Source: an uncultured bacterium (GTDB taxonomy: Bacteria > Cyanobacteriota > Vampirovibrionia > Gastranaerophilales > Gastranaerophilaceae). Taken from it: DNA of 64,000 nucleotides. Location of the stretch: contig CASEDF010000001.1 in the NCBI GenBank assembly GCA_949286705.1, positions 1 to 64,000 of the forward strand. The letters run 5' to 3'. How positions within the stretch are numbered: the first letter of the stretch is position 1; each line of letters begins with the position of its first letter. A program made the position numbers and the translations under genes. Below the pieces are notes generated by a model. It did not search any database and was not told the origin of the DNA. It saw only the letters and a program-made list of their open reading frames with translations. This document shows positions 1 through 64,000 of this stretch, in pieces.

Positions 1-1
1 T

Positions 2-493
2 TTTAAACAGGTTGGTACCTGCAAATACAAAAATAATGTAGTTACATATAACAAACAAAATACAGCGTACACTGATATAGGATCCAAAGCAAACCCCGGA
101 AAATTACTTGCAGACGGGAGCTGTTACGATATGGTAATTAACGGCGGCAATCTCGGATTTACATTTGACATGAACGGTCCTGATAAAGGTCCGAACGCTT
201 TGGGACACGATATATTTTCTTTCCACATGGACAAAAACGATTATCTCCAGCCTATAAAGCAAAGTTCAATATATACTGATGATGAACGTGAAAATGCAAT
301 TACCGAATGTGAAGAGAATTATCCGTCAGGAGGACAGCATTATTCTTCATGTATAGCCTCAGCAGAACAAAAGGGCTATCCATGCCGGGAAGACTCAAGC
401 CAGGCAGGCAACGGAATTGGCTGCAGCTGGTATGCAGTGCATGACAAATGTCCTGAGGATAATACAAAAGGTTATTGGGATTGCCTGCCTTAA
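2..493 (+). CDS. Type IV pilin-like (pseudopilin) protein, C-terminal part
   Basis: The reading frame is already open at base 2, so the gene starts left of the window; 163 codons are visible and the prepilin helix is missing. The tail carries the motif FDMNGPDKGPNALGHDIFSF. The same kind of D-x-N/T-G-x-KGPN-x-x-G-x-D-x-F segment occurs near the C-terminus of the pilin-like proteins at 15771 and 31611 and, diverged, at 40847, which is why it is called a pilin-like protein. Several cysteines near the C-terminus suggest an extracytoplasmic disulfide-bonded domain. No signal for regulation is visible. Confidence 0.7.
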   Translation, partial: FKQVGTCKYKNNVVTYNKQNTAYTDIGSKANPGKLLADGSCYDMVINGGNLGFTFDMNGPDKGPNALGHDIFSFHMDKNDYLQPIKQSSIYTDDERENAITECEENYPSGGQHYSSCIASAEQKGYPCREDSSQAGNGIGCSWYAVHDKCPEDNTKGYWDCLP

Positions 494-558
494 TAAAGGG
501 CATTTTTAGCCCGACAATCAACGGTCATACCAGACTCGTTCCGCGTTTTTAACAATAG

Positions 559-690
559 ATCCCGCAACAAGTGCGGGATGATGGTTGTATATTGTCATCC
601 TGAAGTGCCAAAGGCACCCCTCTACCTCTGGGAGAGGGTAGAATTTCTTAACGAGCGTTTGCGAGTTTAGAAATTCGGGTGAGGGTTTGG
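559..690. repeat. Cluster of palindromic intergenic repeats
   Basis: The gap before dxr is filled with short palindromic units. ATCCCGCAACAAGTGCGGGAT (559-579) is a hairpin whose first half recurs near 37110. A GTCATCCTGAAGTGCC unit (about 593) resembles units at 15960 and 16016 inside a pilin gene. A larger unit (about 617-690) has a CTCTACCTCTGGGAGAGGG arm followed by an inverted pair around GAATTTCT/AGAAATTC and a GGGTGAGGG arm. The CCCTC/GAGGG style is shared with the repeats bounding the endonuclease insert in priA. Confidence 0.6.
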
Positions 691-767
691 GAGATGGGGC
701 TGTATGTAGATATAACTACCTGACAGAAAAAATACCCCTCATATTTTCTTTGTAATATAATACATTT

Positions 768-1859
768 ATGGGAAAGAAAAGAATAAGCATAATCGGCTCA
801 ACGGGTTCAATCGGAACTCAGACTCTGGAGGTTCTTGAAAAACTTCAGGACAAATTTGAAATAATTGCACTGGCAGGCGGACATAATAAGGAGCTTTTGG
901 ACGCGCAGGCAAAAAAATTCAAACCAAAATATACAGTTCTGGGCGAACAAGGTCTTGAAAAAATCTGTTCCGATAAAGAAAACGACATAATATTAGTTGC
1001 ATGTTCAGGCAAAATCGGATTACGCCCGACACTTACCGCAATAAAAAACGGCATAAATATAGCGCTTGCAAATAAAGAAACCCTTGTTATGGCGGGCGAT
1101 ATTGTGATGAGGGAAGCGAAAAACCACGGGGTAAAAATTATTCCGGTCGACAGCGAACACTGTGCAATCCACCAGTGCATAAAAGATATTTCTCAGGTGG
1201 ATAAATTAATTATTACGGCCTCCGGCGGGCCTTTTTTACACAAATCCGTTGATGATATGAAAAACGCAACAGTCAAAGAGGCACTTGCGCACCCCAAATG
1301 GCATATGGGTAAAAAAATAACTGTTGACAGCGCGACTTTGATGAACAAAGGACTGGAAATCATTGAGGCGCATCACCTTTTCGGATTTAATTATGATGAT
1401 ATAGAAGTTGTAATTCACCCGCAAAGCATTGTGCATTCCGCAATTGAATACAAAGACGGCAGCGTAATTGCCCAATTAGGACTGCCGAGTATGCATATCC
1501 CAATTCAATATGCCATATCTTATCCTGAAAGATTTAAAGGGATAAAGTCAAAAAGTTTCAGTTTTGCGGAAATTGCGCGGCTTGACTTTGAAAAACCTGA
1601 TTTTGAAAAATTCCCGTGCGTAAAACTTGCCTACAGAGCAGGCAAAACAGGCGGAACCATGACAACATGCCTTAATGCGGCAAATGAAGAAGCTGTTTTT
1701 GCATTTCTGGACGGAAAAATCAAGCTCTATAATATCTACGAAATAGTTGAAAAAATGATGTCAGAACACAAAGTTATCCAAAACCCTACAATAGACGAAA
1801 TCTTTGAAATCGACAAAGACATCCGCGAAAAAACAAAAGAATTTATTAAAACTCTATAA
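768..1859 (+). CDS. dxr: 1-deoxy-D-xylulose 5-phosphate reductoisomerase
   Basis: Cytosolic enzyme that rearranges and reduces DXP to 2-C-methyl-D-erythritol 4-phosphate with NADPH and a divalent metal, the committed step of the MEP isoprenoid pathway. The Rossmann motif GSTGSIGTQTLEVL is at residues 10-23, the metal-site segment VDSEHCAIHQ at about 127, and MNKGLEIIEAHHLFG at about 191, followed by HPQSIVHS. At 363 residues it is slightly short but complete. It converges on priA, with 6 bp of overlap. ispE and ispF elsewhere in the window belong to the same pathway. A TATAAT-like box sits about 15 bases before the start, so the leader is very short. Confidence 0.95.
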   Translation: MGKKRISIIGSTGSIGTQTLEVLEKLQDKFEIIALAGGHNKELLDAQAKKFKPKYTVLGEQGLEKICSDKENDIILVACSGKIGLRPTLTAIKNGINIALANKETLVMAGDIVMREAKNHGVKIIPVDSEHCAIHQCIKDISQVDKLIITASGGPFLHKSVDDMKNATVKEALAHPKWHMGKKITVDSATLMNKGLEIIEAHHLFGFNYDDIEVVIHPQSIVHSAIEYKDGSVIAQLGLPSMHIPIQYAISYPERFKGIKSKSFSFAEIARLDFEKPDFEKFPCVKLAYRAGKTGGTMTTCLNAANEEAVFAFLDGKIKLYNIYEIVEKMMSEHKVIQNPTIDEIFEIDKDIREKTKEFIKTL

Positions 1860-4484
1860 AATATCCAGCGGATCCACATCTATTGTGAGCTTAATATCTT
1901 TTGGCATTGTGATTTTGTTCAGAAAACTTGAAATAAATCTGTGACCTTTTTCGTCCATTTTGTTTTTAATAAGGATTTGGAAACGATACTGCCCGTTGAG
2001 CCGCTCGATTACACAGTTTGTGGGACCCAAAACCTCAATCCGCTCTGATATTCCGTATTTTTCAACCATTGTACAAAGTCTCAAGGCAATCTCCTGTGCT
2101 GATTTTTCCGCGCGGAAGTTGTTTTCACAAGCCAGAACAAGTCTTATAATCTGGCTGAAAGGCGGGTAATCAAATTCCTCACGGGCAATAATTTCTTTTT
2201 CAAAAAATTCACCGTAATTTTGGGATTTAGCACTTTCAAGCGCATAAAATTCAGGGTTATAAGTTTGGAAAAACACACGTCCCGCAAAATCTCCGCGTCC
2301 GGCACGCCCGGCCACCTGCGTCAAAAGCTGAAATCCGCGCTCTGATGCTCTGAAATCCGGCAGATTGAAGCTTGCATCAGCCGAAATAACCCCGACAAGC
2401 GTAACATTCGGGTTATCCAAACCTTTTGCAATCATCTGCGTGCCGACCAGAATATCTATATCTCCCTTTTGAAATCGCTCCAAAAGCCTTATGTGTTCGC
2501 CTTTTCTGACAAGAATGTCGCTGTCGATACGTTCAACTTTTTTATCAGGATAAAGCTCTTTGATGTACTGTTCAATCTTCTGGGTGCCTGTTCCGCTGTT
2601 TTTCAAAGCGTCAGAACCGCATTCGGGACAAAAATCAGGAAAGCTTTCACTGTGGTTGCAATAGTGACATTTCAAACGCTGTTCACGCGCGTGCCAGATC
2701 ATCGGAATAGCGCAATTAGGGCATTCAATTACATGCCCGCATGCCTGACACTGGGTAAACGTTGAAAACCCGCGGCGATTAATCAACAAAATCACCTGCT
2801 GATTATTCTCTAAAGTTTCATTAATCGCGACCTGCAAAGGTTTGGAAATCACATTTTTGTATGCCGCGCGGCCGTATTCCTGCATATTTATGACGGTAAC
2901 CGGCGGAACTTTTGCATCATTATATCTTTTTTTAAGCTCAAAAAGATTACCGGAATTCACTGCCCTGTAGTAAACCGAAATATCGGGCGTTGCAGATCCC
3001 AATAAAAGCGGACAGTTATGAAATTCGGCAAGTTTACGCGCAACAACACGCGCATCATATCTTGGCGCAGGATTTGTTTGCTTATAGGCGCCTTCGTGCT
3101 CCTCATCAATTATAATTAAGCCGATATTTTGCAATGGCGCAAAAACAGCCGAACGCGCACCCGCAAGTATTTTAATTTCATTTTTGTATAATTTTTGCCA
3201 AACATCATAACGTTCGCCGTCAGAAATGCTGCTGTGCCATATTGCAACGTCATCAGTGCCGAATTTTTTCGCCAGACGCTTGGTTAATTGTGATGCAAGT
3301 GCAATTTCCGGAACCAGAAACAAAACATTTTTACCTGCTTTGATTGTATCGTCAATTAATTTAAAATAAACTTCCGTTTTGCCGCTTGCCGTAACACCAT
3401 GAAGTAATATTGTTTTACCCCTCACCGGAATCAAAGATTCCGACTCTCCCACAAGGGGAGAGTAATCAGTTTCTGATAAAATTTTAGAGATTACGCCTTC
3501 AATATTTTCATAAATTTCATTATTCCAAAATCTTAAAACTTTAAAACCGTTATCTTCCAAAAACTTTTGTCTTACCTTGTCGCTTTCAAGCCCTGCAATA
3601 TCATTATGCTGCCCGCCATCAATTTCAATTACAAGTTTTTTCTCATAACATACAAAGTCGACTATATATTTACCAATAGCCTCTTGCCGCCTGAATTTAA
3701 GATTATTCAATTGCTTATCTTTCAGATAATACCACAATATCCTCTCTGCATTTGTCATCTTTTGACGTAATTCCTTGGAATACGCCAAAGCTTGCCTTGT
3801 ATAAAAATGTACGGCAGTTTTCCTCTCCCCTTGTGGGAGAGGGTTAGGGTGAGGGGTAATTTTATTTTTTATCCCTTCGTAGACTTTTTGCTGATCGGGT
3901 GAAAGTTCAAACAGCGGTTCTTTTTCCGTAATTTTTAATATATCAAGCGGGTTGCGGTATAATTCTTCCGATGTAATCTTTAAACACCCGAGTTCTTCCA
4001 GTTTTTTAATGGTATTACGCGTTGTCTTTGCCTGACGTTCGAACAAAATCAAAGGCATTTTGCCGGATTTTTGCAAAATTTCCAGAACCTCTTTTTGCCT
4101 CTTTGTCGCCCCGTCAAACTGTACAAATTCAACCGCCTGTTCGGTTTTTGAAGCTTTTTCAATTAATTTCAAAGGAATTGCCGCGTTCAAAACAGTAACC
4201 AGATCACAGCAGTAGTAATTCGCAACCCATTCAAGTAATTTTAAATAATCAATAGAAAAAAGCGGCTTTTCATCAAGAATTTTGCTTATTTTTTTTACCT
4301 TAAAATCACCCGGCAGATAATCCGAAAACCCCACACAAAAAGCATTAATAAGCCCCTGACGCCCGAAAGGCACCAGAATCGCCTGACCGATTTGAATTTT
4401 GTCCTTCATCTCATCAGGGATTGAATAACTGAAAGTTTTTACCCCCAGCCCTTTTATATTCACAAGAGCAAGAGCGTATTTCAT
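1854..4484 (-). CDS. priA: Primosomal helicase PriA with an inserted DUF559/Vsr-like endonuclease domain
   Basis: 3'-5' DNA helicase that restarts collapsed forks. The N-terminal DNA-binding domain is followed by a Walker A segment, LLHGVTASGKTE (about 360-371), DEEH, the zinc-binding cysteine block (CQACGHVIECPNC, then CHYC, then CPEC) and the C-terminal helicase motifs. Residues about 209-357 are foreign to PriA: a DUF559-type domain (KELRQKMTNAERILWYYLK, then FRRQEAIGKYIVDFVC, then LVIEIDGGQH) flanked by repeat-encoded peptides (HPNPLPQGER and SPLVGESES). Removing about 149 residues gives about 727, the normal PriA length. The frame is intact throughout. The gene starts 1 base inside the upstream PC4-like gene (TAATG), so the two form an operon. 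Confidence 0.93.
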   Translation of the reverse strand: MKYALALVNIKGLGVKTFSYSIPDEMKDKIQIGQAILVPFGRQGLINAFCVGFSDYLPGDFKVKKISKILDEKPLFSIDYLKLLEWVANYYCCDLVTVLNAAIPLKLIEKASKTEQAVEFVQFDGATKRQKEVLEILQKSGKMPLILFERQAKTTRNTIKKLEELGCLKITSEELYRNPLDILKITEKEPLFELSPDQQKVYEGIKNKITPHPNPLPQGERKTAVHFYTRQALAYSKELRQKMTNAERILWYYLKDKQLNNLKFRRQEAIGKYIVDFVCYEKKLVIEIDGGQHNDIAGLESDKVRQKFLEDNGFKVLRFWNNEIYENIEGVISKILSETDYSPLVGESESLIPVRGKTILLHGVTASGKTEVYFKLIDDTIKAGKNVLFLVPEIALASQLTKRLAKKFGTDDVAIWHSSISDGERYDVWQKLYKNEIKILAGARSAVFAPLQNIGLIIIDEEHEGAYKQTNPAPRYDARVVARKLAEFHNCPLLLGSATPDISVYYRAVNSGNLFELKKRYNDAKVPPVTVINMQEYGRAAYKNVISKPLQVAINETLENNQQVILLINRRGFSTFTQCQACGHVIECPNCAIPMIWHAREQRLKCHYCNHSESFPDFCPECGSDALKNSGTGTQKIEQYIKELYPDKKVERIDSDILVRKGEHIRLLERFQKGDIDILVGTQMIAKGLDNPNVTLVGVISADASFNLPDFRASERGFQLLTQVAGRAGRGDFAGRVFFQTYNPEFYALESAKSQNYGEFFEKEIIAREEFDYPPFSQIIRLVLACENNFRAEKSAQEIALRLCTMVEKYGISERIEVLGPTNCVIERLNGQYRFQILIKNKMDEKGHRFISSFLNKITMPKDIKLTIDVDPLDIL
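3416..3865 (-). mobile_element. Repeat-bounded DUF559 endonuclease element inside priA
   Basis: The inserted endonuclease segment is bounded by perfect 19-bp inverted repeats: CTCTCCCACAAGGGGAGAG at 3444-3462 and its exact reverse complement at 3823-3841. Outside each is a further inverted ACCCCTCACC. The interior (about 3470-3820) codes for a Vsr/DUF559 fold in the same frame as priA. The domain keeps FRRQ, the IVDFVC strand and EIDGGQH, the expected PD-(D/E)XK-like core of this family. DUF559 proteins are normally free-standing, about 110-130 residues; here one sits as a domain insert. That the repeat-plus-endonuclease unit is mobile is inference. Confidence 0.7.
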
Positions 4485-4717
4485 TATTCCTCAGCCATAA
4501 ATTCTTTTCTTGCTTCCTGTATAGCCTCTTCCAAAAGATCAAGCTGATCGGGAGTAAAGGTTACGCCTTTTTTGGTCGGAAGCCAGCTTGCACCGCCGTC
4601 GGTTGTATAAAATATTCTCATATTAAGGTAGCTTTTGCCTTTATATTCACTGATAGAAATCTGTAACTGCTCTGTTTCGCTTCTCTCAATAACTGCCAAA
4701 TTTTTTGCGTCTGCCAT
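4484..4717 (-). CDS. PC4/YdbC-like ssDNA-binding protein
   Basis: A 77-residue protein matching the transcriptional coactivator p15 (PC4) family in its bacterial YdbC-like form: a basic/hydrophobic strand segment (LNMRIFYTTDGGASWLPTKK) followed by GVTFTPDQLDLLEEAI. Bacterial members bind single-stranded DNA non-specifically. It lies directly upstream of priA with a 1-base stop/start overlap, consistent with translational coupling and with a shared replication/repair context. A GGAGGAAAAAT ribosome site precedes the ATG. The family is recognised from pattern only; its exact role here is not known. Confidence 0.75.
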   Translation of the reverse strand: MADAKNLAVIERSETEQLQISISEYKGKSYLNMRIFYTTDGGASWLPTKKGVTFTPDQLDLLEEAIQEARKEFMAEE

Positions 4718-4798
4718 AATTTTTCCTCCTTAACTGAAAATATAATACCACAAATTTTTTGTTTTATGCTAAAATAAAATGACAAAAGGAGAGAAATT

Positions 4799-5551
4799 AT
4801 GATAAAAGTTGCAGTATGCGGAGCTTTAGGCAAAATGGGCAAAGAAGTTGTAAATGCAGTTAAAGAACATCCTGCAACAGAACTTGCCGCACAAATTGAT
4901 ATAACGTCAGCGGAAGGTGTTTTCCAATCAATTGATGAGGCTTCAAAAAATTGCGAATTTGACATCGTAATTGATTTTACCCAGCCGAAATCAATCTATG
5001 AAAATGCAAAATATTGCCTTACACACAATATAAAAATCGTAATAGGCACAACGGGATTAACCGACGAACAAATCAACGAGCTTGAAAAACTCTCCAAAGA
5101 AAATAATACAGGCTGTTTTATTGCGCCGAATTTTTCAACGGGTGCGGTTTTGATGATGAAATGCGCAGAACTTTGCGCAAAATACTTTGACAATGCGGAA
5201 ATTATTGAGCTTCACCACAACCAGAAAAAAGATGCCCCATCAGGCACGGCAATAAAAACAGCATTAATGATGTCAAAAGCAAAAGAAAGTTTCACCGCAG
5301 GCAACTGTCCTGAAACCGAAACAATTCAAGGTGCAAGAGGCGGAAAATCATATTCCGACATCCATATACATTCAGTCAGAATGCCCGGATTTATGGCATC
5401 TCAAGAAGTTCTTTTCGGCTCAATGGGGCAAACTCTTTCAATCAGACACGATTCGACCGACAGAAAATGTTACATGCCGGGGATTTTAATGGCAACGGAA
5501 CATGTTTTTAAGCACAATGATTTTATTTACGGATTAGAGAATATATTATAG
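4799..5551 (+). CDS. dapB: 4-hydroxy-tetrahydrodipicolinate reductase
   Basis: Reduces 4-hydroxy-tetrahydrodipicolinate to tetrahydrodipicolinate with NAD(P)H in lysine and diaminopimelate synthesis, which feeds peptidoglycan. The nucleotide-binding motif GALGKMG is at residues 8-14, and the catalytic block ELHHNQKKDAPSGTA at about 137-151, with the family's catalytic His pair and Lys. The length of 250 is typical. AAAGGAGAG precedes the start. The next gene, asd, follows after 9 bases and makes aspartate semialdehyde, the precursor of this branch, so a two-gene lysine/DAP operon is likely. Confidence 0.96.
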   Translation: MIKVAVCGALGKMGKEVVNAVKEHPATELAAQIDITSAEGVFQSIDEASKNCEFDIVIDFTQPKSIYENAKYCLTHNIKIVIGTTGLTDEQINELEKLSKENNTGCFIAPNFSTGAVLMMKCAELCAKYFDNAEIIELHHNQKKDAPSGTAIKTALMMSKAKESFTAGNCPETETIQGARGGKSYSDIHIHSVRMPGFMASQEVLFGSMGQTLSIRHDSTDRKCYMPGILMATEHVFKHNDFIYGLENIL

Positions 5552-5560
5552 AGGTATTTT

Positions 5561-6577
5561 ATGAGAAAACCAAACATTGCAATTTTAGGCGCAACAGGCG
5601 TTGTCGGACGCGAAATTTTAAAAATCATGGATGAACTTGACGTTCAATATAATGAACTGAAACTTTTATCCAGTGCAAAAAGCGCAGGAAAAAAATTGGA
5701 ATTTCAAGGTAAAAAATACACTGTTGAAGAAGCAAAACCCGAATCTTTTGACGGAATTAATATTGTTATAGCATCAGCAGGAGGCTCTACATCCAAAAAA
5801 TTTGCGCCGGAAATTGTAAAACGCGGCGGGGTTTTGATTGATAATTCATCGGCTTTCAGAATGGAAAAGGATGTTCCGCTTGTCATTGCAGGTGTTAACG
5901 ACGAAGATTTAAAAAAACACAAAGGCATTATCGCAAACCCGAATTGTTCAACATCTCAATTAATGCTTGTTTTAAAACCATTGAATGATAAAGCAAAAAT
6001 AAAAAGGCTTATTGTATCAACATATCAATCAGTTTCCGGAGCAGGTCTTGCAGCTATAAATGAACTCACTGCAGATACAAAAGCCAAATTAAACGGTGAA
6101 AAATTTGAAAATGTATGCTTCAAAAAGCCGATTTCTTTTAACGTAATCCCGCAGATTGACGTATTTTGCGAAAACGGTTACACAAAAGAAGAAATGAAAG
6201 TTACAAATGAAACAAAAAAAATTCTTCACCTCGCACCTGATACACCTATTTCATGTACGGCCGTCAGAGTTCCTGTATACAGAGGCCACAGCGAAGCCGT
6301 AGATATTGAATTTGAGAATGAAATTACACCTGATGAAGTCAGAGAAATTCTTAAAAAATCTTACGGAGTCAAAGTTATAGATAATCCTGATAACTTTGAA
6401 TACCCGACAACACGTGATGCAGAATATGTTGACCCTGTTTTTGTCGGTCGTATAAGAAAAAATATTGCATTTGAAAACGGAATAACATTATGGTGTGTGG
6501 CAGACAACCTCAGAATAGGCGCCGCGCTAAACACCGTCAGAATTTGTAAAAAAATTACCGAAATGGAATTATTCTAG
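5561..6577 (+). CDS. asd: Aspartate-semialdehyde dehydrogenase
   Basis: Reduces aspartyl phosphate to aspartate 4-semialdehyde with NADPH, the branch point to lysine/DAP, threonine and methionine. GATGVVGREIL (about 10-20) binds the cofactor. NPNCST at about 126-131 carries the acyl-thioester cysteine. VRVPVYRGHSE (about 235-245) carries the catalytic histidine. The length of 338 is normal. It follows dapB with a 9-base gap and is preceded by AGAGG at a suitable distance, so it is probably co-transcribed. Confidence 0.96.
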   Translation: MRKPNIAILGATGVVGREILKIMDELDVQYNELKLLSSAKSAGKKLEFQGKKYTVEEAKPESFDGINIVIASAGGSTSKKFAPEIVKRGGVLIDNSSAFRMEKDVPLVIAGVNDEDLKKHKGIIANPNCSTSQLMLVLKPLNDKAKIKRLIVSTYQSVSGAGLAAINELTADTKAKLNGEKFENVCFKKPISFNVIPQIDVFCENGYTKEEMKVTNETKKILHLAPDTPISCTAVRVPVYRGHSEAVDIEFENEITPDEVREILKKSYGVKVIDNPDNFEYPTTRDAEYVDPVFVGRIRKNIAFENGITLWCVADNLRIGAALNTVRICKKITEMELF

Positions 6578-6633
6578 CAAAAATTTTTATTTTTGATTTT
6601 TATAAAATTGACTGAACAATAAAGGAAAAAATT

Positions 6634-6987
6634 ATGCCTAAAATAGGAAATTTAATTAGTAAATTACAAATTAACGGGAAAACCTTTGAAAAACCCGAAT
6701 GGTGGTCAACAAAACACAAACTTAAATGTGAAGTTCGAAATACTGAACAGTTTAAAGAAGCTATGAATGCAAGAACAACTCTTCACGTAAACAGCGGTAC
6801 TGATATTACTGCAGATTTATATATCAAAGAACTGCAAGCTTCTCTTGATTTTCCGCAATATAAAGAATTAGCACCATGGAATCCTATATTTAATAAATCC
6901 AAAAATATTATTACTTACCCTAAGGTACACGCAGATAATATGAATGAATTAAACGCTGCAGAATCTGCACTAAATATTCAGGCATAA
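6634..6987 (+). CDS. Uncharacterised 117-residue protein
   Basis: No family recognised. The start is supported by AAAGGAAAAAATT in front of the ATG. The protein is soluble, lysine/asparagine-rich and without membrane segments or cysteine motifs; the N-terminal part has KTFEKPEWWSTKHKL and the C-terminus is helix-like (ADNMNELNAAESALNI). It ends 2 bases from the convergent glycosyltransferase gene. Short basic N-terminal residues and no signal peptide suggest a cytosolic protein. Its function is unknown. Confidence 0.6.
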   Translation: MPKIGNLISKLQINGKTFEKPEWWSTKHKLKCEVRNTEQFKEAMNARTTLHVNSGTDITADLYIKELQASLDFPQYKELAPWNPIFNKSKNIITYPKVHADNMNELNAAESALNIQA

Positions 6988-6989
6988 CA

Positions 6990-8009
6990 CTATGCAAATT
7001 TTCTTTTTTTAACTCCGAATTTATCCTCTAAAGTGGATATAACCATATCCGGTACCAAATCCTCCATACAATCCGATACTCTGTTTTTACAATATTTTAC
7101 CGTACCTGACTGTAAACAACACGGAGAACACGAAAAATGTCTTGAAAGCACAATACATTTTTCACTCCTTGGTTTCCATCTTACTAACGACGTAGGACCG
7201 TGCAGCAATATTGACGGAATATCCAGAGCTGCCGCCATATGGATTACTCCAGAATCTAATCCGATTACTAAATCCATGTTTTTAACAAGTGACATTGTTT
7301 CCGGTATGGATAATTTCCCGCACATATTAATAGGCAAAATCTCAAGACTATCTCCCATACTATCAATAATATTTTGATAATTCTTAATATCGCCCGTGCC
7401 GCCGACAAAAAATATCTGCGACCGCAATTCATTTGATAAATATTTTATAAGCTCCATCCAGTATTTATCAAGCCAATTTTTTTGAGCGAACCTGCTGAAC
7501 GCATGTATTAAAACTTTTTTGTTAGGAATATTTGAAACAACTTCTTGTGCTTTAGAATCATTAATTCTGTCAAGCCATAATTCGGTTCTGTCATTTTTTA
7601 CGGGAATACCTGTAATCCTCAATAAATCCAAATAACAGTCAATTTCATGTCTGTTCAAATTATAAGGCGCCGCTGCCGTTAAAAATTTATTACGTTTTAT
7701 ATCAAAACCTATACGATTTTTAACTTGCGCCAAAAAAGCCACAAGCGTAAAAAAACTATCACTTTTCAAAAAATACACAGTATCGTATTTGCTAAATAAT
7801 GAAATATAAGCTAATATATTCCGATATTTACCGTCGATTTGAAAAATTTTATTAATATACGGACAATTCCGCATAACACCTTCGGCAATTTCATCAACAA
7901 GAATATCTATCCTCGCATCCGGCAAAGCTTGTCTGAGTTCTCGGTAAAAAGCACTCGCAAAAATACTGTCACCAATGGTTCCGTATCTTATAACCAATAT
8001 TTTTTCCAT
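6990..8009 (-). CDS. Glycosyltransferase family 9 (heptosyltransferase-like)
   Basis: Related to ADP-heptose:LPS heptosyltransferases, cytosolic/peripheral enzymes that add heptose to the LPS core. The N-terminal motif ILVIRYGTIGDSIFASAFYREL is typical of GT9; the C-terminal donor-site segment has LVIGLDSGVIHMAAALDIPS followed by LLHGPTS. A cysteine-rich stretch (CSPCCLQSG, then C) follows, as often seen in this family. The length of 339 is normal. rfaE2 (ADP-heptose activation) lies 480 bases away on the other strand, supporting a heptose role, although the exact acceptor cannot be read. Confidence 0.88.
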   Translation of the reverse strand: MEKILVIRYGTIGDSIFASAFYRELRQALPDARIDILVDEIAEGVMRNCPYINKIFQIDGKYRNILAYISLFSKYDTVYFLKSDSFFTLVAFLAQVKNRIGFDIKRNKFLTAAAPYNLNRHEIDCYLDLLRITGIPVKNDRTELWLDRINDSKAQEVVSNIPNKKVLIHAFSRFAQKNWLDKYWMELIKYLSNELRSQIFFVGGTGDIKNYQNIIDSMGDSLEILPINMCGKLSIPETMSLVKNMDLVIGLDSGVIHMAAALDIPSILLHGPTSLVRWKPRSEKCIVLSRHFSCSPCCLQSGTVKYCKNRVSDCMEDLVPDMVISTLEDKFGVKKRKFA

Positions 8010-8126
8010 AATGCGTTCATCCTAACATTGACAATTTGTTTTTAATATTCCCCACACGGTCAATATTAATGTGATTATTTTGAATAATTCAATATGAAAA
8101 TATTTCTCCCCGAATCAAAGTATTAT

Positions 8127-8142
8127 TGCCTGTATACAGGCA
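8127..8142. promoter_or_regulatory. 16-bp perfect palindrome, candidate operator
   Basis: TGCCTGTATACAGGCA is a perfect palindrome in the divergent gap between the glycosyltransferase and a small HTH-like gene. No U-tract follows, so a regulator site is more likely than a terminator. A TATAAT box lies about 38 bases further on, just before the HTH-like gene at 8196. Confidence 0.5.
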
Positions 8143-8195
8143 GAATAATAACAAATATTATATTTTATTATTAGCTGAACTATAATAATTAAATA

Positions 8196-8402
8196 ATGAA
8201 TGCCCGTAATAAAATTAAATCTTTAATAGCACTAAGATGTACTACAATTACAAAACTCGCGCAAATGCTGCGGGAAAAAACCGGCAAGCCTTATACCTTT
8301 AAAAGCCTGACAGGCAAACTCCAACGCGGCACCTTATCACTTGATGAAGCTTACTTAATTGCGGATCTGCTTGAATACAAACTGGAATTTATAGACAAAT
8401 AA
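8196..8402 (+). CDS. Small helix-turn-helix-like protein
   Basis: A 68-residue protein with the layout of a Cro-like DNA-binding domain: helix NKIKSLIALRCTTITKLAQML, a turn, the recognition-like segment YTFKSLTGKLQRGTLS, then DEAYLIADLLEYKLEFI. No Shine-Dalgarno is evident, and a TATAAT-like box lies about 10 bases upstream of the ATG, so the mRNA may be leaderless. The palindrome at 8127-8142 upstream suggests autoregulation. The assignment rests on helix pattern only. Confidence 0.6.
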   Translation: MNARNKIKSLIALRCTTITKLAQMLREKTGKPYTFKSLTGKLQRGTLSLDEAYLIADLLEYKLEFIDK

Positions 8403-8490
8403 ATTAAACTTCACTTTTATTACTTTTTGTAAAAAGGACGCGACTTTTAAGGTTTTTTCTGCTAAAATATTAAAGTCACAAGGGGTATTT

Positions 8491-8958
8491 ATGGGACAGA
8501 TTTTAAGAAGAGAAAATATAGCAGAATTTGTCCGCAATCTTCAAAAAAGCGGAAAAACCGTTGTTGCAACAAACGGCTGCTTTGATATTCTTCATGTAGG
8601 ACATGTGAGATATCTTCAAAAATCAAAATCGTTTGGAGATTACCTGATAGTCCTTTTAAATTCCGACAAATCGGTAAGGTTAATTAAAGGTGAAGGACGC
8701 CCGATTAATAACGAAAATGACCGCGCTGAAATATTAACCGCATTAAACTGCGTTGATTATGTGGTATTATTTGATGAAACAAGCCCGCGTGACTTACTTG
8801 ACGAAATCAAGCCCGACGTTTATACAAAAGGCGCGGATTATAATATGGAAACACTTCCAGAAGCGGATATTATGAAAAAAAACGGAACAAAAGTTGAATT
8901 TATCGACTTTGTACCCGGCAAATCAACAACAAATACAATAAGTAAAATAAAGGAGTAG
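8491..8958 (+). CDS. rfaE2: D-glycero-beta-D-manno-heptose 1-phosphate adenylyltransferase
   Basis: Stand-alone counterpart of the C-terminal domain of HldE. It transfers AMP from ATP to heptose 1-phosphate, giving ADP-heptose for LPS core. The nucleotidyltransferase signature GCFDILHVGHVRYLQ (about 28-42) contains the HxGH catalytic motif, and VLLNSDKSVRLIKGEGRPI follows. At 155 residues it matches the split (RfaE2) form. It heads the run rfaE2-lpxD-lpxC-fabZ with 3 bases to lpxD, so it is part of a lipid A/LPS operon. A TGCTAAAAT box about 30 bases upstream of the start is the likely -10. Confidence 0.93.
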   Translation: MGQILRRENIAEFVRNLQKSGKTVVATNGCFDILHVGHVRYLQKSKSFGDYLIVLLNSDKSVRLIKGEGRPINNENDRAEILTALNCVDYVVLFDETSPRDLLDEIKPDVYTKGADYNMETLPEADIMKKNGTKVEFIDFVPGKSTTNTISKIKE

Positions 8959-8961
8959 GAT

Positions 8962-10056
8962 ATGAAGACTTTTTCGGTAGAAGAAATCACAAAGATTACA
9001 GGCGGAATGCTTACCAAAGCCTCAGATGTTGAAATTACACACATCGCACCGCCGTTACTCGCAGATGAAAAAACTCTGGCACTTGCACTCGGCGAAGATG
9101 AAATCGCCAACCTTTCAAAATCAAAAGCCAGAGCCGCACTTGTACCTTTAGGTGTCCAAATTGACGGCTTAACAACTATTGAAGTTGAAAGACCAAGACT
9201 TGCAATGATGAAATTGTTAAATCTTTTTTATGTGCCGCCTGCTGTCAATCAAGGTGTTCACCCGACAGCGGTTGTTGATCCTACTGCAAAATTAGGTCAA
9301 AATGTTTCAATCGGACCTAATGTTGTTATATCTGCAAATGCCGAAATAGGCGATCATTCAAAAATTCTTGCAAATTCCTACATCGGAAGCGGTGTAAAAA
9401 TAGGCATAAACTGCTTTTTCCACCCCGGTGTAAATATCGGTGACAGAGTAAAAATCGGAAACTACGTAATTTTACACCACGGAGTTTCACTTGGCGCGGA
9501 CGGTTTCAGCTTTGTAACAGAAAATCCTGATAACATTGAACAGGCAAGAAAAGAAGGCGAAATTAAAGAAGGTTCTCAAACAAAACATGTTATCTTCAAA
9601 ATTCCTTCAATAGGTTCTGTTGAAATCGGCAACAATGTAGAAATCGGTGCAAATACAACAATAGACAGAGGCACCATTGAAAATACAATCATCGGTGATG
9701 ATACAAAAATTGACGATCAGGTAATGATTGGTCATAACTGTAAAATCGGCAAAGGCTGCCTTTTAATATCTCAAGTCGGTATTGCCGGAAGCTGTGTAAT
9801 CGGCGACAGAGTAGTAATTGCCGGTCAAGCAGGTCTTGCCGATCATATCCAAATCGGTTCCGACACAATTATTGCAGCAAAAGCCGGTGTTACAAAATCC
9901 TTCCCCGAACGCTCAATCGTTGTAGGTATTCCGGCTGTTCCGAGAAAAGAATTTATCAAACAGCTTAAAACAATGAAAGACGCTCAGGAAATTATCGCGA
10001 AATTCAGAAAATATGAACCGATGCTTAATGCATTTGAAGAGGCACACAACGAATAA
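8962..10056 (+). CDS. lpxD: UDP-3-O-acylglucosamine N-acyltransferase
   Basis: Adds the second 3-hydroxyacyl chain to UDP-3-O-acyl-glucosamine in lipid A synthesis, as a cytosolic trimer. An N-terminal LpxD-type uridine-binding domain (about 1-100) is followed by a left-handed beta helix of hexapeptide repeats (VGP, IGD, IGS types). The catalytic-site segment DQVMIGHNCKIGKGC lies at about residue 252-266. A C-terminal helix (KEFIKQLKTMKD) closes the protein. The length of 364 is slightly above the usual 340. Its stop overlaps the lpxC start by one base (TAATG). Confidence 0.94.
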   Translation: MKTFSVEEITKITGGMLTKASDVEITHIAPPLLADEKTLALALGEDEIANLSKSKARAALVPLGVQIDGLTTIEVERPRLAMMKLLNLFYVPPAVNQGVHPTAVVDPTAKLGQNVSIGPNVVISANAEIGDHSKILANSYIGSGVKIGINCFFHPGVNIGDRVKIGNYVILHHGVSLGADGFSFVTENPDNIEQARKEGEIKEGSQTKHVIFKIPSIGSVEIGNNVEIGANTTIDRGTIENTIIGDDTKIDDQVMIGHNCKIGKGCLLISQVGIAGSCVIGDRVVIAGQAGLADHIQIGSDTIIAAKAGVTKSFPERSIVVGIPAVPRKEFIKQLKTMKDAQEIIAKFRKYEPMLNAFEEAHNE

Positions 10057-10865
10057 TGGGAACACTCAAAAAACAAATCGAAATAACCGGTAACGGCTTG
10101 ATGAAAAATAAGCCCTGCAAAGTAACTTTTTTCCCTTCAAACGAAGGTAAAATAAGATATTTTGTAAAAGGCGAAGAAGCTTTCACCGCGGACATAGACA
10201 ACCTGATTTCAACAGATCATTGCGTAACTCTCGGAAACAAAAAATCAAGAGTTATGCTTGAAGAACACCTGTCAGCCGCAATGGCATTTTGCGGAATAGA
10301 TTCGGTTGATATCTGTATGGATGAGAGCGAAGTTCCGGCTCTTGACGGAAGCGCAAAAGGCTGGGTTGATCTTTTTAAACAAGCCGGTATTGAAAAATCA
10401 AAACCTGAATATTATACGGTTACTGAACCGATTTATTATCTGAACGGCAAAACCAGTATGATAATTCTGCCGGATAAAGATTTGTTTATATCTTATGCTG
10501 TGAATTATGACCATCCGGATTTGACAAGACGCTGGGTTAATTACAATCCGAAAAATCCTGATGAAATTATTGAAGCCAGAACTTTCGGATTTTATAAAGA
10601 TCTGAAAAAATTCCAGATGTTCGGATTTGCGCAGGGTGTAACTCAGGAAAATACTGTTGGTTTAACGGATGACGGCTACACAACAGAATTACGTTCCGAA
10701 AATGAACCTATAAAACATAAAATCCTTGATGTTATAGGAGATTTGTATTTAACAGGCGTAAACCCGCTTAATCTAAAGGCACAAATCCTTGTCAAAGAAG
10801 CGGGACATGCCGTGCATTTAAAAGTTGCAAAAATTTTAAAAGATAAATTAATAGAGACTAAATAA
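10056..10865 (+). CDS. lpxC: UDP-3-O-acyl-N-acetylglucosamine deacetylase
   Basis: Zinc amidase that commits UDP-acyl-GlcNAc to lipid A. It has EEHLSAAMAFCGID with the first zinc histidine (about 69), EVPALDGSAKGWV, and the C-terminal motif KHKILDVIGDLYL with the remaining zinc ligands; GHAVH near the end matches the family's catalytic histidine region. At 269 residues it is shorter than the E. coli enzyme (about 305) but retains both halves. It is translationally coupled to lpxD. fabZ follows after 11 bases with an AAGGAG site. Confidence 0.93.
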   Translation: MGTLKKQIEITGNGLMKNKPCKVTFFPSNEGKIRYFVKGEEAFTADIDNLISTDHCVTLGNKKSRVMLEEHLSAAMAFCGIDSVDICMDESEVPALDGSAKGWVDLFKQAGIEKSKPEYYTVTEPIYYLNGKTSMIILPDKDLFISYAVNYDHPDLTRRWVNYNPKNPDEIIEARTFGFYKDLKKFQMFGFAQGVTQENTVGLTDDGYTTELRSENEPIKHKILDVIGDLYLTGVNPLNLKAQILVKEAGHAVHLKVAKILKDKLIETK

Positions 10866-10876
10866 GGAGAAATTTT

Positions 10877-11317
10877 ATGACAGAAGAAGTATTGAGTTTT
10901 GACATTATGCAGATTATGGAAATGCTGCCGCACAGATATCCTTTTTTGCTGGTAGATAAAATTACTGAATGTGTACCGGGCAAATACGCAAAAGGTTACA
11001 AAAATATGACAATGAATGAAGGATTTTTCCAGGGACATTTCCCGAACAATCCGATTATGCCGGGCGTTTTACAACTGGAAGCTATGGCACAATGTTCAGC
11101 ACCGATTTTATTAAAAATGCCTGAATTTAACGGCAAATTAGCACTTTATGCAGGGGTTGAAAATGCACGTTTCAAAAATATCGTAAGACCCGGCGACAAA
11201 TTCGAAATGGAAATTGAACTCTTAAAAGTCAAAGGTCCTATATGCAAAGCTCATGGTATCGGACGGGTTGACGGCAAAATCGCAGTCGAAGCAGATATGA
11301 TGTTTGCTTTAAAATAA
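10877..11317 (+). CDS. fabZ: 3-hydroxyacyl-ACP dehydratase FabZ
   Basis: Dehydrates 3-hydroxyacyl-ACP in fatty acid elongation. The hot-dog fold signature is complete: LPHRYPFLLVDKI with the catalytic His (about 16-28), and GHFPNNPIMPGVLQLEAMAQ with the catalytic Glu (about 52-71). The length of 146 is typical. It is the last gene of the rfaE2-lpxD-lpxC-fabZ run, a usual pairing because FabZ and the Lpx enzymes compete for 3-hydroxyacyl-ACP. An intrinsic terminator follows directly. Confidence 0.95.
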   Translation: MTEEVLSFDIMQIMEMLPHRYPFLLVDKITECVPGKYAKGYKNMTMNEGFFQGHFPNNPIMPGVLQLEAMAQCSAPILLKMPEFNGKLALYAGVENARFKNIVRPGDKFEMEIELLKVKGPICKAHGIGRVDGKIAVEADMMFALK

Positions 11318-11322
11318 TTAAT

Positions 11323-11354
11323 AAAGACTTCCTTGTTGGAAGTCTTTATTTTTG
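11323..11354 (+). terminator. Intrinsic terminator after fabZ
   Basis: Perfect 10-bp stem AAAGACTTCC/GGAAGTCTTT with a 5-base loop followed by ATTTTTG. It ends the lipid A operon. Confidence 0.85.
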
Positions 11355-11397
11355 TAGTAAAATATAGGTGTGTACACTAATAAGAAGGAAGAAATTT

Positions 11398-13080
11398 ATG
11401 AAAACACTTTCACCATTACAAATCGAAAGATTAAAATACCAGCCGAAACTCCCTGCATGTCTTGCATTAGGGATAAACAGCCTTGAACTGGTTGAAGGAT
11501 CCTCTACCCAATCAGTAAGAGATCAGGAACAAATCCAAAATTTATTTAAAAATACTTACGGCAAACCGGTTGTAACATTTAAAAATTCTATATCAATGAC
11601 AACATCAGAGCCGAGAAACGTAGGCGTAATCCTTTCCGGCGGTCAAGCACCGGGAGGACACAACGTAATTGCCGGACTTTATGACGCATTAAAACAGGCA
11701 AATTCCTCCAACAAATTATACGGATTTTTAGGCGGTCCGTCAGGCATTATTGACGGCAAATACGTAGAATTCACCGATGAATTTATTGACAGATACAGAA
11801 ATACCGGCGGTTTTGATATTATAGGCTCCGGCAGAACAAAGCTTGAAACAGAAGAACAATTCCAAAAATCATGGGACGTTTGCAAAAAGCTTAACATTTC
11901 CGCTGTTGTAATAATCGGCGGGGACGATTCAAACACAAATGCGGCTATGCTTGCCGAATGGTTTGTAAAAAATAACGCAGGAATTCAGGTTATCGGATGT
12001 CCGAAAACTATTGACGGCGACTTGAAAAACGACCAGATTGAAATTTCGTTCGGCTTTGACACTGCAACAAAAACTTACGCGGAATTAATCGGAAACATCC
12101 AACGCGACGCAAATTCCGCAAAAAAATACTGGCACTTTATTAAAATTATGGGCAGAAGCGCATCACACGTTGCTCTGGAAGCTGCACTCCAAACTCAGCC
12201 AAATATAACTTTGATTTCCGAAGAAGTTGAAGAAAAGAAAATGTCACTTGAACAAATCGTAAATTACATGACAAATATCATTGTAAAACGTGCAGATATT
12301 GGTAAAAACTTCGGTATAGCAATTATTCCGGAAGGCTTAATTGAATTTATACCCGAGATGAAATCAATGATTGCGAACTTAAATGATATTATGGCATCAT
12401 TGGAAACAGACCCTGACTTTGTAAACGCAACAACAATCAGAGAAAAATTTGATATTGTGGAAAACAGACTTGATCCTGACAATGCAAAAGTTTACAATTC
12501 ACTTCCTGTATTAATCAAAGGTCAATTGCTGGCAGACAGGGATCCGCACGGTAATGTTCAGGTGTCAAAAATCGAAACCGAAAAATTGTTAATCGAAATG
12601 ATTTCAACAAGACTTGATGAATTGAAATCACAAGGTGACTATATCGGCAAATTCTCACCGCAGTCACATTTCTTCGGCTATGAAGGAAGATGCGCATTCC
12701 CGTCAAACTTTGACGCTGATTACTGCTACTCATTAGGCTTTAACGCATTTGCATTAATCAACTTCGGTCTGACCGGATACCTGTCATCAGTCAGAAACCT
12801 TACAGCACCTGCAGATGAATGGATTGCAGGCGGTGTACCTTTGACAATGATGATGAATATGGAAAAACGCCACGGTGAAATGAAACCGGTTATCCAAAAA
12901 GCATTAGTAAGACTTGACGGACCCGTTTTCAAAGAATTGGAACAAAACAGAGAAGACTGGGCAATGAATGACAGATATTTATTCCCCGGAGCTGTTCAGT
13001 ATTTTGGACCGTCTTGCGTATGCGACGTTACAACCTGCACATTGCAGCTAGAACGTTCAAAATCATTAGTAAATGCATAA
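11398..13080 (+). CDS. pfp: PPi-dependent phosphofructokinase, long form
   Basis: Diphosphate--fructose-6-phosphate phosphotransferase, a reversible glycolytic enzyme using PPi. The ATG at 11398 is chosen because AAGGAAGAA precedes it; a GTG 30 bases upstream lacks a site. The N-terminal motif [16 protein letters not shown] is followed by the GGDDSNTNA segment (about 174), where the Asp replaces the ATP-type Gly, and by [11 protein letters not shown] (about 202), with the Lys of PPi-type enzymes. [13 protein letters not shown] binds the sugar phosphate. The length of 560 fits the long plant-like/spirochete class. A terminator follows. Confidence 0.93.
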
Positions 13081-13086
13081 TAAATC

Positions 13087-13117
13087 AATAGGAGGCTTTA
13101 ACAGCCTCCTATTTTTT
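13087..13117. terminator. Bidirectional terminator after pfp
   Basis: Stem AATAGGAGGCT/AGCCTCCTATT with a 5-base loop and a T-run. It terminates pfp and overlaps the end of the convergent 106-residue gene. Confidence 0.85.
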
Positions 13118-13429
13118 AACTATTTTTTCAAAATCCTTTTTCATTTTATACTCTTTTACGAGTTTTTTAAAAGCTTTTTCTTCAGGTGTTTTTATTCTAA
13201 ATTTATTCAAAAACCAAACCTTTGCCATTTTTAGACCATATGGCGAAAACAACGGCACTTTTACTTCCATTGCTTTAGCTTTTAGTGCGTCATCAAAGTT
13301 GCTGACAGCAAGTTTTGCATATTCTTTTGCGGCATTTTTAAACCCTTTATAATCTCCTATAAAAGCGGAATAAACCTGTTCGTTTTTCAATGATGACAAT
13401 CTTTCAATAATAGGTAATATTTTAACCAT
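13109..13429 (-). CDS. Uncharacterised lysine-rich 106-residue protein
   Basis: The start is placed at the ATG at 13429 because GAGGAGGAAAA lies just in front; an earlier in-frame ATG lacks a site. The product is helical and basic, with segments EQVYSAFIGDYKGFKNAAKEY and KLVKEYKMKKDFEKIVKK. No membrane segment, cysteine cluster or known family is seen. It converges on pfp and shares its terminator. Function unknown. Confidence 0.6.
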   Translation of the reverse strand: MVKILPIIERLSSLKNEQVYSAFIGDYKGFKNAAKEYAKLAVSNFDDALKAKAMEVKVPLFSPYGLKMAKVWFLNKFRIKTPEEKAFKKLVKEYKMKKDFEKIVKK

Positions 13430-13557
13430 TTTTCCTCCTCGGGAATAAAATATTAACACCCTACAAAATTTTTGTCAATGTTACTTTATGTAAAAAAATT
13501 TGTAAAATCCAAAAGTTTTGCCTCAAAAAATCCGTCCCTGAGAATAGGAGAACAATT

Positions 13558-13722
13558 ATGGCAGAACCGATTAAACCTGTAACAGGCAACACAGTAGGCA
13601 GTATTATACAAAAACTTGATAAAAAACTTCCTGAAAACAATCCGAGTATTTTTATGAAACCGCAGGACGCTGATGAAACAGCTATTCCAAGTGATTTCAT
13701 ATTCAAACAATTGTATACTTAG
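13558..13722 (+). CDS. Small uncharacterised protein, 54 residues
   Basis: A short frame starting MAEPIKPVTGNTVGSIIQKL behind a good ATAGGAGAAC site. It is rich in Pro, Asn and Lys, with no hydrophobic stretch and no known motif. It ends 4 bases inside the convergent M29 peptidase gene. The ribosome site and clean frame argue that it is real; nothing shows its function. Similar small proteins with a TGNTVGSII-type opening should be sought in relatives. Confidence 0.5.
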   Translation: MAEPIKPVTGNTVGSIIQKLDKKLPENNPSIFMKPQDADETAIPSDFIFKQLYT

Positions 13723-14825
13723 ATAAGGAATTTACCGTTTTCGTAAATAAGAACGTCGTCGGCAAAAATTTTGCCTCCGTTTTTCATATTTTTAATTAAA
13801 TCCCAGTGAAGTCCGGAAACATTTTTGCCGCCTGTTTCAGGGTATGAAGCGCCGACAGCCATATGGATTGCGCCGCCGATTTTTTCATCAAAAAGAATAT
13901 TGCCGGTAATCTCCTGAATCATATCGTTTGTGCCGACTGCAATTTCACCAATGCCGCGGGAGCCTTCATCCATATCAAGCATTGCGTGCAAGAATTCTTC
14001 ACCCTTATCCGCAGAGGCTTTTACAACTTTTCCGCTTTCAATCCAAAGATGAACCCCGTGAGCTTCATTTCCTCTGTAATTTTGCGGGTAATCAAAATAG
14101 ATTTCGCCGTTTATTCCGTCCTCTACGGGAGATGTAAAAACTTCACCGTCAGGGTAATTATTCAAACCTGAACAGCTAATCCACTTTCTGCCTTCTACGT
14201 TAAACGTTATATCAGTTCTGTCGCCTGTTATGTGTAATTTTTTAACTTTATTCAAATATTCTGCCCATTTGGATTGTTTTTCGTCCAATTCTCTTAATTT
14301 TTCGACGGGATTTTCCAGATTTAAGTAACAGGAATTGAATAAAAATTCAGCATATTCATCAAAAGACATGCCGGCTTCCTGAGCAAGAGCATGGGTCGGT
14401 ACATCACAGATAACCCATTTGGCAGAACCCTCTGCAGAACGCTTCATCAAAAGTTCAGATAATGGCTTTGTAGCTTTTCCTCTGCGCGCAAGCTTTTTGA
14501 GATCCGCACGCTTCATACTTTTTGTATTTAAAGGGCTGCCAATGGAAATAAATTTATCAACTCTTTCATATTCAAGTTTTGAAATAGGATCAACATAATC
14601 CAGCTGCTCATCGGAGGCATATTTTATAAACAACTCCGCCATATCACCGAGCCCGGTTCTGACTAAAGGATGTCCGCCGCGTTCCAGAACGCGTTTATAA
14701 ACCGCTCTTACAAGATCCTTTGCATAAACGCTTTCCGATCTGATTTCAACAAGGTCGCCTTTTTGAACGTCAACCGAATAATCAACGAGGACTTCCGCAT
14801 ATTTATCCCAGATGGTTTTATTCAT
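13719..14825 (-). CDS. Aminopeptidase, M29 (AmpS/PepS) family
   Basis: Metallo-aminopeptidase of the thermophilic-aminopeptidase family. The C-terminal half has the M29 pattern: NNYPDGEVFTSPVEDGINGE, where Glu residues bind metal, then GTNDMIQEITGNILFDEKIG, GGAIHMAVGASYP and SGLHWDLIKNM, with the metal-site histidines. The length of 368 is slightly shorter than the usual 400-410. Its start overlaps the 3' end of lpxA by 8 bases, so the two are in one transcript, although the pairing has no obvious functional logic. Cytosolic. Confidence 0.9.
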   Translation of the reverse strand: MNKTIWDKYAEVLVDYSVDVQKGDLVEIRSESVYAKDLVRAVYKRVLERGGHPLVRTGLGDMAELFIKYASDEQLDYVDPISKLEYERVDKFISIGSPLNTKSMKRADLKKLARRGKATKPLSELLMKRSAEGSAKWVICDVPTHALAQEAGMSFDEYAEFLFNSCYLNLENPVEKLRELDEKQSKWAEYLNKVKKLHITGDRTDITFNVEGRKWISCSGLNNYPDGEVFTSPVEDGINGEIYFDYPQNYRGNEAHGVHLWIESGKVVKASADKGEEFLHAMLDMDEGSRGIGEIAVGTNDMIQEITGNILFDEKIGGAIHMAVGASYPETGGKNVSGLHWDLIKNMKNGGKIFADDVLIYENGKFLI

Positions 14826-15633
14826 TTTCGCCGCCTTCTAATGAATGGTGACAGTGTTTGTGAGATTTTAATAAAACTCCGCGTTTTGATGTTTGAATAA
14901 ATTCAATCATTTTTTCAATATATTCATTCATCGGAATTTCGGCCTTAATTTTTTCAATAGCCTGAGTTGTGTTAAATTCGTCTGAGATAAGAAGTTTAAA
15001 AGCTTCATTTACTGCAGTTCTGGTTTCCTGAGGAATTCCGCGGCGCTTCATGGCAACAACATTAAGTCCGCAAGGATAAGCAGGACGTCCGTCGCATTTT
15101 GAATAAGGTAAAATATCCTGACGGGAAGCTGAAAATCCTGATATAATCGCCATATCACCTATTCTTACATTTTGATGGAACACACACATACCGCCGACAA
15201 ACGCACCGAATCCGACATGAACATGCCCGCCTAAAGTTACAAGATTGGCGAGAATAACCTGATCTTCAAGTACACAGTTATGAGCAATATGAGATCCGAC
15301 CATCAGTAAACATTTGTTGCCTATTCTTGTGGTAAAATCGCCGCATGCAGCGCCTCTGTGAATAGTTACGTTTTCTTTTATGATAGTATCGTCGCCGATT
15401 ACAACTTTTGTTTCTTCACCTTTATATCCTAAATCCTGCGGTTCCGAACCGATTGTTGCAAACGGAGAAATCGTACATCTTTCGCCGATTTCTGCATGTT
15501 CAATATAGGCATTTGCAATAACTCTTGTTTTGCTGCCGATTTTTACATTTTCGCCTATAACAACGTACGGGCCTATAATCGCATCTTCCGCAATCTGTGC
15601 TGACGGATGAATAACTGCTGTCTTGTCTATCAT
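14818..15633 (-). CDS. lpxA: UDP-N-acetylglucosamine O-acyltransferase
   Basis: First enzyme of lipid A synthesis, a cytosolic trimer that puts a 3-hydroxyacyl chain on UDP-GlcNAc. The protein is a run of hexapeptide repeats (VIHPSAQIAEDAIIGP, IGENVKIGSK). It also has the LpxA-type segment GSHIAHNCVLEDQVILANLVT with the catalytic His, and a C-terminal helical domain (GLNVVAMKRRGIPQETRTAVNEAFKLL, split here for length). The length is 271; the extra C-terminal tail is rich in His and Cys (KSHKHCHHS), which is unusual. An AGAGAGG site precedes the ATG. Confidence 0.93.
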   Translation of the reverse strand: MIDKTAVIHPSAQIAEDAIIGPYVVIGENVKIGSKTRVIANAYIEHAEIGERCTISPFATIGSEPQDLGYKGEETKVVIGDDTIIKENVTIHRGAACGDFTTRIGNKCLLMVGSHIAHNCVLEDQVILANLVTLGGHVHVGFGAFVGGMCVFHQNVRIGDMAIISGFSASRQDILPYSKCDGRPAYPCGLNVVAMKRRGIPQETRTAVNEAFKLLISDEFNTTQAIEKIKAEIPMNEYIEKMIEFIQTSKRGVLLKSHKHCHHSLEGGENE

Positions 15634-15770
15634 AATTACCTCTCTTCTTAACTTACGATAAACTAATTATATTATAAATTCCCTGCCGGCTCAATATTTT
15701 AATATTATCTTAATCTCTTGCACTTGGAGCTTAAATTTGATATAATAATACCACAATGGAGGTTAAACAA

Positions 15771-16886
15771 ATGAACACAAATACGCACTATGACTACTTT
15801 TCACTCAGGGGGGGGGGCAGTAGCTTAACCTCCGCAGACAACTTTTTTATCTGTCATGCTGAACTCGTTTCAGCATCTTGCAATCGGGACAATGTAAAAG
15901 CCCCTCTCCGGTCACTACGTGACACCCTCTCCCCTAGGGGGCGAGGGAAATTAATCTGTCATCCTGAGGTGCCGATGGCACAACAACACATTAGGGCTTT
16001 TTGGAATTTTACTGGTCATCCTAAGGCTTTAGCCGAAGGATCGCAAAAAGTTAATGAGATGCTGAAACAAGTTCAGCATGACAGAAATACCTTCCCTCGC
16101 CCCTTGGGGAGAGGGATTAAGGGAGAGGGGCAAGGCTGTGACAAAACCGTGAGCAAAGCTCACAGAAAATTCTTAGTGCCTTACTGTCTTAGTAACTTAG
16201 TATCTTCTAAGAAAGCCGCCTTTACCTTAGCCGAGGTGCTTATCACCCTCGGCATCATCGGCATTGTTGCCGCTATGACTATTCCGACACTCATATCAAA
16301 ATTCCAGGAAAAATCTCTGGAGTCTCAATTTAAAAAAACATATTCATTGTTAAATCAAGCGCTGCAGCTTACTAATTATGAAAACGGAGTTGAATACAAA
16401 TGTTATTCCAAAACCACAGATTTTGAAAATTCCGATTATTATGAATATTCACAATGCAAAGAGTTTCAAGAAGCCTTTTTTAAAAATTTAAAGTATTTAA
16501 AATATGATGTTGTTAATGAAACGACTGTTGACTATAAAACAAAAGAAGAAGTTCTTGCAGAGGGCGGCGGGATAACAAATCCGGCTTGTTCATTCAAATA
16601 CTTAGTAGCAAATACATACAAATATTATTTACCTGACGGAAGTATTGTATATGCAAATCCTAGAAATAGTGATACTGGCGGTATCTTTATGATTGTTGAC
16701 ATAACCGGCGATAAAGGGCCTAACAAGTGGGGATATGATGTTTTTCAACTATCTCCGACTAAAAGAAAAAACGGTTCTGTGAGAATAAATGAAGCTATTT
16801 GTGCAATATGGGAAAAAGGCGGCAAAAGAACACAAAATATCCTCAATAATATTGATGAAGTAAGTGATGACTGGTTTGCAGATTAA
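15771..16886 (+). CDS. Type IV pilin-like protein with repeat-built N-terminal extension and poly-G switch (ON)
   Basis: The pilin signature KKAAFTLAEVLITLGIIGIV is at about residues 145-164, and the C-terminal VDITGDKGPNKWGYDVF motif is shared with other pilins here. The ATG at 15771 follows GGAGG; the ATG at 15756 overlaps that site. A run of 10 G (15808-15817) lies 12 codons in and keeps the frame open. With 9 G the frame would hit TAA within a few codons. Residues 20-140 are translated repeats (CHAELVSAS, MLKQVQHD, LSPRGRGK). Normal prepilin leaders are much shorter. Either the extension is real and removed, or the true start is internal. Confidence 0.75.
   Translation: MNTNTHYDYFSLRGGGSSLTSADNFFICHAELVSASCNRDNVKAPLRSLRDTLSPRGRGKLICHPEVPMAQQHIRAFWNFTGHPKALAEGSQKVNEMLKQVQHDRNTFPRPLGRGIKGEGQGCDKTVSKAHRKFLVPYCLSNLVSSKKAAFTLAEVLITLGIIGIVAAMTIPTLISKFQEKSLESQFKKTYSLLNQALQLTNYENGVEYKCYSKTTDFENSDYYEYSQCKEFQEAFFKNLKYLKYDVVNETTVDYKTKEEVLAEGGGITNPACSFKYLVANTYKYYLPDGSIVYANPRNSDTGGIFMIVDITGDKGPNKWGYDVFQLSPTKRKNGSVRINEAICAIWEKGGKRTQNILNNIDEVSDDWFAD
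15808..15817 (+). repeat. Poly-G tract (10 G), candidate phase-variation switch
   Basis: Ten consecutive G in an AT-rich genome, located 12 codons after the start of the pilin-like gene. Frame check: 10 G joins the ATG to the pilin frame; loss of one G leads to TAA after a few codons. It parallels the 9-G tract at 42232-42240. Confidence 0.75.
15845..16150. repeat. Nested palindromic repeats inside a pilin coding region
   Basis: An inverted pair CTGTCATGCTGAACTCGTTT (about 15849) and its near reverse complement (about 16058-16085) frames the block. Between and after are CCCTCTCC/GGGGAGAGGG units (15900-15950 and 16090-16130) and GTCATCCT units (15958 and 16016). The unit at 15900-15950 is the same family, in opposite orientation, as the one at 36930-36975. 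All are read through in the pilin frame. Confidence 0.7.
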
Positions 16887-16925
16887 AATACAGGTTGAGC
16901 AAATATACAAACCTGTATTTTAATC
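16885..16925 (+). terminator. Intrinsic terminator after pilin-like gene
   Basis: AAAATACAGGTT pairs with AACCTGTATTTT across a 13-base loop and is followed by TAAT; the first strand overlaps the stop codon. Confidence 0.7.
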
Positions 16926-16987
16926 TCTTTCTTCCATATTTCCATTTTTGTCGTAAAATAGAAATATACAATTTTTAAGAGGGAATT

Positions 16988-17935
16988 ATGACAAAAAACA
17001 GAATAGGAATAGATGTCGGCGGAACTAATGTTAAAATCGCCCTTGTTGATGATAAAGGAAGCATTTTATATTCAAATTCAGTACCCACCCGTGCGGAAAT
17101 GGGCTATGAATATACAGTAAATAATATTAAACAGGCAATCAGAGATTTGATGTCCGAGACAAAAGTTACCAGTATTGAAGGTATCGGCTTTGATTTTCCG
17201 GGTCAAATCGACTACAAAAACGGTATTGTAAGGCTTGCTCCGAATATTCCGGGCTGGGTTAATATTCCGATTGCAAAAATCATTGAAGATGAATTCAAAA
17301 TTCCGACAAGAATTGATAATGACGTTCACTGCGCAGCGCTTGGCGAATTGAATTTCGGTGCGGGAAAAGGTTGTGAAAACTTCATCTGCATGACTGTCGG
17401 AACAGGGATAGGTTCAGGTATTGTAATTAACGGAAAACTTGTACGCGGCGCCTCAAATGCAGCAGGCGAACTCGGTCATATAAAACTTCAAATGCATGAA
17501 GGTCCTCTTTGCGGCTGCGGCGACCACGGATGTCTTGAAGCTTTTGCATCAGGTCCGTCTATTGTTGCAATGGCAGAAGAATATATTCTTGGCGGCAAAT
17601 CAACAAAATTCCGCGAACTTGCATCAGGCGGCGAAATTACACCGTTTATTGTTGCGGAAGCGGCAAAACAGGGCGATCCGGTGGCAAGAAGAATTTTTGC
17701 ACGGATTGGTGAATACATAGGCTTTGGACTTTCAAGTGTCGTAAATCTTTTAAATCCAGAAAAAATCATTATAGGCGGCGGCGTTGCCGATGCTGGAGAT
17801 ATTTTACTTGACCCGATAAAAGAAACCATTAAAAAACGCGCCATGGTTGTTGCAGGATCTGCCGTCGAAATTGTTCCGGCCAAATTAGGCAACACTGCAG
17901 GCGTCATCGGTGCAAGTTTATTAATAGAAAGTTAA
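16988..17935 (+). CDS. glk: ROK-family glucokinase
   Basis: ATP-dependent sugar kinase of the ROK family, probably phosphorylating glucose at the entry to glycolysis. The phosphate loop GIDVGGTNVKIALVDD is at the N-terminus; AAGELGHIKL carries the ExGH substrate motif (about 160); the zinc site is CGCGDHGCLEAFAS (about 178). The length of 315 is typical. The gene stands alone, followed by a strong terminator. ROK members also phosphorylate other hexoses or ManNAc, so the sugar is inferred. GTCGTAAAAT 30-40 bases upstream may be the -10. Confidence 0.88.
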   Translation: MTKNRIGIDVGGTNVKIALVDDKGSILYSNSVPTRAEMGYEYTVNNIKQAIRDLMSETKVTSIEGIGFDFPGQIDYKNGIVRLAPNIPGWVNIPIAKIIEDEFKIPTRIDNDVHCAALGELNFGAGKGCENFICMTVGTGIGSGIVINGKLVRGASNAAGELGHIKLQMHEGPLCGCGDHGCLEAFASGPSIVAMAEEYILGGKSTKFRELASGGEITPFIVAEAAKQGDPVARRIFARIGEYIGFGLSSVVNLLNPEKIIIGGGVADAGDILLDPIKETIKKRAMVVAGSAVEIVPAKLGNTAGVIGASLLIES

Positions 17936-17937
17936 TA

Positions 17938-17975
17938 AAAAAGAGTGCGATACTTATTATACCGCACTCTTTTTA
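17938..17975. terminator. Bidirectional terminator after glk
   Basis: AAAAGAGTGCG and CGCACTCTTTTT form an 11-bp stem with T- and A-runs at both sides, usable from either strand. Confidence 0.85.
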
Positions 17976-18131
17976 TCACGGCAGGGAATCATGCTGTCCC
18001 TGAACCGCCGGTGTCGTTATAAGCTGCCGGTTCACCGCTCCTTTAGAGAGCTTGCATTAGTCCGAAAGGCAGCCGCCGCGCATATTTGCATGTCCCAGCA
18101 TATCCGGGATTGATTCGGGCAGGACACCGTT
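17976..18131. ncRNA. GC-rich structured segment, possible unidentified ncRNA
   Basis: About 155 bases of markedly higher GC than the surroundings lie between the ends of two convergent genes. Self-complementary parts include CAGGGA/TCCCTG (17985-18007 region), GGTGTC with GACACC at the far end, GCTGCC/GGCAGC and a CCGAAAGG stretch resembling a GNRA-capped stem. No reading frame of note is present. It was compared by eye with SRP RNA, 6S RNA, RNase P and tmRNA, with no convincing match. It ends at the bidirectional terminator at 17938-17975 if read on the minus strand. Whether it is transcribed is not known. Confidence 0.4.
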
Positions 18132-18611
18132 TTATTCTTGAATTTCTATTTTTTGGGGTTTATAATCTTCGGTATTTTGTTTGGGAATTGTTATTTTCAA
18201 AACACCGTTTTTGTATTTAGCTGTCGCTTCTTTGCCTTGTACAGGCTGATCAAAAGAAATTGTTCTTTGATATTTACCGTAGCGAAATTCACTTGTGTGA
18301 TATTTGGCATTTTTTTCAGATTCTTCTTTTTCTTCTTTTTCCTCCTGAATTTCGGCTGTTATTGTCATAAAATCATTGTCAATTTCAATTTCTATATCAT
18401 CCTTTTTTATTCCGGGAAGCTGAACTTTTACAGTGTAATTTTCTTTATTCTGTTTGACTTCAATTGCAGGACGCCAGACGGAATTTTTCTTTATGTTCAA
18501 CGGATTTGCAAAATGGCTGCTTAAAAGCGTATCTCTTAAAAAATTATTTAATTCCTGATGAATACTGTCAAAATACAAATCAGGTTCACGGATTATTATA
18601 TCGTGTTTCAT
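18132..18611 (-). CDS. Small heat shock protein, Hsp20/alpha-crystallin family
   Basis: ATP-independent chaperone that holds unfolding proteins. The start at 18611 is chosen for the AAAGGAG site; earlier in-frame ATGs lack one. The alpha-crystallin domain spans about residues 45-140: RPAIEVKQNKENYTVKVQLP, then IKKDDIEIEIDNDFMTITAE, then an acidic/lysine loop, then FRYGKYQRTISFDQPV and YKNGVLKITIPK. A short C-terminal tail follows. The length of 159 is typical. No CIRCE-like element is obvious in front. Confidence 0.93.
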   Translation of the reverse strand: MKHDIIIREPDLYFDSIHQELNNFLRDTLLSSHFANPLNIKKNSVWRPAIEVKQNKENYTVKVQLPGIKKDDIEIEIDNDFMTITAEIQEEKEEKEESEKNAKYHTSEFRYGKYQRTISFDQPVQGKEATAKYKNGVLKITIPKQNTEDYKPQKIEIQE

Positions 18612-18751
18612 AGAAACTCCTTTCATAATCAAGATAAACTCTTTCTCCTGTAGTTTCATTCTCTCAAAGTACAATAAATTATCCGGAAATATACACTTTT
18701 GATTAATAGATTTAATTTTTCATTGTCTGATAATGTTTTAAGGAGGCAATT

Positions 18752-19777
18752 ATGGCAATAAAAATGTTAGTTTTTGAATACAGAAAAACCGAACATGATT
18801 TTTTCGGCAAAAATAAATTGGATAATTACGATATAAAATTCTTTGATTTCAGCCTGAATGAAACAACCGTTAATGAATTATCCGAAGAAGATCTTGAACA
18901 AACATCCATCATAAGTCTTTTTATAAATTCAGTAATAACAAAAGAAGTATTGGACAAATTCAAAAATTTACGCGTAATTGCAATGCGCTCAACAGGCTAT
19001 GACAATATTAATAAAAAAGCATGCCAGCAAAGAAACATCGCTCTTTTAAACGTCCAAAATTACGGTGAAACTGCCGTTGCGGAATTCACAATGGGCTTGA
19101 TTATCGGGATTGTAAGAAACATTTTTAAATCCGTTATAAGCATCAAAGAAGATATTTTTAAAGAAGTTTCGTTTGTCGGACGTGATCTGGAAAAACTAAC
19201 CATCGGTGTCGTAGGAACCGGTGCAATCGGTGCTGCTGTATGCAAACTTGCCCATGCCTTCGGAATGAAAATACTCGCCTATGACTTAATTGAAAAAACA
19301 GAACTCGAAAAAAAATACAATGTTAATTTTACAACTCTGGATTTTTTAATTCGAAATTCAGATGTAATAACTTTACACGTCCCGTATACCGGAAATAATT
19401 ACCATATGTTCTCAAAACATGAATTTGACCTGATGAAACAAAATTCCTATTTTATAAATGTTGCAAGAGGTGAACTTGTTGATACAAAATATTTAAAAGA
19501 AAACCTTGAAAACGGTAAAATCCTCGGCGCAGCTCTTGATGTTGTGGCATGTAAATACAATCCGGACTGTGAAAAATTTTCCGACAATATGGAAAAGACC
19601 TCGCTTGAATGCCTTTCCAATTCAAAAATTATTCAAGACTTAATCCAAATGCCAAATGTTTTCATAACTCCGCACATAGCCTATGAATCTCAGGATGCTA
19701 TTGATTTTATCCTGACAAAAACTTTTGACGGAATTCTGGATTTTACAAACGGCGGAAGCAAAAACAGAGTTTTTTAA
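18752..19777 (+). CDS. ldhA: D-lactate dehydrogenase-like 2-hydroxyacid dehydrogenase
   Basis: Reduces pyruvate to D-lactate with NADH in fermentation, judged by closeness to the LdhA type. The NAD-binding motif is TIGVVGTGAIGAAVC (about 149-163). VARGELVDTKYL supplies the catalytic region, and the C-terminal TPHIAYES supplies the catalytic His. The N-terminal substrate domain has AMRSTGYDNINKKAC, the typical D-LDH signature with RSxGxDN. The length of 341 is normal. AAGGAGG precedes the start. Other D-2-hydroxyacid substrates cannot be excluded. Confidence 0.88.
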   Translation: MAIKMLVFEYRKTEHDFFGKNKLDNYDIKFFDFSLNETTVNELSEEDLEQTSIISLFINSVITKEVLDKFKNLRVIAMRSTGYDNINKKACQQRNIALLNVQNYGETAVAEFTMGLIIGIVRNIFKSVISIKEDIFKEVSFVGRDLEKLTIGVVGTGAIGAAVCKLAHAFGMKILAYDLIEKTELEKKYNVNFTTLDFLIRNSDVITLHVPYTGNNYHMFSKHEFDLMKQNSYFINVARGELVDTKYLKENLENGKILGAALDVVACKYNPDCEKFSDNMEKTSLECLSNSKIIQDLIQMPNVFITPHIAYESQDAIDFILTKTFDGILDFTNGGSKNRVF

Positions 19778-19830
19778 ATAAAATTTGTTAAAATTTTTGC
19801 CTAAAATATATAATATTTTATAATAAAAGA

Positions 19831-21159
19831 ATGAAAATAGGATTTGTACCAATAGATAATCGTCCGGTATGTTACACACTGCCTGAACAGATTGCGGCAA
19901 TTGATGAGAGTATTGAACTTTTTATGCCCGACAGAAACCTCCTCGGCAGTTTAACCAAATATGCAGATACAGATAAACTCTTTGAATGGCTCAAAAATCT
20001 GCCCGAGCTTGATGCCGTCATAATTTCACTTGATACACTTGCCTACGGCGGGCTTATATCTTCCAGAAGATGCCCTGATAAATTTGAACAAATCAAATCA
20101 AGAATTGAAAAATTAAAAGAGATTTTATCGCAAAAAAATGCTGAAATCTATGCGTTTTCAAGCATTATGCGAATCTCAAACAATAATATAAATGAGGAAG
20201 AAAAAGAATACTGGAACAAATGGGGCAAAAAAATCTTCAATTATTCTTACTGTATGGATAAATACGGCACAGTATGCCAAAAAGAAGTCCCTGACGAAAT
20301 TCTTGAGGATTATCTGAACACACGAAAAAGAAATTTTGAGATTAACAAAATTTACCTTGACTGGCAAAAACAAGGATTTTTTAATACTCTTGTTTTTTCA
20401 AAAGATGATTGCACTGAATTCGGTTTTAATGTTCAGGAGGCAAAAACTCTGGAAAAACTCGGAGGATTTGTGAAAACAGGCGCTGATGAAATTCCTCTTT
20501 CCCTACTGGCACGGGCAATTAAAGGTGATGTAAAAATTGCTCCCGTCTTTTTGGAACCTCAATATAAAAATCTTATCTCAAATTATGAGGACATTCCGGT
20601 TGAAAAAAGCGTATCAGGACAGATTGAACTTGCCGGTTGTAAAATTTCAAATGAAAATGATGCGGATATTTTATTGTATGTCAATAATTTTAAAAAGCAT
20701 CAGGGCGAAATTGTAATGGGTATTGATACTGAACCCTTTAACGGCATATGGAAAACTCCTCTTAAACCCTATATGATTGCCGATATCCGTTTTGCAAACG
20801 GTGCTGATAATAAATTTGTGGAACAAATTTTTAAAACAGATTTTGACGATAATTTTTACGGATATTCAGCCTGGAATACTACCGCAAATACGCTCGGAAG
20901 CCTAATTTGCGCCGCAAAAATTAAATATCTGGCAAAAAACTACAGCGAGAACGCATTCAAAAAATTAGCAATCGTCCGCTTTCTTGATGATTGGGCATAT
21001 CAGGCAACTGTACGCCAGCAAAAGCCTGATGCGGCATTAATTAAATCTAAAATTACAAATTTTGAAAAAATTGTATTTGATAAAATGCATCTGAGTGCAA
21101 ATTTAAGTTACAAATTCCCGTGGAACAGATTATTTGAGGTGGAAATTGAGTTTAATTGA
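19831..21159 (+). CDS. DUF4127 family protein
   Basis: The N-terminus MKIGFVPIDNRPVCY and the segment IISLDTLAYGGLISSRRCP are characteristic of the DUF4127 family, whose biochemical function is not established. The 442-residue protein has no signal peptide or membrane span. Acidic and aromatic clusters (WNTTANTLGSLICAAK, FLDDWAYQATVRQ) match the conserved C-terminal half. It shares its last 14 bases with the mntP-like gene, implying co-transcription. A possible leaderless start: TATAATATTTT lies just upstream of the ATG and no clear SD is seen. Confidence 0.75.
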   Translation: MKIGFVPIDNRPVCYTLPEQIAAIDESIELFMPDRNLLGSLTKYADTDKLFEWLKNLPELDAVIISLDTLAYGGLISSRRCPDKFEQIKSRIEKLKEILSQKNAEIYAFSSIMRISNNNINEEEKEYWNKWGKKIFNYSYCMDKYGTVCQKEVPDEILEDYLNTRKRNFEINKIYLDWQKQGFFNTLVFSKDDCTEFGFNVQEAKTLEKLGGFVKTGADEIPLSLLARAIKGDVKIAPVFLEPQYKNLISNYEDIPVEKSVSGQIELAGCKISNENDADILLYVNNFKKHQGEIVMGIDTEPFNGIWKTPLKPYMIADIRFANGADNKFVEQIFKTDFDDNFYGYSAWNTTANTLGSLICAAKIKYLAKNYSENAFKKLAIVRFLDDWAYQATVRQQKPDAALIKSKITNFEKIVFDKMHLSANLSYKFPWNRLFEVEIEFN

Positions 21160-21688
21160 TATAATTTTACTTGCAATAGCACTTGGCATAGATTGTTTGG
21201 TTGTGTCATTTTCACAGGGACTTATACTTAATAAAAACCGGACGGCAAATTCATTAAAATTAGCAGCAACAATGGGATTATTCCAAGGATTAATGCCCTG
21301 CATAGGCTATATAGGTGCAAATTATATTTACGAATTAATCGCACCCTACAGCAAATGGATTGTCTTCGGCATATTCATGATTTTAGGCATAAAATTTATC
21401 TTAGAGGCTTTTGAAGGAGAAAAAAAAGAAATATGCTGTATAGATTTAAGATGCCTTATCAGTCTGGGTATAGCAACAAGCATTGACGCACTTGTTTCAG
21501 GAGCCGGTTTAAATTTTACGGACACTCCTCTTATGTTTTCCGCCATAATTATAGGATTTGCCTCTTTTGTTATGTCTTTAAGCGGATTCTGGTTTGGAAA
21601 TTTCTTTAAAAAATTCCCTCCGAAGTATCTTGAAATAACAGGCGGTGCAATTCTAATTTTTCTGGCCGCAAAATCAATAATATTTTAA
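21146..21688 (+). CDS. mntP: MntP-like manganese efflux pump
   Basis: Six-helix inner-membrane protein with two repeated halves. LAIALGIDCLVVSFSQGL and LGIATSIDALVSGAGL carry the conserved Asp of the MntP family, which exports Mn2+. The TTG at 21146 is preferred because GAGGTGG precedes it; a TTG four codons earlier is also in frame. The length of about 180 is usual. The start lies inside the DUF4127 gene, so the two are probably coupled. In many bacteria mntP is under a manganese riboswitch; none is seen here. Confidence 0.85.
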   Translation: MSLIDIILLAIALGIDCLVVSFSQGLILNKNRTANSLKLAATMGLFQGLMPCIGYIGANYIYELIAPYSKWIVFGIFMILGIKFILEAFEGEKKEICCIDLRCLISLGIATSIDALVSGAGLNFTDTPLMFSAIIIGFASFVMSLSGFWFGNFFKKFPPKYLEITGGAILIFLAAKSIIF

Positions 21689-21758
21689 TTTTTGGCATGC
21701 CTTCATGCCTGAAATCCAACAATATTCTTGAATTATTTACATTTCTTAACAGTTTACA

Positions 21759-21801
21759 AAACCATGTAAAACCATGTCACAACATGGGTTTGCATGGTTC
21801 A
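21759..21801. repeat. AAACCATG direct and inverted repeats
   Basis: AAACCATGTAAAACCATGT followed by ACATGGGTTTGCATGGTT forms direct and inverted copies of one 8-mer, able to fold as a hairpin or bind a dimeric protein. It lies in the 366-base gap after mntP. Without a clear U-tract it is not a standard terminator. Confidence 0.4.
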
Positions 21802-21915
21802 AAATCTTAAGAGCATGATATAGCTTTGTTTAGCATGTAATTGACATTTCAAAAACGGCTGTGTAAAGGCGTTTAAGCGCCTTGTTACAAATCTTCACAA
21901 CCACATGTTTGCCCC

Positions 21916-22054
21916 TTGAAAAATAAAACTTATTTCCTATAATGTTAGTATAGGTCGGAGATAGTTGATACAAGCGACCTCAGGGGTGGGGTAAAGGCAG
22001 CTTTGCTGTCTATATCACGCATGTGTGAGTAGATGAATTTGGAGATTATATAAA
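21916..22054 (+). promoter_or_regulatory. Promoter and structured leader of the Cys-cluster gene
   Basis: TTGAAA (21916) and TATAAT (21938) are spaced by 16 bases. The roughly 105-base leader that follows has stems GGTCG/CGACC (21953-21987), GGCAGC/GCTGTC (about 21997-22012) and TCACGC-ATGTGTGA (22015-22029). GGAG at 22041 serves the TTG start. No known riboswitch signature was recognised. Confidence 0.45.
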
Positions 22055-22276
22055 TTGTTTAGAAGTAGAGATATGGGAAGGGCAGTTGCTGTTAGAAGAT
22101 GGACTCCTACAGCACTTGAATGTTATAAAAGAGGATGTAATTGTGAAGGATGTTTCTATAAAGACTTTTTTAGCGGATCTTCACAAAAATGCCAGATGAA
22201 AGCATCCGTATTGGAATTGGTCAGAGTAATCGGCACACCGAATGTTGAATTACCGCAATTTATTATAGAAGATTAA
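22055..22276 (+). CDS. Small cysteine-cluster protein (CNCEGCFY)
   Basis: A 73-residue protein from a TTG start with a GGAG site 10 bases upstream. The core is WTPTALECYKRGCNCEGCFYK, with more cysteines at KCQMK; the four to five cysteines could hold a metal or cluster. The C-terminal part (ASVLELVRVIGTP) is helical and resembles a conserved segment in short bacterial proteins that share the CxCxGC motif, remembered only as a pattern. Basic N-terminus, no membrane span. Function unknown; the Cys cluster and structured leader make a regulatory role plausible. Confidence 0.65.
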   Translation: MFRSRDMGRAVAVRRWTPTALECYKRGCNCEGCFYKDFFSGSSQKCQMKASVLELVRVIGTPNVELPQFIIED

Positions 22277-22346
22277 TATTTTACCCCTTTAAAAAATACG
22301 TGAATTGTGTTATACTGCAAAAGCAGTATAATAAATGGAGGTTTAA

Positions 22347-22712
22347 ATGCACATTTACGTAAACGGAAGAAACATCGAAATTACTGACGCTATTAAGGCT
22401 TATGTAAGAGAAAAAATGGGGAAAGTAGCCGCACACTATGACCAAATCCAAGGTATAGATGTTGTTTTGTCAGTAATCAAAAATCCTTCAGCATCCGGAA
22501 AACACGTTGCGGAAGTTTCATGCAAAATGGCATCCGGCGTTGTCCGCTGTGAAGAAGCTGCTGAATCTATGTATGCAAGTATTGATTTATTGGCAGACAA
22601 ATTAGCAAGACAAATTGAAAAATATAAAGGCAAAACACTCACTCCGGGAAAAGAATCCATAAGAATGGACTCTCCTGAAGAAGAAAAAACCGAAGAAGAA
22701 GTGGTTGAATAA
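22347..22712 (+). CDS. hpf: Ribosome hibernation promoting factor (HPF/RaiA)
   Basis: Binds the 30S decoding region and inactivates or dimerises ribosomes in stationary phase. The N-terminal pattern MHIYVNGRNIEITDAIKAYV, then RCEEAAESMYASIDLLADKL, then ARQIEKYKGK, is the conserved S30AE domain. The length of 121 is the short type; an acidic C-terminal tail (EEEKTEEEVVE) replaces the long-form dimerisation domain. ATGGAGG precedes the start. A terminator follows at once. Confidence 0.93.
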   Translation: MHIYVNGRNIEITDAIKAYVREKMGKVAAHYDQIQGIDVVLSVIKNPSASGKHVAEVSCKMASGVVRCEEAAESMYASIDLLADKLARQIEKYKGKTLTPGKESIRMDSPEEEKTEEEVVE

Positions 22713-22742
22713 AAAAGAGCTCTTAAGGAGCTCTTTTTTTAT
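22711..22742 (+). terminator. Intrinsic terminator after hpf
   Basis: AAAAAAGAGCTC and GAGCTCTTTTTTT make a strong stem with both A- and T-runs; it also serves the convergent SGNH gene. Confidence 0.85.
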
Positions 22743-22747
22743 AAAAT

Positions 22748-23365
22748 TTATTTAATGTTTTCCGCAATAAATCCGGCAAAATTTTCCGCAATAATTCTGT
22801 GTGACTCTTTAGTATAATGAATTCCGTCGTACTTTGACGGCTGTACAAATTTATTAAAATCAAAATAAAAACAATTATTATTTTTTGCGACTTTTTCAAA
22901 AACAGGGAATATCCTTTGAATTTTTTGAATGGAATTTTTATCAAACATTGCCGAAAAACCGCTATGCAACAAATCTTCCGTAATTTTGACGGGAGGGACT
23001 ATAATCACATCGGTATTTGCATTTTTCACTATTGAAATAAGATTTTTCAAACCTTTTTCCGCAGCAGCTTCATCAAGGGAATAAAAAATCTGTGCATCAT
23101 TTGTTCCCACACTCAAAATACAAATATCAAACTTGCCATGATTTTGCAGAAAAACAGAAAGATACTCCCCGCCGCTTTGTTTCAAACCTTCAGGATTTTT
23201 AAAAAATCCTGTACGGTTATTCATGCCTTCTTCTATAATTTCATATTCCGGAAAAAGCAGACTTGCTAAAATTCCGCTCCAACGGCTTTCTTTATTAAAT
23301 CTTGTTCCGTTTTCAGGATTGAAACCAAATGTATTCGAATCACCAAAGCATAATATTTTTTTCAT
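22748..23365 (-). CDS. SGNH/GDSL hydrolase (arylesterase-like)
   Basis: Ester hydrolase of the SGNH fold. Block I is FGDSNTFGFNPENGTR with the nucleophilic Ser (about 9). The Gly block corresponds to the MNNRTG region, SVGTNDAQ (about 82-89) carries the Asn, and DGIHYTKESH near the C-terminus carries the Asp/His pair. It resembles the TAP/arylesterase subgroup (RWSGILASLL). The 205-residue protein has no signal peptide, so it should be cytosolic. Substrate unknown. It ends at the hpf terminator. Confidence 0.87.
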   Translation of the reverse strand: MKKILCFGDSNTFGFNPENGTRFNKESRWSGILASLLFPEYEIIEEGMNNRTGFFKNPEGLKQSGGEYLSVFLQNHGKFDICILSVGTNDAQIFYSLDEAAAEKGLKNLISIVKNANTDVIIVPPVKITEDLLHSGFSAMFDKNSIQKIQRIFPVFEKVAKNNNCFYFDFNKFVQPSKYDGIHYTKESHRIIAENFAGFIAENIK

Positions 23366-23379
23366 AAATTATCTTTAAA

Positions 23380-23454
23380 TGGCGGCGGTAAGGGGAATTG
23401 AACCCCTGTTTGGAGAATGAGAATCTCCCGTCCTAACCACTAGACGATACCGCT
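23380..23454 (-). tRNA. tRNA-Glu (CTC anticodon)
   Basis: On the minus strand the D arm (TCGTCTAGTGGTTAGGACG) is followed by anticodon stem GGAGA/TCTCC with loop TTCTCAT, giving anticodon CTC. The T arm is AGGGG-TTCAATT-CCCCT. The acceptor is AGCGGTA/TACCGCC with G73 and an encoded CCA. The first pair is A-C, a mismatch; the rest pair. No distal element or integrase adjoins it. The identity rests on anticodon and Glu-type D arm. Confidence 0.9.
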
Positions 23455-23596
23455 GTGTGTAACTTTATTGTATCACTAAAAAATTTTTAGCAAATTTTTT
23501 AAAACATCAATAAAACGTATGATTTTATTTTTTACATCCTCTGCTAATATAAAACCATACTCCTTAGAGACTAAGATACACATATCCCTAATCAAC

Positions 23597-23628
23597 AGCT
23601 ATGCACCTCAGTACATAGCTTTTTTTTA
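23597..23628 (+). terminator. Orphan intrinsic terminator upstream of mscL
   Basis: AGCTATG/CATAGCT stem with a 10-base loop and eight T. No gene on the plus strand ends here (the tRNA points away), so it may end a short unannotated transcript arising at about 23480-23560. Confidence 0.6.
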
Positions 23629-23666
23629 TTTTTAAGTGTATAATAGAAAAAAATAAGGAGTAAAAA

Positions 23667-24134
23667 ATGTTAGAAAGATTAAAGAAAAATTTTGGTGAAT
23701 TTAAAACCTTTGCAATGAAAGGCAATGTAATTGATATGGCAGTCGGTATTATAATCGGTGCTGCCTTCGGGAAGATTATTGATTCACTGGTAAAAGATAT
23801 TATTATGCCGCCTTTGGGATGGCTTATGGGCAAAGTTGATTTTACAAATCTTTATCTGACCCTGCCGAATTACGACGGTGAAATTATAAAATATCCGTCG
23901 CTTGAAGCCGCTCAAAGCGCCGGTGCGGTAACAATCAATTACGGTATCTTTATTAACACTATGATAAGCTTTATAATTGTTGCTTTTTCGGTATTTATAC
24001 TTGTAAAAGCCATTAACAAACTGCGTGCGCAAGAAGTTAAAGAAGAAACTGTTACAACAAAAACATGCCCGTATTGTTTTTCAAACATTGATATCAGAGC
24101 GACAAAATGCCCCAATTGTACATCCGCAATATAA
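23667..24134 (+). CDS. mscL: Large-conductance mechanosensitive channel with C-terminal zinc ribbon
   Basis: Pentameric inner-membrane safety valve opened by membrane tension. TM1 is in [20 protein letters not shown] (about 19-38), with the conserved pore motif; a periplasmic loop with DFTNLYLTL follows, then TM2 in [22 protein letters not shown] (about 92-113). After it, a two-CxxC zinc ribbon (CPYCFSN, then CPNC) at about 131-152 takes the place of the usual charged helix tail. Zinc ribbons occur on some MscL homologues, but are not standard. AAGGAG precedes the start. ffh follows 21 bases later. Confidence 0.93.
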
Positions 24135-24155
24135 TTTTTATGCTAAGATAAAAAT

Positions 24156-25532
24156 ATGTTTGAAAGTTTAAGCGACAGATTACAAAGTATTATAAATAAA
24201 ACGCGGGGTGCAGAGCTGACTCAAGAAAATATGCAGGAAGCTTTGCGGGAAATCAGACGTGCGCTTTTGGAAGCGGATGTTAATTTACGCGTAGTAAAAG
24301 CGTTTATTTCCGCCATAAAAGATAAAGCCGAAGGTGAAAAGGTTTTGGAGGGTGTAAATCCATCGCAGCAGCTTGTTAAAATAGTTCATGATGAATTGAT
24401 TGAACTTTTAGGTAAAGAACAAAAACCTTTGAATTTAAACGGTCACCCTTCATTGATTATGATGCTTGGTCTTCAGGGTTCAGGTAAAACAACATCTTCA
24501 GCTAAACTCGCCGTAAAGCTTAAAAAAGAGGGTAAAAACCCGCTTCTGGTCGCATGTGATGTTTACAGACCCGCTGCAATTACACAATTAAAAACTCTCG
24601 GAAATGAAATCGGCGTTGAAGTTTTTACAATTGACGGCTCAAAAGATGTTAAAAATATTGTTCAAAGTGCCATTGATTACTCAAAAGAAAAAGGCTTTAA
24701 CGTTTTAATCCTTGATACCGCAGGACGTTTACAGATTGATACCGATATGATGGCAGAACTTTTAATAATAGACAGAGTTTTTGCCCCGCAGGAAAAATTA
24801 CTTGTAATTGACGCAATGACAGGTCAGGAAGCCGTAAATGTTGCAGAAAACTTTGATGCGCAAATCGGTTTGACAGGCTTGGTTTTAACAAAACTTGACG
24901 GCGACAGCCGCGGCGGCTCTGCATTAAGCGTGGTTTACTGTACAGGAAAACCTATAAAACTTACCGGTACCGGCGAAAAACTCAATGCGCTTGAAGATTT
25001 TTATCCGGAGCGTATGGCAACAAGAATTCTCGGCATGGGAGATATTGTGTCGCTGGTTGAACGTGCGCAGGAGGTTTTTGACGAAAAATCCGCCCGCGAG
25101 CTGGAAGCGAAAATGGCGAAAGCAGAATTCACCTTTGACGACTTTTTAAAAATGCAAAAACAAATGAAAATGATGGGCTCAATGGATCAAATCCTCGGAA
25201 TGATTCCGGGAATGAAAATGTCCAGAGATGACCGCGAAAAAATTTCCCACGAAGGCGAAAAACAATTCAAAAAGATTGAAGTTTTTATTCAAAGCATGAC
25301 GCCCGAAGAACGCGCCAACCCTGCGCTTTTGAATACAAGCCGTAAAAAACGCATCTCAAAAGGCTGCGGTATTGACATGCACAATATTAACCTTTACATC
25401 AAACAGTTTGAACAAATGCGAATGATGATGAAAGGTATGAATGACATGAAAAAAATGATGGGCGGATTTGGCGGCAAAATGGGCAAACACGCCATGACTA
25501 AAGCCATGTCAATGATAAGAAAGTTTAGATAA
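24156..25532 (+). CDS. ffh: Signal recognition particle protein Ffh
   Basis: SRP54 GTPase that delivers nascent inner-membrane proteins to FtsY. The N domain (1-90) is followed by the G domain with GLQGSGKTTSSAKLAVKL (about 105-122), DVYRPAAI, DTAGRLQ (about 189) and TKLDGDSRGG (about 246-255). The methionine-rich M domain (QKQMKMMGSMDQILGMIPGM, then MKKMMGGFGGKMGKH) binds SRP RNA and signal peptides. The length of 458 is typical. The SRP RNA itself was not found in this window with confidence. Confidence 0.97.
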   Translation: MFESLSDRLQSIINKTRGAELTQENMQEALREIRRALLEADVNLRVVKAFISAIKDKAEGEKVLEGVNPSQQLVKIVHDELIELLGKEQKPLNLNGHPSLIMMLGLQGSGKTTSSAKLAVKLKKEGKNPLLVACDVYRPAAITQLKTLGNEIGVEVFTIDGSKDVKNIVQSAIDYSKEKGFNVLILDTAGRLQIDTDMMAELLIIDRVFAPQEKLLVIDAMTGQEAVNVAENFDAQIGLTGLVLTKLDGDSRGGSALSVVYCTGKPIKLTGTGEKLNALEDFYPERMATRILGMGDIVSLVERAQEVFDEKSARELEAKMAKAEFTFDDFLKMQKQMKMMGSMDQILGMIPGMKMSRDDREKISHEGEKQFKKIEVFIQSMTPEERANPALLNTSRKKRISKGCGIDMHNINLYIKQFEQMRMMMKGMNDMKKMMGGFGGKMGKHAMTKAMSMIRKFR

Positions 25533-25730
25533 TTAATAATCCAACGAAACTCTGTCAATTTTATTATAAAGTTTATTATTGAGTCTATTTATCTTTTTAA
25601 GGAAATAAAGTATATAACCGACGTCTTCTTTATCTCTATTTGCAATACAGAAGCCTTCCAGTATTTTTAAAATTATGATTATTTTCATATAATCATACAA
25701 AATCTGCGAAAATCTTTTACTTAAATCCAT
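25533..25730 (-). CDS. Uncharacterised 65-residue protein divergent from an XRE regulator
   Basis: Starts MDLSKRFSQILYDYMKIIIIL behind a GAGGTAAAA site. It has a helical, moderately hydrophobic segment (about 13-29) and a basic C-terminus. No family recognised. It is transcribed away from the XRE gene at 25818, and the 87-base gap holds a double palindromic operator, so both genes are probably controlled by the regulator. A small regulator-linked pair of this type sometimes belongs to stress or phage-derived modules, but nothing here proves that. Confidence 0.5.
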   Translation of the reverse strand: MDLSKRFSQILYDYMKIIIILKILEGFCIANRDKEDVGYILYFLKKINRLNNKLYNKIDRVSLDY

Positions 25731-25744
25731 TTTTACCTCATTAT

Positions 25745-25781
25745 TATGTTATAACATTTATAATATTAGTTATAACATAAT
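25745..25781. promoter_or_regulatory. Double operator between XRE gene and its divergent neighbour
   Basis: TTATGTTATAAC (25745-25756) and its perfect reverse complement GTTATAACATAA (25770-25781) form an inverted pair. Each contains the 8-bp palindrome GTTATAAC. The centres are 21 bp apart, two helical turns, suiting cooperative binding of two dimers. Confidence 0.65.
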
Positions 25782-25817
25782 AGAATTTATAAGTCAATAT
25801 ATGTATACTTATAAATT

Positions 25818-26036
25818 ATGAACAAAGAAACTTTACTAAAAAAGTTCGGTAAAAATGTAAAAATCGAACGTGTTAAAAAGGATTTGACTCAGGAACAGCT
25901 TGCAGAAATTATGGGAGTTTCTCAAAACTATGTTGCAAGTATTGAACGCGGCAAAGAAAACATGTCTTTGGGCAAAATTCTTGAACTTTCAAAATCCTTA
26001 AACGTTGATATTGAAACTCTTTTGATTTTTAAATAG
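25818..26036 (+). CDS. XRE-family (Cro/CI-like) transcriptional regulator
   Basis: 72 residues that are essentially one HTH_3 domain: KNVKIERVKKDLTQEQLAEI, then MGVSQNYVASIERGKENMSL, then GKILELSKSLNVDIETLL. This fits single-domain autorepressors. The divergent gap carries two GTTATAAC palindromes. It lies just before the first small toxin-like cassette (26196-26470) but has a different operator sequence from that cassette's promoter. Confidence 0.88.
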   Translation: MNKETLLKKFGKNVKIERVKKDLTQEQLAEIMGVSQNYVASIERGKENMSLGKILELSKSLNVDIETLLIFK

Positions 26037-26046
26037 ATTGTTATTC

Positions 26047-26192
26047 CTATAGATATGAAAAGTTTTCTCGACGATGCTGTCTTGGTCACTCGCATGAAAC
26101 GGCGTTACGGTCTTTGCCTGCGCAAAGCCCTTCAGCCTCTGCTCGCTCCCGCTCTCGGCTCCGCTATTGTCTCAAAAACTTTTCCGGTATAG
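26047..26192. repeat. 146-bp GC-rich segment with terminal inverted repeats
   Basis: Left end CTATAGATATGAAAAGTTTT (26047-26066) and right end AAAACTTTTCCGGTATAG (26175-26192) are imperfect inverted copies. The interior is much richer in GC than its surroundings and rich in CTC/GCTC. It looks like a MITE-type or palindromic insertion. A 45-codon frame starts at 26055 but lacks a ribosome site. Confidence 0.45.
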
Positions 26193-26195
26193 TAA

Positions 26196-26249
26196 TTATT
26201 AATAATATTTCCTCATTTTATTGACAACAATCAAACAACACGGTATAAT
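26196..26249 (+). promoter_or_regulatory. Cassette 1: peptide promoter and UP-like element
   Basis: TTAATAATATTTCCTC, conserved in all three cassettes, precedes TTGACA (26221-26226) and TATAAT (26244-26249), spaced 17 bp. The leader ACCTCTTTCACTCCACCG (26263-26280) is partly complementary to the SD block GGCGGAAAGGAGGTGA (26304-26319) and may mask it. Confidence 0.75.
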
Positions 26250-26323
26250 AATTACGGGGTAGACCTCTTTCACTCCACCGCACAACAACTTTACTGTAAA
26301 AAAGGCGGAAAGGAGGTGAGAGC

Positions 26324-26398
26324 ATGAAAGAACGGATAATAAAAGATGCCCTAGTCATAATAGGACATCTTTTACAAGTTATTTCGTTATTTCTATAG
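26324..26398 (+). CDS. Cassette 1: small hydrophobic toxin-like peptide (24 aa)
   Basis: 24 codons after a very strong AAAGGAGGTGA site: MKERIIKDALVIIGHLLQ, then VISLFL. It has a basic/polar N-terminus followed by one possible membrane helix. Peptides at 31145 and 53818 align with it without gaps in the core (I-K at 6-7, hydrophobic run, Q/D near 18, then hydrophobic end). After the stop, TATAGGGT (26394-26401) pairs with ACCCTATA (26429-26436) around an inner GGCTGCC/GGCAGCC hairpin. Features match type I toxins (small membrane peptide, masked SD, structured 3' UTR, antisense RNA). Toxicity is inference; no sequence homology to a named toxin is claimed. Confidence 0.72.
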   Translation: MKERIIKDALVIIGHLLQVISLFL

Positions 26399-26435
26399 GG
26401 TCTGTAAAGGCTGCCGTGCAGGGCAGCCACCCTAT
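26336..26435 (-). ncRNA. Cassette 1: predicted antisense (antitoxin) RNA
   Basis: A minus-strand promoter (26469 to 26442) would start RNA near 26435, running through the 3' hairpin of the peptide mRNA and into the ORF. There AAAAGATG.CCTA/TAGG.CATCTTTT (26341-26373) is followed, on the minus strand, by TTTTATTAT, an intrinsic terminator. The RNA would be about 100 bases, fully complementary to the 3' half of the peptide mRNA. Confidence 0.65.
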
Positions 26436-26441
26436 ATATTC

Positions 26442-26469
26442 ATTATAACTCGTTTTTTGAGTTTGTCAA
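26442..26469 (-). promoter_or_regulatory. Cassette 1: antisense promoter
   Basis: On the minus strand TTGACA (26469-26464), 16-bp spacer, TATAAT (26447-26442). Both boxes match the consensus perfectly and the spacing is identical in all three cassettes. Confidence 0.72.
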
Positions 26470-26476
26470 CCGTAGG

Positions 26477-26950
26477 TTATTTTCTGAGCATTACAACCGC
26501 ATGCGCCTCTATTGCGAGTTTTTGACCGACAGCATCCATATCTTCATTTGTTTTTGCTTTTATAGACAATTCATCAGGCTCAATTTCCAAAATCTTGCAT
26601 AAAACTTTCTTCATTTTCGGAATATAAGGCATCATTTTGGGTTCTTGAGCAATAATATTGCTGTCAATGTTCACAATCTGCCAGCCTTTTTCAGATATTT
26701 TTTCATAAACCTTTTCAAGCAGCAGAGTACTTTCAATATCTTTATATTTTTTATCGGTATCCGGAAAAAGCGTTCCGATATCAGCAAGCGCAAGCGCGCC
26801 GAGCATAGCATCAATTATTGCATGTATTAAAACATCCGCGTCAGAATGCCCCAAAAGCCCCTTTTCATGCGTAATCTTAACCCCGCCGATAATCAGATCA
26901 CGCCCTTCAGTTAATCTATGAATATCATATCCTAAGCCGACTCTATACAT
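26477..26950 (-). CDS. ispF: 2-C-methyl-D-erythritol 2,4-cyclodiphosphate synthase
   Basis: Converts CDP-ME 2-phosphate to the cyclic diphosphate with release of CMP in the MEP pathway; a cytosolic trimer with zinc. The metal site is GYDIHRL (about 6-12). The family signature LLGHSDADVLIHAIIDAMLG (about 32-51) includes the second zinc His. LADIGTLFPDTD follows, and the C-terminus TNEDMDAVGQKLAIEAHA is typical. The length of 157 is standard. It stands alone here, convergent with toxin-like cassette 1. Confidence 0.96.
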   Translation of the reverse strand: MYRVGLGYDIHRLTEGRDLIIGGVKITHEKGLLGHSDADVLIHAIIDAMLGALALADIGTLFPDTDKKYKDIESTLLLEKVYEKISEKGWQIVNIDSNIIAQEPKMMPYIPKMKKVLCKILEIEPDELSIKAKTNEDMDAVGQKLAIEAHAVVMLRK

Positions 26951-26975
26951 AACATTTATATTTTAACACAAATAA

Positions 26976-29564
26976 TTAAACACCGAACATCGTATCTAAA
27001 TCAGAAGTTTTACCATTAAGCTGTTGTTTAAATTTATAGACTAAATAATCTTCACTATTTGTTTTTAACATATTTTTATTTTGTCTTAACAATTCTTTGA
27101 AGCCGATTTGTCCCAAATTTCTCATATCCTGAAGCTTTCCGGCTAATACATATTTATATAACATTTCACCCGCGTCTTTAGTCAATTTTGCAGCTGTTAT
27201 ACCGACTTCAACTTTTGAATCATCGTCTATACCTGAATATTTCTTTTGGAAGAAAGATTGTAAGAAAGATTTGAATGAATTCATGGCTGATTTTTTAGCT
27301 TTTTCAAAATTCAACTGGGTATCAGACGGGAATATATTATATTTTCTCATAATATTTGATGTTAATTTAAGCATACTGTCATTTGTCATTAATTCAATTT
27401 TTGTATTATTGTCAAAGAAAAATTTATTAAGTTCTTTTTCCATAATCTCAACAGCAGCCTCTTTTGTCATACCGTCCGGTAAGACTGCTCCGTCAAGAAC
27501 GTATCTTGTAATATCTTTAACATCACCTCTATTTATATATTGAGTAAGCTTGAGAGCATTTAATGATTGAACTTTAGACATATTAACGGTATTACCTGTA
27601 TCAATAAGAGTCAAAAGCTTGCCTTTACCGGATTTTAAAGCATCCAAATCAATAAATATATTACCGGGGTGAATATCCGCATGCAAAACTTTTCCGTTTT
27701 TGTTAATTGCGTGGAATTGTTCCGTATTCACAAGAATATATTCATACAAAAGCTTTTTAAGTTCTTTACTGCTCAACCCGTCCAAATTAAAATCAGGTGA
27801 TTTTGCCCGCAATGCTTCTAATTTAGCATTTATTTCATTAATTTGTCTTTGGTAAAATCCGTATAAATCATCTGTATCTGTGTTAATCATTTTAAGATAA
27901 TATTTCTTATCAGCAACAAGAGATATATATTCCTGTAATGTTTTTAAACTTATACCGTTTGCTTTTTCCATTACATAAATATTATCTTTTACCTCAATAG
28001 GCTGAACAACATTTGCCATTTTTGTATAAGGTTTAAGATTTTTAGCAGATTCCATTTCATTTGTGAAATCAACTTCTTTTCTTATACCTTCTGCCAGATC
28101 ATCAAGATTCCTCAACAAATATTCCTGTTCTTTAGGATCTTGAACCTGAGATTTAACTAATTCCGCAAATTTAAGTTTATCCCTGTCAATTTTTTCGGCA
28201 TTAATTCCTTTTTTCAAAATCTTGATACAAACTTCTTTACCTGTTTCAGTATCTTTTGCAAGATAAGTTTCTGCAACCGTACCAACACCGAGCTGTTTTG
28301 TTACATTATATTTTTTACCAAAAGTTTTAGAAATAAATTCAGCGGCTTCTTCAACTGTTCTGGTTGGAGGACAATTTTCTCTTAAAGCGGAACTCAAATC
28401 GGAATAGTGCCAATTATTTGATATTTGTATAAATTTAGCCGCAAAAATATTTTCATCCGTAAGTAGCCGAATTTTATCAGAATCATCAATACGATCATCT
28501 ATAATTTTTTTAATTGAATTTGAATTTAACAACGTATCTTCAAGCTGCGTATAAGCTGTTTTATTATTTCCAAACGGATTTGTGAGAGTTGAATCCTTTA
28601 ATTTTTCAAATACTTTTGCCAAATTCTTATTCAAAACTTTTGAATAATTCGCTTTTCTCAAAAGCGGCACTGCCATAATACCTGCGGTAACAGTATTTAT
28701 CGCAGCATTATCTTTATATTTTTCAGCAAAATCATTTAAAGATTTTTTATCCTTATTCTGAGTTAAATATCTCGTACCAAAATTCGCTGCCAGAAATGCC
28801 GGCACACCTACAATTCCTCCGGCAATACCTATCAACGGAGCAAATACACCGCTCAAAGCACCGGTAAAGAAATCTTTCGTTCTTTCTTTACGTTCGGCTT
28901 TTCGTATTTGTTTCCTTTCTTCCTTGGAAGGTTTATTCTTTTTATCAAATTTGAATTCTTTTGAACCGATACGATTTATATCAAGAACAAACTGCTTCAT
29001 AATACCGGCACTAAGTGCAGCAAACAACACACCTAATCCGATAATTGAACGTTTATTTAACCCTTCCAGCATTTTTCTTATGTTATTAAGAAATTTTACT
29101 TTACTTTCCCCGTTACCAAATATAGCGCCTGCAATTCCTGTCAATTTGCCTTTATTAATCGCTGTCAATGTTCTAATCTTATTTAAACCGTTAGTAACTG
29201 TAAAATAAGAACCTGCAGCGGTTGTTGCGGCAACAACATCTCCTAAAAGCTGCTGGCTGTTCTTTTGAGAAGTTCTGTATTTTTGTATTTCATCTTTTAC
29301 ATCTTCTTCTGTTTTTCCACCGTTTTCATAATCTTTTATGTTTTGTTCAACATTTTGGGATCCGCTACCAAAATGTGTTTTATTCTTCAAAAAATTATAA
29401 AATCTTTCAAAAAGCCCGTTTTTCTTATGCTCTTTTACAAATTCATCTCGTAAATTTTGAGAATTAACAACACTGACAGTTACAGGTTTTACCTGTACTT
29501 CATGAGGGGTATTTGTAGTATTCGTATGAGATTTACTTACGTAATCTGAAATTAAATTTGTCAT
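26976..29564 (-). CDS. Large ABC1/AarF (UbiB)-type atypical kinase
   Basis: 862 residues. The first 400 are lysine-rich with three likely membrane segments (about 112-135, 170-190 and 235-262), containing VVAATTAAGSYFTV and GVFAPLIGIAGGIVGVP. The ABC1-type kinase domain covers about 410-690: a glycine-rich LGVGTVAETYLA instead of the usual Ala-rich loop, VCIKILKKG with the Lys, KEVDFTNEMESAK, catalytic LHADIHPGNIFID (about 624), and LIDTGNTV in place of DFG. UbiB proteins support quinone synthesis, but this length and N-terminal part are unusual. Function is open; a membrane-attached kinase or ATPase is likely. Confidence 0.75.
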   Translation of the reverse strand: MTNLISDYVSKSHTNTTNTPHEVQVKPVTVSVVNSQNLRDEFVKEHKKNGLFERFYNFLKNKTHFGSGSQNVEQNIKDYENGGKTEEDVKDEIQKYRTSQKNSQQLLGDVVAATTAAGSYFTVTNGLNKIRTLTAINKGKLTGIAGAIFGNGESKVKFLNNIRKMLEGLNKRSIIGLGVLFAALSAGIMKQFVLDINRIGSKEFKFDKKNKPSKEERKQIRKAERKERTKDFFTGALSGVFAPLIGIAGGIVGVPAFLAANFGTRYLTQNKDKKSLNDFAEKYKDNAAINTVTAGIMAVPLLRKANYSKVLNKNLAKVFEKLKDSTLTNPFGNNKTAYTQLEDTLLNSNSIKKIIDDRIDDSDKIRLLTDENIFAAKFIQISNNWHYSDLSSALRENCPPTRTVEEAAEFISKTFGKKYNVTKQLGVGTVAETYLAKDTETGKEVCIKILKKGINAEKIDRDKLKFAELVKSQVQDPKEQEYLLRNLDDLAEGIRKEVDFTNEMESAKNLKPYTKMANVVQPIEVKDNIYVMEKANGISLKTLQEYISLVADKKYYLKMINTDTDDLYGFYQRQINEINAKLEALRAKSPDFNLDGLSSKELKKLLYEYILVNTEQFHAINKNGKVLHADIHPGNIFIDLDALKSGKGKLLTLIDTGNTVNMSKVQSLNALKLTQYINRGDVKDITRYVLDGAVLPDGMTKEAAVEIMEKELNKFFFDNNTKIELMTNDSMLKLTSNIMRKYNIFPSDTQLNFEKAKKSAMNSFKSFLQSFFQKKYSGIDDDSKVEVGITAAKLTKDAGEMLYKYVLAGKLQDMRNLGQIGFKELLRQNKNMLKTNSEDYLVYKFKQQLNGKTSDLDTMFGV

Positions 29565-29640
29565 TTTCCCTATAATTTTCCCTATAATTATTAAAAAATA
29601 AATATAGAAAAGATTGTCATGACAAATAATTTTTATTAAG

Positions 29641-30444
29641 TTATTTTACGGATATAACAGGGATAAACTTTTCAATGGCTTTTACAAAACCGTCATTGTC
29701 AACCGTATCAGTTATATAATCCGCGCATTCTTTTAATTCATCCGTTGCATTACCCATTGCAACCTTAACTCCGCCGGCTTTTAAAAGCTCTATATCATTA
29801 TTTTGATCGCCTATTGTTAAAATTTCATCCTGCTTAATTCCCCACATATCAGCCAAAAATTTAACACCGGAGGATTTTTTTGCCTCTTTTGAACCGATTT
29901 CACAAAAATACGGAGTCGATTTTACAATATACAAATCAGGATATTTCGCACTTAATTCATTTACCCAGCCGGTAACTTTTTCAGCATCTTTCAAGTCAAT
30001 TGCAAGCAATTTATTTACATTTTCTATTTTCAAATCATCAAAAGAACAGACCGTATAATCTATAAACCTGCCGTCAGTGTATTCTTTGACAATTTCGTTA
30101 TCGTGTTCTACATATAATTTATCATCCAGATACAAATTCAAATGAACGTTATTTTTTCTTGCCCAATCAATAATCTGAACCGCATAATCAGGTCTTAAAT
30201 CTTTTTGATAAAGAGTTTTACCGCTTTCGTCTTTGATTAAACCGCCCTGATATGAAACAATTGGTGTATGAAGTCCCAATTCTTGCGCCACATGAACCGT
30301 TGCACTGTGCATTCTGCCCGTTACAAGAACCACTTTAATTCCGTTTGCGTCAAGCTCTTTTATACACTTTTTAACCTCGGGACTAAACTGAAAACTCCAT
30401 TTTAATATAGTTCCGTCAATGTCTGTCGCGACCATTTTAATCAT
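29641..30444 (-). CDS. Cof-type HAD phosphatase
   Basis: Haloacid dehalogenase superfamily hydrolase, type IIB (Cof/YidA-like). Motif I is MVATDIDGTILKWSF (nucleophile Asp at about 8), motif II VTGRMHSATV, motif III around KKSSGVKFLAD, and motif IV GDQNNDIELLKAGG followed by VAMGNA. The length of 267 is typical. Such enzymes dephosphorylate sugar phosphates, FMN or PLP; the substrate is not predictable. It overlaps the NUDIX gene upstream by 4 bases, so the pair is an operon. Confidence 0.92.
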   Translation of the reverse strand: MIKMVATDIDGTILKWSFQFSPEVKKCIKELDANGIKVVLVTGRMHSATVHVAQELGLHTPIVSYQGGLIKDESGKTLYQKDLRPDYAVQIIDWARKNNVHLNLYLDDKLYVEHDNEIVKEYTDGRFIDYTVCSFDDLKIENVNKLLAIDLKDAEKVTGWVNELSAKYPDLYIVKSTPYFCEIGSKEAKKSSGVKFLADMWGIKQDEILTIGDQNNDIELLKAGGVKVAMGNATDELKECADYITDTVDNDGFVKAIEKFIPVISVK

Positions 30445-30968
30445 AATTTAAAAGCCCTCGTCAAACCGCAAATAGTCTTTGCGTCATTAATTTCACCATT
30501 TTTAATTTTTTCGAATACCTCATCAAGCCCAAATTCAAAACATTGTATAATTTCGCCCTCATCCGGATGCTCACCCACAAATTCCAGATCAGATGCCAGA
30601 TAAAGATATAATTTTTCATTGCAAAAACCCGGACTTGTATTAATAAATCCCAGCTCTTTCCAAATTTTTGCTCTATATCCGGTTTCCTCTTCCAACTCTC
30701 TTTTTGCAGCCGGAAAAGGTTCTTCGCCTTTTTCAAGCTTTCCTGCCGGAAGTTCTAACACCGTTTCTTTTATCGGATATCTGAATTGTTTTACCATTAA
30801 AACAGTATCAGGTGACTTTTGGGCGGCGATTACAACCCCGCCTGAATGCTCAACAACTTCCCTGACTGATTTTCTGCCGGTTGAAATCTCTACATTATCA
30901 CGGCGGACATCAATCACTTTCCCCTTATAAACATACTCATAATCCAGTGTCTTTTCTTCAAAATTCAT
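30441..30968 (-). CDS. NUDIX hydrolase, ADP-ribose pyrophosphatase-like
   Basis: Hydrolyses nucleoside diphosphates linked to another moiety; the closest look is ADP-ribose pyrophosphatase (NudF). The Nudix box is LPAGKLEKGEEPFPAAKREL followed by EEETGY (about 75-99), with the Glu cluster that binds Mg2+. FINTSPGFCNEKLYLYLA matches the NudF family. The length of 175 is normal. Coupled to the Cof phosphatase by a 4-base overlap, suggesting a housekeeping clean-up pair. Confidence 0.92.
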   Translation of the reverse strand: MNFEEKTLDYEYVYKGKVIDVRRDNVEISTGRKSVREVVEHSGGVVIAAQKSPDTVLMVKQFRYPIKETVLELPAGKLEKGEEPFPAAKRELEEETGYRAKIWKELGFINTSPGFCNEKLYLYLASDLEFVGEHPDEGEIIQCFEFGLDEVFEKIKNGEINDAKTICGLTRAFKL

Positions 30969-31008
30969 AATACTATTTTAGCACAAAAAATTTATTATAA
31001 AAGCCGAA

Positions 31009-31066
31009 CATTTATTAATAATATTTCCTCAAAATTATTGACAATAAAAATGAAATGCTGTAAACT
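31009..31066 (+). promoter_or_regulatory. Cassette 2: peptide promoter and UP-like element
   Basis: TTATTAATAATATTTCCTC, shared with the other cassettes, then TTGACA (31038-31043), 17 bp, TAAACT (31061-31066). Leader bases TTATCGCCTCGCCCAC (31085-31100) can pair, with G-U pairs, to the SD block around 31123-31139. Confidence 0.72.
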
Positions 31067-31144
31067 TATACATAAGGGTAGTACTTATCGCCTCGCCCAC
31101 ACACGTATTTAACTAAGAAATCGGTGGAAAGGAGGTGATAGAAT

Positions 31145-31216
31145 ATGACCAGGATAATAAAAACCGTTATAACGGTAATTATAACGGTTTTACAAATTAT
31201 CATTTATTGGTTATAG
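31145..31216 (+). CDS. Cassette 2: small hydrophobic toxin-like peptide (23 aa)
   Basis: 23 codons after GGTGGAAAGGAGGTGATAG: MTRIIKTVITVIITVLQIII, then YWL. It has a basic start and one long Ile/Val/Thr-rich membrane-type helix. It aligns with the 26324 and 53818 peptides although nucleotide identity in the ORF is low, so the peptide pattern is kept by selection. The 3' UTR has an outer stem TATAGGG/CCCCTATA (about 31212-31267) and an inner AAGCCTCAATC/GGTTGGGGCTT stem, a different sequence from cassette 1 with the same fold. This is the best sign of conserved RNA structure. Confidence 0.7.
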   Translation: MTRIIKTVITVIITVLQIIIYWL

Positions 31217-31267
31217 GGTACTAAGTCAAGCCTCAATCAAAGACTCTTGGTTGGGGCTTGCCCCTAT
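31155..31267 (-). ncRNA. Cassette 2: predicted antisense (antitoxin) RNA
   Basis: Starting near 31267 from the minus-strand promoter, it would run into the peptide ORF. There AAAACCGTTAT/ATAACGGTTTT (31160-31191) followed by TTTTATTATCC on the minus strand forms its terminator. Length is about 110 bases. The hairpin sequence differs from cassettes 1 and 3 but occupies the same codons. Confidence 0.63.
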
Positions 31268-31273
31268 ATATTC

Positions 31274-31301
31274 ATTATAACTCCTTTTTTCACTTTGTCA
31301 A
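31274..31301 (-). promoter_or_regulatory. Cassette 2: antisense promoter overlapping the XRE stop codon
   Basis: Minus strand TTGACA (31301-31296), 16 bp, TATAAT (31279-31274). The TGA of this TTGACA is the stop codon of the XRE gene at 31298-31525, so the cassette edge supplies that gene's end. Confidence 0.7.
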
Positions 31302-31525
31302 GGCTGCGGCTTTTTATAAGAAACAAGTGAATTAAAATCAACTTCCAGCGCCTCAAGAAGTGCAAGAATAGTTAATAAAGTCGGCGCCATTTCCGCACGT
31401 TCAATTTTGCCGATATGTGTGGGGTTCAGATTAGCAACAGAGGCTAATTTTTCCATTGAATAGCCCTTAATCAAACGTGCAATCCTTAGATTTTTTCCGA
31501 ATTCAACCAACTTTGGATACTTCAT
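31298..31525 (-). CDS. XRE-family transcriptional regulator
   Basis: 75 residues, a single HTH_3 domain: GKNLRIARLIKGYSMEKLAS, then VANLNPTHIGKIERAEMAPT, then LLTILALLEALEVDFNSLV. It is divergent from the pilin-like gene at 31611. An 18-bp palindrome on that gene's -10 box is a likely binding site. Its stop codon is within the antisense promoter of cassette 2, so transcription of the regulator reads straight into the cassette from the antisense side. No clear SD is seen in front of the ATG. Confidence 0.88.
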   Translation of the reverse strand: MKYPKLVEFGKNLRIARLIKGYSMEKLASVANLNPTHIGKIERAEMAPTLLTILALLEALEVDFNSLVSYKKPQP

Positions 31526-31541
31526 TTGTTCATGATATCAT

Positions 31542-31575
31542 TTGACAAACCAAAAATTAATCATTATAATGATTA
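31542..31575 (+). promoter_or_regulatory. Pilin-like gene promoter with palindromic operator
   Basis: TTGACA (31542-31547), 17 bp, TATAAT (31565-31570), with the perfect 18-bp palindrome TAATCATTATAATGATTA (31558-31575) covering the -10. A protein on it would block transcription; the divergent XRE regulator is the natural candidate. Confidence 0.68.
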
Positions 31576-31610
31576 TATTAAGCATTAAAAGGATTAATTA
31601 AGGAAGAAAA

Positions 31611-32396
31611 ATGATTAAAAAACACGATAAAGGTTTTACATTAGCAGAGATTCTCATCACACTGGGCATAATAGGTATTGTTGCAGCTCTGACAATACCG
31701 ACGATATCAAAAAATATACAGCAGGCGGTATTAAAAAATCAGTTTAAAAAATTCTACAGCACTTTCTGGCAGGCTGTAATCGGTATACAAACGAAAGAAG
31801 GACGTCCAATTAACTGCTATTACTGGACAAATGAAAGCAATCCATATACAGGCAAATGTACTGTTTCATGTGAAAGGGATGAAAATGGCTATTGTATATC
31901 TAACGCAATTTGTGCAGAGACCGGTCAGAGTCTTCCTCAAGACTTTAACGGTAATATGCAGCAATGTCCGGATTTTTATGAAGAATTATTTTTGAAAACT
32001 TTAAAAACTGCAAAAATATGTAAAGATCATGCATACGATCAAGGTTGTCTTCCAAAGAACTTCAAAGGCGCAAATATTGTTCAATCAGAACAACACCCTG
32101 ATAATGAATATGATCCAAATGGTATATTTTCAGATTCGGTTGTGAAAAATAATTACCCTGTATATGTTCTTAACGATGGTACCTACATTGCAAGATATTC
32201 TCAAAATGCACCATTATTTCTTGTTGATATAAACGGTCAGAAAGGGCCCAACAAATGGGGTTATGATATATTTACCTTTGGTTTTTCAGGGAACAGAACT
32301 GTAGGTATAGCTTCAATTATCCAACGCCCCTTCAATTATGCAACTGAAAAAGACGGTAAAGAATTTCAACAGATGTATGACGAGTGTTTCAATTAA
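31611..32396 (+). CDS. Type IV pilin-like (pseudopilin) protein
   Basis: A short leader MIKKHDKG precedes FTLAEILITLGIIGIVAALT, giving a prepilin peptidase site at G/F with Glu at +5, so it should be processed and placed in the inner membrane or a pilus. The rest is an extracytoplasmic domain with several Cys (CYYWTNE, CTVSCERD, CPDFY, CKDH, CLPKN) and the C-terminal VDINGQKGPNKWGYDIFTF motif. An AAGGAAG site precedes the ATG. Unlike the genes at 15771 and 40847 it has no poly-G tract or long extension; its control is apparently by the palindromic operator. Confidence 0.85.
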   Translation: MIKKHDKGFTLAEILITLGIIGIVAALTIPTISKNIQQAVLKNQFKKFYSTFWQAVIGIQTKEGRPINCYYWTNESNPYTGKCTVSCERDENGYCISNAICAETGQSLPQDFNGNMQQCPDFYEELFLKTLKTAKICKDHAYDQGCLPKNFKGANIVQSEQHPDNEYDPNGIFSDSVVKNNYPVYVLNDGTYIARYSQNAPLFLVDINGQKGPNKWGYDIFTFGFSGNRTVGIASIIQRPFNYATEKDGKEFQQMYDECFN

Positions 32397-32399
32397 TAT

Positions 32400-33560
32400 T
32401 TAAAGCGCCCTAATAATAGATTTGATATTCTCATCCGTGATTTTTAAGAGAGCAACGGTTTTTGCGGTATCGTCAAGATTTCCGAGAGATTTTAAGATTT
32501 CCGCTGTTTTTAAAATGATTGTCTGATTGTTACACTTTAAAAGTTCTCTGATAGCCATCAAATCCGTTGCAAAATCAAGTGCCGTGAACACAAACGGACT
32601 GTCCTCTTTGAGTTCTGCGTTAACCTTTGAGAGCAATTCTTTTTTATCAATATTAAATAAAAGTTTTTTGATATCATTAATTTCGTTTTTGGTATTTTTA
32701 TCTTCATCAAAAAGATATTCATCGTTTTCAGTCAGGGTTTCAAACTTTTCCCTTGCGTTCAAAAGAACAACGGCAGCACGGCTGTCCTCAAATTTTGTTT
32801 CAATAAATTCCAAAACTTCAAAAAGCTCAAAGTCAAAAACCTGCGAAAGCCCCAAAATTTCGCCCAGTCCGTTTATGATGTAATTTACAACCAAAAGCCC
32901 GTTTTCAAAATTATTATCCAGAATATTAAAAATACTTTCAAGGTAAGGTATTTCACCTGCAATATTTTCTGCCATGGAAGAATTTTTCATGGCATCAAGA
33001 ATCTGCGGCAAGGCATCTTTTTTCCCGTATGCAGTCAAAAATTTAACAGCAGCAAACTTTTCAAAATCATCTCCGGATTTCAACTTTTCAATTGCTTCAT
33101 TGTAGGAACTTTCCTCTTTCATCGCGGCTAATGTAATGGCGCAATTTGTGTTGAGATAATCGTTTTCAGTGTAAGAATTCTTTTTCAAAAATTCAATTGC
33201 CAGAGGATCCTGAACATAGGAAAAAAATTTTGCCGCATAAGTTTTTTCATCATCCGTGCCTTTTTCCAAAAATTCAAGCATTCTGTCCGTCAAATCTTCA
33301 TCAGCATATTTTGCAAGAGTTGACGCAACAAACTCCTCATAAGAAGGCGAATAATACTTTAAAAAAGACAAAACCGTCTGCCAATTATGCTCATTAGTAG
33401 CTTTTTCAAGTCTTTGGGCAACATTTTGTTTCACAAAATCAAACAAAAAACTATCTTTTTCAACCAATTCGGCGAAAAGTTTTTCATCTGCATTGTCCAT
33501 AATATGGCGTGCAGCATATTCATACTCACGCGGATTTTTTCCGGTCAATTTTTTAAACAT
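32400..33560 (-). CDS. HEAT-repeat-like protein, uncharacterised
   Basis: 386 residues of helical hairpins with the feel of HEAT/armadillo repeats: DLTDRMLEFLEKGTDDEKTY then AAKFFSYVQDPLAIEFLKK, AITLAAMKEESSYNEAIEKL, FAAVKFLTAYGKKDALPQIL. Acidic, no signal peptide or membrane span; probably a cytosolic scaffold. It is 8 bases downstream of the DprA-like gene, so the two are likely co-transcribed. Function unknown. A second HEAT-type protein lies at 55986. Confidence 0.65.
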   Translation of the reverse strand: MFKKLTGKNPREYEYAARHIMDNADEKLFAELVEKDSFLFDFVKQNVAQRLEKATNEHNWQTVLSFLKYYSPSYEEFVASTLAKYADEDLTDRMLEFLEKGTDDEKTYAAKFFSYVQDPLAIEFLKKNSYTENDYLNTNCAITLAAMKEESSYNEAIEKLKSGDDFEKFAAVKFLTAYGKKDALPQILDAMKNSSMAENIAGEIPYLESIFNILDNNFENGLLVVNYIINGLGEILGLSQVFDFELFEVLEFIETKFEDSRAAVVLLNAREKFETLTENDEYLFDEDKNTKNEINDIKKLLFNIDKKELLSKVNAELKEDSPFVFTALDFATDLMAIRELLKCNNQTIILKTAEILKSLGNLDDTAKTVALLKITDENIKSIIRAL

Positions 33561-33568
33561 ATATATGC

Positions 33569-34156
33569 CTAATCAAGATAAAATACTGTAATAACCTTGT
33601 GCCCTTCTTCAGCATACTGAACAGCATTGTGAAGGGTTTTACTTGTATGTGAAAGGAAGCATATCAATTGATTACAATCATCAATAATTTCTCTGTTACA
33701 AACACGTGATGCATCAGCCAGAGTCATCATAGCGCGGTCGGAATGTTCTACAATATTAGGAACACCGATAAGCTGATCCTGAACATCAGACGGCTGCTGG
33801 CCGATTGTCTGCGGAAGAATAACCTTAAGCTTATCCGGATTAGCTTTCATAGCACCGCGAATAGCAGCGGCATTAGTTCCGGAAGAACCGCCGGATGTAA
33901 TTATTGTATTTCCTTGCATAACAAGCGCAGTTGCAAGGGTTTCTATCATCTGTTGATGCGTAATCGGCAGGTTACGGCTCCCGATGATTGCAATTCTCTT
34001 TGCTGATTGCTTAATTGTCGCAAGCTCCATTGCAAGTTCATCCATGGTATTCGGCGAGTTCGATTTGACAACATCCATATCATCATCTATAGGTACAACA
34101 ATTGAACTTTGTTTTTCTTTGTCATCTTCTTTTGAACTCATTAAAATTTCTGCCAT
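33569..34156 (-). CDS. DprA-like Rossmann protein
   Basis: The core AIIGSRNLPITHQQMIETLA, then GNTIITSGGSSGTNAAAIRG and KLKVILPQTIGQQPSDVQDQ, is the DprA/Smf-type Rossmann fold; DprA loads RecA on incoming ssDNA. The 195-residue protein lacks the C-terminal winged helix and has an extra N-terminal acidic/serine part (SSKEDDKEKQSSIVVP), so it may be a DprA-related protein of another role. The ATG at 34156 has a GTAGGG site; an upstream TTG is less likely. Opposite in strand to pcrA. Confidence 0.78.
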   Translation of the reverse strand: MAEILMSSKEDDKEKQSSIVVPIDDDMDVVKSNSPNTMDELAMELATIKQSAKRIAIIGSRNLPITHQQMIETLATALVMQGNTIITSGGSSGTNAAAIRGAMKANPDKLKVILPQTIGQQPSDVQDQLIGVPNIVEHSDRAMMTLADASRVCNREIIDDCNQLICFLSHTSKTLHNAVQYAEEGHKVITVFYLD

Positions 34157-34236
34157 TTTCCCTACCTTTTGCAATTAATATTTTTTTCGCTTATGATGTA
34201 TTATAGCATGAAAAACAGATTTTGGGAATAGGTTTC

Positions 34237-36723
34237 GTGGAAAATATATTAGAAAATCTTAATAAGGAACAGAAAGAGGCTGTTGAAACAGTAAAAGGAC
34301 CTCTGTTAATACTTGCGGGAGCAGGCTCTGGCAAAACAAAAGTTTTGACAACACGTATTGCATATTTAATCCAAAATAATTACGCAAGAGCGCGTGACAT
34401 CCTTGCTGTAACCTTTACAAACAAAGCTGCGCGCGAAATGAAAGAACGTTTGGGAAGCATATTAGGTGAAAACACCGTAAAATATATGTGGGTCGGAACG
34501 TTTCACGGAATTTGCGGAAGAATTTTACGCGAAAATATTGAAAATTACAGTTTTCAATCAGGCAAAAAATTGGACAGAAATTTCAGTATTTATGATGAAA
34601 CGGATTCCGTTGCCGTGTTAAAACAGGTTATTAAAAAGCTTAATATAGATGACAAAATCTATCAGCCAAAACTCGTAAAAGCCGTAATTTCCAATGCTAA
34701 AAACAAAATGCAGGACGCATATACTTTTGCGACATTTGCAAGAGATTTCAAATCACAAAAAATCGCTGCAATTTTTGAAGAATATGAAAATGTTCTGAAT
34801 AACAATAACGCAATAGATTTTGACGATATGCTTTTGTTGACGGTGAAACTTCTTGAACAAAACGCACATGTAAGAGAATACTATTATAACAAATTCAAGC
34901 ATATTCTGGTTGACGAGTATCAAGACACGAACCTTGCTCAATACAGACTTGTGAATATGCTTTATACCAATATGCAAAAAGAAGTTCCCGAGGAACGCTC
35001 ACTTTGCGTTGTAGGGGATGTTGACCAATCAATTTACAGCTGGCGCGGTGCGGATTATACAATTATTTTGAACTTCCGGCGCGACTTTAAAAATGCAAAA
35101 TTAATTAAACTTGAACAAAATTACCGTTCTACCGCAAACATTTTAAATGTTGCAAACGCAATTATTGAAAATAATCAGGAACGTGTAGAAAAATATTTGT
35201 ATTCCCAAAAAGGCGACGGGGAGCTTATTGATTATTATGAAGCACAGGATGAAGCTGATGAAGCAAATTTTATAGTAAGCAAAATCAGACAAAACAGCGG
35301 CGGAGATTACAACCGCTACGCAATTTTATATCGTACGAATTCTCAATCCCGCGCACTGGAAGAAGCCTGCATGGCAGCCGGAATTCCATACAGAATTTAC
35401 GGCGGTTTGAAATTCTATGACCGTAAAGAAATTAAGGATATTATCGCATATTTAAGATTAATCTATAATACTGACGACTCCCAGAGCCTTCGCAGGATAA
35501 TTAATGTCCCGAAACGCGCAATCGGTGATACAACCGTAAAAAATCTTCAAAAATACGCTGATGAAAAAGATTTGAGCCTTTTTCAAGCTATTCTGGAACT
35601 GGATGAAGACAGCGAAATTCCTGCTAAAACCCAAAACAAGCTCAAAGACTTTGCAGCATTGATTTTAAGATTCAAAGATACTCAAAAAAGTTATAATTTG
35701 AGGGAATTTGTAACACTTGTAATTGAAAAAACAGGATATCTTGCTGAATTACAGCTCCAAAACACCCCTGAAGCCGAAGCTGATATTGAAAACCTGCAGG
35801 AATTGGTAAACGTTGCGGAAGAATTTGAACCCGAGGAACTTGATAATGCTCTGGGAGAATTTTTGCAGCAGGTAGCACTCGTGTCAGACGTTGACGGAAT
35901 GGATAATATTTCAAATAATGTTACCTTAATGACGCTGCATTCAGCAAAAGGCTTGGAATTTCCGGTTGTATTTCTGGCAGGTATGGATGAGGGTGTTTTC
36001 CCGCACCAGAGAACATTCAATTCCCCGTCAGAATTGGAAGAAGAACGGCGGCTTATGTATGTGGGCGTTACCCGTGCGGAAGAAAAATTATACCTGATTT
36101 CTGCAAAACGCCGCCAGATGTGGGGTGAATATAAATACTATAACCCGTCAAGGTTTATTGAAGAAATTCCGCGGAACCTGCTTGAAATGTCAACTTTTGA
36201 AGGCAGATCAGAAAGCTCCTCAACATTCCGCGATGCAGTGTCTAAAGCAAAATACGGAGATTCCGGAAGAAATTATTCAACGGCACAAATTGACAGCTAC
36301 GGTTATGTAAAACCTTCAACAGGTTTCGGCAAAGGTTTTGTCGCTCCTCAAAAACGCAATCAACAAATACCTAACAGAACCCCGAGCCGCACAATTCTCG
36401 TTAAATCTCAGGCAAATAAACAACGCGACGAAGAAAAAGTTAAAAATCTTCTGAAAGACAATGCCATAAAACGCATGATAGAAGAACGCGACCGCAAAAA
36501 TCAAGAAGAACTTCTGCTTGAACAAGAACGCAAACGGCAACGCGAAAATACTACAATAGACTACGTTTTCAATGTTGGCGAAAGAGTTTTCCATGAAAAA
36601 CTCGGCGTCGGTCATATAACAGATGTTATGACTGTTGGTGAAAGCATAATGTATACCATAGATTTCGGCAAAATGGGCAAAAAAGCCATGGATGCAGCTT
36701 ATGCCAAACTTAAAAAGTTTTAA
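34237..36723 (+). CDS. pcrA: ATP-dependent DNA helicase PcrA/UvrD
   Basis: Superfamily 1A 3'-5' helicase of nucleotide excision repair and recombination control. Walker A is AGAGSGKTKVLTTR (about 27-40), then VGTFHGICGRIL, VDEYQDTN (about 222), VGDVDQSIYSWRGAD, and LMTLHSAKGLEFPVVFLAGM with RRLMYVGVTRAEEKLYL. A charged linker (about 720-775) leads to a C-terminal Tudor-like segment (FHEKLGVGHITDVMTVGESI), as in PcrA. The GTG at 34237 is chosen; a TTG 15 bases earlier is possible. The length of about 828 is slightly longer than usual. Confidence 0.95.
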   Translation: MENILENLNKEQKEAVETVKGPLLILAGAGSGKTKVLTTRIAYLIQNNYARARDILAVTFTNKAAREMKERLGSILGENTVKYMWVGTFHGICGRILRENIENYSFQSGKKLDRNFSIYDETDSVAVLKQVIKKLNIDDKIYQPKLVKAVISNAKNKMQDAYTFATFARDFKSQKIAAIFEEYENVLNNNNAIDFDDMLLLTVKLLEQNAHVREYYYNKFKHILVDEYQDTNLAQYRLVNMLYTNMQKEVPEERSLCVVGDVDQSIYSWRGADYTIILNFRRDFKNAKLIKLEQNYRSTANILNVANAIIENNQERVEKYLYSQKGDGELIDYYEAQDEADEANFIVSKIRQNSGGDYNRYAILYRTNSQSRALEEACMAAGIPYRIYGGLKFYDRKEIKDIIAYLRLIYNTDDSQSLRRIINVPKRAIGDTTVKNLQKYADEKDLSLFQAILELDEDSEIPAKTQNKLKDFAALILRFKDTQKSYNLREFVTLVIEKTGYLAELQLQNTPEAEADIENLQELVNVAEEFEPEELDNALGEFLQQVALVSDVDGMDNISNNVTLMTLHSAKGLEFPVVFLAGMDEGVFPHQRTFNSPSELEEERRLMYVGVTRAEEKLYLISAKRRQMWGEYKYYNPSRFIEEIPRNLLEMSTFEGRSESSSTFRDAVSKAKYGDSGRNYSTAQIDSYGYVKPSTGFGKGFVAPQKRNQQIPNRTPSRTILVKSQANKQRDEEKVKNLLKDNAIKRMIEERDRKNQEELLLEQERKRQRENTTIDYVFNVGERVFHEKLGVGHITDVMTVGESIMYTIDFGKMGKKAMDAAYAKLKKF

Positions 36724-36767
36724 TCAAATTTCTATATCTTTACATAAAAACTGTTATAGGTATGTAT

Positions 36768-36853
36768 CAGCATTTTCTTTCTCTTTTCCCTCCATTTTTT
36801 TAATACTCAATTAAAAAAACGGAGTCCTTGAGGAAAAGAGAAAGAAAACGCTG
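36768..36853 (-). repeat. Long near-perfect hairpin after pcrA
   Basis: CAGCATTTTCTTTCTCTTTT (36768 on) pairs with AAAAGAGAAAGAAAACGCTG (ending 36853), and nested CTCCATTTTTTTAAT pairs with ATTAAAAAAACGGAG. About 37 pairs with 2 mismatches; both are A-C on the plus strand but U-G wobbles on the minus strand, so a minus-strand RNA would pair fully. Confidence 0.6.
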
Positions 36854-36889
36854 GCATTTATTTGCAATCCTACGGATTGCTCAAGCCCT

Positions 36890-37185
36890 AACGGGCGCAC
36901 TACGTGCCGTTGCAGTATTTTATCCCTCGCCCCCTTTGGGGAGAGGGTGTCCGAAGGACAGGAGAGGGGCTAAAATCCTGCAATCTCTTACGCGCCTATA
37001 ATCACGGCGCGGAGCCGCTACGCAGCATTAATACCGCAATAGCGGAGTGAACAATAACTGTAGCCGAAACAAACTTCATAGGCGTGTATTGTCTGAGCGG
37101 TAAATGTATTTAGATCCCGCAACAAGTGTGCGTCGCTTTTGACACCAAAAGCGACCGCCGTGCGCGCAGCACCCGCCGGAGGCTC
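36890..37185. repeat. GC-rich repeat cluster in the pcrA to response-regulator gap
   Basis: The 565-base gap holds several palindromic units: CCCTAACGGGC, the unit CCCTCGCCCCCTTTGGGGAG through GGAGAGGGGC (36930-36975, same family as 15900-15950 inverted), CGCGGAGCCGC, GATCCCGCAACAAGTG (shared with 559) and CGCTTTTGACACCAAAAGCG (37133-37152, hairpin). No gene is apparent. TTTAGTAAAATAAAAT before 37289 is the likely -10 region for the regulator gene. Confidence 0.6.
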
Positions 37186-37288
37186 TGAAAAAATAAATAA
37201 AAATAACTTCCGATAATAGTTTTTATGTAAAAAACATACTTGCTAAACTCTTTTTATTTTAGTAAAATAAAATAAAAAGCGGGGTTTT

Positions 37289-37999
37289 ATGTCTGAAAAA
37301 AGAATTTTAATAGTCGATGACGATGATGAAATCAGAGAACTTCTGGAGTTTGATATTGCGCAAAGCGGTTATTTCGTAGACACTGCAAAAGACGGTCTGG
37401 AAGGGCTTAACAAAGCATTGAATAACACATATGACCTGATTCTGCTTGATGTTATGATGCCAAAAATGAACGGTTTTGACGTCTGTAAAAACATCCGTCA
37501 GGCAAAACTCGCCATTCCTATTTTAATGCTTACGGCAAAAGGGACAATTGACGATAAAACCGAAGGTTTTGACTGCGGAGCTGATGATTATCTCGTAAAA
37601 CCTTTTGATATTCAGGAAGTTCTTTTAAGAATCCGCGTTCTTTTGCGCCGCAATAATATGGAAGAAGAAAAAAATTCACTCTCTGACGAAATTTTAAGTG
37701 CCGGCGATATTACTATTTCTCCTGAAACTCTTGAAGCTGTCATAGTCAATAAAAAAGTCAAATTAACCCCGACGGAATTTGAAATTTTGTATTGCCTTAT
37801 GCAGCATTTTAATAACCCTGTTACGCTTGCAACCTTATTGGATGAAGTTTGGGGCTATGACAGCAACGAAGATGTACGAATGCTCAGGGTTCATGTAGGC
37901 GGTTTAAGAAATAAAATTGAGCCTGATACAAAAAATCCGAAATATTTGCACACTGTCACAAATGTAGGTTACAAATTAACACCTTTTGCGGAGGGTTAA
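37289..37999 (+). CDS. OmpR/PhoB-family response regulator
   Basis: Receiver domain (1-120) with ILIVDDDDEIRELLEF, phospho-Asp in LILLDVMMPKMNGFDVC (about 54), LTAKG, and the KPFD switch Lys. The winged-helix DNA-binding domain (about 140-236) has KLTPTEFEILYCLMQHFNNP and RVHVGGLRNKIE, then YLHTVTNVGYKL. The length of 236 is typical. It precedes the histidine kinase by 3 bases, its obvious partner. Targets unknown. A GCGGGG site is in front. Confidence 0.95.
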   Translation: MSEKRILIVDDDDEIRELLEFDIAQSGYFVDTAKDGLEGLNKALNNTYDLILLDVMMPKMNGFDVCKNIRQAKLAIPILMLTAKGTIDDKTEGFDCGADDYLVKPFDIQEVLLRIRVLLRRNNMEEEKNSLSDEILSAGDITISPETLEAVIVNKKVKLTPTEFEILYCLMQHFNNPVTLATLLDEVWGYDSNEDVRMLRVHVGGLRNKIEPDTKNPKYLHTVTNVGYKLTPFAEG

Positions 38000-38002
38000 T
38001 TT

Positions 38003-39700
38003 ATGGCTTTCAAGTTTAAACGACTTAAAATTGTAGAACAAATAGCGATTGTATTTTTCTTTGCCGTACTTATTCCGATGACAATAAGCGGATTTATCAT
38101 CAACAATATTAACCAGCAATCCGTAAGGTCACAATTAAGACAAACAGCTGTCTTGATTGCTAATATGGTTTCTGATGAAATTGACTTTTTTATAAGCCAA
38201 AATCAAATGACTCTAAGCCAAATAGCATATACCCTTGATTACCTTGATACCCCCGGGAAAAAACAGGACTTTTTAGACAGCATTGAAAAAAAAGTTACGG
38301 GCTGCGACGATATCATAATTGTTAAGTACCAGAGCGAACTTGATGAAATAACCAAACACAGCCGCGAAAACAAAAAAGCCGTATTGTATACAAAATTAAA
38401 AAACGGCGATTACCTGACAATTACATACAACGTTAAAGATTTGAGAGCAAAACTGTTTAAATCACTTGATGAAGATACAAGACAAATTTACGTTCTGGAT
38501 GAGAATGAACAACTTATTGCAGAACACAACTTTACAGATGACGTTTTCCAAAAAACAATGAAACTTTTGCCCAAATACCGCAAATTTGATGATCCGGTGA
38601 TTTTCGGCGATGTCAAAAACCAGCCAATTGTTTATGTTACAAAAGAAGATCCTAAAATTACAATTATCGTAAATACAACCGAAGACATTACAAACAGTAC
38701 AATTAACGACAACAGATTAAAAATTATTCTTTCGGTTCTTGCGGCAACAATTACAATTTTATTTGTTTCAGCTTTATATACTTATTATCTTTATATCAAT
38801 ATCCGCCAACTTTTCAAGGGTATTATCGCGATTTCCAAGGGAAACTATAACAGGCAGATTAGACTTTTGACAACGGCATTTACACCTTACGAAATTATAT
38901 TTTTGGCATTTGAATTTAACAAAATGGCTAACGCAATCCATAAATCCTACCTTCAGCTGCAGAAAAATAACGTGGAATTAAAAGAATTAAACGAATTCAG
39001 GTCAAATTTGATAGATACAGTAAGCCATGAACTCAGAACACCTCTGACAAGCATTCAGGGCTACACGTCGCGCCTGATGAGGCAGGATATAACAATTGAC
39101 GAAGAAACCAAACAAAAATCCCTCCGGATTATTAAAGAACAATCCGAAAAACTTCAGCGGCTTATTGAGGATTTGTTAACCATTCCGGATATTGAAAGAA
39201 TGAGATTAAAAACAGTAAATGAACCGGTTAATTTACCTGAAATTCTTGAGCGCTCGGAAATGCTTTTGCGTAAAAAAGACGGCAGAACAATAATTATAAA
39301 AATTCAAGACGATTTTCCGCAGGTATTGGCGGACAAGGGCAGACTGGAACAGGTTTTTGTCAACCTGCTTGAAAACGCTGTCAAGTACTCTTATCCAGAC
39401 TCCGTCATCCGTGTAGAAGCTGATATGCGTGACAATAAAGCAAGAATTCTTGTTAAAAATGACTGTGATGTAATTCCGAAAGACAAACTCCAACGGCTTT
39501 TCGGAAAATTCATAAGACTTGAAGATAATACAACCCGAACAACCCGCGGAACAGGATTAGGACTTTTTATTGTAAAAGGTCTTGTGGAAGCCATGAACGG
39601 CAAAATTGAATTATCCTCCTCCACCGGCTGCGGATTTTGCGCAGAAGTTACTTTGAATCTTGCAGGAGCTGTGAATGAACTTTATGCAACAGGCAATTAA
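38003..39700 (+). CDS. Membrane sensor histidine kinase
   Basis: TM1 (about 13-33, AIVFFFAVLIPMTISGFIIN), a periplasmic sensor of about 200 residues, TM2 (about 245-268, ILSVLAATITILFVSALYTYY), HAMP-like region, HisKA with DTVSHELRTPLTSIQGY (His at about 341) and HATPase with LLENAVKYSYPD, then TRGTGLGLFIVKGL. The length of 565 is normal. It pairs with the OmpR-type regulator 3 bases upstream. Its 3' end overlaps the deaminase gene by 26 bases. The signal is unknown. Confidence 0.93.
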   Translation: MAFKFKRLKIVEQIAIVFFFAVLIPMTISGFIINNINQQSVRSQLRQTAVLIANMVSDEIDFFISQNQMTLSQIAYTLDYLDTPGKKQDFLDSIEKKVTGCDDIIIVKYQSELDEITKHSRENKKAVLYTKLKNGDYLTITYNVKDLRAKLFKSLDEDTRQIYVLDENEQLIAEHNFTDDVFQKTMKLLPKYRKFDDPVIFGDVKNQPIVYVTKEDPKITIIVNTTEDITNSTINDNRLKIILSVLAATITILFVSALYTYYLYINIRQLFKGIIAISKGNYNRQIRLLTTAFTPYEIIFLAFEFNKMANAIHKSYLQLQKNNVELKELNEFRSNLIDTVSHELRTPLTSIQGYTSRLMRQDITIDEETKQKSLRIIKEQSEKLQRLIEDLLTIPDIERMRLKTVNEPVNLPEILERSEMLLRKKDGRTIIIKIQDDFPQVLADKGRLEQVFVNLLENAVKYSYPDSVIRVEADMRDNKARILVKNDCDVIPKDKLQRLFGKFIRLEDNTTRTTRGTGLGLFIVKGLVEAMNGKIELSSSTGCGFCAEVTLNLAGAVNELYATGN

Positions 39701-40100
39701 TATTGCAAAAGCGGTAAAAGGCGAAATCGCCGTGGGAGCGGTAATTGTAAAGGATAACAAAGTTATTGCAAGCGCCTGTAACCGCAAAGAAAAAGACAAT
39801 GACGTAACCTCTCATGCAGAAATTCTTGTAATACGAGAAGCAGCTAAAAAATTAGACAGATGGCGTCTGGAGGACTGTGACCTGTATGTTACGCTTGAAC
39901 CTTGCCCGATGTGTGCGTGGGCAATAATTAATTCCAGAATTAAAAATGTTTATTTCGGCTCCTATGACACAAATTACGGCGCTCTAGGTTCAAAAATCGA
40001 TTTAAGACAAATCGCAAATTCAAAACTCAAAGTTTACGGCGGAATTATGGAAAAAGAATGTGATAAAATATTAGAAGAATGTTTCAAGGATTTAAGATGA
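39675..40100 (+). CDS. tadA: tRNA adenosine/nucleoside deaminase, TadA-like
   Basis: Zinc deaminase: first ligand block SHAEILVIREAA with the HAE catalytic pair, second block LEPCPMCAWAIINSRI with the PCxxC ligands, then the TadA-type YGALGSKIDLRQ. TadA makes inosine at tRNA-Arg wobble position 34, so the role is essential. Usual TadA has GA after the second Cys; here it is AWA, a small deviation, and guanine deaminase-like use is possible. The length of 141 is slightly short. It overlaps both neighbours, so the run from 37289 is a likely operon. Confidence 0.85.
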   Translation: MNFMQQAINIAKAVKGEIAVGAVIVKDNKVIASACNRKEKDNDVTSHAEILVIREAAKKLDRWRLEDCDLYVTLEPCPMCAWAIINSRIKNVYFGSYDTNYGALGSKIDLRQIANSKLKVYGGIMEKECDKILEECFKDLR

Positions 40101-40846
40101 TTACAAAAACCGAAATTGATGCACTTGTAAAAGAATACGAAAATGAAGATTTTATAAAAGACGATCCCGTAAGATTTCCGAACAGATTTAAAAATAAAAA
40201 AGACATTGAAATTGCGGGGTTTATGGCATCTTTGATTGCTTACGGCAGACGTGATGTTTTTACAAAAAAACTGGATCAGCTTTTTAATCTTGCACAAAAT
40301 GAACCGTATAATTTTATTTTGAATTTTGAGCCTGAAATTTTGGGAGATTTTAACTACAGATTCGGAAAGCCTGAAGATTTTGCACAAATTTTTTCCGTAA
40401 TGAAAGACTTATACAAAATAGACGGCGGACTGGAAGAACTTTTTAAATACGGATATAAAAATCCGGTTGATAATAATATGTTCATTCCTGTCACGGATTA
40501 TTTTTATTCACGTGTTAAAAATGCGGGACAAGGGTTTTATTTTATGATACCAAACCCCAGAAACGGCGGTGCTATGAAGCGTATGTGTATGTTTTTACGC
40601 TGGATGGTAAGGAAAGGTCCGGTTGATTTCGGCATATGGAACTTTATGCCGGCCTCTGAACTTTTAATTCCTCTGGATGTACATGTAGCAAGAATTTCAC
40701 GCGAGATGGGACTTTTAAATCGAACATCAAATGACTTCAAGGCAGTTGTGGAATTAACCGAAAATCTGCGCAAACTGGATCCCGAAGATCCGGTCAAATA
40801 CGATTTTGCAATGTTCGGTTACGGAGTAAATAATCAAAAAAAATAA
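40097..40846 (+). CDS. TIGR02757/DUF2400 family protein
   Basis: 249 residues. The ATG at 40097 has AAGGA in front and overlaps the tadA stop (ATGA). Motifs of the family are seen: FKNKKDIEIAGFMASLIAYG (about 34-53), CMFLRWMVRKGPVDFGIW (about 168-185) and LIPLDVHVARISREMGLL, then DPVKYDFAMFGYGV at the C-terminus. The helical fold is related to DNA glycosylase-like helix-hairpin-helix proteins in outline, but the function is not established. Cytosolic. It converges on the pilin-like gene at 40847. Confidence 0.82.
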   Translation: MITKTEIDALVKEYENEDFIKDDPVRFPNRFKNKKDIEIAGFMASLIAYGRRDVFTKKLDQLFNLAQNEPYNFILNFEPEILGDFNYRFGKPEDFAQIFSVMKDLYKIDGGLEELFKYGYKNPVDNNMFIPVTDYFYSRVKNAGQGFYFMIPNPRNGGAMKRMCMFLRWMVRKGPVDFGIWNFMPASELLIPLDVHVARISREMGLLNRTSNDFKAVVELTENLRKLDPEDPVKYDFAMFGYGVNNQKK

Positions 40847-41968
40847 TTAATCTGTGACACAAACTGCTTGTACGTTACTGGATATACGATTAACATGCCC
40901 ATATTCAACCCAACCGGTTCGTGTAGGACCAAACTGACGGACATGACCGCCGCCGCTATAACTATATTCATCACCTGACCATACATAAAACCAATCCGGA
41001 TTAATAACAAATCCCATTTCAGCAGCTATTTCTTTATTAAATTGGGCGTATGTATTTCCTGAAGGTGATACCTCGGTTCCGTATATATCAGTAGCAATAG
41101 CGGCTAATTGTGCCTGATTTGCCATCTTATCAACACCCCCACAAGTTTTAACAGCGCCTGCCCAATAATCAGTATTACTATTAAAACCACACCAATTCTT
41201 GTTGTTGCCAAAACCATTATCAGCAAGCTCTTCGCATTCTTGTTTTGATAATGGTTCTGGATAAAAAGGTTTAGCAAAACAACTTCCATCAGTCAATTGG
41301 AAATAACAAGGCATATGTCCATCTAATTTTGGCACATTTATATAATTTAAATCTTTACCGTCTGAATTGGGTGTTTTAAAACCGTTAATATCATATAATA
41401 GAGCTAAACAACTGGTACCGCTAAACTGATTAGTAAAGGGATTTTCTTTACACTTCGTATTATACGCGATTATACCAGTTACTCCATTCGCGAATTGAAC
41501 ACCCAATGTATCTGTTTTCCAATCATCATGTCCTAAACCTGCAGCAGTTTTAACATTTTCAACACTGATTTCCAATTCATTTTTACCCCAATAAATTTTA
41601 TCTTCAAAACACGATAAGATGTCATCACTCTGGCAAACTTTTGTAATTTTCAAATGTTTTGATAGTTCTGAAACAAAATCTGTAGTATTTGCATATCCGG
41701 ATAAAACTTGTTGGGTATTCATCGTTTTGAGAGCTTCTTCAAGTTTTCTTTCAAAAACGTTAGCAGAAGTCTGCCACGACTTGCTCTGATAATTAGAAAC
41801 CAGTGTTGGGATAGTCATTGCAGCTACTATCCCGATTATTCCCAAGGTTATTAATACTTCTGCTAATGTGAATGCAACTTTTTTAACGTGAGTAGCGCGA
41901 GTATTGTGAGATTTGTGTTTACATTGAGCTACGCTCATGGTTTTGTTTTCTGAATTATAATTCATCAT
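40847..41968 (-). CDS. Type IV pilin-like protein behind a 9-G switch (OFF)
   Basis: The prepilin helix KKVAFTLAEVLITLGIIGIV starts about 31 residues after the annotated ATG; a large Cys-containing extracytoplasmic domain follows, with YDINGFKTPNSDGKDLNYINV as the diverged C-terminal motif. The same frame is open without a stop back to a poly-G run at 42240-42232 (about 90 more codons). There an ATG with a good GGAG site (42267) is out of frame by one base. One extra G would join them. Translation from 41968, which has no good ribosome site, may be weak. Confidence 0.8.
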   Translation of the reverse strand: MMNYNSENKTMSVAQCKHKSHNTRATHVKKVAFTLAEVLITLGIIGIVAAMTIPTLVSNYQSKSWQTSANVFERKLEEALKTMNTQQVLSGYANTTDFVSELSKHLKITKVCQSDDILSCFEDKIYWGKNELEISVENVKTAAGLGHDDWKTDTLGVQFANGVTGIIAYNTKCKENPFTNQFSGTSCLALLYDINGFKTPNSDGKDLNYINVPKLDGHMPCYFQLTDGSCFAKPFYPEPLSKQECEELADNGFGNNKNWCGFNSNTDYWAGAVKTCGGVDKMANQAQLAAIATDIYGTEVSPSGNTYAQFNKEIAAEMGFVINPDWFYVWSGDEYSYSGGGHVRQFGPTRTGWVEYGHVNRISSNVQAVCVTD

Positions 41969-42267
41969 GTTAGAATTATAATTTGTTTCAGGGGTTGTGT
42001 CAAATCTTTTTATAACTTGTTGGTCGGATTTACTAATCCGAATGTTAATTTCCCTGTCGGCATAGTAATGACGACCTACTTTTCTGTTACTTCTTACTGC
42101 CTTAGTATCATAGTATCTTAGTATCTTTTTCCAAAATATATCACCGAATACCTTATTAACTTCATGCCCCGATATATTTTTTCCAAATTCCTGTTGGGCG
42201 GGTCCGGCGGCTACGCCGGCTGGGAGAGTCGCCCCCCCCCGTTACTCAAACTAGTCATATCTTCCAT
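41969..42267 (-). other. Stop-free extension and out-of-frame start of the pilin-like gene
   Basis: ATG at 42267 (site GGAG 9-12 bases upstream) reads MEDMTSLSN, then GGG codons from 9 G (42240-42232), and hits TAG at 42213-42211. The pilin frame, one base apart, is stop-free from the G tract through codons for TLPAGVAAGPAQQEFGKN, YYDTKAVRSNRKVG and YYADREINIRISK into the pilin. A run of about 90 stop-free codons is unlikely by chance in DNA this AT-rich. The layout parallels the gene at 15771. Confidence 0.7.
42232..42240 (-). repeat. Poly-G tract (9 G on minus strand), candidate phase-variation switch
   Basis: Nine consecutive C on the plus strand, 9 codons downstream of an ATG. Ten G would put the ATG in the pilin frame; nine gives a stop after nine further codons. 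The homologous tract at 15808 has ten. Confidence 0.75.
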
Positions 42268-42321
42268 TTTAGCTCTCCTTCTCTTTAGGTTTATTATATC
42301 AAAATTTCCTGCTTTTGACAA

Positions 42322-42353
42322 GATAAAATAAAAGGCGGTGGAGGGCACCGCCT
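42322..42353 (-). terminator. Intrinsic terminator of the GGDEF gene
   Basis: Minus strand AGGCGGTG-ccctc-CACCGCCT followed by TTTTATTTTAT, downstream of the GGDEF gene ending at 42405. Confidence 0.85.
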
Positions 42354-42404
42354 ATTAACCAGATATACACTTTCGTGTTCAGAAAGGAGCTTATATATAT
42401 TGTT

Positions 42405-43277
42405 CTATTCCCCTAAATTAATTTGCGAGAACTGAACAATTTTATTTTTGCCGCGTTTTTTAGCATTATACAATGCATGTTCCGCGTAGCGGATAATTGT
42501 ATTTGCATCTTCTTCCGCACCTTCAATACAAGGATAAGTTGAAATACCGCCGGAAATTGTAATCGGGTGTCTTTCTTCTTCACCTGCAGGAATAAATTCC
42601 ATTTTTTCAATTTCGCGTCTAAATCTTTCAGCAAATAAAAACGCATTATCTTCCGAAGTATTTGGCAAAATCAGCAAGAATTCTTCATCGCCGTATCTTG
42701 TCAAAATATCTTCTTTTCTTATTAATTGTTTCAATTTATCTGCGATTGAACGTAAAAGCACATCGCCCCACTCATAACCGTAAATATCATTTACAACTTT
42801 GAAAAAGTCCAAATCAAACAATAAACAAGAAAGACTATTTCCGTAACGTCTTGCACGGGAAATTTCCTGTTCAAGGCGTTCGTTCAAATATTTTCTGTTA
42901 TGAAGCCCTGTAAGTTCATCGGTTGTTGATACAATTTTTAATTTTTCACGCAAATCTCTTATTTTCAAAAGACAGTTTGCGCGGATTAAAAGTTCGTCAT
43001 TATCCACCGGAGTTTTAATAAAATCAAAAGCAACAGAACGAACTGTTGTGCCTTTAAAAACTTCCCCGATAAATAACACGGGAACCTTAAATTTTGTTGT
43101 CATTAAAACATCTTTAATATCAGGTACACTTTCAATAACCAGAATTGCAGGATTTAAAGTTTCATATTCTTTTAATTTTTCAGCATTTTCAATTCTGACA
43201 TTTGTTTCATCAATTTTAGCCAAAACATCTGCAAGAGCTGAAGAATTTTTGTCTGTATAAACAACAATATTTCTCAT
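42405..43277 (-). CDS. GGDEF protein with degenerate active-site motif
   Basis: N-terminal receiver-like domain (about 1-115) lacking the phospho-Asp (LVIES in its place), then a helical linker and a GGDEF domain (about 130-290). DELTGLHNRKYLNERL and the D-x-D-F-F-K-V-V-N-D metal segment are normal. The RKED inhibition site is kept, but the signature is GDEEF rather than GGDEF. Diguanylate cyclases make c-di-GMP; the changed second and third residues may lower or abolish activity. The start at 43277 is chosen for GAAGGGAA; upstream in-frame codons lack a site. A terminator follows. Confidence 0.85.
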   Translation of the reverse strand: MRNIVVYTDKNSSALADVLAKIDETNVRIENAEKLKEYETLNPAILVIESVPDIKDVLMTTKFKVPVLFIGEVFKGTTVRSVAFDFIKTPVDNDELLIRANCLLKIRDLREKLKIVSTTDELTGLHNRKYLNERLEQEISRARRYGNSLSCLLFDLDFFKVVNDIYGYEWGDVLLRSIADKLKQLIRKEDILTRYGDEEFLLILPNTSEDNAFLFAERFRREIEKMEFIPAGEEERHPITISGGISTYPCIEGAEEDANTIIRYAEHALYNAKKRGKNKIVQFSQINLGE

Positions 43278-43371
43278 TGATATTCCCTTCTTTACAAAAA
43301 GTTTAACATAGGGTGTATGGCAAATCAAAATTGTAACATTTATTTAACAAATTTTATGCTAAAATCAGGTT

Positions 43372-43881
43372 ATGGAAATTAAAATTCAGCGTATGCAAAA
43401 GTCCGATGTGGACAATGTTATAAATATAGAAGAAAAAGCTTACGGCGAACACCACTGGTCAAAAGAATCTTTTTTAAACGAACTTTCCAATGATCTTGCA
43501 CGTTACTACGCTGCATTTGATATAAACGGAAACCTTTTGGGTTACGCAGGCTGCTGGCAGATTTTGGAAGAAGTTCATATTACCAATATCGCTGTTTCAC
43601 CTGATTTCAGACGACAAAAAATCGGTGAAAGACTTTTAAGACAAATTATTGACGATTGCTACAAGAATAAGGCAAAATATATTACGCTTGAGGTGCGTGT
43701 TTCAAATAATGCAGCCATAAAATTGTATGAAAAATACGGATTCAAATCGCTCGGTACGCGCAAAGGGTACTACCAAAACAATAATGAAGATGCCTTAATA
43801 ATGTGGACAGAAAACATATTTTACGATAAATTTAAATTGAATTACGAAAAAATCTTATCCGGAGAAAAAAATGACCGATGA
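43372..43881 (+). CDS. rimI: Ribosomal protein S18-alanine N-acetyltransferase
   Basis: GNAT-fold acetyltransferase. The acetyl-CoA pyrophosphate loop is RRQKIGERLL (about 82-91), in AVSPDFRRQKIGERLLRQII. The N-terminal IEEKAYGEHHWSKESFLNEL matches RimI, as does TLEVRVSNNAAIKLYEKYGF, then GTRKGYYQNNNEDALIMW. The length of 169 includes a short C-terminal tail not seen in E. coli RimI. The next gene, bioY, starts 11 bases before its end. TTATGCTAAAAT upstream is the likely -10. Confidence 0.9.
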   Translation: MEIKIQRMQKSDVDNVINIEEKAYGEHHWSKESFLNELSNDLARYYAAFDINGNLLGYAGCWQILEEVHITNIAVSPDFRRQKIGERLLRQIIDDCYKNKAKYITLEVRVSNNAAIKLYEKYGFKSLGTRKGYYQNNNEDALIMWTENIFYDKFKLNYEKILSGEKNDR

Positions 43882-44539
43882 CGATACAATGCTGCCCCGC
43901 ATAAAAAGGGTCAGCAAAGAAAAAAAGAAACTCAAAATTCCTGTATTAAATATACTTTTAGTACTCTTTTGTTCTTTTTTATTAATGGTATCCACATTTG
44001 TCCAGTTTAACATAACGCATTTTATAATCCCGTTTGACATTTTTTCAAACCACGCATTAACTAAAAAAGATTTTCTATATACATTTTCAATAATTCCTCA
44101 AATCCCGGCTGTTATGTTTGTTGTCGGGCTATTAGGCAGAAGACTCGGCATTACCAGTATTATAATTTATATTCTGACAGGATTATTTTTGCTGCCCGTA
44201 TTTGCGCTCGGTGGCGGAGCCAAATATGTTTTAGAACCCGGTTTTGGATACATAGCAGCATACATTCCGGCGGTATTTTTTGCGGGCAGCATACTAAAAA
44301 GCGGATTTTCAATAAAAAATATTTTAAAAGCAGCACTAGTAGGCATTGTGACAATACATTTTATCGGAATAATTTATATGTTATTTATTGCCGCAATAAA
44401 ACATGAAGGCTGGGCGTTTATAAAAGGCTGGGTACTTTCACAAAGCATATTAAAGCTTGCATATGATTATGCATTAAGTTTGATAGCCCTATTTGCAGCT
44501 AAATATGTGAACAAATATATTAAATATCTGATAAGCTGA
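43871..44539 (+). CDS. bioY: Biotin transporter substrate-binding component BioY
   Basis: S-component of an ECF biotin transporter, inner membrane, about six helices. Typical features are FSIIPQIPAVMFVVGLLGRR, then the GLFLLPVFALGGGAKYVLEP block and GFGYIAAYIPAVFFAGSI, then VGIVTIHFIGIIYMLFIAAI. The N-terminus is basic and about 30 residues longer than many BioY proteins. The energising bioMN/EcfAAT genes are not in the window, so biotin uptake probably relies on a shared ECF module. It overlaps rimI at its start and converges on gshA. Confidence 0.88.
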   Translation: MTDDDTMLPRIKRVSKEKKKLKIPVLNILLVLFCSFLLMVSTFVQFNITHFIIPFDIFSNHALTKKDFLYTFSIIPQIPAVMFVVGLLGRRLGITSIIIYILTGLFLLPVFALGGGAKYVLEPGFGYIAAYIPAVFFAGSILKSGFSIKNILKAALVGIVTIHFIGIIYMLFIAAIKHEGWAFIKGWVLSQSILKLAYDYALSLIALFAAKYVNKYIKYLIS

Positions 44540-45851
44540 GATTTTTAAGATATCTGACGAGCTTTGAAATATCTTTATTCCATAACCCGTTCCAGTTCCT
44601 CAAAATTATATCCGCAGGGCATAAACCGTTCAAGGTCAAATCTTTTATTGGTTCAAGAAATTTTTCTTCGCCTGTATTCATTTCTATCAAAGATTTTTCC
44701 GCGATATAAAGAATTTCTTTTGCAATGTCAAGAACTGTATAATTTTTTATACCTGATTGAAGCGCATTTTTTGGAATATTATATCTTAATTCGGTAAAAT
44801 CTTTGTTAGTAAATTCCTTGAACAAATCTTCAATCTCGCTCAAAGCATACTTGCCGTACAAAATTCCCTTATATATCGCCAAAACAGCATAAGATATATG
44901 TGTGCAATCATGGTTTCGAATTTCAATAAAATTCCGAAGTCTGACGTCAGGGAAATAAAGATTTGCATGCAATTTATAATCGTCTAAAGTCGGCTCAAAA
45001 CCTTCAAACCCTTTAACCATATAATCGGCAAAATTTATCCTGCCGTTAACTTCAACCGGATGTCCGCCTTTATTCAAAAATATAACAGGAGAATTCATAA
45101 CTTTGTCTATATATTCATCAAAAGAAAATTCCCCATCCAAATTACAAGCAAACCCGCAGCGGTCGTTGTCGGTATTAAGCCAGCTTAAAGCCCTGAAACT
45201 TTTGTAACCGGTTTCCACACCGCCTCTTATAGGAGAATTTGCAAACATTGCTGTCATAAAAGGTACAAGTTTATTTGCAATTTTGAATTTTCTCATTGCA
45301 TCTTCTTCATCCGTAAAATCAAAACATCCCTGTATTCCGGCGGTTTCCCTCATCATTACGTCCGACAGAATTCCCCACAGATACCCTGCCATAATTTTGT
45401 AACGTTTTTTCGGAATGATATTAATATTTTTGTGTGTTGTTAAAGGCGACACTCCGTATTCAAGAAGTGTAATATTCATTTTATCCAGAATAGGAAGAAT
45501 AACTTTGTTTAATGATTTAATCTTTTTTTCTATGTCAAAAATTGTCTTTTCGGGTTTTATGCTTAATTCAATCTGACATCCGGGTTCAAGCGTAATAGTA
45601 TCATGATTTTGTTTCAAACCTATTATATTAAAGTCGTCCGTTATATAATCCCAATTTTCTTCTCTTGCGAATTGACGTAAAAAATTACAAACCCCGTTTG
45701 CGTAATCAACTGCATTATATGATGATGCGGAAATCGGCAGCCGCTCGTATTCCACACCTACGGTAAAATCTTCAGACTTTTTGTAACCTTTTTGATAAAG
45801 TCTTAAAATGTCCTCTTTTTCCAATTTCTGTTTAATTCGTGTATTTAACAT
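44520..45851 (-). CDS. gshA: Glutamate--cysteine ligase, GCS2 family
   Basis: Joins glutamate and cysteine, the first step of glutathione synthesis, with ATP. The 443-residue chain has the GCS2/plant-like pattern: FTVGVEYERLPISASS (about 28), LEPGCQIELSIKPEKTIFDI, then MAGYLWGILSDVMMRETAGI and GCFDFTDEEDAMRKFKIANK, and FANSPIRGG (about 203). No gshB is in the window, so the product could serve as gamma-glutamylcysteine itself or another thiol. Family members of this class include EgtA; identity as GshA is likely, not certain. Confidence 0.85.
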   Translation of the reverse strand: MLNTRIKQKLEKEDILRLYQKGYKKSEDFTVGVEYERLPISASSYNAVDYANGVCNFLRQFAREENWDYITDDFNIIGLKQNHDTITLEPGCQIELSIKPEKTIFDIEKKIKSLNKVILPILDKMNITLLEYGVSPLTTHKNINIIPKKRYKIMAGYLWGILSDVMMRETAGIQGCFDFTDEEDAMRKFKIANKLVPFMTAMFANSPIRGGVETGYKSFRALSWLNTDNDRCGFACNLDGEFSFDEYIDKVMNSPVIFLNKGGHPVEVNGRINFADYMVKGFEGFEPTLDDYKLHANLYFPDVRLRNFIEIRNHDCTHISYAVLAIYKGILYGKYALSEIEDLFKEFTNKDFTELRYNIPKNALQSGIKNYTVLDIAKEILYIAEKSLIEMNTGEEKFLEPIKDLTLNGLCPADIILRNWNGLWNKDISKLVRYLKNLSLSDI

Positions 45852-45938
45852 ATTCCCTCATTAATTATAACACCATTAAAACTAGCAGAGAAATTTTTTT
45901 AAAACATTTACCTGTGTGTGGTATTATTAATTAGTAAT

Positions 45939-46775
45939 ATGAACTACTACGAAAGAGCAAAATTTTTCAGAACCAAAAAACGACTCGGACAAAATTTTCT
46001 GATAAACGGCGAAATTATTCGGGAAATAATTGACAATGCCAAAATCTCGCCTGAAGACACAATTGTTGAAATAGGTCCCGGCGTCGGATTTGTAACCGAA
46101 CAGCTTGTAAAATACGCCAAGCAGGTCATTGCAATTGAGCTGGATGAAGAAGCAATAAAGGAACTTGAAAAATTAAATGCACCTAATCTTAAAATTATCC
46201 ACGCCGATATTTTAAAAACCGATTTATCGACACTATGCGACGGTAAAATCAAAGTTGTTGCAAATATTCCATACTACATAACAAGCCCGATAATTGCACA
46301 TTTGCTGGGCGAAGTTGATGATTTGAATAACAAAAACCGTAACAAAATTACCGAGATAATTTTGATGGTTCAAGAGGAAGTTGCAAGAAGAATGGTTGCG
46401 GATGAAAATTCTCCCGCAAAACAATACGGACTTTTGACAATACTTTCACAATTCTGGGCAGATGTTGAAATATTTAAACTTGTCGGCAGAAAATCTTTTT
46501 ATCCGGCGCCAAAAGTGAATTCCGCACTGGTAAAACTTGTGGTAAAAAGTAAACCAAAACTTGAGTTATCCGACTACAGCCATTTCAGAAAAACGGTTAA
46601 AGCCGCATTTTCCCAAAGACGCAAAAATATTAAAAATTGTCTTTTAAACGGCGGATTTACCCGTGATGCAATAATAAACGCTCTTTCATCGCTTGGGATT
46701 GATGAAAACACACGAGGAGAAAAGCTTTCAATAGAAACGTTCGGAAAATTGTCGGAGGCGCTTCTAAAAAAATAA
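45939..46775 (+). CDS. rsmA: 16S rRNA dimethyladenosine transferase
   Basis: KsgA/RsmA methylates two adjacent adenosines near the 3' end of 16S rRNA late in 30S assembly. The SAM-binding motif is TIVEIGPGVGFVTEQL (about 46-61), with KRLGQNFLINGEIIREI before it; VANIPYYITSPI (about 110) carries the N-I-P-Y-Y catalytic motif, and a C-terminal domain FRKTVKAAFSQRRKNIKNCL follows. The length is 278. A GTG 21 bases upstream is a possible alternative start; neither has a clear SD. The ispE gene lies after a palindromic repeat. Confidence 0.94.
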   Translation: MNYYERAKFFRTKKRLGQNFLINGEIIREIIDNAKISPEDTIVEIGPGVGFVTEQLVKYAKQVIAIELDEEAIKELEKLNAPNLKIIHADILKTDLSTLCDGKIKVVANIPYYITSPIIAHLLGEVDDLNNKNRNKITEIILMVQEEVARRMVADENSPAKQYGLLTILSQFWADVEIFKLVGRKSFYPAPKVNSALVKLVVKSKPKLELSDYSHFRKTVKAAFSQRRKNIKNCLLNGGFTRDAIINALSSLGIDENTRGEKLSIETFGKLSEALLKK

Positions 46776-46781
46776 AATACC

Positions 46782-46826
46782 CTCCCTTGAGGGGAGGGTG
46801 GAAATCTACGATTTCCGGGTGGGTGA
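46782..46826 (+). repeat. Palindromic repeat between rsmA and ispE
   Basis: CCCTCCCTTGAGGGGAGGGT, then GGAAATCTACGATTTCC, then GGGTGGGTG. Two hairpins of the CCCTCCC/GGGAGGG family immediately before the ispE start; the element abuts the DUF559-like N-terminus of ispE. Confidence 0.7.
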
Positions 46827-46828
46827 TT

Positions 46829-47764
46829 ATGAATAATAAAAAATATCCAAAAATTTCTATATCAAATGCAAAAAACTTAAGAACTAATGCAGCAACTCCT
46901 GAAAAAATATTATGGACATATCTCAGGAAAAGCAGTGAAAATAGGAATATTAAAATTCAATGTCCCGCCAAAATAAATTTGACGCTCAAAGTTACCGGAA
47001 AACGCGAGGACGGTTATCATAACATTGACAGCATAATGCAGACAATCAGCCTGTTTGATTATCTGACAATTTCAATTGAAAAAAGCGATAAAATCGAAAT
47101 AACTCTAAACGGCACAAGCGACGAAATTCCGTATAACGAAAAAAATCTTGTACATAAAGCATGCCTGTTATTTTTAGAAAAGACAAAACTTCCGGCGCAT
47201 AGGATTAGTGTTTTCATAGAAAAAAATATCCCCGTTGCAGCAGGTCTTGCAGGCGGAAGTACGGATGCTTCAGGGATGCTGTACGGATTAAACAAATTAT
47301 TTGACGAACCTTTAAGCCGTGAAGGATTACACGGGCTTTGCGCAAAACTCGGCTCAGACTTGAATTTATGCCTTGAAGGCGGCAGACAAAAAACCTCCGG
47401 CAGAGGTGAAATTTTGGAACCGCTGGAATTTGAAGAATTTGAAGTTTCGCTTATAAAGCCTGAAAATTTAGGTATAAGCGCAAAGGAAGCATACACAAAA
47501 TTTTCGGAAAAAATAGCTAACTACCCTACCCTTGCAGTGGAAGGGCCAGGGTGGGGGGCAAGAGAGGCTTACCCCAACGACCTTGAATGGGCTGTAATTG
47601 ATGATTACAAAGAATTACAAGAGATTAAAAAACTTTATCCTAAATCCGTTATGTCAGGCTCCGGCTCAACTTATTTCGCAATAGATACTGAATTTAAACC
47701 TCAAAAAGGTTTTTGGATAAAAAATAACTTGAAATCAATACCATACGGTGTAAAAGAAGTATAA
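46829..47764 (+). CDS. ispE: 4-diphosphocytidyl-2-C-methyl-D-erythritol kinase, with DUF559 relic and repeat insert
   Basis: GHMP kinase of the MEP pathway: substrate loop CPAKINLTLKVTGKREDGYH (about 44-63), ATP loop PVAAGLAGGSTDASG (about 137-151), C-terminal GSGSTYFA. Two oddities. Residues 12-36 (SNAKNLRTNAATPEKILWTY) are not part of IspE but look like the start of a DUF559 endonuclease (compare KELRQKMTNAERILWYYLK in PriA). Residues about 231-247 (YPTLAVEGPGWGAREAYP) are encoded by a GC-rich repeat (47519-47567) placed in frame in a loop before NDLE. Total 311, about 25-30 above usual. The ATG at 46829 gives this frame; no better start is seen. Confidence 0.88.
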   Translation: MNNKKYPKISISNAKNLRTNAATPEKILWTYLRKSSENRNIKIQCPAKINLTLKVTGKREDGYHNIDSIMQTISLFDYLTISIEKSDKIEITLNGTSDEIPYNEKNLVHKACLLFLEKTKLPAHRISVFIEKNIPVAAGLAGGSTDASGMLYGLNKLFDEPLSREGLHGLCAKLGSDLNLCLEGGRQKTSGRGEILEPLEFEEFEVSLIKPENLGISAKEAYTKFSEKIANYPTLAVEGPGWGAREAYPNDLEWAVIDDYKELQEIKKLYPKSVMSGSGSTYFAIDTEFKPQKGFWIKNNLKSIPYGVKEV

Positions 47765-47794
47765 AAAAACCTCCCCGAAGGGAGGTTTTATTTA
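47764..47794. terminator. Bidirectional terminator after ispE
   Basis: AAAACCTCCC-cgaa-GGGAGGTTTTATTT; A-run before and T-run after let it stop both ispE and the convergent LysM gene. Confidence 0.85.
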
Positions 47795-50485
47795 TATGAA
47801 GGGATTGAAATCCGCTGACCACATACCGCCAGATTTCACAGGAAGAGGCTTACCTGTCAATTTTTGATATTCAGCTCTTAATTCATCTGCATATTCAGGC
47901 GAAATTACTGAAGATTGAAGTTCTTGCAAAATTTCAGCAGCACGATCCTTAGCTTTTGCCTCAGATTCGGACTTTAACTGTTCTGCAGATTTAGGAGTTT
48001 CTTCCGGCTTAACTGCAATATCATCAGCTTTTTTCTCATTTTTGGGAGGCATTTTTACTGTCCATTGCCCGCTGAAACCTGGTAGGGGTTCACCTGTCAA
48101 TTTTTGATATTCTTCATTAAGTTCATTCAAGATTTCAGGAGCAACAGGTCCCTGCAAGCCTTGAAATTCTTTTAAAATTTCTGCAGCCCGTGCTTCTCTG
48201 CCGGTGAGCTCTTCAAGCTCAGCTTTCAAAGACTTTTCAACATCAGGGTCAATCATCGGTGTTTTAAGCTGTTCTTCAATTTCAGCAATCCTTGATTCTT
48301 TTTCGGCAACCTGTGCTTCTTTTTCTTTTGCCTCAATCAATTTAAGCATTTCTTCGGTTTGCTGCTTCAATGTCTTGTCACCCGGATCATAGTCAATACC
48401 GTATGTATCTTTTAAATATTTTTTCTGATTTTCAACAACGGTTTTAAGGTCTTTTATGCTATCTCTAAGATCGCGGGCAAGTTCTGCCCCATCTTTATAT
48501 TCTGTAGGTATTGTCAAACCGGCTTCTTTAGCTTCTTTTATCATTTTTTCTTTGAACGCTTTTTCAGCTTCAGGACCTGCCGCCTTGATATTTCTGTAAC
48601 AATCTCTGTTCTTTTCAAGGAACTCATCCCCTGTTACTGATTTAATATAATCTGATCTGATTCGTTCAGGTGTGAATTCTTCAGTGTAATCTTCAATTAT
48701 ATCGGCATTAGCTTCTCCGGGGATTTTTACCGGCTTGCCTGCAACAAGATATTTATGTGCCAGTTCTTCGCAATCAATATGACCTGATTTTTGACCTTTA
48801 ACGTTTTCATTCAATTTAATCAACGCTTCAAGCTCAACACCAAATCTTTTTGCGATTTTATCATAAGTATCGTTGTTATTAATAAATACCATATACGGCA
48901 CTTTTGTCTTTCCGCCATCGCCAAAATCAAGATTTTCATCCTGAATCTGAATAGGTTCATCTTCAATTTCAATATCATCCAATTCAGGCAGCGGAGGTAC
49001 CTCTATAGTTTCCTTATCCGGCAATGTTTGTTCATAAGCTTTTACATAAGCTATAGCAAGTTCTTTTTTGCTCAGAATTCTTTGTCCGTCTTCACCTGCA
49101 GCATCAATCAAGAATTGAGTTTTCTGTTCATCAGTCAAATCCAATTCATCAATTGCACGCATCAATGTTTTTACTCTTAATGTATCATTTTTTGAGCCAA
49201 AACTCATATTTTCGTATGCTCTTTCACCATTTGGCGCATCCATAAAGATTTCCTGAACACCGACTCCGTGAAGGACATCTTCATCCTGAGTTTTAGGAAA
49301 CATTGCTGCTGCAACTGCAGTACCGACTGCAGCACCAATACCCATACCTTTCCAGTTGACGTATTGAGTACTTTCAGAATCGCTATCATATGCAAGAATC
49401 TCACCTGTTACAGAGTTACGTACAAATGCTTCCGCAAATGCGTTAACGGCAACCGGTAATGCGGCTGTTCCAACCTGTGATAATACGCCGACTGCAACGC
49501 CTTTAGCAATATTTTTAAGCGTATCATCTTTAACATCAAAACCTAATTTACGAAGTTCTTTTCTTGCAGCTGCATCATGTGACTGTTCGTTAGATGATTT
49601 TGCCGCAAAATTTTGAGCTTCATTAGGTTCGTATGTTCTATCACCGCTAATATCTTTTGATAAGTTATAAGCAGCTTCATGAGATGATACACCCTGTTCT
49701 ACTGCAGAATGAAGATTTACGTTATCATCACCAATAAATTTCTTATTATGAACTTTCAATCTTAAACCATCTGCTTCATCACCGAGAGCTTTTCGTGCAT
49801 CACGTTTTTCAGCACCTGAGTCAAACACTCTTGTATGTTCAACTTTATCACCAGTTGCCATATCTTTAACACGGACTTTTGCACCGCGTTCAGCCATTTG
49901 TTCATAGAAATCTTGAAGTTCTTTTAATTTTATCTGTGCTTGTTCTATCTTATCTTGATCACCGGTATTTACGGCATTTTGAACTTCTTGTAAAGCTTTA
50001 TTAATAGCGTCCTTATATGCCTGACTTTCTTTTACAGCATCCATAGTTCTTTCTGCAAAAGCTTCTCTTAATTCTTTTTGAGCTTTTCTGTTTCTGAAAA
50101 ACGGCTTGTCATCTTCACCGATAACAGATTTAATATGCTGTCTTTCGAAATCACTTAATTCATCAGGTGAATAAAGTTTTGCGGCATACGCTTCTGCATC
50201 CTTTTTCAACTGAGCCAATTCGGCTTCTTTAGCTGCCTTTGCCGCAGCTCTACGTTGAGCACGTGTTTGTTTTTCTTCCGGTGATACAACTTCTTCTTGT
50301 CCCGGTTCTACAACCGTACCCGTTACAGGTTCTTCAGGCGGAGTTTTTTGAGATTGACGAAATTCAATCGTCATCTGTTTTCGTTCAGCTTTGCTTGCCG
50401 AATTGTATCTTGCCTGTTCCGCCTCGGTCAAGTTACTAAATTCGGCCATTGTCAAAAATTTGCTTTGCACATTGTCCACTGACAT
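47792..50485 (-). CDS. Large charged LysM/coiled-coil protein
   Basis: 897 residues, no signal peptide. The N-terminal 300 are highly charged with Ala/Lys/Glu helices; two small hydrophobic stretches (about 330-352 KGVAVGVLSQVGTAALPVAV and 384-400 GMGIGAAVGTAVAAAMF) could enter a membrane. A LysM-like segment is at about 530-590: VFINNNDTYDKIAKRFGVEL, LIKLNENVKGQ. The C-terminal 300 residues are coiled coil with two copies of a helical unit ending in EYQKLTGEPLPGFSGQWTVK and EYQKLTGKPLPVKSGGMWSA. AAAGGACGTGAAAG precedes the start. LysM suggests contact with peptidoglycan, but no export signal is visible. Function unknown. Confidence 0.68.
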   Translation of the reverse strand: MSVDNVQSKFLTMAEFSNLTEAEQARYNSASKAERKQMTIEFRQSQKTPPEEPVTGTVVEPGQEEVVSPEEKQTRAQRRAAAKAAKEAELAQLKKDAEAYAAKLYSPDELSDFERQHIKSVIGEDDKPFFRNRKAQKELREAFAERTMDAVKESQAYKDAINKALQEVQNAVNTGDQDKIEQAQIKLKELQDFYEQMAERGAKVRVKDMATGDKVEHTRVFDSGAEKRDARKALGDEADGLRLKVHNKKFIGDDNVNLHSAVEQGVSSHEAAYNLSKDISGDRTYEPNEAQNFAAKSSNEQSHDAAARKELRKLGFDVKDDTLKNIAKGVAVGVLSQVGTAALPVAVNAFAEAFVRNSVTGEILAYDSDSESTQYVNWKGMGIGAAVGTAVAAAMFPKTQDEDVLHGVGVQEIFMDAPNGERAYENMSFGSKNDTLRVKTLMRAIDELDLTDEQKTQFLIDAAGEDGQRILSKKELAIAYVKAYEQTLPDKETIEVPPLPELDDIEIEDEPIQIQDENLDFGDGGKTKVPYMVFINNNDTYDKIAKRFGVELEALIKLNENVKGQKSGHIDCEELAHKYLVAGKPVKIPGEANADIIEDYTEEFTPERIRSDYIKSVTGDEFLEKNRDCYRNIKAAGPEAEKAFKEKMIKEAKEAGLTIPTEYKDGAELARDLRDSIKDLKTVVENQKKYLKDTYGIDYDPGDKTLKQQTEEMLKLIEAKEKEAQVAEKESRIAEIEEQLKTPMIDPDVEKSLKAELEELTGREARAAEILKEFQGLQGPVAPEILNELNEEYQKLTGEPLPGFSGQWTVKMPPKNEKKADDIAVKPEETPKSAEQLKSESEAKAKDRAAEILQELQSSVISPEYADELRAEYQKLTGKPLPVKSGGMWSADFNPFI

Positions 50486-50819
50486 CTTTCACGTCCTTTC
50501 AGCCCGTACGGGCATGGTTATATTAGTACTCTTTTTCTCTCGATATAAAAATAAACGTATTCACGTTTTAAAAATTGCATGTTATCAAGTTACTTTTACC
50601 ATATCTATACACCTTAAATTCTTTCTACACCTGCATTTTTATTTTATAATATATAAGTTTACAATACTTAATATATAAAATTTATATACAGATATACTTC
50701 TACACACATGCATTTACGACATATAAAGAATTAAACTTTAATTCATGTAACAAAATGTAACATTGTTATTCCTCTATTTCCCTATTCCATTATTCCCTTT
50801 TTAAATATATAATTAACCT
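50486..50819. promoter_or_regulatory. Gap with a 12-bp palindrome upstream of the LysM gene
   Basis: GCCCGTACGGGC (50503-50514) is a perfect palindrome next to the ribosome site of the LysM gene, possibly an operator or translational hairpin. The rest is AT-rich with many TATA-like steps and no gene. Confidence 0.4.
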
Positions 50820-51773
50820 GTGAGCATACTTGATGTTAAAAATTTAAATCTTGGTTTTAATTGCGAAAACGGATTCCGGCATGCATTATATGACGTGAAT
50901 TTTTCACTTGAAAAAGGCAAAATGTTTGCACTTGTGGGAGAATCCGGCTGCGGCAAAACAATGAGTGCAATGAGTATTCTGCAGCTTCTTCCAAAAACCG
51001 CAAAGATAACCGGCGGAGAAATTATTTTTGACGGGAAAAATCTTTTAAACTGCACTCAAAATGAAATGCAAAAAATCCGCGGGGCAAAAATAGCCCTGAT
51101 ACCGCAGGATCCGATGACATCATTAAATCCGCTTTATACCGTAGGCGATCAATTGCTTGAGGTTTTAAAAGTTCACCAGAATCTTGAGGGAAAAGAAGCT
51201 TTTCAAAAAGCAATTGAAGCTTTTGAAATGGTACAAATACCCTGTCCTGAAATTAGATTAAAGTCATATCCGCATGAATTTTCAGGAGGTATGAAACAGC
51301 GTGCGATTATTGCAATGGCTTTATGCTGTAATGCCGAAATCCTGATTGCCGATGAACCCACAACAGCGCTTGACGTTACAATTCAGGCACAGATTATGAA
51401 ACTTTTAAAAGAGATTAAAGAACAAACACAAACCGCGATTATGCTGATTACGCATGATTTGGCACTTGTCGGAGAAAACGCAGATGAAGTATCTGTTATG
51501 TATGCCGGAAGAATAGTTGAAAATGCACCGGCTGACGAATTTTTCCAGACGCCTAATCACCCTTATTCAATGGCGCTTTTGAAAGCTATTCCGTCCAATA
51601 AAGGCGAAAAATTGGAAACAATTGCCGGACATCCGCCGACAATCCAGCAGATAATAAACGGGTGTAAATTCCATCCCAGATGCAAGTTTTGTATGGAAAT
51701 TTGTAAACAAGAAATTCCTCCTATGTTTACGGTTGGTCAAAATCACAATTCCGCATGCTTTTTAAATAAATAA
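50820..51773 (+). CDS. Oligopeptide/dipeptide ABC transporter ATP-binding protein (OppD/DppD-like)
   Basis: ABC ATPase: Walker A GESGCGKTMSAMSI (about 41-54), Q-loop LIPQDPMTSLNPLYTVGDQL, signature FSGGMKQRAIIAMAL (about 157), Walker B ILIADEPTTALDVT, H-loop LITHDLAL. The C-terminal extension GCKFHPRCKFCMEICKQEIPPMF carries the Cys cluster of the Opp/Dpp/nickel-type ATPases. The length of 317 is normal. No permease or binding protein is adjacent, so it is an orphan here; partners are elsewhere. GTG start. holA follows 20 bases later. Confidence 0.88.
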   Translation: MSILDVKNLNLGFNCENGFRHALYDVNFSLEKGKMFALVGESGCGKTMSAMSILQLLPKTAKITGGEIIFDGKNLLNCTQNEMQKIRGAKIALIPQDPMTSLNPLYTVGDQLLEVLKVHQNLEGKEAFQKAIEAFEMVQIPCPEIRLKSYPHEFSGGMKQRAIIAMALCCNAEILIADEPTTALDVTIQAQIMKLLKEIKEQTQTAIMLITHDLALVGENADEVSVMYAGRIVENAPADEFFQTPNHPYSMALLKAIPSNKGEKLETIAGHPPTIQQIINGCKFHPRCKFCMEICKQEIPPMFTVGQNHNSACFLNK

Positions 51774-51792
51774 TTTATAATATAATATAATT

Positions 51793-52749
51793 ATGGCAAT
51801 CTATTTTTATTACGGCGACGAAGAATTCAATATAGAGCAGGAAGTCAACAAACTCAAAAAAGGTCTGGACAAAAACTTTCTTGAAATGAGCCTGAAAACT
51901 TATGACAACCCGAAATTCGCCGATTTAATCTCAATATTGAGAACCCAGCCTATGATGTTCGGCAAAATGCTTGTTATTATAAAGGCAAATGACTATTTTA
52001 ACAAAGCTTTTGAAGACAAAGAAATCAAACAAATTGAAGAAGCACTTGAAGATAATAACGAAAATCTTGATATAGTTTTTGTTGCGGAACTTCCCAGAAA
52101 CGAAGGCAAAAAACTCGACAGCCGTAAAAAATTTTTCAAACTGCTTTCAAAATATAATGCAAAAGAATTCCCCTCAATCCCGACCTATAAAACCGCTGAA
52201 CTTGAAAGCTGGATCAGAAAACAGGCAAAGTCAAAGGATTTGGAAATAACTTCAGACGCCGCATCAAGAATGATTATACAAATCGGAAATAACCTGAGGG
52301 AAATTGACGGCGAACTTGATAAGCTCAAACTTTTTATCTATCCCCAAAAACAAATTACAAAAGATACGGTGAAAGAACTGTGTATTTCAAACGAAGATTT
52401 GTTTGCGTTTTCGGACTACTTAATGAAAGGCGAAAAAGATCTGGCGCTTTTGGAATACAGAAAACTCTTAGAGAAAAAATTCTGCCTTGAAATCGTTGCG
52501 GCACTCCAAACAATGATAAGAAAATGGATTTTATTAAAAGCAAAATCTTCTGAGTGCTCCCCGTTCGAACTTTCAAAACTTACAGGACAGCACGAATATG
52601 TCGTTAAATTAAACCTGCAAAAACTTAAAAACACAAGTCTGAAAGATTTAGTCAAATTAAAACAAAATCTTACGGAAGCTGAATACAAAATAAAATCAGG
52701 ACAATCTTTAGTCCCTGAAAAGGAGGTAGAAGATGTCTTGTTCAGATAA
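51793..52749 (+). CDS. holA: DNA polymerase III subunit delta
   Basis: Clamp-loader subunit that opens the beta clamp. The N-terminus IYFYYGDEEFNIEQEVNKL is typical of HolA, followed by MMFGKMLVIIKANDYF and the AAA-like fold without a Walker motif. The central ELESWIRKQAKSKDLEITSD, RMIIQIGNNLREIDGELDKL and the C-terminal helical collar (LEIVAALQTMIRKWILLKAK) complete the family pattern. The length of 318 is usual. No clear SD; TATAATATAATT lies right before the ATG, so the message may be short-leadered. holB follows after a repeat. Confidence 0.88.
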   Translation: MAIYFYYGDEEFNIEQEVNKLKKGLDKNFLEMSLKTYDNPKFADLISILRTQPMMFGKMLVIIKANDYFNKAFEDKEIKQIEEALEDNNENLDIVFVAELPRNEGKKLDSRKKFFKLLSKYNAKEFPSIPTYKTAELESWIRKQAKSKDLEITSDAASRMIIQIGNNLREIDGELDKLKLFIYPQKQITKDTVKELCISNEDLFAFSDYLMKGEKDLALLEYRKLLEKKFCLEIVAALQTMIRKWILLKAKSSECSPFELSKLTGQHEYVVKLNLQKLKNTSLKDLVKLKQNLTEAEYKIKSGQSLVPEKEVEDVLFR

Positions 52750-52754
52750 AATAA

Positions 52755-52828
52755 AAACCTCGCATCATAGTGGAGAGGAAAAAATTTCGACACGAAAAAT
52801 GAGTGTCAGAAATTCCGGAGAGGGGCTG
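52755..52828 (+). repeat. Palindromic repeat between holA and holB
   Basis: CCTCGC ... GGAGAGG, AAATTTC-GACAC-gaaaaatga-GTGTC-AGAAATT, then CCGGAGAGGGG. It is a nested hairpin with the same CCTC/GAGG style as the units in priA and at 46782. The ribosome site of holB (GAGAGGGGCTG) lies at its right end. Confidence 0.6.
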
Positions 52829-52831
52829 TAA

Positions 52832-53695
52832 ATGAATATCTATGAAAATTACAAATTTCTGACGGATTATTTTACAAAGGGAATTAAAAATCCCGATAAA
52901 AATATTTCTCACTGCATTTTATTTTGGGGAAATGATATTGAGGCGCAGTATGAACTTGCGCTTGAAATAGCACGAATTTTAAACTGCAAACTCGATGCCG
53001 CACCTGACTGCAATTGTCTTAATTGCACTTGGATAAAAAATAATTCGCATCCGGCTGTCTTAACCTATTCAAAAGTTGACAACAAACCCTCAGATGATGA
53101 TTCCAAAACAATGTTTTCAATCGCACAGGCACGAATGATTAAAAATGACCTTGCAATAACATCGGATTACCACAGAGTGTTAATCTTCTGCGACAAAGAT
53201 TCAAACGGCAAACCCTGCGGGCTTAATCCTACTAACTTTTCAACCGATGCCGCTAATGCTTTGTTGAAAACTTTTGAAGAACCTCCCGCTAATACAACTT
53301 TCTTCTTTTTAACAAATGATATCTCGGATATGATATCAACCGTTGTTTCGCGTTCACAATGCTTTTTCGTCCCCTCCCAAAAAGACGAACCGCAAAACTT
53401 TGAACTTGTCAAAAACCTTATGGATAACTATCTTGATATAAAAAGAAACGAAGTATTGAACTTTAATGACGAGATTTTGTCACTCACAAAAGAAAATGAC
53501 CCTTCAGAAGTTTTTATTCAAATGCAAAATTACCTTGTTCACATTTTAAAATCAAATCTTGAAAATCCTCAGCTTAAATTAAAACTCCTCTCTGATATCA
53601 AAACAATTGAAAAAGCCAAAAAAGAACTGAAATTAAATATGAATATTCAGACTATTGTCGAAAATCTCGCGTTTGAAACAGTTTTAAATAGTTAA
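52832..53695 (+). CDS. holB: DNA polymerase III subunit delta prime
   Basis: Clamp-loader stator. ILFWGNDIEAQYELALEIAR (about 29-48) replaces a P-loop (no GxxGxGK, as expected). CKLDAAPDCNCLNC (about 52-66) matches the zinc module. DAANALLKTFEEPPANTTFF (about 138) and LTNDISDMISTVVSRSQCF carry the SRC motif (SRSQCF). The length of 287 is normal. It follows holA with a 74-base repeat in between. Its stop TAA lies in the conserved left edge of small cassette 3. Confidence 0.9.
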   Translation: MNIYENYKFLTDYFTKGIKNPDKNISHCILFWGNDIEAQYELALEIARILNCKLDAAPDCNCLNCTWIKNNSHPAVLTYSKVDNKPSDDDSKTMFSIAQARMIKNDLAITSDYHRVLIFCDKDSNGKPCGLNPTNFSTDAANALLKTFEEPPANTTFFFLTNDISDMISTVVSRSQCFFVPSQKDEPQNFELVKNLMDNYLDIKRNEVLNFNDEILSLTKENDPSEVFIQMQNYLVHILKSNLENPQLKLKLLSDIKTIEKAKKELKLNMNIQTIVENLAFETVLNS

Positions 53696-53742
53696 TAATA
53701 TTTCCTGTTTTTCTTGACATTTTTTACGCAGCAATATAAAAT
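53692..53742 (+). promoter_or_regulatory. Cassette 3: peptide promoter and UP-like element
   Basis: GTTAATAATATTTCCTG overlaps the holB stop, then TTGACA (53714-53719), 17 bp, TAAAAT (53737-53742). Leader ATACCTCCTCCG (53763-53774) can pair with the SD block GGCGGAAAGGAGGTG (53799-53813). Confidence 0.72.
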
Positions 53743-53817
53743 AAATACAGAGGGTAAGCTCCATACCTCCTCCGACACAGACTTGTTATGAGAATTTAGG
53801 CGGAAAGGAGGTGAAAA

Positions 53818-53892
53818 ATGAAAAGACATTTAATAAAAAAAGCCTTACTAGGCATAAGGCTTTTTATAGATTTAATTGTTTATTTCATCTAG
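53818..53892 (+). CDS. Cassette 3: small hydrophobic toxin-like peptide (24 aa)
   Basis: 24 codons behind GGCGGAAAGGAGGTGAAAA: MKRHLIKKALLGIRLFIDL, then IVYFI. Strongly basic N-terminus and one membrane-type helix; aligns with the 26324 and 31145 peptides. The 3' UTR keeps an outer TAGGGA/TCCCTA stem and an inner AAAGCTCTAAAGG/CCTTTAGGGCTTT stem, again different in sequence but equal in shape to the other copies. A type I toxin-like role is inferred from the architecture. The histidine kinase gene downstream has its own start region after the cassette, so a leader-peptide role is less likely. Confidence 0.72.
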   Translation: MKRHLIKKALLGIRLFIDLIVYFI

Positions 53893-53940
53893 GGAGTTAT
53901 GAAAGCTCTAAAGGTAGCAGCCTTTAGGGCTTTTCCCTAT
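53831..53940 (-). ncRNA. Cassette 3: predicted antisense (antitoxin) RNA
   Basis: Starts near 53940, crosses the 3' stem of the peptide mRNA, and ends in the ORF at AAAAAGCCTTA/TAAGGCTTTTT (53837-53865) followed by TTTATTAAAT on the minus strand. About 110 bases, complementary to the 3' half of the peptide mRNA. Confidence 0.65.
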
Positions 53941-53946
53941 ATATAC

Positions 53947-53974
53947 ATTATAACTCATTTTCAGGCATTGTCAA
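53947..53974 (-). promoter_or_regulatory. Cassette 3: antisense promoter
   Basis: Minus strand TTGACA (53974-53969), 16-bp spacer, TATAAT (53952-53947), the same boxes and spacing as in the other two cassettes. Confidence 0.72.
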
Positions 53975-54023
53975 GCATGGTTAAATAATTGCCCGAAAAA
54001 ACTTTATACAATATAATAAAATT

Positions 54024-55679
54024 ATGAAAAAATTCAGTTTTTTAAATCAGTTTCCGGACGCGGTTATTGTAACCGATAAATTAGGTGATGTTGTTTTTCA
54101 AAACAATGCGTTTAAACGCAGATTTCCGAATTTTTCCAACTTAAAAAAATTCTCCCACAACATGAATTTTGACATCTGTCCTTTAAACAGCGAAAACATT
54201 GAAATCTATTCTCCCGTTTATCATGCACTGAATTCAAAAGAGGACTTTTTTGCTTTTGTTTCATACGAAATCACAACAAATAATATATTGTATTTTTACC
54301 TGACAGCAATCAAAAAAAAGAAATACACGGTTATTTTTATGACGGACGTAACTGCCGAAAACGCGCTGGAAGTTTATAAATCACGATTGGAAAAACTGCA
54401 GGATAAATATAACCACCTTGAAGAAGAAAATCAGGATCTCCAAAAAATCCGGCAAAAAGCTCAATCTCAAGCTATCCGTATTGCTCTTATTAACAAAATG
54501 TCCAACATAATAAGAGAATCAATGGACATATCAAAAATCTTAAATTCCGCATTATCGGAACTTGCCATAATGTTTGGCGCTTACGAAGCTTATTATGCTT
54601 CAAATGATGACGGCAGTTTTTCTATAACGGAAGCTTTCGGAAACAAAAATAAAACCGACAAAAAAATAAGGTTTGATGAAAAAACTTACAAACAGATAGT
54701 TTCAGGCGATATTTCAATAACCCACTCCATGATTGAATACATAGGCGCCGAACCTTTTAAGCAACCCGTGATGAAAATTATTGTCCCGATTTTCCACATG
54801 CAAAAATTAATTGGCATTATCGTTCTTTTAAGTTATCAAAAACGTGAACTGAATGAAGAACTCGAAATTCTCGAAGCAATTTCATCCCAGCTCGGCAACG
54901 CAATTATAAGAGCCGAACTCTATCAAAAGAACATCAAAACCGTTCAAGAACTTCAAAATACCCTCAAAGAACTGAAAGAAACCCAAATTCAACTGATAAA
55001 TTCAGAAAAAATGGCATCCCTCGGTCAGTTAGTCGCAGGTGTAGCACACGAAATTAATACCCCGGTCGCCTCAATCAAATCAAATAATACTATTTTAAAC
55101 AAATTCATCCCGCAGATTAACGACCCTGAAATCGCTGATATGCTCAAAGAAATAAACGAAATTGACCGCGAAGCAATTCAAAGAATCAGCAATATCGTAA
55201 CTTCCCTCAAAAAATTCGTCAGACTTGATGAAGCCGAACTTCAAGAAGCCGATATCAATAAAGAAATCGATTTGACTCTTGATTTGATTAGACACGAAAC
55301 AAAAAATCGTATTGAAATCGTAAAACACTACGGAAATCTTCCGCTTATAAAATGCTATCCGAATATGCTAAATCAAGTTTTCACCAATATTTTGATTAAC
55401 GCATGTCAGGCAATTTCAAACAAGGGAATAATAGAAATTACAACTGAATATAACGATAAAAAGTTAATTGTAAAGATAAAAGATAACGGAAAAGGAATAC
55501 CCGAAGATCAACTCAACAAGATATTTACAGCCGGTTTTACAACAAAAGGAGTAGGCGTCGGGACAGGACTCGGTTTAGCAATTTGCAGCAAGATAATTGA
55601 AAAGCATAACGGCGAAATATTGGTAAACAGTGAAGTTGGCAAGGGCAGCGAATTTATTATTACTATCTGTAGTGAGTAG
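54024..55679 (+). CDS. Cytosolic sensor histidine kinase (PAS-like, coiled coil, GAF)
   Basis: No membrane segment. An N-terminal PAS-like domain (about 1-110, LNQFPDAVIVTDKLGDVVFQ), a coiled coil (about 115-160), a GAF-like domain (about 165-300, with MKIIVPIFHMQKLIGIIVLL), a second coiled coil, then HisKA with MASLGQLVAGVAHEINTPVA (His at about 344) and a HATPase domain (NILINACQAI, GKGIPEDQLNKIF, GTGLGLAICSKIIEKH). The HisKA type is that of NtrB/ZraS-like kinases. No response regulator is adjacent. The ligand is unknown. Length 551. Confidence 0.9.
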   Translation: MKKFSFLNQFPDAVIVTDKLGDVVFQNNAFKRRFPNFSNLKKFSHNMNFDICPLNSENIEIYSPVYHALNSKEDFFAFVSYEITTNNILYFYLTAIKKKKYTVIFMTDVTAENALEVYKSRLEKLQDKYNHLEEENQDLQKIRQKAQSQAIRIALINKMSNIIRESMDISKILNSALSELAIMFGAYEAYYASNDDGSFSITEAFGNKNKTDKKIRFDEKTYKQIVSGDISITHSMIEYIGAEPFKQPVMKIIVPIFHMQKLIGIIVLLSYQKRELNEELEILEAISSQLGNAIIRAELYQKNIKTVQELQNTLKELKETQIQLINSEKMASLGQLVAGVAHEINTPVASIKSNNTILNKFIPQINDPEIADMLKEINEIDREAIQRISNIVTSLKKFVRLDEAELQEADINKEIDLTLDLIRHETKNRIEIVKHYGNLPLIKCYPNMLNQVFTNILINACQAISNKGIIEITTEYNDKKLIVKIKDNGKGIPEDQLNKIFTAGFTTKGVGVGTGLGLAICSKIIEKHNGEILVNSEVGKGSEFIITICSE

Positions 55680-55985
55680 CATTATATTAAGTTTTGTAAC
55701 ACGGATTACACAATTATATCATTATTGTACCTATTTTTTAAAAAACAATCAATAAAAAACTTAAAATAATACATTTAACCCAAGAATTTGTTCAAAAAAT
55801 ATGTTATATTATAAATATAAAGTGTGAGTGTTACCCTTATTATTTTCTCACAGCAGGTAGACATCATAAAAGGAATTATTACAAAAAATTAAGTAGAAAG
55901 TTATAAAAAAGGCAATTAAATTCAACACAAATTTTTTATATTAAATGTAGGTGTGAATTTATTACTTTAGTGTCGGAGGAAAATA

Positions 55986-56843
55986 ATGACAATTAGTGTG
56001 AACAGCAAGAAAAAACAAGTAAAAAAGACATTTGACGAATTATTAATGGATTTAAAAACAAGCAACTCAGAAAAAGTCAGATACAATGCGGCACGAGTAT
56101 TAGGCGAGATGGGTGACTCCAAAGCAGTTGAACCGTTGATTGATGTATTAAAACATGACAAAAACGGCTCTGTAAGATTATATGCAGCACGTGCTTTAGG
56201 CGAACTCGGCGATTCAAAAGCCACAATTCATTTGATTGAATCTTTACGTGAAGACAGAAACGTTGATGTAAGAGTTCGTGCAGCAAGAGCATTAGGCAGA
56301 TTAGGCGGCGAAATCGTTGTTGAACCGCTTGTTGAAGCTTTAAATGATGAAAACCCTCAGGTTTGTATCACAGCAACTGATGCTTTGATTGAAATCGGCG
56401 ATGTTGCAACAGATGCCTTAATTGAATCACTCGATCATGAAAAAGTTAACGTAAGATGTGATGCAACCCGTGCTTTAGGCGAAATCGGAAACAAAAAAGC
56501 CGTTGATAAAGTTATTAATATGTTATATGACGAATGGGTTAACGTAAGAATTTACGCAGTAACCTCACTCGGCAAATTAAACGATACAAAAGCAGTACCT
56601 GCATTAATTGATGTTATGAAAAACCGTAATGAAAATGAACTTGTCAGAGCAGGTGCCGCAGCTGCATTAGGTGTCTTGAGAGATCAAAGAGCACTGCTTC
56701 CTTTAAGAGAATTGATTATGGAAGCTGAAGAATTGGGCGAATTGGAAGATACAGCATTAAAATCTTTCAAAAAGATTATGGCTGCAAACTGGCAATCAAT
56801 TCCCGGTGCTACCGCTCAGAAAAAACCTGTTGCAACTTTCTAG
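55986..56843 (+). CDS. HEAT-repeat protein (PBS-lyase-like)
   Basis: 285 residues built of about seven HEAT repeats, each about 31 residues, of the form VRYNAARVLGEMGDSKAVEP, LIDVLKHD, VRLYAARALGELGDSKATIH, VRVRAARALGRLGGEIVVEP. The type resembles the E/Z HEAT repeats in phycobilisome lyases, CpcE-like, and in many unrelated scaffolds. GGAGGAAAATA precedes the ATG. The 306-base upstream gap is AT-rich with no other gene. A terminator follows directly. Cytosolic protein-binding role is likely; no partner is visible. Confidence 0.88.
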   Translation: MTISVNSKKKQVKKTFDELLMDLKTSNSEKVRYNAARVLGEMGDSKAVEPLIDVLKHDKNGSVRLYAARALGELGDSKATIHLIESLREDRNVDVRVRAARALGRLGGEIVVEPLVEALNDENPQVCITATDALIEIGDVATDALIESLDHEKVNVRCDATRALGEIGNKKAVDKVINMLYDEWVNVRIYAVTSLGKLNDTKAVPALIDVMKNRNENELVRAGAAAALGVLRDQRALLPLRELIMEAEELGELEDTALKSFKKIMAANWQSIPGATAQKKPVATF

Positions 56844-56860
56844 AATTTTAAGAAAGGAAC

Positions 56861-56892
56861 AAAAAGCGCTCTCAAAAGAGAGCGCTTTTTTA
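56861..56892 (+). terminator. Intrinsic terminator after HEAT-repeat gene
   Basis: AAAAAGCGCTCTC-aaaa-GAGAGCGCTTTTTT, a 13-bp perfect stem. Confidence 0.9.
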
Positions 56893-56940
56893 GTTACATG
56901 TCCGATTTAATTTTGCGGAAAAATCTTATAAACTGCTTTT

Positions 56941-57330
56941 ATGCAAGATTCTCTATGGTATTATTCATTAAACAAATCACCGCTGACCCCGCCGGAGGCA
57001 GTATTTCCGATTGCATGGACAATTCTTTATGTAATGATAGCTCTATCGTTATTTTTCTATGTTAAAGATGGTCTGACAAAAGAAAAATTAACTCCTCTTG
57101 TTGTCTTCACTATCCAGATAATTTTAAACATTCTCTGGTCACCTGTGTTTTTTGAATCACATAACATCAAATTAGCTTTTATAATAATTGTTTTGTTAAT
57201 AATATTTGTTCTTATAAATATTATTCTTTTCTATAAAACTTCAAAAATTGCTGCATACCTTTTAATACCATATTTTTTATGGCTGATTTTTGCAGCATAT
57301 CTTAATTTTGAAATTGTTATGCTAAACTAA
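56941..57330 (+). CDS. TspO/MBR family protein, short
   Basis: Membrane protein binding tetrapyrroles and other hydrophobic ligands. KSPLTPPEAVFPIAWTILYV, NILWSPVFFESHNIKLAFII and YLLIPYFLWLIFAAYLNFEI are diagnostic. The length is 129 against about 155-160 for complete TspO: the first helix is absent, the N-terminus starting in the loop before helix 2. Either the start has been lost or the protein works with four helices. No upstream in-frame start with a ribosome site was found. It converges on the NifX-like gene. Confidence 0.85.
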   Translation: MQDSLWYYSLNKSPLTPPEAVFPIAWTILYVMIALSLFFYVKDGLTKEKLTPLVVFTIQIILNILWSPVFFESHNIKLAFIIIVLLIIFVLINIILFYKTSKIAAYLLIPYFLWLIFAAYLNFEIVMLN

Positions 57331-57346
57331 ACTACCTTTACGATTT

Positions 57347-58000
57347 TTATCCATGATGATGGCAGTGATGATGTTCATGCCCGCCGCAATGACTGTGTTC
57401 TCCGCCGCACGAATTTTCGCCTGTTACCAAAGAATTTTCCATATATTTAGTAACAAGTTCACGAACGGGAAGTTCCGGACAGCCTGAAACAACTTTTACA
57501 CCGTTTTGACTAAAAATACCAAGAGGACGCCCTCCCATACCGCCTGCCAAAACAATATTTGCGCCTTGTTCGGATATCCAGCTTGCACTCTGGCAGCTTA
57601 TACCTTCTTCCGGAACCTTTGTTTCAATATTCAAAATTTCTTTTGTTTCAGGATTTATCTCCACAAAAGTAAATGATTCACAATGACCGAAATGTGAACA
57701 TAATTTTTCATTTTCTGTAGGAACAACAATTTTCATAATTTTATTTCCTTTCATTTTATCTATATTTGACTGTAATAAAATAGCACTTTCAAGCGCTTCA
57801 GTTTCAGTTATATTATGCGAGATTGCAAACTGTCTTAAAATGTTCAAAATATTTTCATTAATCCTGCGGTTAAACGGAATTTTTTTTAAACAGGTACGCT
57901 TTCTTCCCGCATTATCACGCCTGCCCCCTCGTTTGCTTTTCAAACAATCAAAATTGTCTGATTTACTAAAACCATTTCCCATATTTATATTATACATCAA
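57347..58000 (-). CDS. NifX/dinitrogenase iron-molybdenum cofactor-like protein fused to a DNA-binding-like N-terminus
   Basis: Residues 1-85 are basic (KRGGRRDNAGRKRTCLKKIP, FNRRINENILNILRQFAISH) and look like a ribbon-helix-helix type DNA-binding module. Residues about 89-195 are a NifX/NifB-C-type domain (MKIVVPTENEKLCSHFGHCE, QGANIVLAGGMGGRPLGIF). The tail is His/Cys-rich (CGGEHSHCGGHEHHHCHHHG), fit for metals. No nitrogenase genes are near; small NifX-type proteins often serve in metal-cluster handling in anaerobes. An internal ATG (57736) has its own AAAGGAAATAAAATT site, so the C-terminal part may also be made alone. Confidence 0.8.
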   Translation of the reverse strand: MMYNINMGNGFSKSDNFDCLKSKRGGRRDNAGRKRTCLKKIPFNRRINENILNILRQFAISHNITETEALESAILLQSNIDKMKGNKIMKIVVPTENEKLCSHFGHCESFTFVEINPETKEILNIETKVPEEGISCQSASWISEQGANIVLAGGMGGRPLGIFSQNGVKVVSGCPELPVRELVTKYMENSLVTGENSCGGEHSHCGGHEHHHCHHHG

Positions 58001-58050
58001 TCATTTGAATATGTCAATACATATTCAAAATTTATAATTCCGCCGCTGAT

Positions 58051-58710
58051 TTATCTTTTTTTAGCAATCATATAACTCTCATCAATTTTGGACTTAATAG
58101 CATTCAAAGAAACAGAACCATCCAAAATTATGGTAATCCAATGTTTTTTATTCATATGATAACCCGGAAAAACAGTTGTAAAATCAATCAATTCATCAAC
58201 ATTTTCCGCTCTTAAGTCAATAACTTCAACGGAAGCTGTTTCTTTGAAACCGAATTTTTGTTTTGAAACCGTCAAAAATCCTGCATACCATTTTGCATTA
58301 TCTTTTCTTCTGACAATTGCATTATCGGGAAATTTTTCCCATAAATATTCCGGATCATCATTATACTTTTCTTTAATATACAAAATTAACTCTTTTGTTT
58401 GCTCAGCTTTGAAAACATCCGGCTCAAAACATTCAGCGGAAATTCTCTCTAAAATATTATTATACTCTTCTTTAATCTTACCGACGAAAGTTCCATTAAC
58501 ACCCTCGACCAAATGAAGAGTATATAATTCATCAGTTGCAAGATCAATTAACTTTGTACGAATATTGCCGGAGCTATCAATTAAAACCGATAATTTAAAC
58601 TGATTATCCATTAATAATTGATTATAGACAAATGTTCCATCTTCCTCTATAAACCCGAAACCTAAAAGTTTTGCTTTATTAAATTTTTTATTTATAAATT
58701 TGTCCGCCAT
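58051..58710 (-). CDS. MmcQ/YjbR-family protein
   Basis: The C-terminal half has the YjbR (CyaY-like) fold pattern: FPDNAIVRRKDNAKWYAGFL, PGYHMNKKHWITIILDGSVS, then IKSKIDESYMIAKKR. The N-terminal 100 residues (KFNKAKLLGFGFIEEDGTFV, YNQLLMDNQFKLSVLIDSSG) are an extra module, so the protein is twice the length of plain YjbR (about 115). Family function is unclear, with DNA binding suggested. Cytosolic. Separate from the TolC gene behind it. Confidence 0.82.
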   Translation of the reverse strand: MADKFINKKFNKAKLLGFGFIEEDGTFVYNQLLMDNQFKLSVLIDSSGNIRTKLIDLATDELYTLHLVEGVNGTFVGKIKEEYNNILERISAECFEPDVFKAEQTKELILYIKEKYNDDPEYLWEKFPDNAIVRRKDNAKWYAGFLTVSKQKFGFKETASVEVIDLRAENVDELIDFTTVFPGYHMNKKHWITIILDGSVSLNAIKSKIDESYMIAKKR

Positions 58711-58752
58711 AACTTTATAGATATCATAAATACAAATAACACAAAAGACGTC

Positions 58753-60255
58753 TTAGAGATTTTGTTTTGTCAAATTTTTGAAAAACTTTTGTGTTTTTGT
58801 TTCCTTTTCATCACACCCGAGAACTTTATTCAAATGCTGTATAAGTTCATCCGAATGGTACTGCATTGCATGTTCGGATTTGTGATGAATATCTACCAGA
58901 TGATAATGCAATGCCATTTCAACCTGAATTAGTGCAATATTATAATTGTATAAAGAATTTATATATTCCGTAAGCGCAATAATATATTCTTTTCGTGCAT
59001 TTTGAAGCGCAACATAATTCAATTTATCCTTTATATATTGATCTTCAACAAGACTTAAATTTTTGAGTGCCTGTTCCGTTTCCATTCCGGCTGTTGGAAC
59101 TTGACTTTGGGCTTTTTCAACATTGTTCAACGCTCTTTTAACTTCAAAATACAAATCCTTTTTGAAAAGCAAAATTTCATTATCCGCAAGACTGAGCTGA
59201 GCGTCGGCACCTTTTATACTATGCTTTAACTCCATTAAGTTAACCGAAGAACTCAAGTTAACACCGACGTGGAAACTGTTATTATTAGTCAAAGTCGACT
59301 GATTTAACCCGTATCCGGCATCTGCAGTCAAACTCGGTAAATAAACTTTTTTAATATACGCAAGAGATTGTTCCATTGCATGCTTTGTGGAAATCAAAAC
59401 TTGCAAATCGGGACTGTTGTCATAGGCGATTTGAACCGCCCTTTCAACAGGAAAAGTAAAAGTTTCCGGTGTAAAAAGCTCAGGCTTTTTAAATTCCGTT
59501 CCGTATGCAAAATCGTTTTCGTAAGCAAATGTATAGGTATTTTTTATGTCATAATCCGGCTGATTATCGAGATACATTGAATTATTCAAATCAATCTTTG
59601 CGTTTTTGTAATTATTTTTAGCCTCAATATATTTAACTTTTGCATTACTTAGGTTCAATTCGGCAGTTGTTATGTCGGTTATATTTTTACCTTTTGCCAA
59701 TTTTACAAAATTTTCGTTTATCTTAAGATTATTTTCAGCGACCTCAAGCATTGCTTTAGACTTTAAAAAATTATAATATTTAAGCTTCACATCAAACAAA
59801 GTCGAACACAAGCTGTCCATAAACTCATATTCTGCGCCGATTTTGTAAAACTCTTCCATTTTTACATAAGCGGTTGTCTTTCCAAAATCCCAGACAAGCT
59901 TGTTAATCGTTACCCCTATTGCCGGAAGCTCACGATAATGGGAATTATAATATAAATTATCAGAGTTATTCTCATTATAAAATCCGGCACCCGCACTAAT
60001 TACAGGAAAATACTGTGCTTTTGCAATCCCGACATTGCTTTTTGCTATATCAAGATTATATTTTTGACGCCTAATTTTCGGACTGTTCTGAAATGCAGCG
60101 GCAACACAATCCGCAATAGAAAGTGTCATACCGTCTTTTATTTCAACAGACTTAAATAAATCTTCTTCATCTTCTATGCCAAATGCTTTAATATTTCCGG
60201 CCATAAAAAAAATAAATCCGGCAAACAAAAGGTATAATATTTTTTTATTCTCCAT
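58753..60255 (-). CDS. TolC-family outer membrane efflux protein
   Basis: Signal peptide (NKKILYLLFAGFIFFMAGNI, about residues 3-22), then two outer-membrane efflux repeats with long helices: LSIADCVAAAFQNSPKIRRQ and PVERAVQIAYDNSPDLQVLI, each starting a half with the typical A-x-x-x-N-x-P pattern. The rest is coiled-coil helix and beta strand. The length of 500 is normal. Forms the outer-membrane duct of a tripartite exporter; no inner-membrane or adaptor genes are adjacent. Presence supports a double-membrane envelope. Confidence 0.9.
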   Translation of the reverse strand: MENKKILYLLFAGFIFFMAGNIKAFGIEDEEDLFKSVEIKDGMTLSIADCVAAAFQNSPKIRRQKYNLDIAKSNVGIAKAQYFPVISAGAGFYNENNSDNLYYNSHYRELPAIGVTINKLVWDFGKTTAYVKMEEFYKIGAEYEFMDSLCSTLFDVKLKYYNFLKSKAMLEVAENNLKINENFVKLAKGKNITDITTAELNLSNAKVKYIEAKNNYKNAKIDLNNSMYLDNQPDYDIKNTYTFAYENDFAYGTEFKKPELFTPETFTFPVERAVQIAYDNSPDLQVLISTKHAMEQSLAYIKKVYLPSLTADAGYGLNQSTLTNNNSFHVGVNLSSSVNLMELKHSIKGADAQLSLADNEILLFKKDLYFEVKRALNNVEKAQSQVPTAGMETEQALKNLSLVEDQYIKDKLNYVALQNARKEYIIALTEYINSLYNYNIALIQVEMALHYHLVDIHHKSEHAMQYHSDELIQHLNKVLGCDEKETKTQKFFKNLTKQNL

Positions 60256-60509
60256 ACCTTAATTATACAACATCTGTCAAGTCAAACAAAGGTAAAGTCA
60301 TAATCCCGAAACCGATAACTTATTTTATAGACAATGAACCTAAAATATAACTACATCAAGACTAACATCTTAAAATGGATTCTCATCCACACCACTGTAA
60401 AAGAACACATGGTTTGATTTTTTTCGGCAAATTGGAGCCCAAACTTTATCAATACTTACCGTTAGTTATCTTAAAAAATAGTTTTTAAGTAAACAATGTC
60501 TGAAACAGT
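60256..60509. other. AT-rich gap with a copy of the 18-bp repeat
   Basis: No gene is apparent. TGGTTTGATTTTTTTCGG (60410-60427) differs by one base from the 18-mer at 62119-62136 and is inverted relative to that at 61996-62013. The region marks the change from the core gene run to accessory DNA. Confidence 0.5.
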
Positions 60510-60541
60510 AAAAAGAGGTACTTGCAAACATAGTACCTCAA
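60510..60541 (-). terminator. Intrinsic terminator of the cupin gene
   Basis: On the minus strand GAGGTACT-atgtttgc-AAGTACCTC followed by TTTTT, downstream of the cupin gene ending at 60571. Confidence 0.85.
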
Positions 60542-60570
60542 ATTAAACAGTCTTATAATAACATAAAATT

Positions 60571-60945
60571 TTAACAAAGTTCGGCATCACCTAATCCAAA
60601 ATGTTCAAGTGAATTAGTTTTTGCCTGAATACAAATATATTGCAAATCGCTTTTTGCTTCCATTGTTCTGACAGCCTGCGGCAAGACTTTTATACAATCT
60701 CCTTCTTTTACGTCTATTATTTCGTTATCAAGAGTCATTGAACCATTTCCTTTTAAGAAAATATAAATTTCTTCATTTTGCTTGTGTTTATGATTAAATG
60801 GAAGTTTTACACCGGCACTCATAGAATTTACTGAGATTTCACAACTTGTTAAATCTAATAAATCGTGTAAAAATGCTTTACCGTTTTCATAGTTTTTGCT
60901 AACATCATCTAACTTTCCGATTTTTAAAATTTTAAAATTTGTCAT
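60571..60945 (-). CDS. Cupin-domain protein
   Basis: 124-residue single cupin barrel: PFNHKHKQNEEIYIFLKGNG carries the HxH and E metal-binding triad (about 54-73), and the second motif KVLPQAVRTMEAK is present but lacks the usual His. The start at 60945 has AAAGGAGAACATTT; an upstream in-frame ATG has none. It is divergent from the HxlR regulator, which is the likely controller through the operator at 60981-61007. Substrate unknown; small cupins next to HxlR genes often act in response to reactive compounds. Confidence 0.85.
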   Translation of the reverse strand: MTNFKILKIGKLDDVSKNYENGKAFLHDLLDLTSCEISVNSMSAGVKLPFNHKHKQNEEIYIFLKGNGSMTLDNEIIDVKEGDCIKVLPQAVRTMEAKSDLQYICIQAKTNSLEHFGLGDAELC

Positions 60946-60968
60946 AAATGTTCTCCTTTTAATTTGTA

Positions 60969-61007
60969 TTGACACTTTTACTTACATGGATATAATAAGC
61001 ATGTAAG
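60969..61007. promoter_or_regulatory. Divergent promoter/operator between cupin and HxlR genes
   Basis: TTGACA (60969-60974), 16-bp spacer, TATAAT (60991-60996) drives the HxlR side. The inverted repeat CTTACATG (60981-60988)/CATGTAAG (61000-61007) brackets the -10 and suits an HxlR dimer. A third partial copy, CTTATGTAAAG, follows. Confidence 0.72.
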
Positions 61008-61082
61008 TAACTTATGTAAAGTAAGCACTTTAATGTTCTATAGTTACCTTTTTGAAACTATTGCTTAAATAAAGGATTTTAT

Positions 61083-61409
61083 ATGAAAAACAAAAACGAA
61101 TTACCCAAATGCCCGGTAGAGGTGACACTTTCTTTAATTTCAGACCGCTGGAAAGTGTTAATAATAAGAGATTTATTAAATGGTACAAAAAGATTCGGAG
61201 AGTTAAGAAAATCTGTCGGGAATGTTTCCCAAAAAGTTTTGACTGCAAATTTAAGGTCTATGGAAAATGACGGATTAATTAAAAGAAAAGTATATGCGCA
61301 AGTACCTCCAAAAGTTGAATATTCGTTAACAGAAACAGGCTTAAGTTTAAAATCTGTATTAAAGTCAATGGAAGAATGGGGATTAAAATACAAAGAGGAA
61401 TGTTATTAA
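61083..61409 (+). CDS. HxlR-family transcriptional regulator
   Basis: 108 residues with the HxlR winged helix: CPVEVTLSLISDRWKVLIIR (about 12-31, Cys first, as in redox-sensing members), DLLNGTKRFGELRKSVGNVS, QKVLTANLRSMENDGLIKRK, and PPKVEYSLTETGLSL. Cys at about 12 is where HypR/QorR-type members sense electrophiles or oxidants. Divergent to the cupin gene with a clear inverted-repeat operator. The SMR exporter lies 100 bases downstream on the opposite strand. Confidence 0.93.
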   Translation: MKNKNELPKCPVEVTLSLISDRWKVLIIRDLLNGTKRFGELRKSVGNVSQKVLTANLRSMENDGLIKRKVYAQVPPKVEYSLTETGLSLKSVLKSMEEWGLKYKEECY

Positions 61410-61511
61410 GATTAGTAGGTTTTGGTAATCTTTGATTACAGAAATATTTTTGTTGCGGAAAATTAAAATTTACCACAACCTACGAACTTTGTGTTGGTTT
61501 CGTATCAATTG

Positions 61512-61826
61512 TTAGTTAGCGAGTCTTAAACCAATTGTTCCAAGAATAATCAATATAATAGATGCGATTTTTAAAAAATTAACAGATTCGTGTAAAAACA
61601 CAATTCCGATTATACTAATTAATAATATTCCCAAAGAACACCAAATTGCATAACAAACGCTCATATCCATTGTTTTTAGAGCAAATGAAAGGAATAAGAA
61701 ACAAAAAACATAAGAAAACACTGTTCCAATTGACGGTAATAAAACAGAGAATCCGTTTGATAATTTTAAGCATGTTGTAGCAAGTGTTTCGAAAACAATT
61801 GCAAGTATTAAGTATAGCCAACTCAT
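61512..61826 (-). CDS. Small multidrug resistance (SMR) family transporter
   Basis: 104-residue four-helix protein: SWLYLILAIVFETLATTCLK, then the Glu (about 13) that carries protons and substrate, FSYVFCFLFLSFALKTMDMS, VCYAIWCSLGILLISIIGIV and ILIILGTIGLRLAN. Matches the EmrE/SugE family; substrates are quaternary ammonium compounds or guanidinium. AAAGGAGGAATATT precedes the ATG at 61826. It converges on the HxlR gene. Its place within the 18-mer-bounded segment (60410-62013) suggests a small gene cassette. Confidence 0.9.
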   Translation of the reverse strand: MSWLYLILAIVFETLATTCLKLSNGFSVLLPSIGTVFSYVFCFLFLSFALKTMDMSVCYAIWCSLGILLISIIGIVFLHESVNFLKIASIILIILGTIGLRLAN

Positions 61827-61995
61827 AATATTCCTCCTTTTTAAATAAGTATAACAATTTATAAGCAAGGAAAAACCTTTTTTTATATGTTGTATAATTT
61901 TAAAATCTGTGCGCAAAATAAAATTAGAATAAAATAATTTATTTTTACTTCCGACCTTAAGAAAAATTTTCCGACTAAAATTTCAAATGTCCTTG

Positions 61996-62136
61996 CCGAA
62001 AATAATCAAACCATTCGTACAAGTTCAAATATGTCCTAAACTTCCGCCACATAAGGGTTACAACCAAAAGTCGAGGGAGTGGACTTCAACGGACACTTCG
62101 TGGACTTTTCAAGTAATTTGGTTTGATTATTTTCGG
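61996..62136. repeat. Perfect 18-bp inverted repeat spaced by 105 bp
   Basis: CCGAAAATAATCAAACCA (61996-62013) and TGGTTTGATTATTTTCGG (62119-62136) are perfect reverse complements. Inside are GGACACTTCGTGGACTTTTC and TGGACTTCAACGGACACTT-like units. A third copy with one mismatch is at 60410-60427. It lies next to an att-like tRNA scar, so it could be the end of a mobile element. Confidence 0.65.
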
Positions 62137-62256
62137 ACACTTCCGGCAGGTTGAAACCTAAACACAAAGCCGCTTTACGGGGTAAAATCATTTTAACCGT
62201 ACAGGATTGAAATGTCTGGTTTAATACATACATTTAATACACACACCACACAAAAT

Positions 62257-62292
62257 AAAAACGGGTCTGACTAAAGTCAGCCCGTTTTTATA
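62257..62292. terminator. Intrinsic terminator, bidirectional
   Basis: AAAAACGGGtCTGACT-aa-AGTCAGcCCGTTTTTA. It sits where a plus-strand gene should end, though no intact gene precedes it, and adjoins the tRNA-like scar. Confidence 0.8.
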
Positions 62293-62293
62293 A

Positions 62294-62313
62294 GGAGGAG
62301 GTGGGATTCGAAC
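62294..62313 (-). other. tRNA 3'-end-like scar, candidate attachment site
   Basis: On the minus strand GTTCGAATCCCACCTCCTCC is a T-loop plus 3' acceptor arm of a tRNA without the 5' part or CCA. Such a 3' tRNA copy is what tyrosine-recombinase elements leave at one end. TAGGGGACTAAAAAGGGACTAA, about 100-140 bases away on the minus strand (split: AGGGGACTAAA, AAGGGACTAA), resembles the end of an integrase gene with no body. Confidence 0.55.
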
Positions 62314-62447
62314 AAATATTTTTGCTTTTTGTAGCTTCAAATTTTATCCCGTAACCTCCAGTATTATTCAATCTTGGAAGTTTGTTTTTTCGGTAACTTT
62401 TAATAATTTTCAGGGACTATTTGTAAAATTAGTCCCTTTTTAGTCCC

Positions 62448-63194
62448 CTAAACTTTATTATTTTGTTCTTTGTAAATTCTGGCATTTTCCCAGTCTTTAG
62501 GTAACATTCTTAACCAATCTAATTTAATTTTGTCATTTTTTGCCTCTGCTACAAGATTTATTCCCATGAGTTTATCAGAACAAGTGATTTTTTCTTTGTA
62601 TATTTCGCTAAGCATATAAGTTAAGTATCTATGCAATAAAAGCGAGAAATAAATCAAACTATCGCAAGTATCATACAATGTTTCAATTATACTTTTAACT
62701 TTTATTATATGTATTTCTAAACAATTTATGGCTTTCTTTTCGTCATCCGTTAATGAGAAATTATCAAAAGTTAATATCGTATTGTTTAGTTTTTCTTCAT
62801 ATTGTAAAACTTGATTTAAAGCACTCATAGCACCCTTGCTTGTATTAATCAAAAAGTCATAATCTTTAATGTTAACAGGTAATAACCATGAAGAAAATGG
62901 ATATTTTTCAGTTGCTACAGTTAAATTTCCTATCTTTATTGCTTTGAGTTTTGGAATTAAAGTGTTGTCCCTGTAATCAATTAAAGCAGGTGCTTGCAAT
63001 TCAATTAAAGTATGCAATATTATTGCTTTATTAATGTTTATTTTATGTTGTTCCTTTTCTCGCCTTTTATCAGTTAGCCAAGCTCCAAAATACACTGCAC
63101 CAAAAGAAGCAATAGCCGTTATAAATGGTGTTGCCACCTGCCACAAGTTTATATTAGGAGTTGTTTTAGCCGTATTTAAAATAAAATCTAACAT
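62448..63194 (-). CDS. Uncharacterised membrane-anchored protein
   Basis: 248 residues: one N-terminal membrane segment (about 18-42, NLWQVATPFITAIASFGAVY) with a basic inner flank (DKRREKEQHK), then a helical cytosolic domain (LHTLIELQAPALIDYRDNTL, KVKSIIETLYDTCDSLIYFS). No family recognised. It is the first gene next to the att-like scar, so probably cargo of an integrated element. Lower GC than core genes. Its function could be in defence or membrane stress, but nothing shows this. Confidence 0.6.
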   Translation of the reverse strand: MLDFILNTAKTTPNINLWQVATPFITAIASFGAVYFGAWLTDKRREKEQHKININKAIILHTLIELQAPALIDYRDNTLIPKLKAIKIGNLTVATEKYPFSSWLLPVNIKDYDFLINTSKGAMSALNQVLQYEEKLNNTILTFDNFSLTDDEKKAINCLEIHIIKVKSIIETLYDTCDSLIYFSLLLHRYLTYMLSEIYKEKITCSDKLMGINLVAEAKNDKIKLDWLRMLPKDWENARIYKEQNNKV

Positions 63195-63326
63195 TAAAAC
63201 CTACTATACTTTATAGATTATAATACAAACTAACGAAAGTCATTTAATGTATTAATCCAATTTAATGATTAACACATTAAAGAAAAAACTATGTTTTTGC
63301 TATAATTAGATAGCAGGTGTGTAAAT

Positions 63327-63641
63327 ATGAATAATAAAATTACAGATTTAATATCCAGTATAAACAATAATAAAAAGAAATATATAGGATTATTCCTTTG
63401 GGATTTTTTATCAGAATTTTTAGCTGTGGTATGCTTTGTTATTACAGTTAAATTTATATACTTCTTAATCAGTTATTTAAACATAAATTATACTATGTTT
63501 TTTAACTTAGAAAAAATCCTTTATTGTTTTATTTTACTTTGGTTTTTTATTGCTGTTATTATTACAATAATTTTTCATTTTGTAACAATTTGCACAATTA
63601 ATAAAAACGGCAGAGGAATGTTAACAGAAAATGAAGAATAA
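63327..63641 (+). CDS. Uncharacterised two-helix membrane protein
   Basis: 104 residues, two strong membrane segments (about 28-52, FLAVVCFVITVKFIYFLISY, and 69-93, CFILLWFFIAVIITIIFHFV). N-terminus polar and lysine-rich, C-terminus short and cytosolic. No family recognised. It overlaps the next gene by 11 bases, so the two are probably made together. Very AT-rich, accessory in look. Confidence 0.6.
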   Translation: MNNKITDLISSINNNKKKYIGLFLWDFLSEFLAVVCFVITVKFIYFLISYLNINYTMFFNLEKILYCFILLWFFIAVIITIIFHFVTICTINKNGRGMLTENEE

Positions 63642-64000
63642 TTTAGAAATAAATATAAACGCTCTGTTTTGTAAAACTGTTATAAATTTAATTTATTTAT
63701 TGCTAGATACATTGTTAATTTCTAGTATTTTGACCGTAACTTATTATTTTCAATGGATTAAAATTAGCTTTCTGTCTATCTCAGTAATTATTATTCCTGT
63801 AATTATTTTTACTGAAATATTTCGTCAAAATACTGCTTTTAATAGAAGTGTCATAAATAATGTTTACAACTTTATTTATTATTTGTTTCAAGAACCATTT
63901 AGAATAACGAAACTAGTTAATAAAATACTAGATATTGCTACCGCCGGTTTATTTGTGTATTACTTTTCTATTTTATTACTTAATTTAGAGTCTTTAAGCA
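63631..64000 (+). CDS. Uncharacterised membrane protein, N-terminal part
   Basis: ATG at 63631 overlaps the preceding gene by 11 bases. 123 codons are open up to the window end. Membrane segments occur at about 15-32 (VINLIYLLLDTLLISSILTV), 42-56 (ISFLSISVIIIPVIIF) and 95 onward (IATAGLFVYYFSILLLNLES). Same style as the upstream small membrane protein, perhaps a related two-component membrane system. The 3' end lies outside the window. Confidence 0.55.
   Translation, partial: MKNNLEININALFCKTVINLIYLLLDTLLISSILTVTYYFQWIKISFLSISVIIIPVIIFTEIFRQNTAFNRSVINNVYNFIYYLFQEPFRITKLVNKILDIATAGLFVYYFSILLLNLESLS

Follow-up and report, generated by a model that had tools for sequence, protein, structure and literature searches.

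The repeat that recurs in genes and gaps of this DNA is a member of the class described in Escherichia coli as BoxC, PIT element or intrastrand-triplex motif (TM), and it probably forms the ends of an in-frame, non-splicing, homing-type mobile element that encodes a Vsr-like PD-(D/E)XK endonuclease of the DUF559 family. What emerges most clearly from the data is that the DUF559 unit itself spreads between species into the same site of the same host gene. The repeat class was already known; neither the link to DUF559 nor the in-frame lifestyle was found in searches of an open-licence library, which misses most subscription journals.

The stretch of 64,000 nucleotides that was analysed is referred to here as the window. 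As a sequence-only reading of it had claimed, a repeat unit is present at 36924-36971 (+ strand) and an inverted relative at 15899-15947 (- strand). Both are solo TM units, and their inner stems differ yet both pair, with the hairpin TGTCC-GAA-GGACA in the former and GTCAC-TAC-GTGAC in the latter. The 36924 unit is intergenic and lies within a longer repeat; its 111-base surroundings have 29 matches in the genome. This longer repeat (36900-37010) has inverted arms of its own (TTGCAGTATTTTA ... TAAAATCCTGCAA), which enclose the solo unit. Related forms named in the same reading do exist at 617, 3418, 3822, 16094, 46780 and 52758. However, the form at 52758 is degenerate, the copies at 3418 and 3822 belong together as the inverted ends of a single DUF559-carrying element, and the copy at 46780 is not a plain repeat, since a truncated DUF559 remnant follows it, fused in frame to ispE. 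Solo units are found at 16094-16130 (+), upstream of a pilin-like gene and with the short second loop ATTAA, and at 617-685 (+), with a long inner hairpin (GAATTTCT...AGAAATTC) and the third arm GGGTGAGGG. The degenerate solo unit at 52758-52827 (+) likewise has a long inner hairpin, and its outer arm GGAGAGGGGCT is intact. A loose core-hairpin pattern gave 21 overlapping matches at six places in the window, compared with 0.07 expected under a first-order Markov model, which excludes chance. Across the 1.85 Mb genome, a stricter core pattern matched 33 times in forward and 31 times in reverse orientation, versus 0 matches of a reversed control pattern. Rfam searches at gathering thresholds returned no family for the repeat; from the window they yielded only a tRNA.

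Knowledge of triplex-forming BoxC/PIT repeats goes back to the 1990s, and an account of their origin has been lacking. Their architecture, consisting of a C-rich arm, a short loop, a G-rich arm, a second loop and a second G-rich arm, was found in the window at 3822-3857, 16094-16130 and 36924-36971. The E. coli BoxC, which is the same as the PIT element and TM_ECO, has the consensus CCCTCNCCCN3-6GGGNGAGGGN3GGGNGAGGG (Holder et al. 2015, PMC4666352). The window units share the same three arms with this consensus, CCCTCNCCC-loop-GGGNGAGGG-N3-GGGNGAGGG, and example 21 from E. coli departs from them mainly in the second loop. The 3-nt second loop of E. coli (TTA or CCG) is present in only 63 of 159 distinct units of our set. 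From the same 159 units, 59 distinct second loops are at least 9 nt long and are often hairpins: a stem of at least 5 bp is formed in 26 of the 59, compared with 12% of shuffled loops, and the stem sequences are unrelated to each other. This confirms the earlier claim that the inner hairpin varies while its pairing is kept. With a second loop of 13 nt, the 36924 unit is therefore a TM variant. The third arm shows a modest tendency toward the mirror rule of the purine triplex. Among 48 units with asymmetric arms, which are partly related to each other, the mirror orientation fits better in 21, the direct orientation in 10, and 17 are ties; for second loops of up to 6 nt, a hand count, again of partly related units, gave 13 mirror, 0 direct and 7 ties.

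According to the E. coli study, TM_ECO forms an intrastrand triplex in vitro, and its authors saw no stable triplex in vivo (PMC4666352). The study states that neither transposase or integrase remnants nor mobility activity were found near TM sites, and its text contains neither 'endonuclease' nor 'DUF'. There the E. coli motif is said to occur solely between genes, to have a second loop of 3 nt and to lie near no mobility gene. In contrast, units in the order of the window are also located within coding genes, carry hairpins in the second loop and include CCCTCCCC-type variants. Also unlike the E. coli description, a DUF559 gene is found between inverted units.

The complete element of the window is inserted in frame in priA (1854-4484, - strand; 876 aa), just upstream of the P-loop LLHGVTASGKTEVY. 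It spans 3417-3857 (-), which is 441 nt or 147 codons, and consists of two inverted TM/BoxC-type ends and DUF559. One end (3418-3462, -) is composed of CCCCTCACC, the inner hairpin GGAATC-AAA-GATTCC and the core hairpin CTCTCCC-ACAA-GGGGAGAG. The other end (3822-3857, +) is a canonical TM with the core hairpin CCTCTCCCCTTGTGGGAGAGGG, the loop TTA and the third arm GGGTGAGGGG. Between them lies a DUF559 endonuclease domain (PF04480 in Pfam, COG2852; 3471-3791, -; PriA residues 232-338), which matches with 133.4 bits against a cut-off of 20.6, and both ends and the domain share one frame with priA. The window genome carries three full DUF559 genes, and hairpins of the TM kind flank each of them on both sides. 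In Pfam searches of the PriA insert only DUF559 and MTES_1575 matched, and no Hint or intein splicing domain was detected. An intein was therefore rejected, as no splicing domain surrounds the nuclease. Among the matches listed, PriA has a single match in the window genome and no second copy, and its dN/dS of 0.01-0.07, where computable, indicates strong conservation; the interrupted PriA therefore presumably works. Among the 189 genomes that match PriA, at least 13 have an insert directly before the P-loop motif, again counting the matches listed.

Modelled with a pLDDT of 88, the DUF559 domain of the window has a PD-(D/E)XK fold. Its matches are 3hrl (E 4.9e-9), the homing endonuclease I-Bth0305I (3r3p, E 9e-5) and Vsr (1vsr, E 0.029), so that the modelled DUF559 fold resembles that of a homing endonuclease. 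YcjD, the E. coli member of the family, has been placed near Vsr (PMC1189080), and VsrA, a DUF559 protein of Caulobacter, is reportedly required for a DNA damage response when the cells lack their cytosine methyltransferase (PMC12907096).

The surroundings of DUF559 genes were compared with a motif-free test, in which the left flank was locally aligned to the reverse complement of the right flank. In the host order, 63 of 75 DUF559 loci reached a flank score of at least 30, compared with 11 of 1805 control window pairs. The test was also positive for 48 of 53 loci from other bacterial groups (35 of 1764 control pairs) and for 14 of 19 gut loci in the set of named genomes (1 of 675 control pairs), several of which are the same contigs as loci in the order set. 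No clear inverted repeat was seen in 12 of the 75 and 5 of the 53 loci, and loci lacking a flank (2 of 77 in the order, 8 of 80 in the named genomes) had been left out before counting. By record label, the other groups are proteobacterial classes, Chloroflexi, Planctomycetota, Nitrospirae, Omnitrophota, Aminicenantes and candidate phyla; among these 53 loci, the metagenome-bin labels of L180, L145 and L157 are doubtful, and L180, labelled Acinetobacter, has the prmA insert known from the order of the window. At a score of at least 34, 105 of 134 DUF559 genes were recovered versus 3 of 377 neighbouring ORFs. Where each end has one clear TM orientation, the ends are inverted in 25 of 27 loci (9 out-out, 16 in-in, 2 mixed). 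A rule that the third arm always points outward was rejected on these counts of out-out and in-in loci. Around ycjD of E. coli K-12 (L235:6206-6419), a full TM/BoxC lies some 190 nt downstream, and the 3′ end of the gene overlaps an imperfect core; neither hairpins on its 5′ side nor perfect inverted repeats around it were found.

Insertion in frame is not a peculiarity of priA. Different genera carry the DUF559 unit at matching sites of priA, ispE, hydE, an M14 peptidase gene and prmA. It lies in frame inside another gene or is fused to one in 51 of 59 fetched loci, a proportion in which in-frame cases are over-represented because most of these loci were selected for long ORFs. The hosts are PriA (12, or 13 with the window), IspE near the C-terminus (9) or at the N-terminus (3), HydE (6), M14 peptidase (10), PrmA (5), a large helicase-like ORF (3), a MurD-like protein (1) and a methyltransferase (2). 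Identities of PriA, HydE, IspE, M14 and PrmA were confirmed on examples by Pfam or NCBIfam, and the helicase, MurD and methyltransferase names were assigned by eye. Two loci of Rickettsiales AM-377-L16 (L190 and L199, 2501-2794) carry DUF559 in frame inside ORFs of 1070 and 1394 aa; they belong to another phylum, and in-frame insertion is therefore not confined to the order of the window.

Presence and absence of the element at a conserved host-gene site was observed for priA, hydE and ispE. In G172 and G057, which are about 2% diverged from the window genome (G000) around priA, this gene is empty. The empty allele reads AATAAA-GCTGAAGGTAAT-AAAACA, and the filled allele reads AATAAAATT, followed by the element (ACCCCTCACC ... 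GGTGAGGGGT) and AAAACA. At the priA site of G033, G117 and G173, short repeat remnants without DUF559 were found. The 3′ end of hydE shows the reverse of the priA pattern, with an element in G057 and G113 and none in G000. At both the priA and the hydE site, one of the junctions contains a run of G. At the N-terminus of ispE, G000 has a degenerate element, which starts with a CCCTCCC-type unit (46780-46823, +) and continues into the truncated N-terminus of DUF559; G057 and G172 are empty there. Further downstream in the same gene, a remnant end (AGGGTGGGGGGCAA; 47548-47561, +) marks the C-terminal site, where G057, G172, G113 and G033 have a full DUF559 element. Since empty priA and hydE alleles contain no repeat at all and filled ones contain two inverted ends, the ends and the gene travel together. 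This argues against a different explanation, in which small mobile nuclease genes happen to land in hairpins that serve as ordinary terminators or mark fragile sites, the TM repeats spread by other means and DUF559 only inserts into them. The instability of TM sites in E. coli (PMC4666352) and a terminator role guessed for such hairpins in an Enterobacter paper (PMC2869309) are in line with landing places, as are genomes with TM units that lack DUF559 (G151, G010). On the other hand, core types agree between the two ends at 78 of 109 loci, where 39 would be expected, and PIT motifs were without terminator activity according to the E. coli study (PMC4666352). We regard the use of pre-existing landing places as rather improbable.

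The homing-type reading is further supported by the phylogeny of the nuclease. The 13 PriA inserts form one clade (95/89), and so do the 6 HydE inserts (94/69). Labels change 6 times for M14 and 4 times for the C-terminal IspE site, and all labels together change 16 times versus 47.9 times after shuffling, counts that treat related sequences as independent. This clustering by host-gene site and not by genome speaks for allelic homing. DUF559 is under purifying selection (dN/dS 0.08-0.17). Of 174 pairs at the same site, 8 (in PriA, HydE, IspE and M14) have a DUF559 whose synonymous divergence is less than 0.6 times the host gene's, and none shows the reverse; pairs with a host part shorter than 240 nt were skipped. 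The best pair is HydE of L078/L079, with a synonymous divergence of 0.060 for DUF559 versus 0.551 for the host (p 4e-14), followed here by PriA of L057/L060 with 0.162 versus 0.628 (p 1e-12); these Fisher p values likewise take no account of the relatedness of the sequences. High identity spans the element and ends at its edges in the pairs that show this most clearly (L044/L048, L057/L060 and L078/L079). As DUF559 is younger than its host gene in these pairs and the identity is limited to the element, it has spread horizontally into the same site. Long co-conversion tracts, a hallmark of homing, were looked for around the young inserts and none were seen. Faster spread than that of the host gene between species is thus found in the 8 pairs, whereas the priA inserts of G000, G113 and G191 have diverged about as much as the host gene, and inheritance there looks vertical.

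To compare repeat number with gene content, 192 genomes were surveyed, of which 10 are below the mark of 90% completeness and 5% contamination. A DUF559 match was called strong at E below 1e-20, a cut of our own, and the pattern counts include symmetric hairpins twice. At least 4 core matches were present in 48 of 67 genomes with strong DUF559 versus 14 of 125 without (Fisher p 1.8e-17, odds ratio 20), and at least 10 in 37 of 67 versus 5 of 125. Repeat number correlates with DUF559 with a Spearman coefficient of 0.68 and a within-genus permutation p of 2e-4. The association with DUF559 proposed in the sequence-only reading is strong, and it is both physical, as inverted units flank the genes, and numerical. 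Repeat number follows the gene in these counts, but 12 of the 67 DUF559 genomes have no core-pattern match; where inspected, other hairpin types flank their genes. Abundant repeats in genomes without DUF559, which that reading had named as contrary evidence, do occur in part: true TM units are numerous in G151 (92 matches) and G010 (64), neither of which has a strong DUF559 match. Inspected TM loci of these two genomes (L238, L239, L242, L243, L246, L247, L251 and L252) show many canonical units.

A gene between inverted palindromes whose number follows the gene is also the anatomy of RAYT/REP systems (REPtrons), according to the paper describing them (PMC2817692). In those systems the enclosed gene is a Y1 (HUH) transposase, and here it is DUF559. 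In a REPtron-like reading, DUF559 would recognise folded single-stranded ends and carry both its own gene and solo repeats to other sites. Solo copies are indeed dispersed in genes and gaps, and the ends are structured and covary. However, DUF559 copies group by host-gene site and not by genome, the DUF559 tree contains no near-copies from one genome among its rows, and solo units are not close copies of resident element ends. Such transposition to new sites seems unlikely to us. A further reading is that the repeats are REPs moved by a RAYT-type Y1 transposase, with the DUF559 association being secondary. Y1_Tnp is found in 61 of the 192 genomes, including that of the window, and shows a weak association with repeat number (odds ratio 3.0). 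In a joint model, its coefficient is 0.13 beside 2.11 for DUF559, and among DUF559-positive genomes its p is 0.93. Y1/RAYT adds nothing beyond DUF559 and was rejected as the driver of repeat number, which makes this origin of the repeats highly improbable.

If the element homes, the DUF559 nuclease would cut either the empty allele or a structure that forms there, and repair of the break from the occupied allele would spread the unit in the manner of a homing endonuclease gene. The element is presumably tolerated because it keeps the reading frame and falls in loops of the host protein. Its folded ends may be the substrate, or a means of clean gain and loss. Least certain is the origin of the solo TM repeats, which might be remnants, or non-autonomous or trans-mobilised copies of the ends, left in genes and gaps. 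DUF559 may move them in trans, as suggested earlier, but the inner hairpins and outer arms of the solo units in the window are unlike the ends of resident DUF559 elements.

With homing endonuclease genes such as that of I-Bth0305I (PDB 3r3p), the DUF559 element shares the modelled catalytic fold, conserved host sites and presence/absence alleles, and it is younger than the host gene in some pairs. Unlike homing genes and inteins, it has no intron or splicing domain in Pfam searches and is bounded by inverted hairpin ends; in contrast to inteins, the host protein presumably keeps the insert. From RAYT/REP it differs by its PD-(D/E)XK enzyme, which is not of the Y1/HUH type, and by recurrent in-frame insertion in core genes. 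Rickettsia palindromic elements are also palindromic repeats located in frame in protein genes, are unrelated in sequence to TM and the DUF559 element, and to our knowledge contain no nuclease gene. We know of no close precedent for an in-frame selfish gene without a splicing domain.

Tentatively, we propose a new class of mobile element, in which a PD-(D/E)XK nuclease with triplex-forming inverted ends homes in frame into essential genes without splicing. Such elements could have given rise to the BoxC, PIT and triplex repeats known from hundreds of bacterial genomes; the enzyme would then act on the folded ends and move solo repeats in trans. A widespread bacterial repeat would gain a likely source, and DUF559, formally a domain of unknown function, a likely role. 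The element would also exemplify a selfish gene that has no splicing domain and resides in frame within essential protein genes. Because DUF559 is located between TM repeats in many bacterial groups, the origin and spread of the repeat are directly testable.

Further DUF559 relatives were observed in other settings. In Legionella anisa (L207, 2200-3100), very long inverted arms surround DUF559, with a score of 252. Segments with a transposase and DUF559 were recombination hotspots in evolution experiments with L. pneumophila (PMC12308824). A weak match to a different, DUF559-like domain lies in a 1050-aa ORF of the window genome (G000:C1:251100-251264, L012), and one weak match of this kind is present in many genomes of the order. 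Viral contigs contain 17 DUF559 relatives.

Follow-up and report, generated by a model that had tools for sequence, protein, structure and literature searches.

Homing endonucleases are classically found in introns, in inteins or as free-standing genes, and for the nucleases of introns and inteins a homing cycle with a decay phase has been described (PMC3229294). Among palindromic repeats, the movement of most REP families is attributed to RAYT (HuH) transposases (PMC3116915), intragenic REPs are known from many genomes (PMC3733652), and in-frame palindromes are known in Rickettsia (PMC10969869), whose palindromic elements (RPEs) measure about 150 bp and have no nuclease gene described. The domain family DUF559 (PF04480; NCBIfam PRK09767; structure 3HRL) is recorded as being of unknown function. 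In the open literature, outside which lie subscription papers and most preprints so that priority is not certain, we found no account of a nuclease gene lying in frame between such repeats, and the titles and abstracts of open papers that name DUF559 mention neither mobility nor in-frame residence.

Here we analyse a 64,000-nucleotide stretch of DNA from an uncultured bacterium of the Gastranaerophilaceae, referred to below as the window. The bacterium lives in the gut, and ispE encodes an essential enzyme of isoprenoid synthesis. The start of its ispE gene is, in our judgement, probably a dead and internally deleted element of the homing type, flanked by REP-like repeats and built around a Vsr-like PD-(D/E)XK nuclease of the DUF559 family, which resides in the gene in frame and without splicing.

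The start of ispE and its alleles

All features of this locus lie on the forward strand. Downstream of ksgA (45918..46775) lies the left terminal inverted repeat of the element (46778..46825), which is REP-like and consists of two hairpins followed by GGGTGGGTG. Hairpin 1 (46779..46799), recognized from the sequence and the predicted RNA fold, contains the CCCTCCC/GGGAGGG palindrome that the original prediction had placed just ahead of a relic; we located this palindrome, CCCTCCCTTGAGGGGAGGG, at 46780-46798, and shuffled sequences give a chance expectation of none. Hairpin 2 (GGAAATCTACGATTTCC, 46800..46816) is predicted by RNA folding, in which the 58-nt repeat stretch gives z = -2.7 and a putative Shine-Dalgarno-like GGGTGGGTGATT together with the ATG (46817..46831) is left unpaired. 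Judged from this fold and from comparison with the related genome G013, GGGTGGGTGATT and the ATG appear to be borne by the element and to form the present start of ispE.

The IspE reading frame runs from the ATG at 46829 to 47764. Its first 35 residues (46829..46933) are the N-terminus of a DUF559 gene fused to IspE. They are followed by the junction of an in-frame internal deletion (46934..46945) and, as delimited by comparison with other IspEs, by IspE proper (46946..47764), which begins at about residue 40-41, where it had been predicted to begin. When the N-terminal 46 amino acids alone are searched, DUF559 profile positions 5-28 match residues 12-35 (46862-46933) with E = 0.0049 and 17.1 bits, short of the Pfam gathering cut-off of 20.6 bits; the whole IspE protein gives E = 0.1, also below that score. 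Because these matches fall short, the profile by itself is suggestive, and we used the comparison of alleles instead. By its sequence, the relic is best classed as a homologous DUF559 fragment and not as a member of the domain.

IspE was sought in 59 relatives, mostly draft assemblies, and in public genomes, the close ones among which are Gastranaerophilales and other Melainabacteria. Eight relatives (G002, G005, G006, G007, G009, G011, G012 and G014) have an empty ksgA-ispE junction, at which the ispE start lies close to where ksgA ends; G011 uses a GTG in GTGAAGCAAATTAA that overlaps the ksgA stop. An intact element, in which hairpin repeats flank a complete in-frame DUF559 on both sides, occupies the junction in G013, G035, G074 and genome G139 (locus L040). 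In G013, which belongs to the window's genus, a left hairpin repeat, an ATG and N-terminus as in the window, a full DUF559, an inverted right repeat and IspE follow one another in one frame. The left repeat TACCCTCCCTTGAGGGGAGGGTGGAAATCTACGATTTCCGGGTGGGTG recurs inverted at the right end of the G013 element with an 86% match to the left repeat of the window, and L040 also has an inverted right-end copy. The deleted allele is found, with an identical junction, in the window's genome (G000), G001 and G010. The IspE core lies 405 nt from the ATG in G013 versus 117 nt in the window, both multiples of 3. At its other edge, the insertion changed the 3' end of ksgA, which reads ...SEALLKK (stop) in place of ...SEALREAN (stop).

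Taken together, the intact G013 allele, the shared in-frame deletion and the empty sites indicate that the element supplied a new start codon and leader to ispE. Comparison of alleles confirms the first 40 residues of IspE as the leftover front of a predicted nuclease gene flanked by hairpin repeats. It shows that the element is present at this junction in some lineages only, where its own leader, ATG and open frame have replaced the old ispE start, and that in the window's lineage an in-frame deletion removed the catalytic body and the right repeat and kept the new start. These intact, empty and deleted alleles bear out the original prediction of a second element, made of a repeat and an endonuclease, whose ATG and N-terminus passed to ispE as it decayed, and the DUF559 helices that it recognized lie within a stretch nearly identical in the intact G013 allele. 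The 40 residues are absent from every empty-site IspE examined; all of these begin at the core, which rules out an old extension of IspE. The original prediction had not recognized that the deletion preserves the reading frame and is common to three genomes, that a second insertion struck IspE, or that members of the element family commonly reside in frame. A second type of nuclease is seen at the ksgA-ispE junction of another related genome (L039:2590-3789), where a GIY-YIG nuclease (Pfam E 3e-13) and a repeat-like peptide are fused in frame to the IspE N-terminus.

Over 46776-46933 the window and G013 are identical at 153 of 155 bases (about 156 bp surviving, 99%), in keeping with an intact DUF559 gene at this position as the ancestor of the relic, versus 1107 of 1403 (79%) in the flanking ksgA and ispE sequences (Fisher p = 1.5e-12). 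The edges of this tract are sharp: on either side it stops no more than tens of bases from the element, and most 60-base steps of the flanks are 65-85% identical. A DNA search of the 59 relatives found the full relic stretch only in G001, G010 and G013, at ksgA-ispE; its one additional match was the inverted right end in G013. Because the stretch is single-copy per genome, including the window's own, near identity points to transfer to the same site, and copying within a genome is ruled out as its cause. In a tree of ksgA and ispE the window's genome is sister to G011, whose site is empty. This placement and the near identity suggest that the element recently reached the same site in separate lineages or that there was an exchange of alleles; in neither case is it an old part of IspE. 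As expected of a homing element, the same site is occupied in some relatives and empty in others, with transfer between species.

Ordinary homologous recombination might instead have spread the N-terminal element of ispE between species, with the nuclease playing no part now, and between-species recombination could equally shift an allele of 300-400 bp. Three genomes share the relic and have no nuclease in it, and the empty allele of G011, which lies inside the clade with relics, means that the junction was exchanged or lost, which counts for this explanation. However, recombination usually brings flanking sequence along, and the G013 tract ends with the element. We regard exchange by recombination as unlikely and favour a homing-type element.

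In-frame residence in IspE, PriA and other hosts

The second site in IspE lies between ...EAYTKFSEKI and NDLEWAVIDDYK, where a full in-frame DUF559 (profile E = 2.4e-45) splits the protein in seven genomes of the window's genus (G002, G003, G009, G010, G011, G013 and G014). The window has a 40-nt in-frame scar at this point (47520..47559, forward strand) that looks like the left end of an element joined to the right end; G010, which has the complete element there, is longer by 417 nt, or 139 codons. The copies at this site represent at least two lineages in the window's genus and a third in another genus; further genomes of the family (G069, G081 and G178) have a different lineage at this loop, and the G003 copy again belongs to a lineage of its own. 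Both IspE sites are occupied by DUF559 in G013, where a single IspE frame of 577 codons (L118, G013:C3:93698-95390) contains two complete DUF559 domains.

The original prediction counted the IspE copy as a second relic beside one in PriA; the description fits the former and fails for the latter, in which the domain is intact. The window's priA (1854..4484, reverse strand) contains a DUF559 domain (3471..3791, reverse strand; E = 1.5e-40 and 3.7e-39 in profile searches) in frame immediately upstream of the Walker A motif, directly preceding GVTASGKTEVY, and the terminal inverted repeat arms of this element (3444..3465 and 3820..3841, reverse strand; 22 nt each) are 95% complementary. The insertion is common to the window, G002 and G015, and is absent from the PriA proteins of G009, G010 and G011, which are 98% identical to the window's over the part searched. 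Fifteen PriA insertions at this place, spread across genera, form one group (support 88/89). Because the PriA copies are one clade that diverges like its host in the window's genus, most of the pattern there can be accounted for by vertical inheritance and loss.

The 59 relatives and the window's genome contain 37 full-length DUF559 domains, 18 of them embedded in frame in other proteins, and a DUF559 domain occurs in 106 of 286 genomes order-wide. Fixed in-frame sites in the family lie in PriA, IspE, PrmA (a PrmA-like methyltransferase), HydF (a HydF-like GTPase), HydE (a HydE-like radical SAM enzyme, at its C-terminus) and an M14 peptidase, and UvrD-type helicases are further hosts; some of the names, for hosts with no Pfam match, were assigned by reading the sequence. 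DUF559 sequences group by insertion site, with 18 changes versus 46.5 when shuffled (0 of 200 shuffles as low). Embedded copies have a frame that continues uninterrupted across both repeats and on into the host, the exception being the C-terminal HydE copies, which end there; nearly all stand-alone copies hit a stop within about 20 codons past the domain. In a set of 76 copies, picked to include large frames so that its proportions are not a census, every copy keeps the catalytic D of YIxDF and the E and D of IELDG, and none has a stop. Open frames also run through the repeats in unrelated genes, as in RPE-like in-frame palindromes, and are predicted to be translated. These comparisons show that the same sites in PriA, IspE and other hosts recurrently contain complete copies, in frame and free of stops, with their hairpin ends as predicted linkers.

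Beyond the order, DUF559 is found in frame in restriction enzymes of other Cyanobacteriota (L227, L228, L229 and L230; genomes G484, G354, G298 and G331). These are Type ISP, Eco57I and MmeI enzymes of oxygenic Cyanobacteriota, with hairpin-like, repeat-derived peptides at both DUF559 edges. Weak DUF559 matches in frames of 1000-1100 amino acids (such as C1:251100) seem to represent another protein, one that nearly all relatives have, and were excluded, and PADLOC matches, which were weak, partial and to larger defence proteins, were set aside. Two DUF559 copies in G150 (L226, G150:C6:62050, and G150:C1:35029) have one internal TGA each and are probably decaying stand-alone genes. The DUF559 frame of L200 (G100:C2:120530) has direct repeats on either side (SDVPQFNNRASSNNSKQTPTTNNEQQIPSPLIG), possibly a duplication around an insertion.

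Repeat ends, fold and mobility

The terminal inverted repeats exceed all of 100 shuffles in 68 of 74 copies. Within an element the two ends are alike, and they do not match those of other elements; at the mid-IspE site they co-vary, with CAAGCCC at both ends in G009 versus CTAACCC at both in G010 and G011. One version of the REP-like unit, GGGAGAGGGN{0,25}GGGTGAGG, reaches as many as 58 copies in a genome and is absent from the reversed control; hairpin-rich genomes include G003 and G034. It is present in 17 of 18 genomes with a full-length DUF559 versus 6 of 41 without one (Fisher p = 5.7e-9, the related genomes not being independent). In G013, the dispersed unit is the same unit that flanks the stand-alone DUF559. 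Inspection of ksgA-ispE by eye for a target-site duplication was ambiguous and established no clean duplication or shared target sequence. Elsewhere in the window, a pilin-like ORF (15756-16886) has its N_methyl signal at residue 151; the 150 residues upstream read like stacked interspersed repeats (CHAELVSAS, KQVQHD, PRPLGRGIKGEGQG), and the true start is probably much further in.

The hairpin unit could also be moved in trans by another recombinase or transposase, as RAYT enzymes are thought to do for most REP families, with DUF559 as cargo or as a shaper of ends. Hairpin units are indeed dispersed without DUF559 in several genomes. However, the unit follows the presence of DUF559 genome by genome, the two ends of each element match each other rather than other elements, and the catalytic residues are kept universally. 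We consider this passenger role for DUF559 distinctly improbable, and a homing-type nuclease remains our preferred reading.

AlphaFold leaves the IspE fold of G010 intact and models its DUF559 as a distinct domain that emerges between two helices, joined by disordered linkers that correspond to the translated repeats; pLDDT is mostly 95-99 in IspE, about 80-93 in DUF559 and 41-51 in the linkers. In a Foldseek search, the DUF559 model best matched 3HRL (E 1e-7) and second the homing endonuclease I-Bth0305I (3R3P; E 1e-4, TM (target) 0.73), with Vsr lower, which places it among homing-family folds. No intein domain was found in the PriA or IspE fusions and no Rfam intron family matched, ruling out intron or intein identity. 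Estimates of dN/dS are about 0.04-0.25 in nearly all embedded pairs (0.48 in one pair with six differences) and show purifying selection on the embedded copies. This selection, together with a PriA clade that is long-lived over many genera, would suit a domestication in which the fused DUF559 domains are useful, by regulating or targeting the host enzyme, and IspE has kept its N-terminal helices as an extension with a function. By contrast, the hosts are unrelated (an isoprenoid kinase, a helicase, a peptidase and a methyltransferase), presence is patchy beside empty alleles whose host proteins are 98% identical, the catalytic body has been deleted twice in the window's IspE, and the relic helices are modelled with low confidence (pLDDT 51-74), making domestication highly improbable. 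Chance resemblance or an assembly chimera at the ispE start, which would agree with a profile match below the Pfam cut-off, is rejected with near certainty by the same relic in three separate assemblies, its near-identical intact form in a fourth, and the full fusions in L040/G139, G035 and G074.

For the preferred homing-type element, we infer a nuclease-driven step in which the enzyme would cleave either the allele that lacks the element or the hairpin units, after which repair would copy the element in. This would be homing without an intron or intein; mobilisation through the hairpins is an alternative step. Translation of ispE would then start from the element's own GGGTGGGTGATT-ATG. The host protein may tolerate an additional DUF559 domain because the domain occupies a loop position on flexible linkers. 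Once a site is fixed in the population, the nuclease would decay by in-frame deletion, as may have happened twice in the window's ispE; by analogy, these two deletions fit the decay phase of the homing cycle.

Comparison with described systems

These observations point to nuclease elements that settle repeatedly in essential genes as a little-described form of selfish DNA carried inside working proteins. Such DNA can reside unspliced in essential enzymes and, as it decays, provide host genes with new start codons and N-termini. The widely distributed DUF559 gains a concrete and testable role, that of a homing-type nuclease paired with REP-like repeats, and since close relatives carry empty, intact and decayed alleles of one site, the homing cycle can be tested directly, as can the origin of REP-like repeats. 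With about even confidence, we would place the elements in a distinct class: REP-hairpin-bounded DUF559 nucleases of the homing type that live in frame and unspliced in essential proteins, use their hairpin ends as linkers, and invade, decay in frame and re-invade the same sites across Cyanobacteriota, in Gastranaerophilales and oxygenic relatives.

By profile and fold, the element nuclease is a full member of DUF559, to which the element would add mobility and in-frame residence. With the Vsr-like (EDxHD) homing endonucleases, such as I-Bth0305I, it shares a fixed site, a patchy distribution with empty and occupied alleles, and decay. Unlike the classic homing nucleases, it involves no splicing, and the mature host protein is predicted to retain the nuclease. 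Inteins with homing endonucleases likewise place a nuclease domain in frame inside an essential protein; they have a splicing domain, whereas the element has none and its linkers are translated hairpin repeats. The RPEs and intragenic REPs or MITEs resemble it as palindromic repeats that lie in frame in unrelated genes and are translated, and the element differs from RPEs in carrying a complete nuclease and recurring at the same sites. Like the REP/REPIN-RAYT systems (REPtrons), it has a nuclease gene flanked on each side by a REP-like hairpin, the two in inverted orientation, and hairpins that match them are scattered through the genome; the REPtron enzyme is an HuH tyrosine transposase, whereas that of the element is a PD-(D/E)XK/Vsr-like DUF559 nuclease, and the unit often runs in frame through a host gene.
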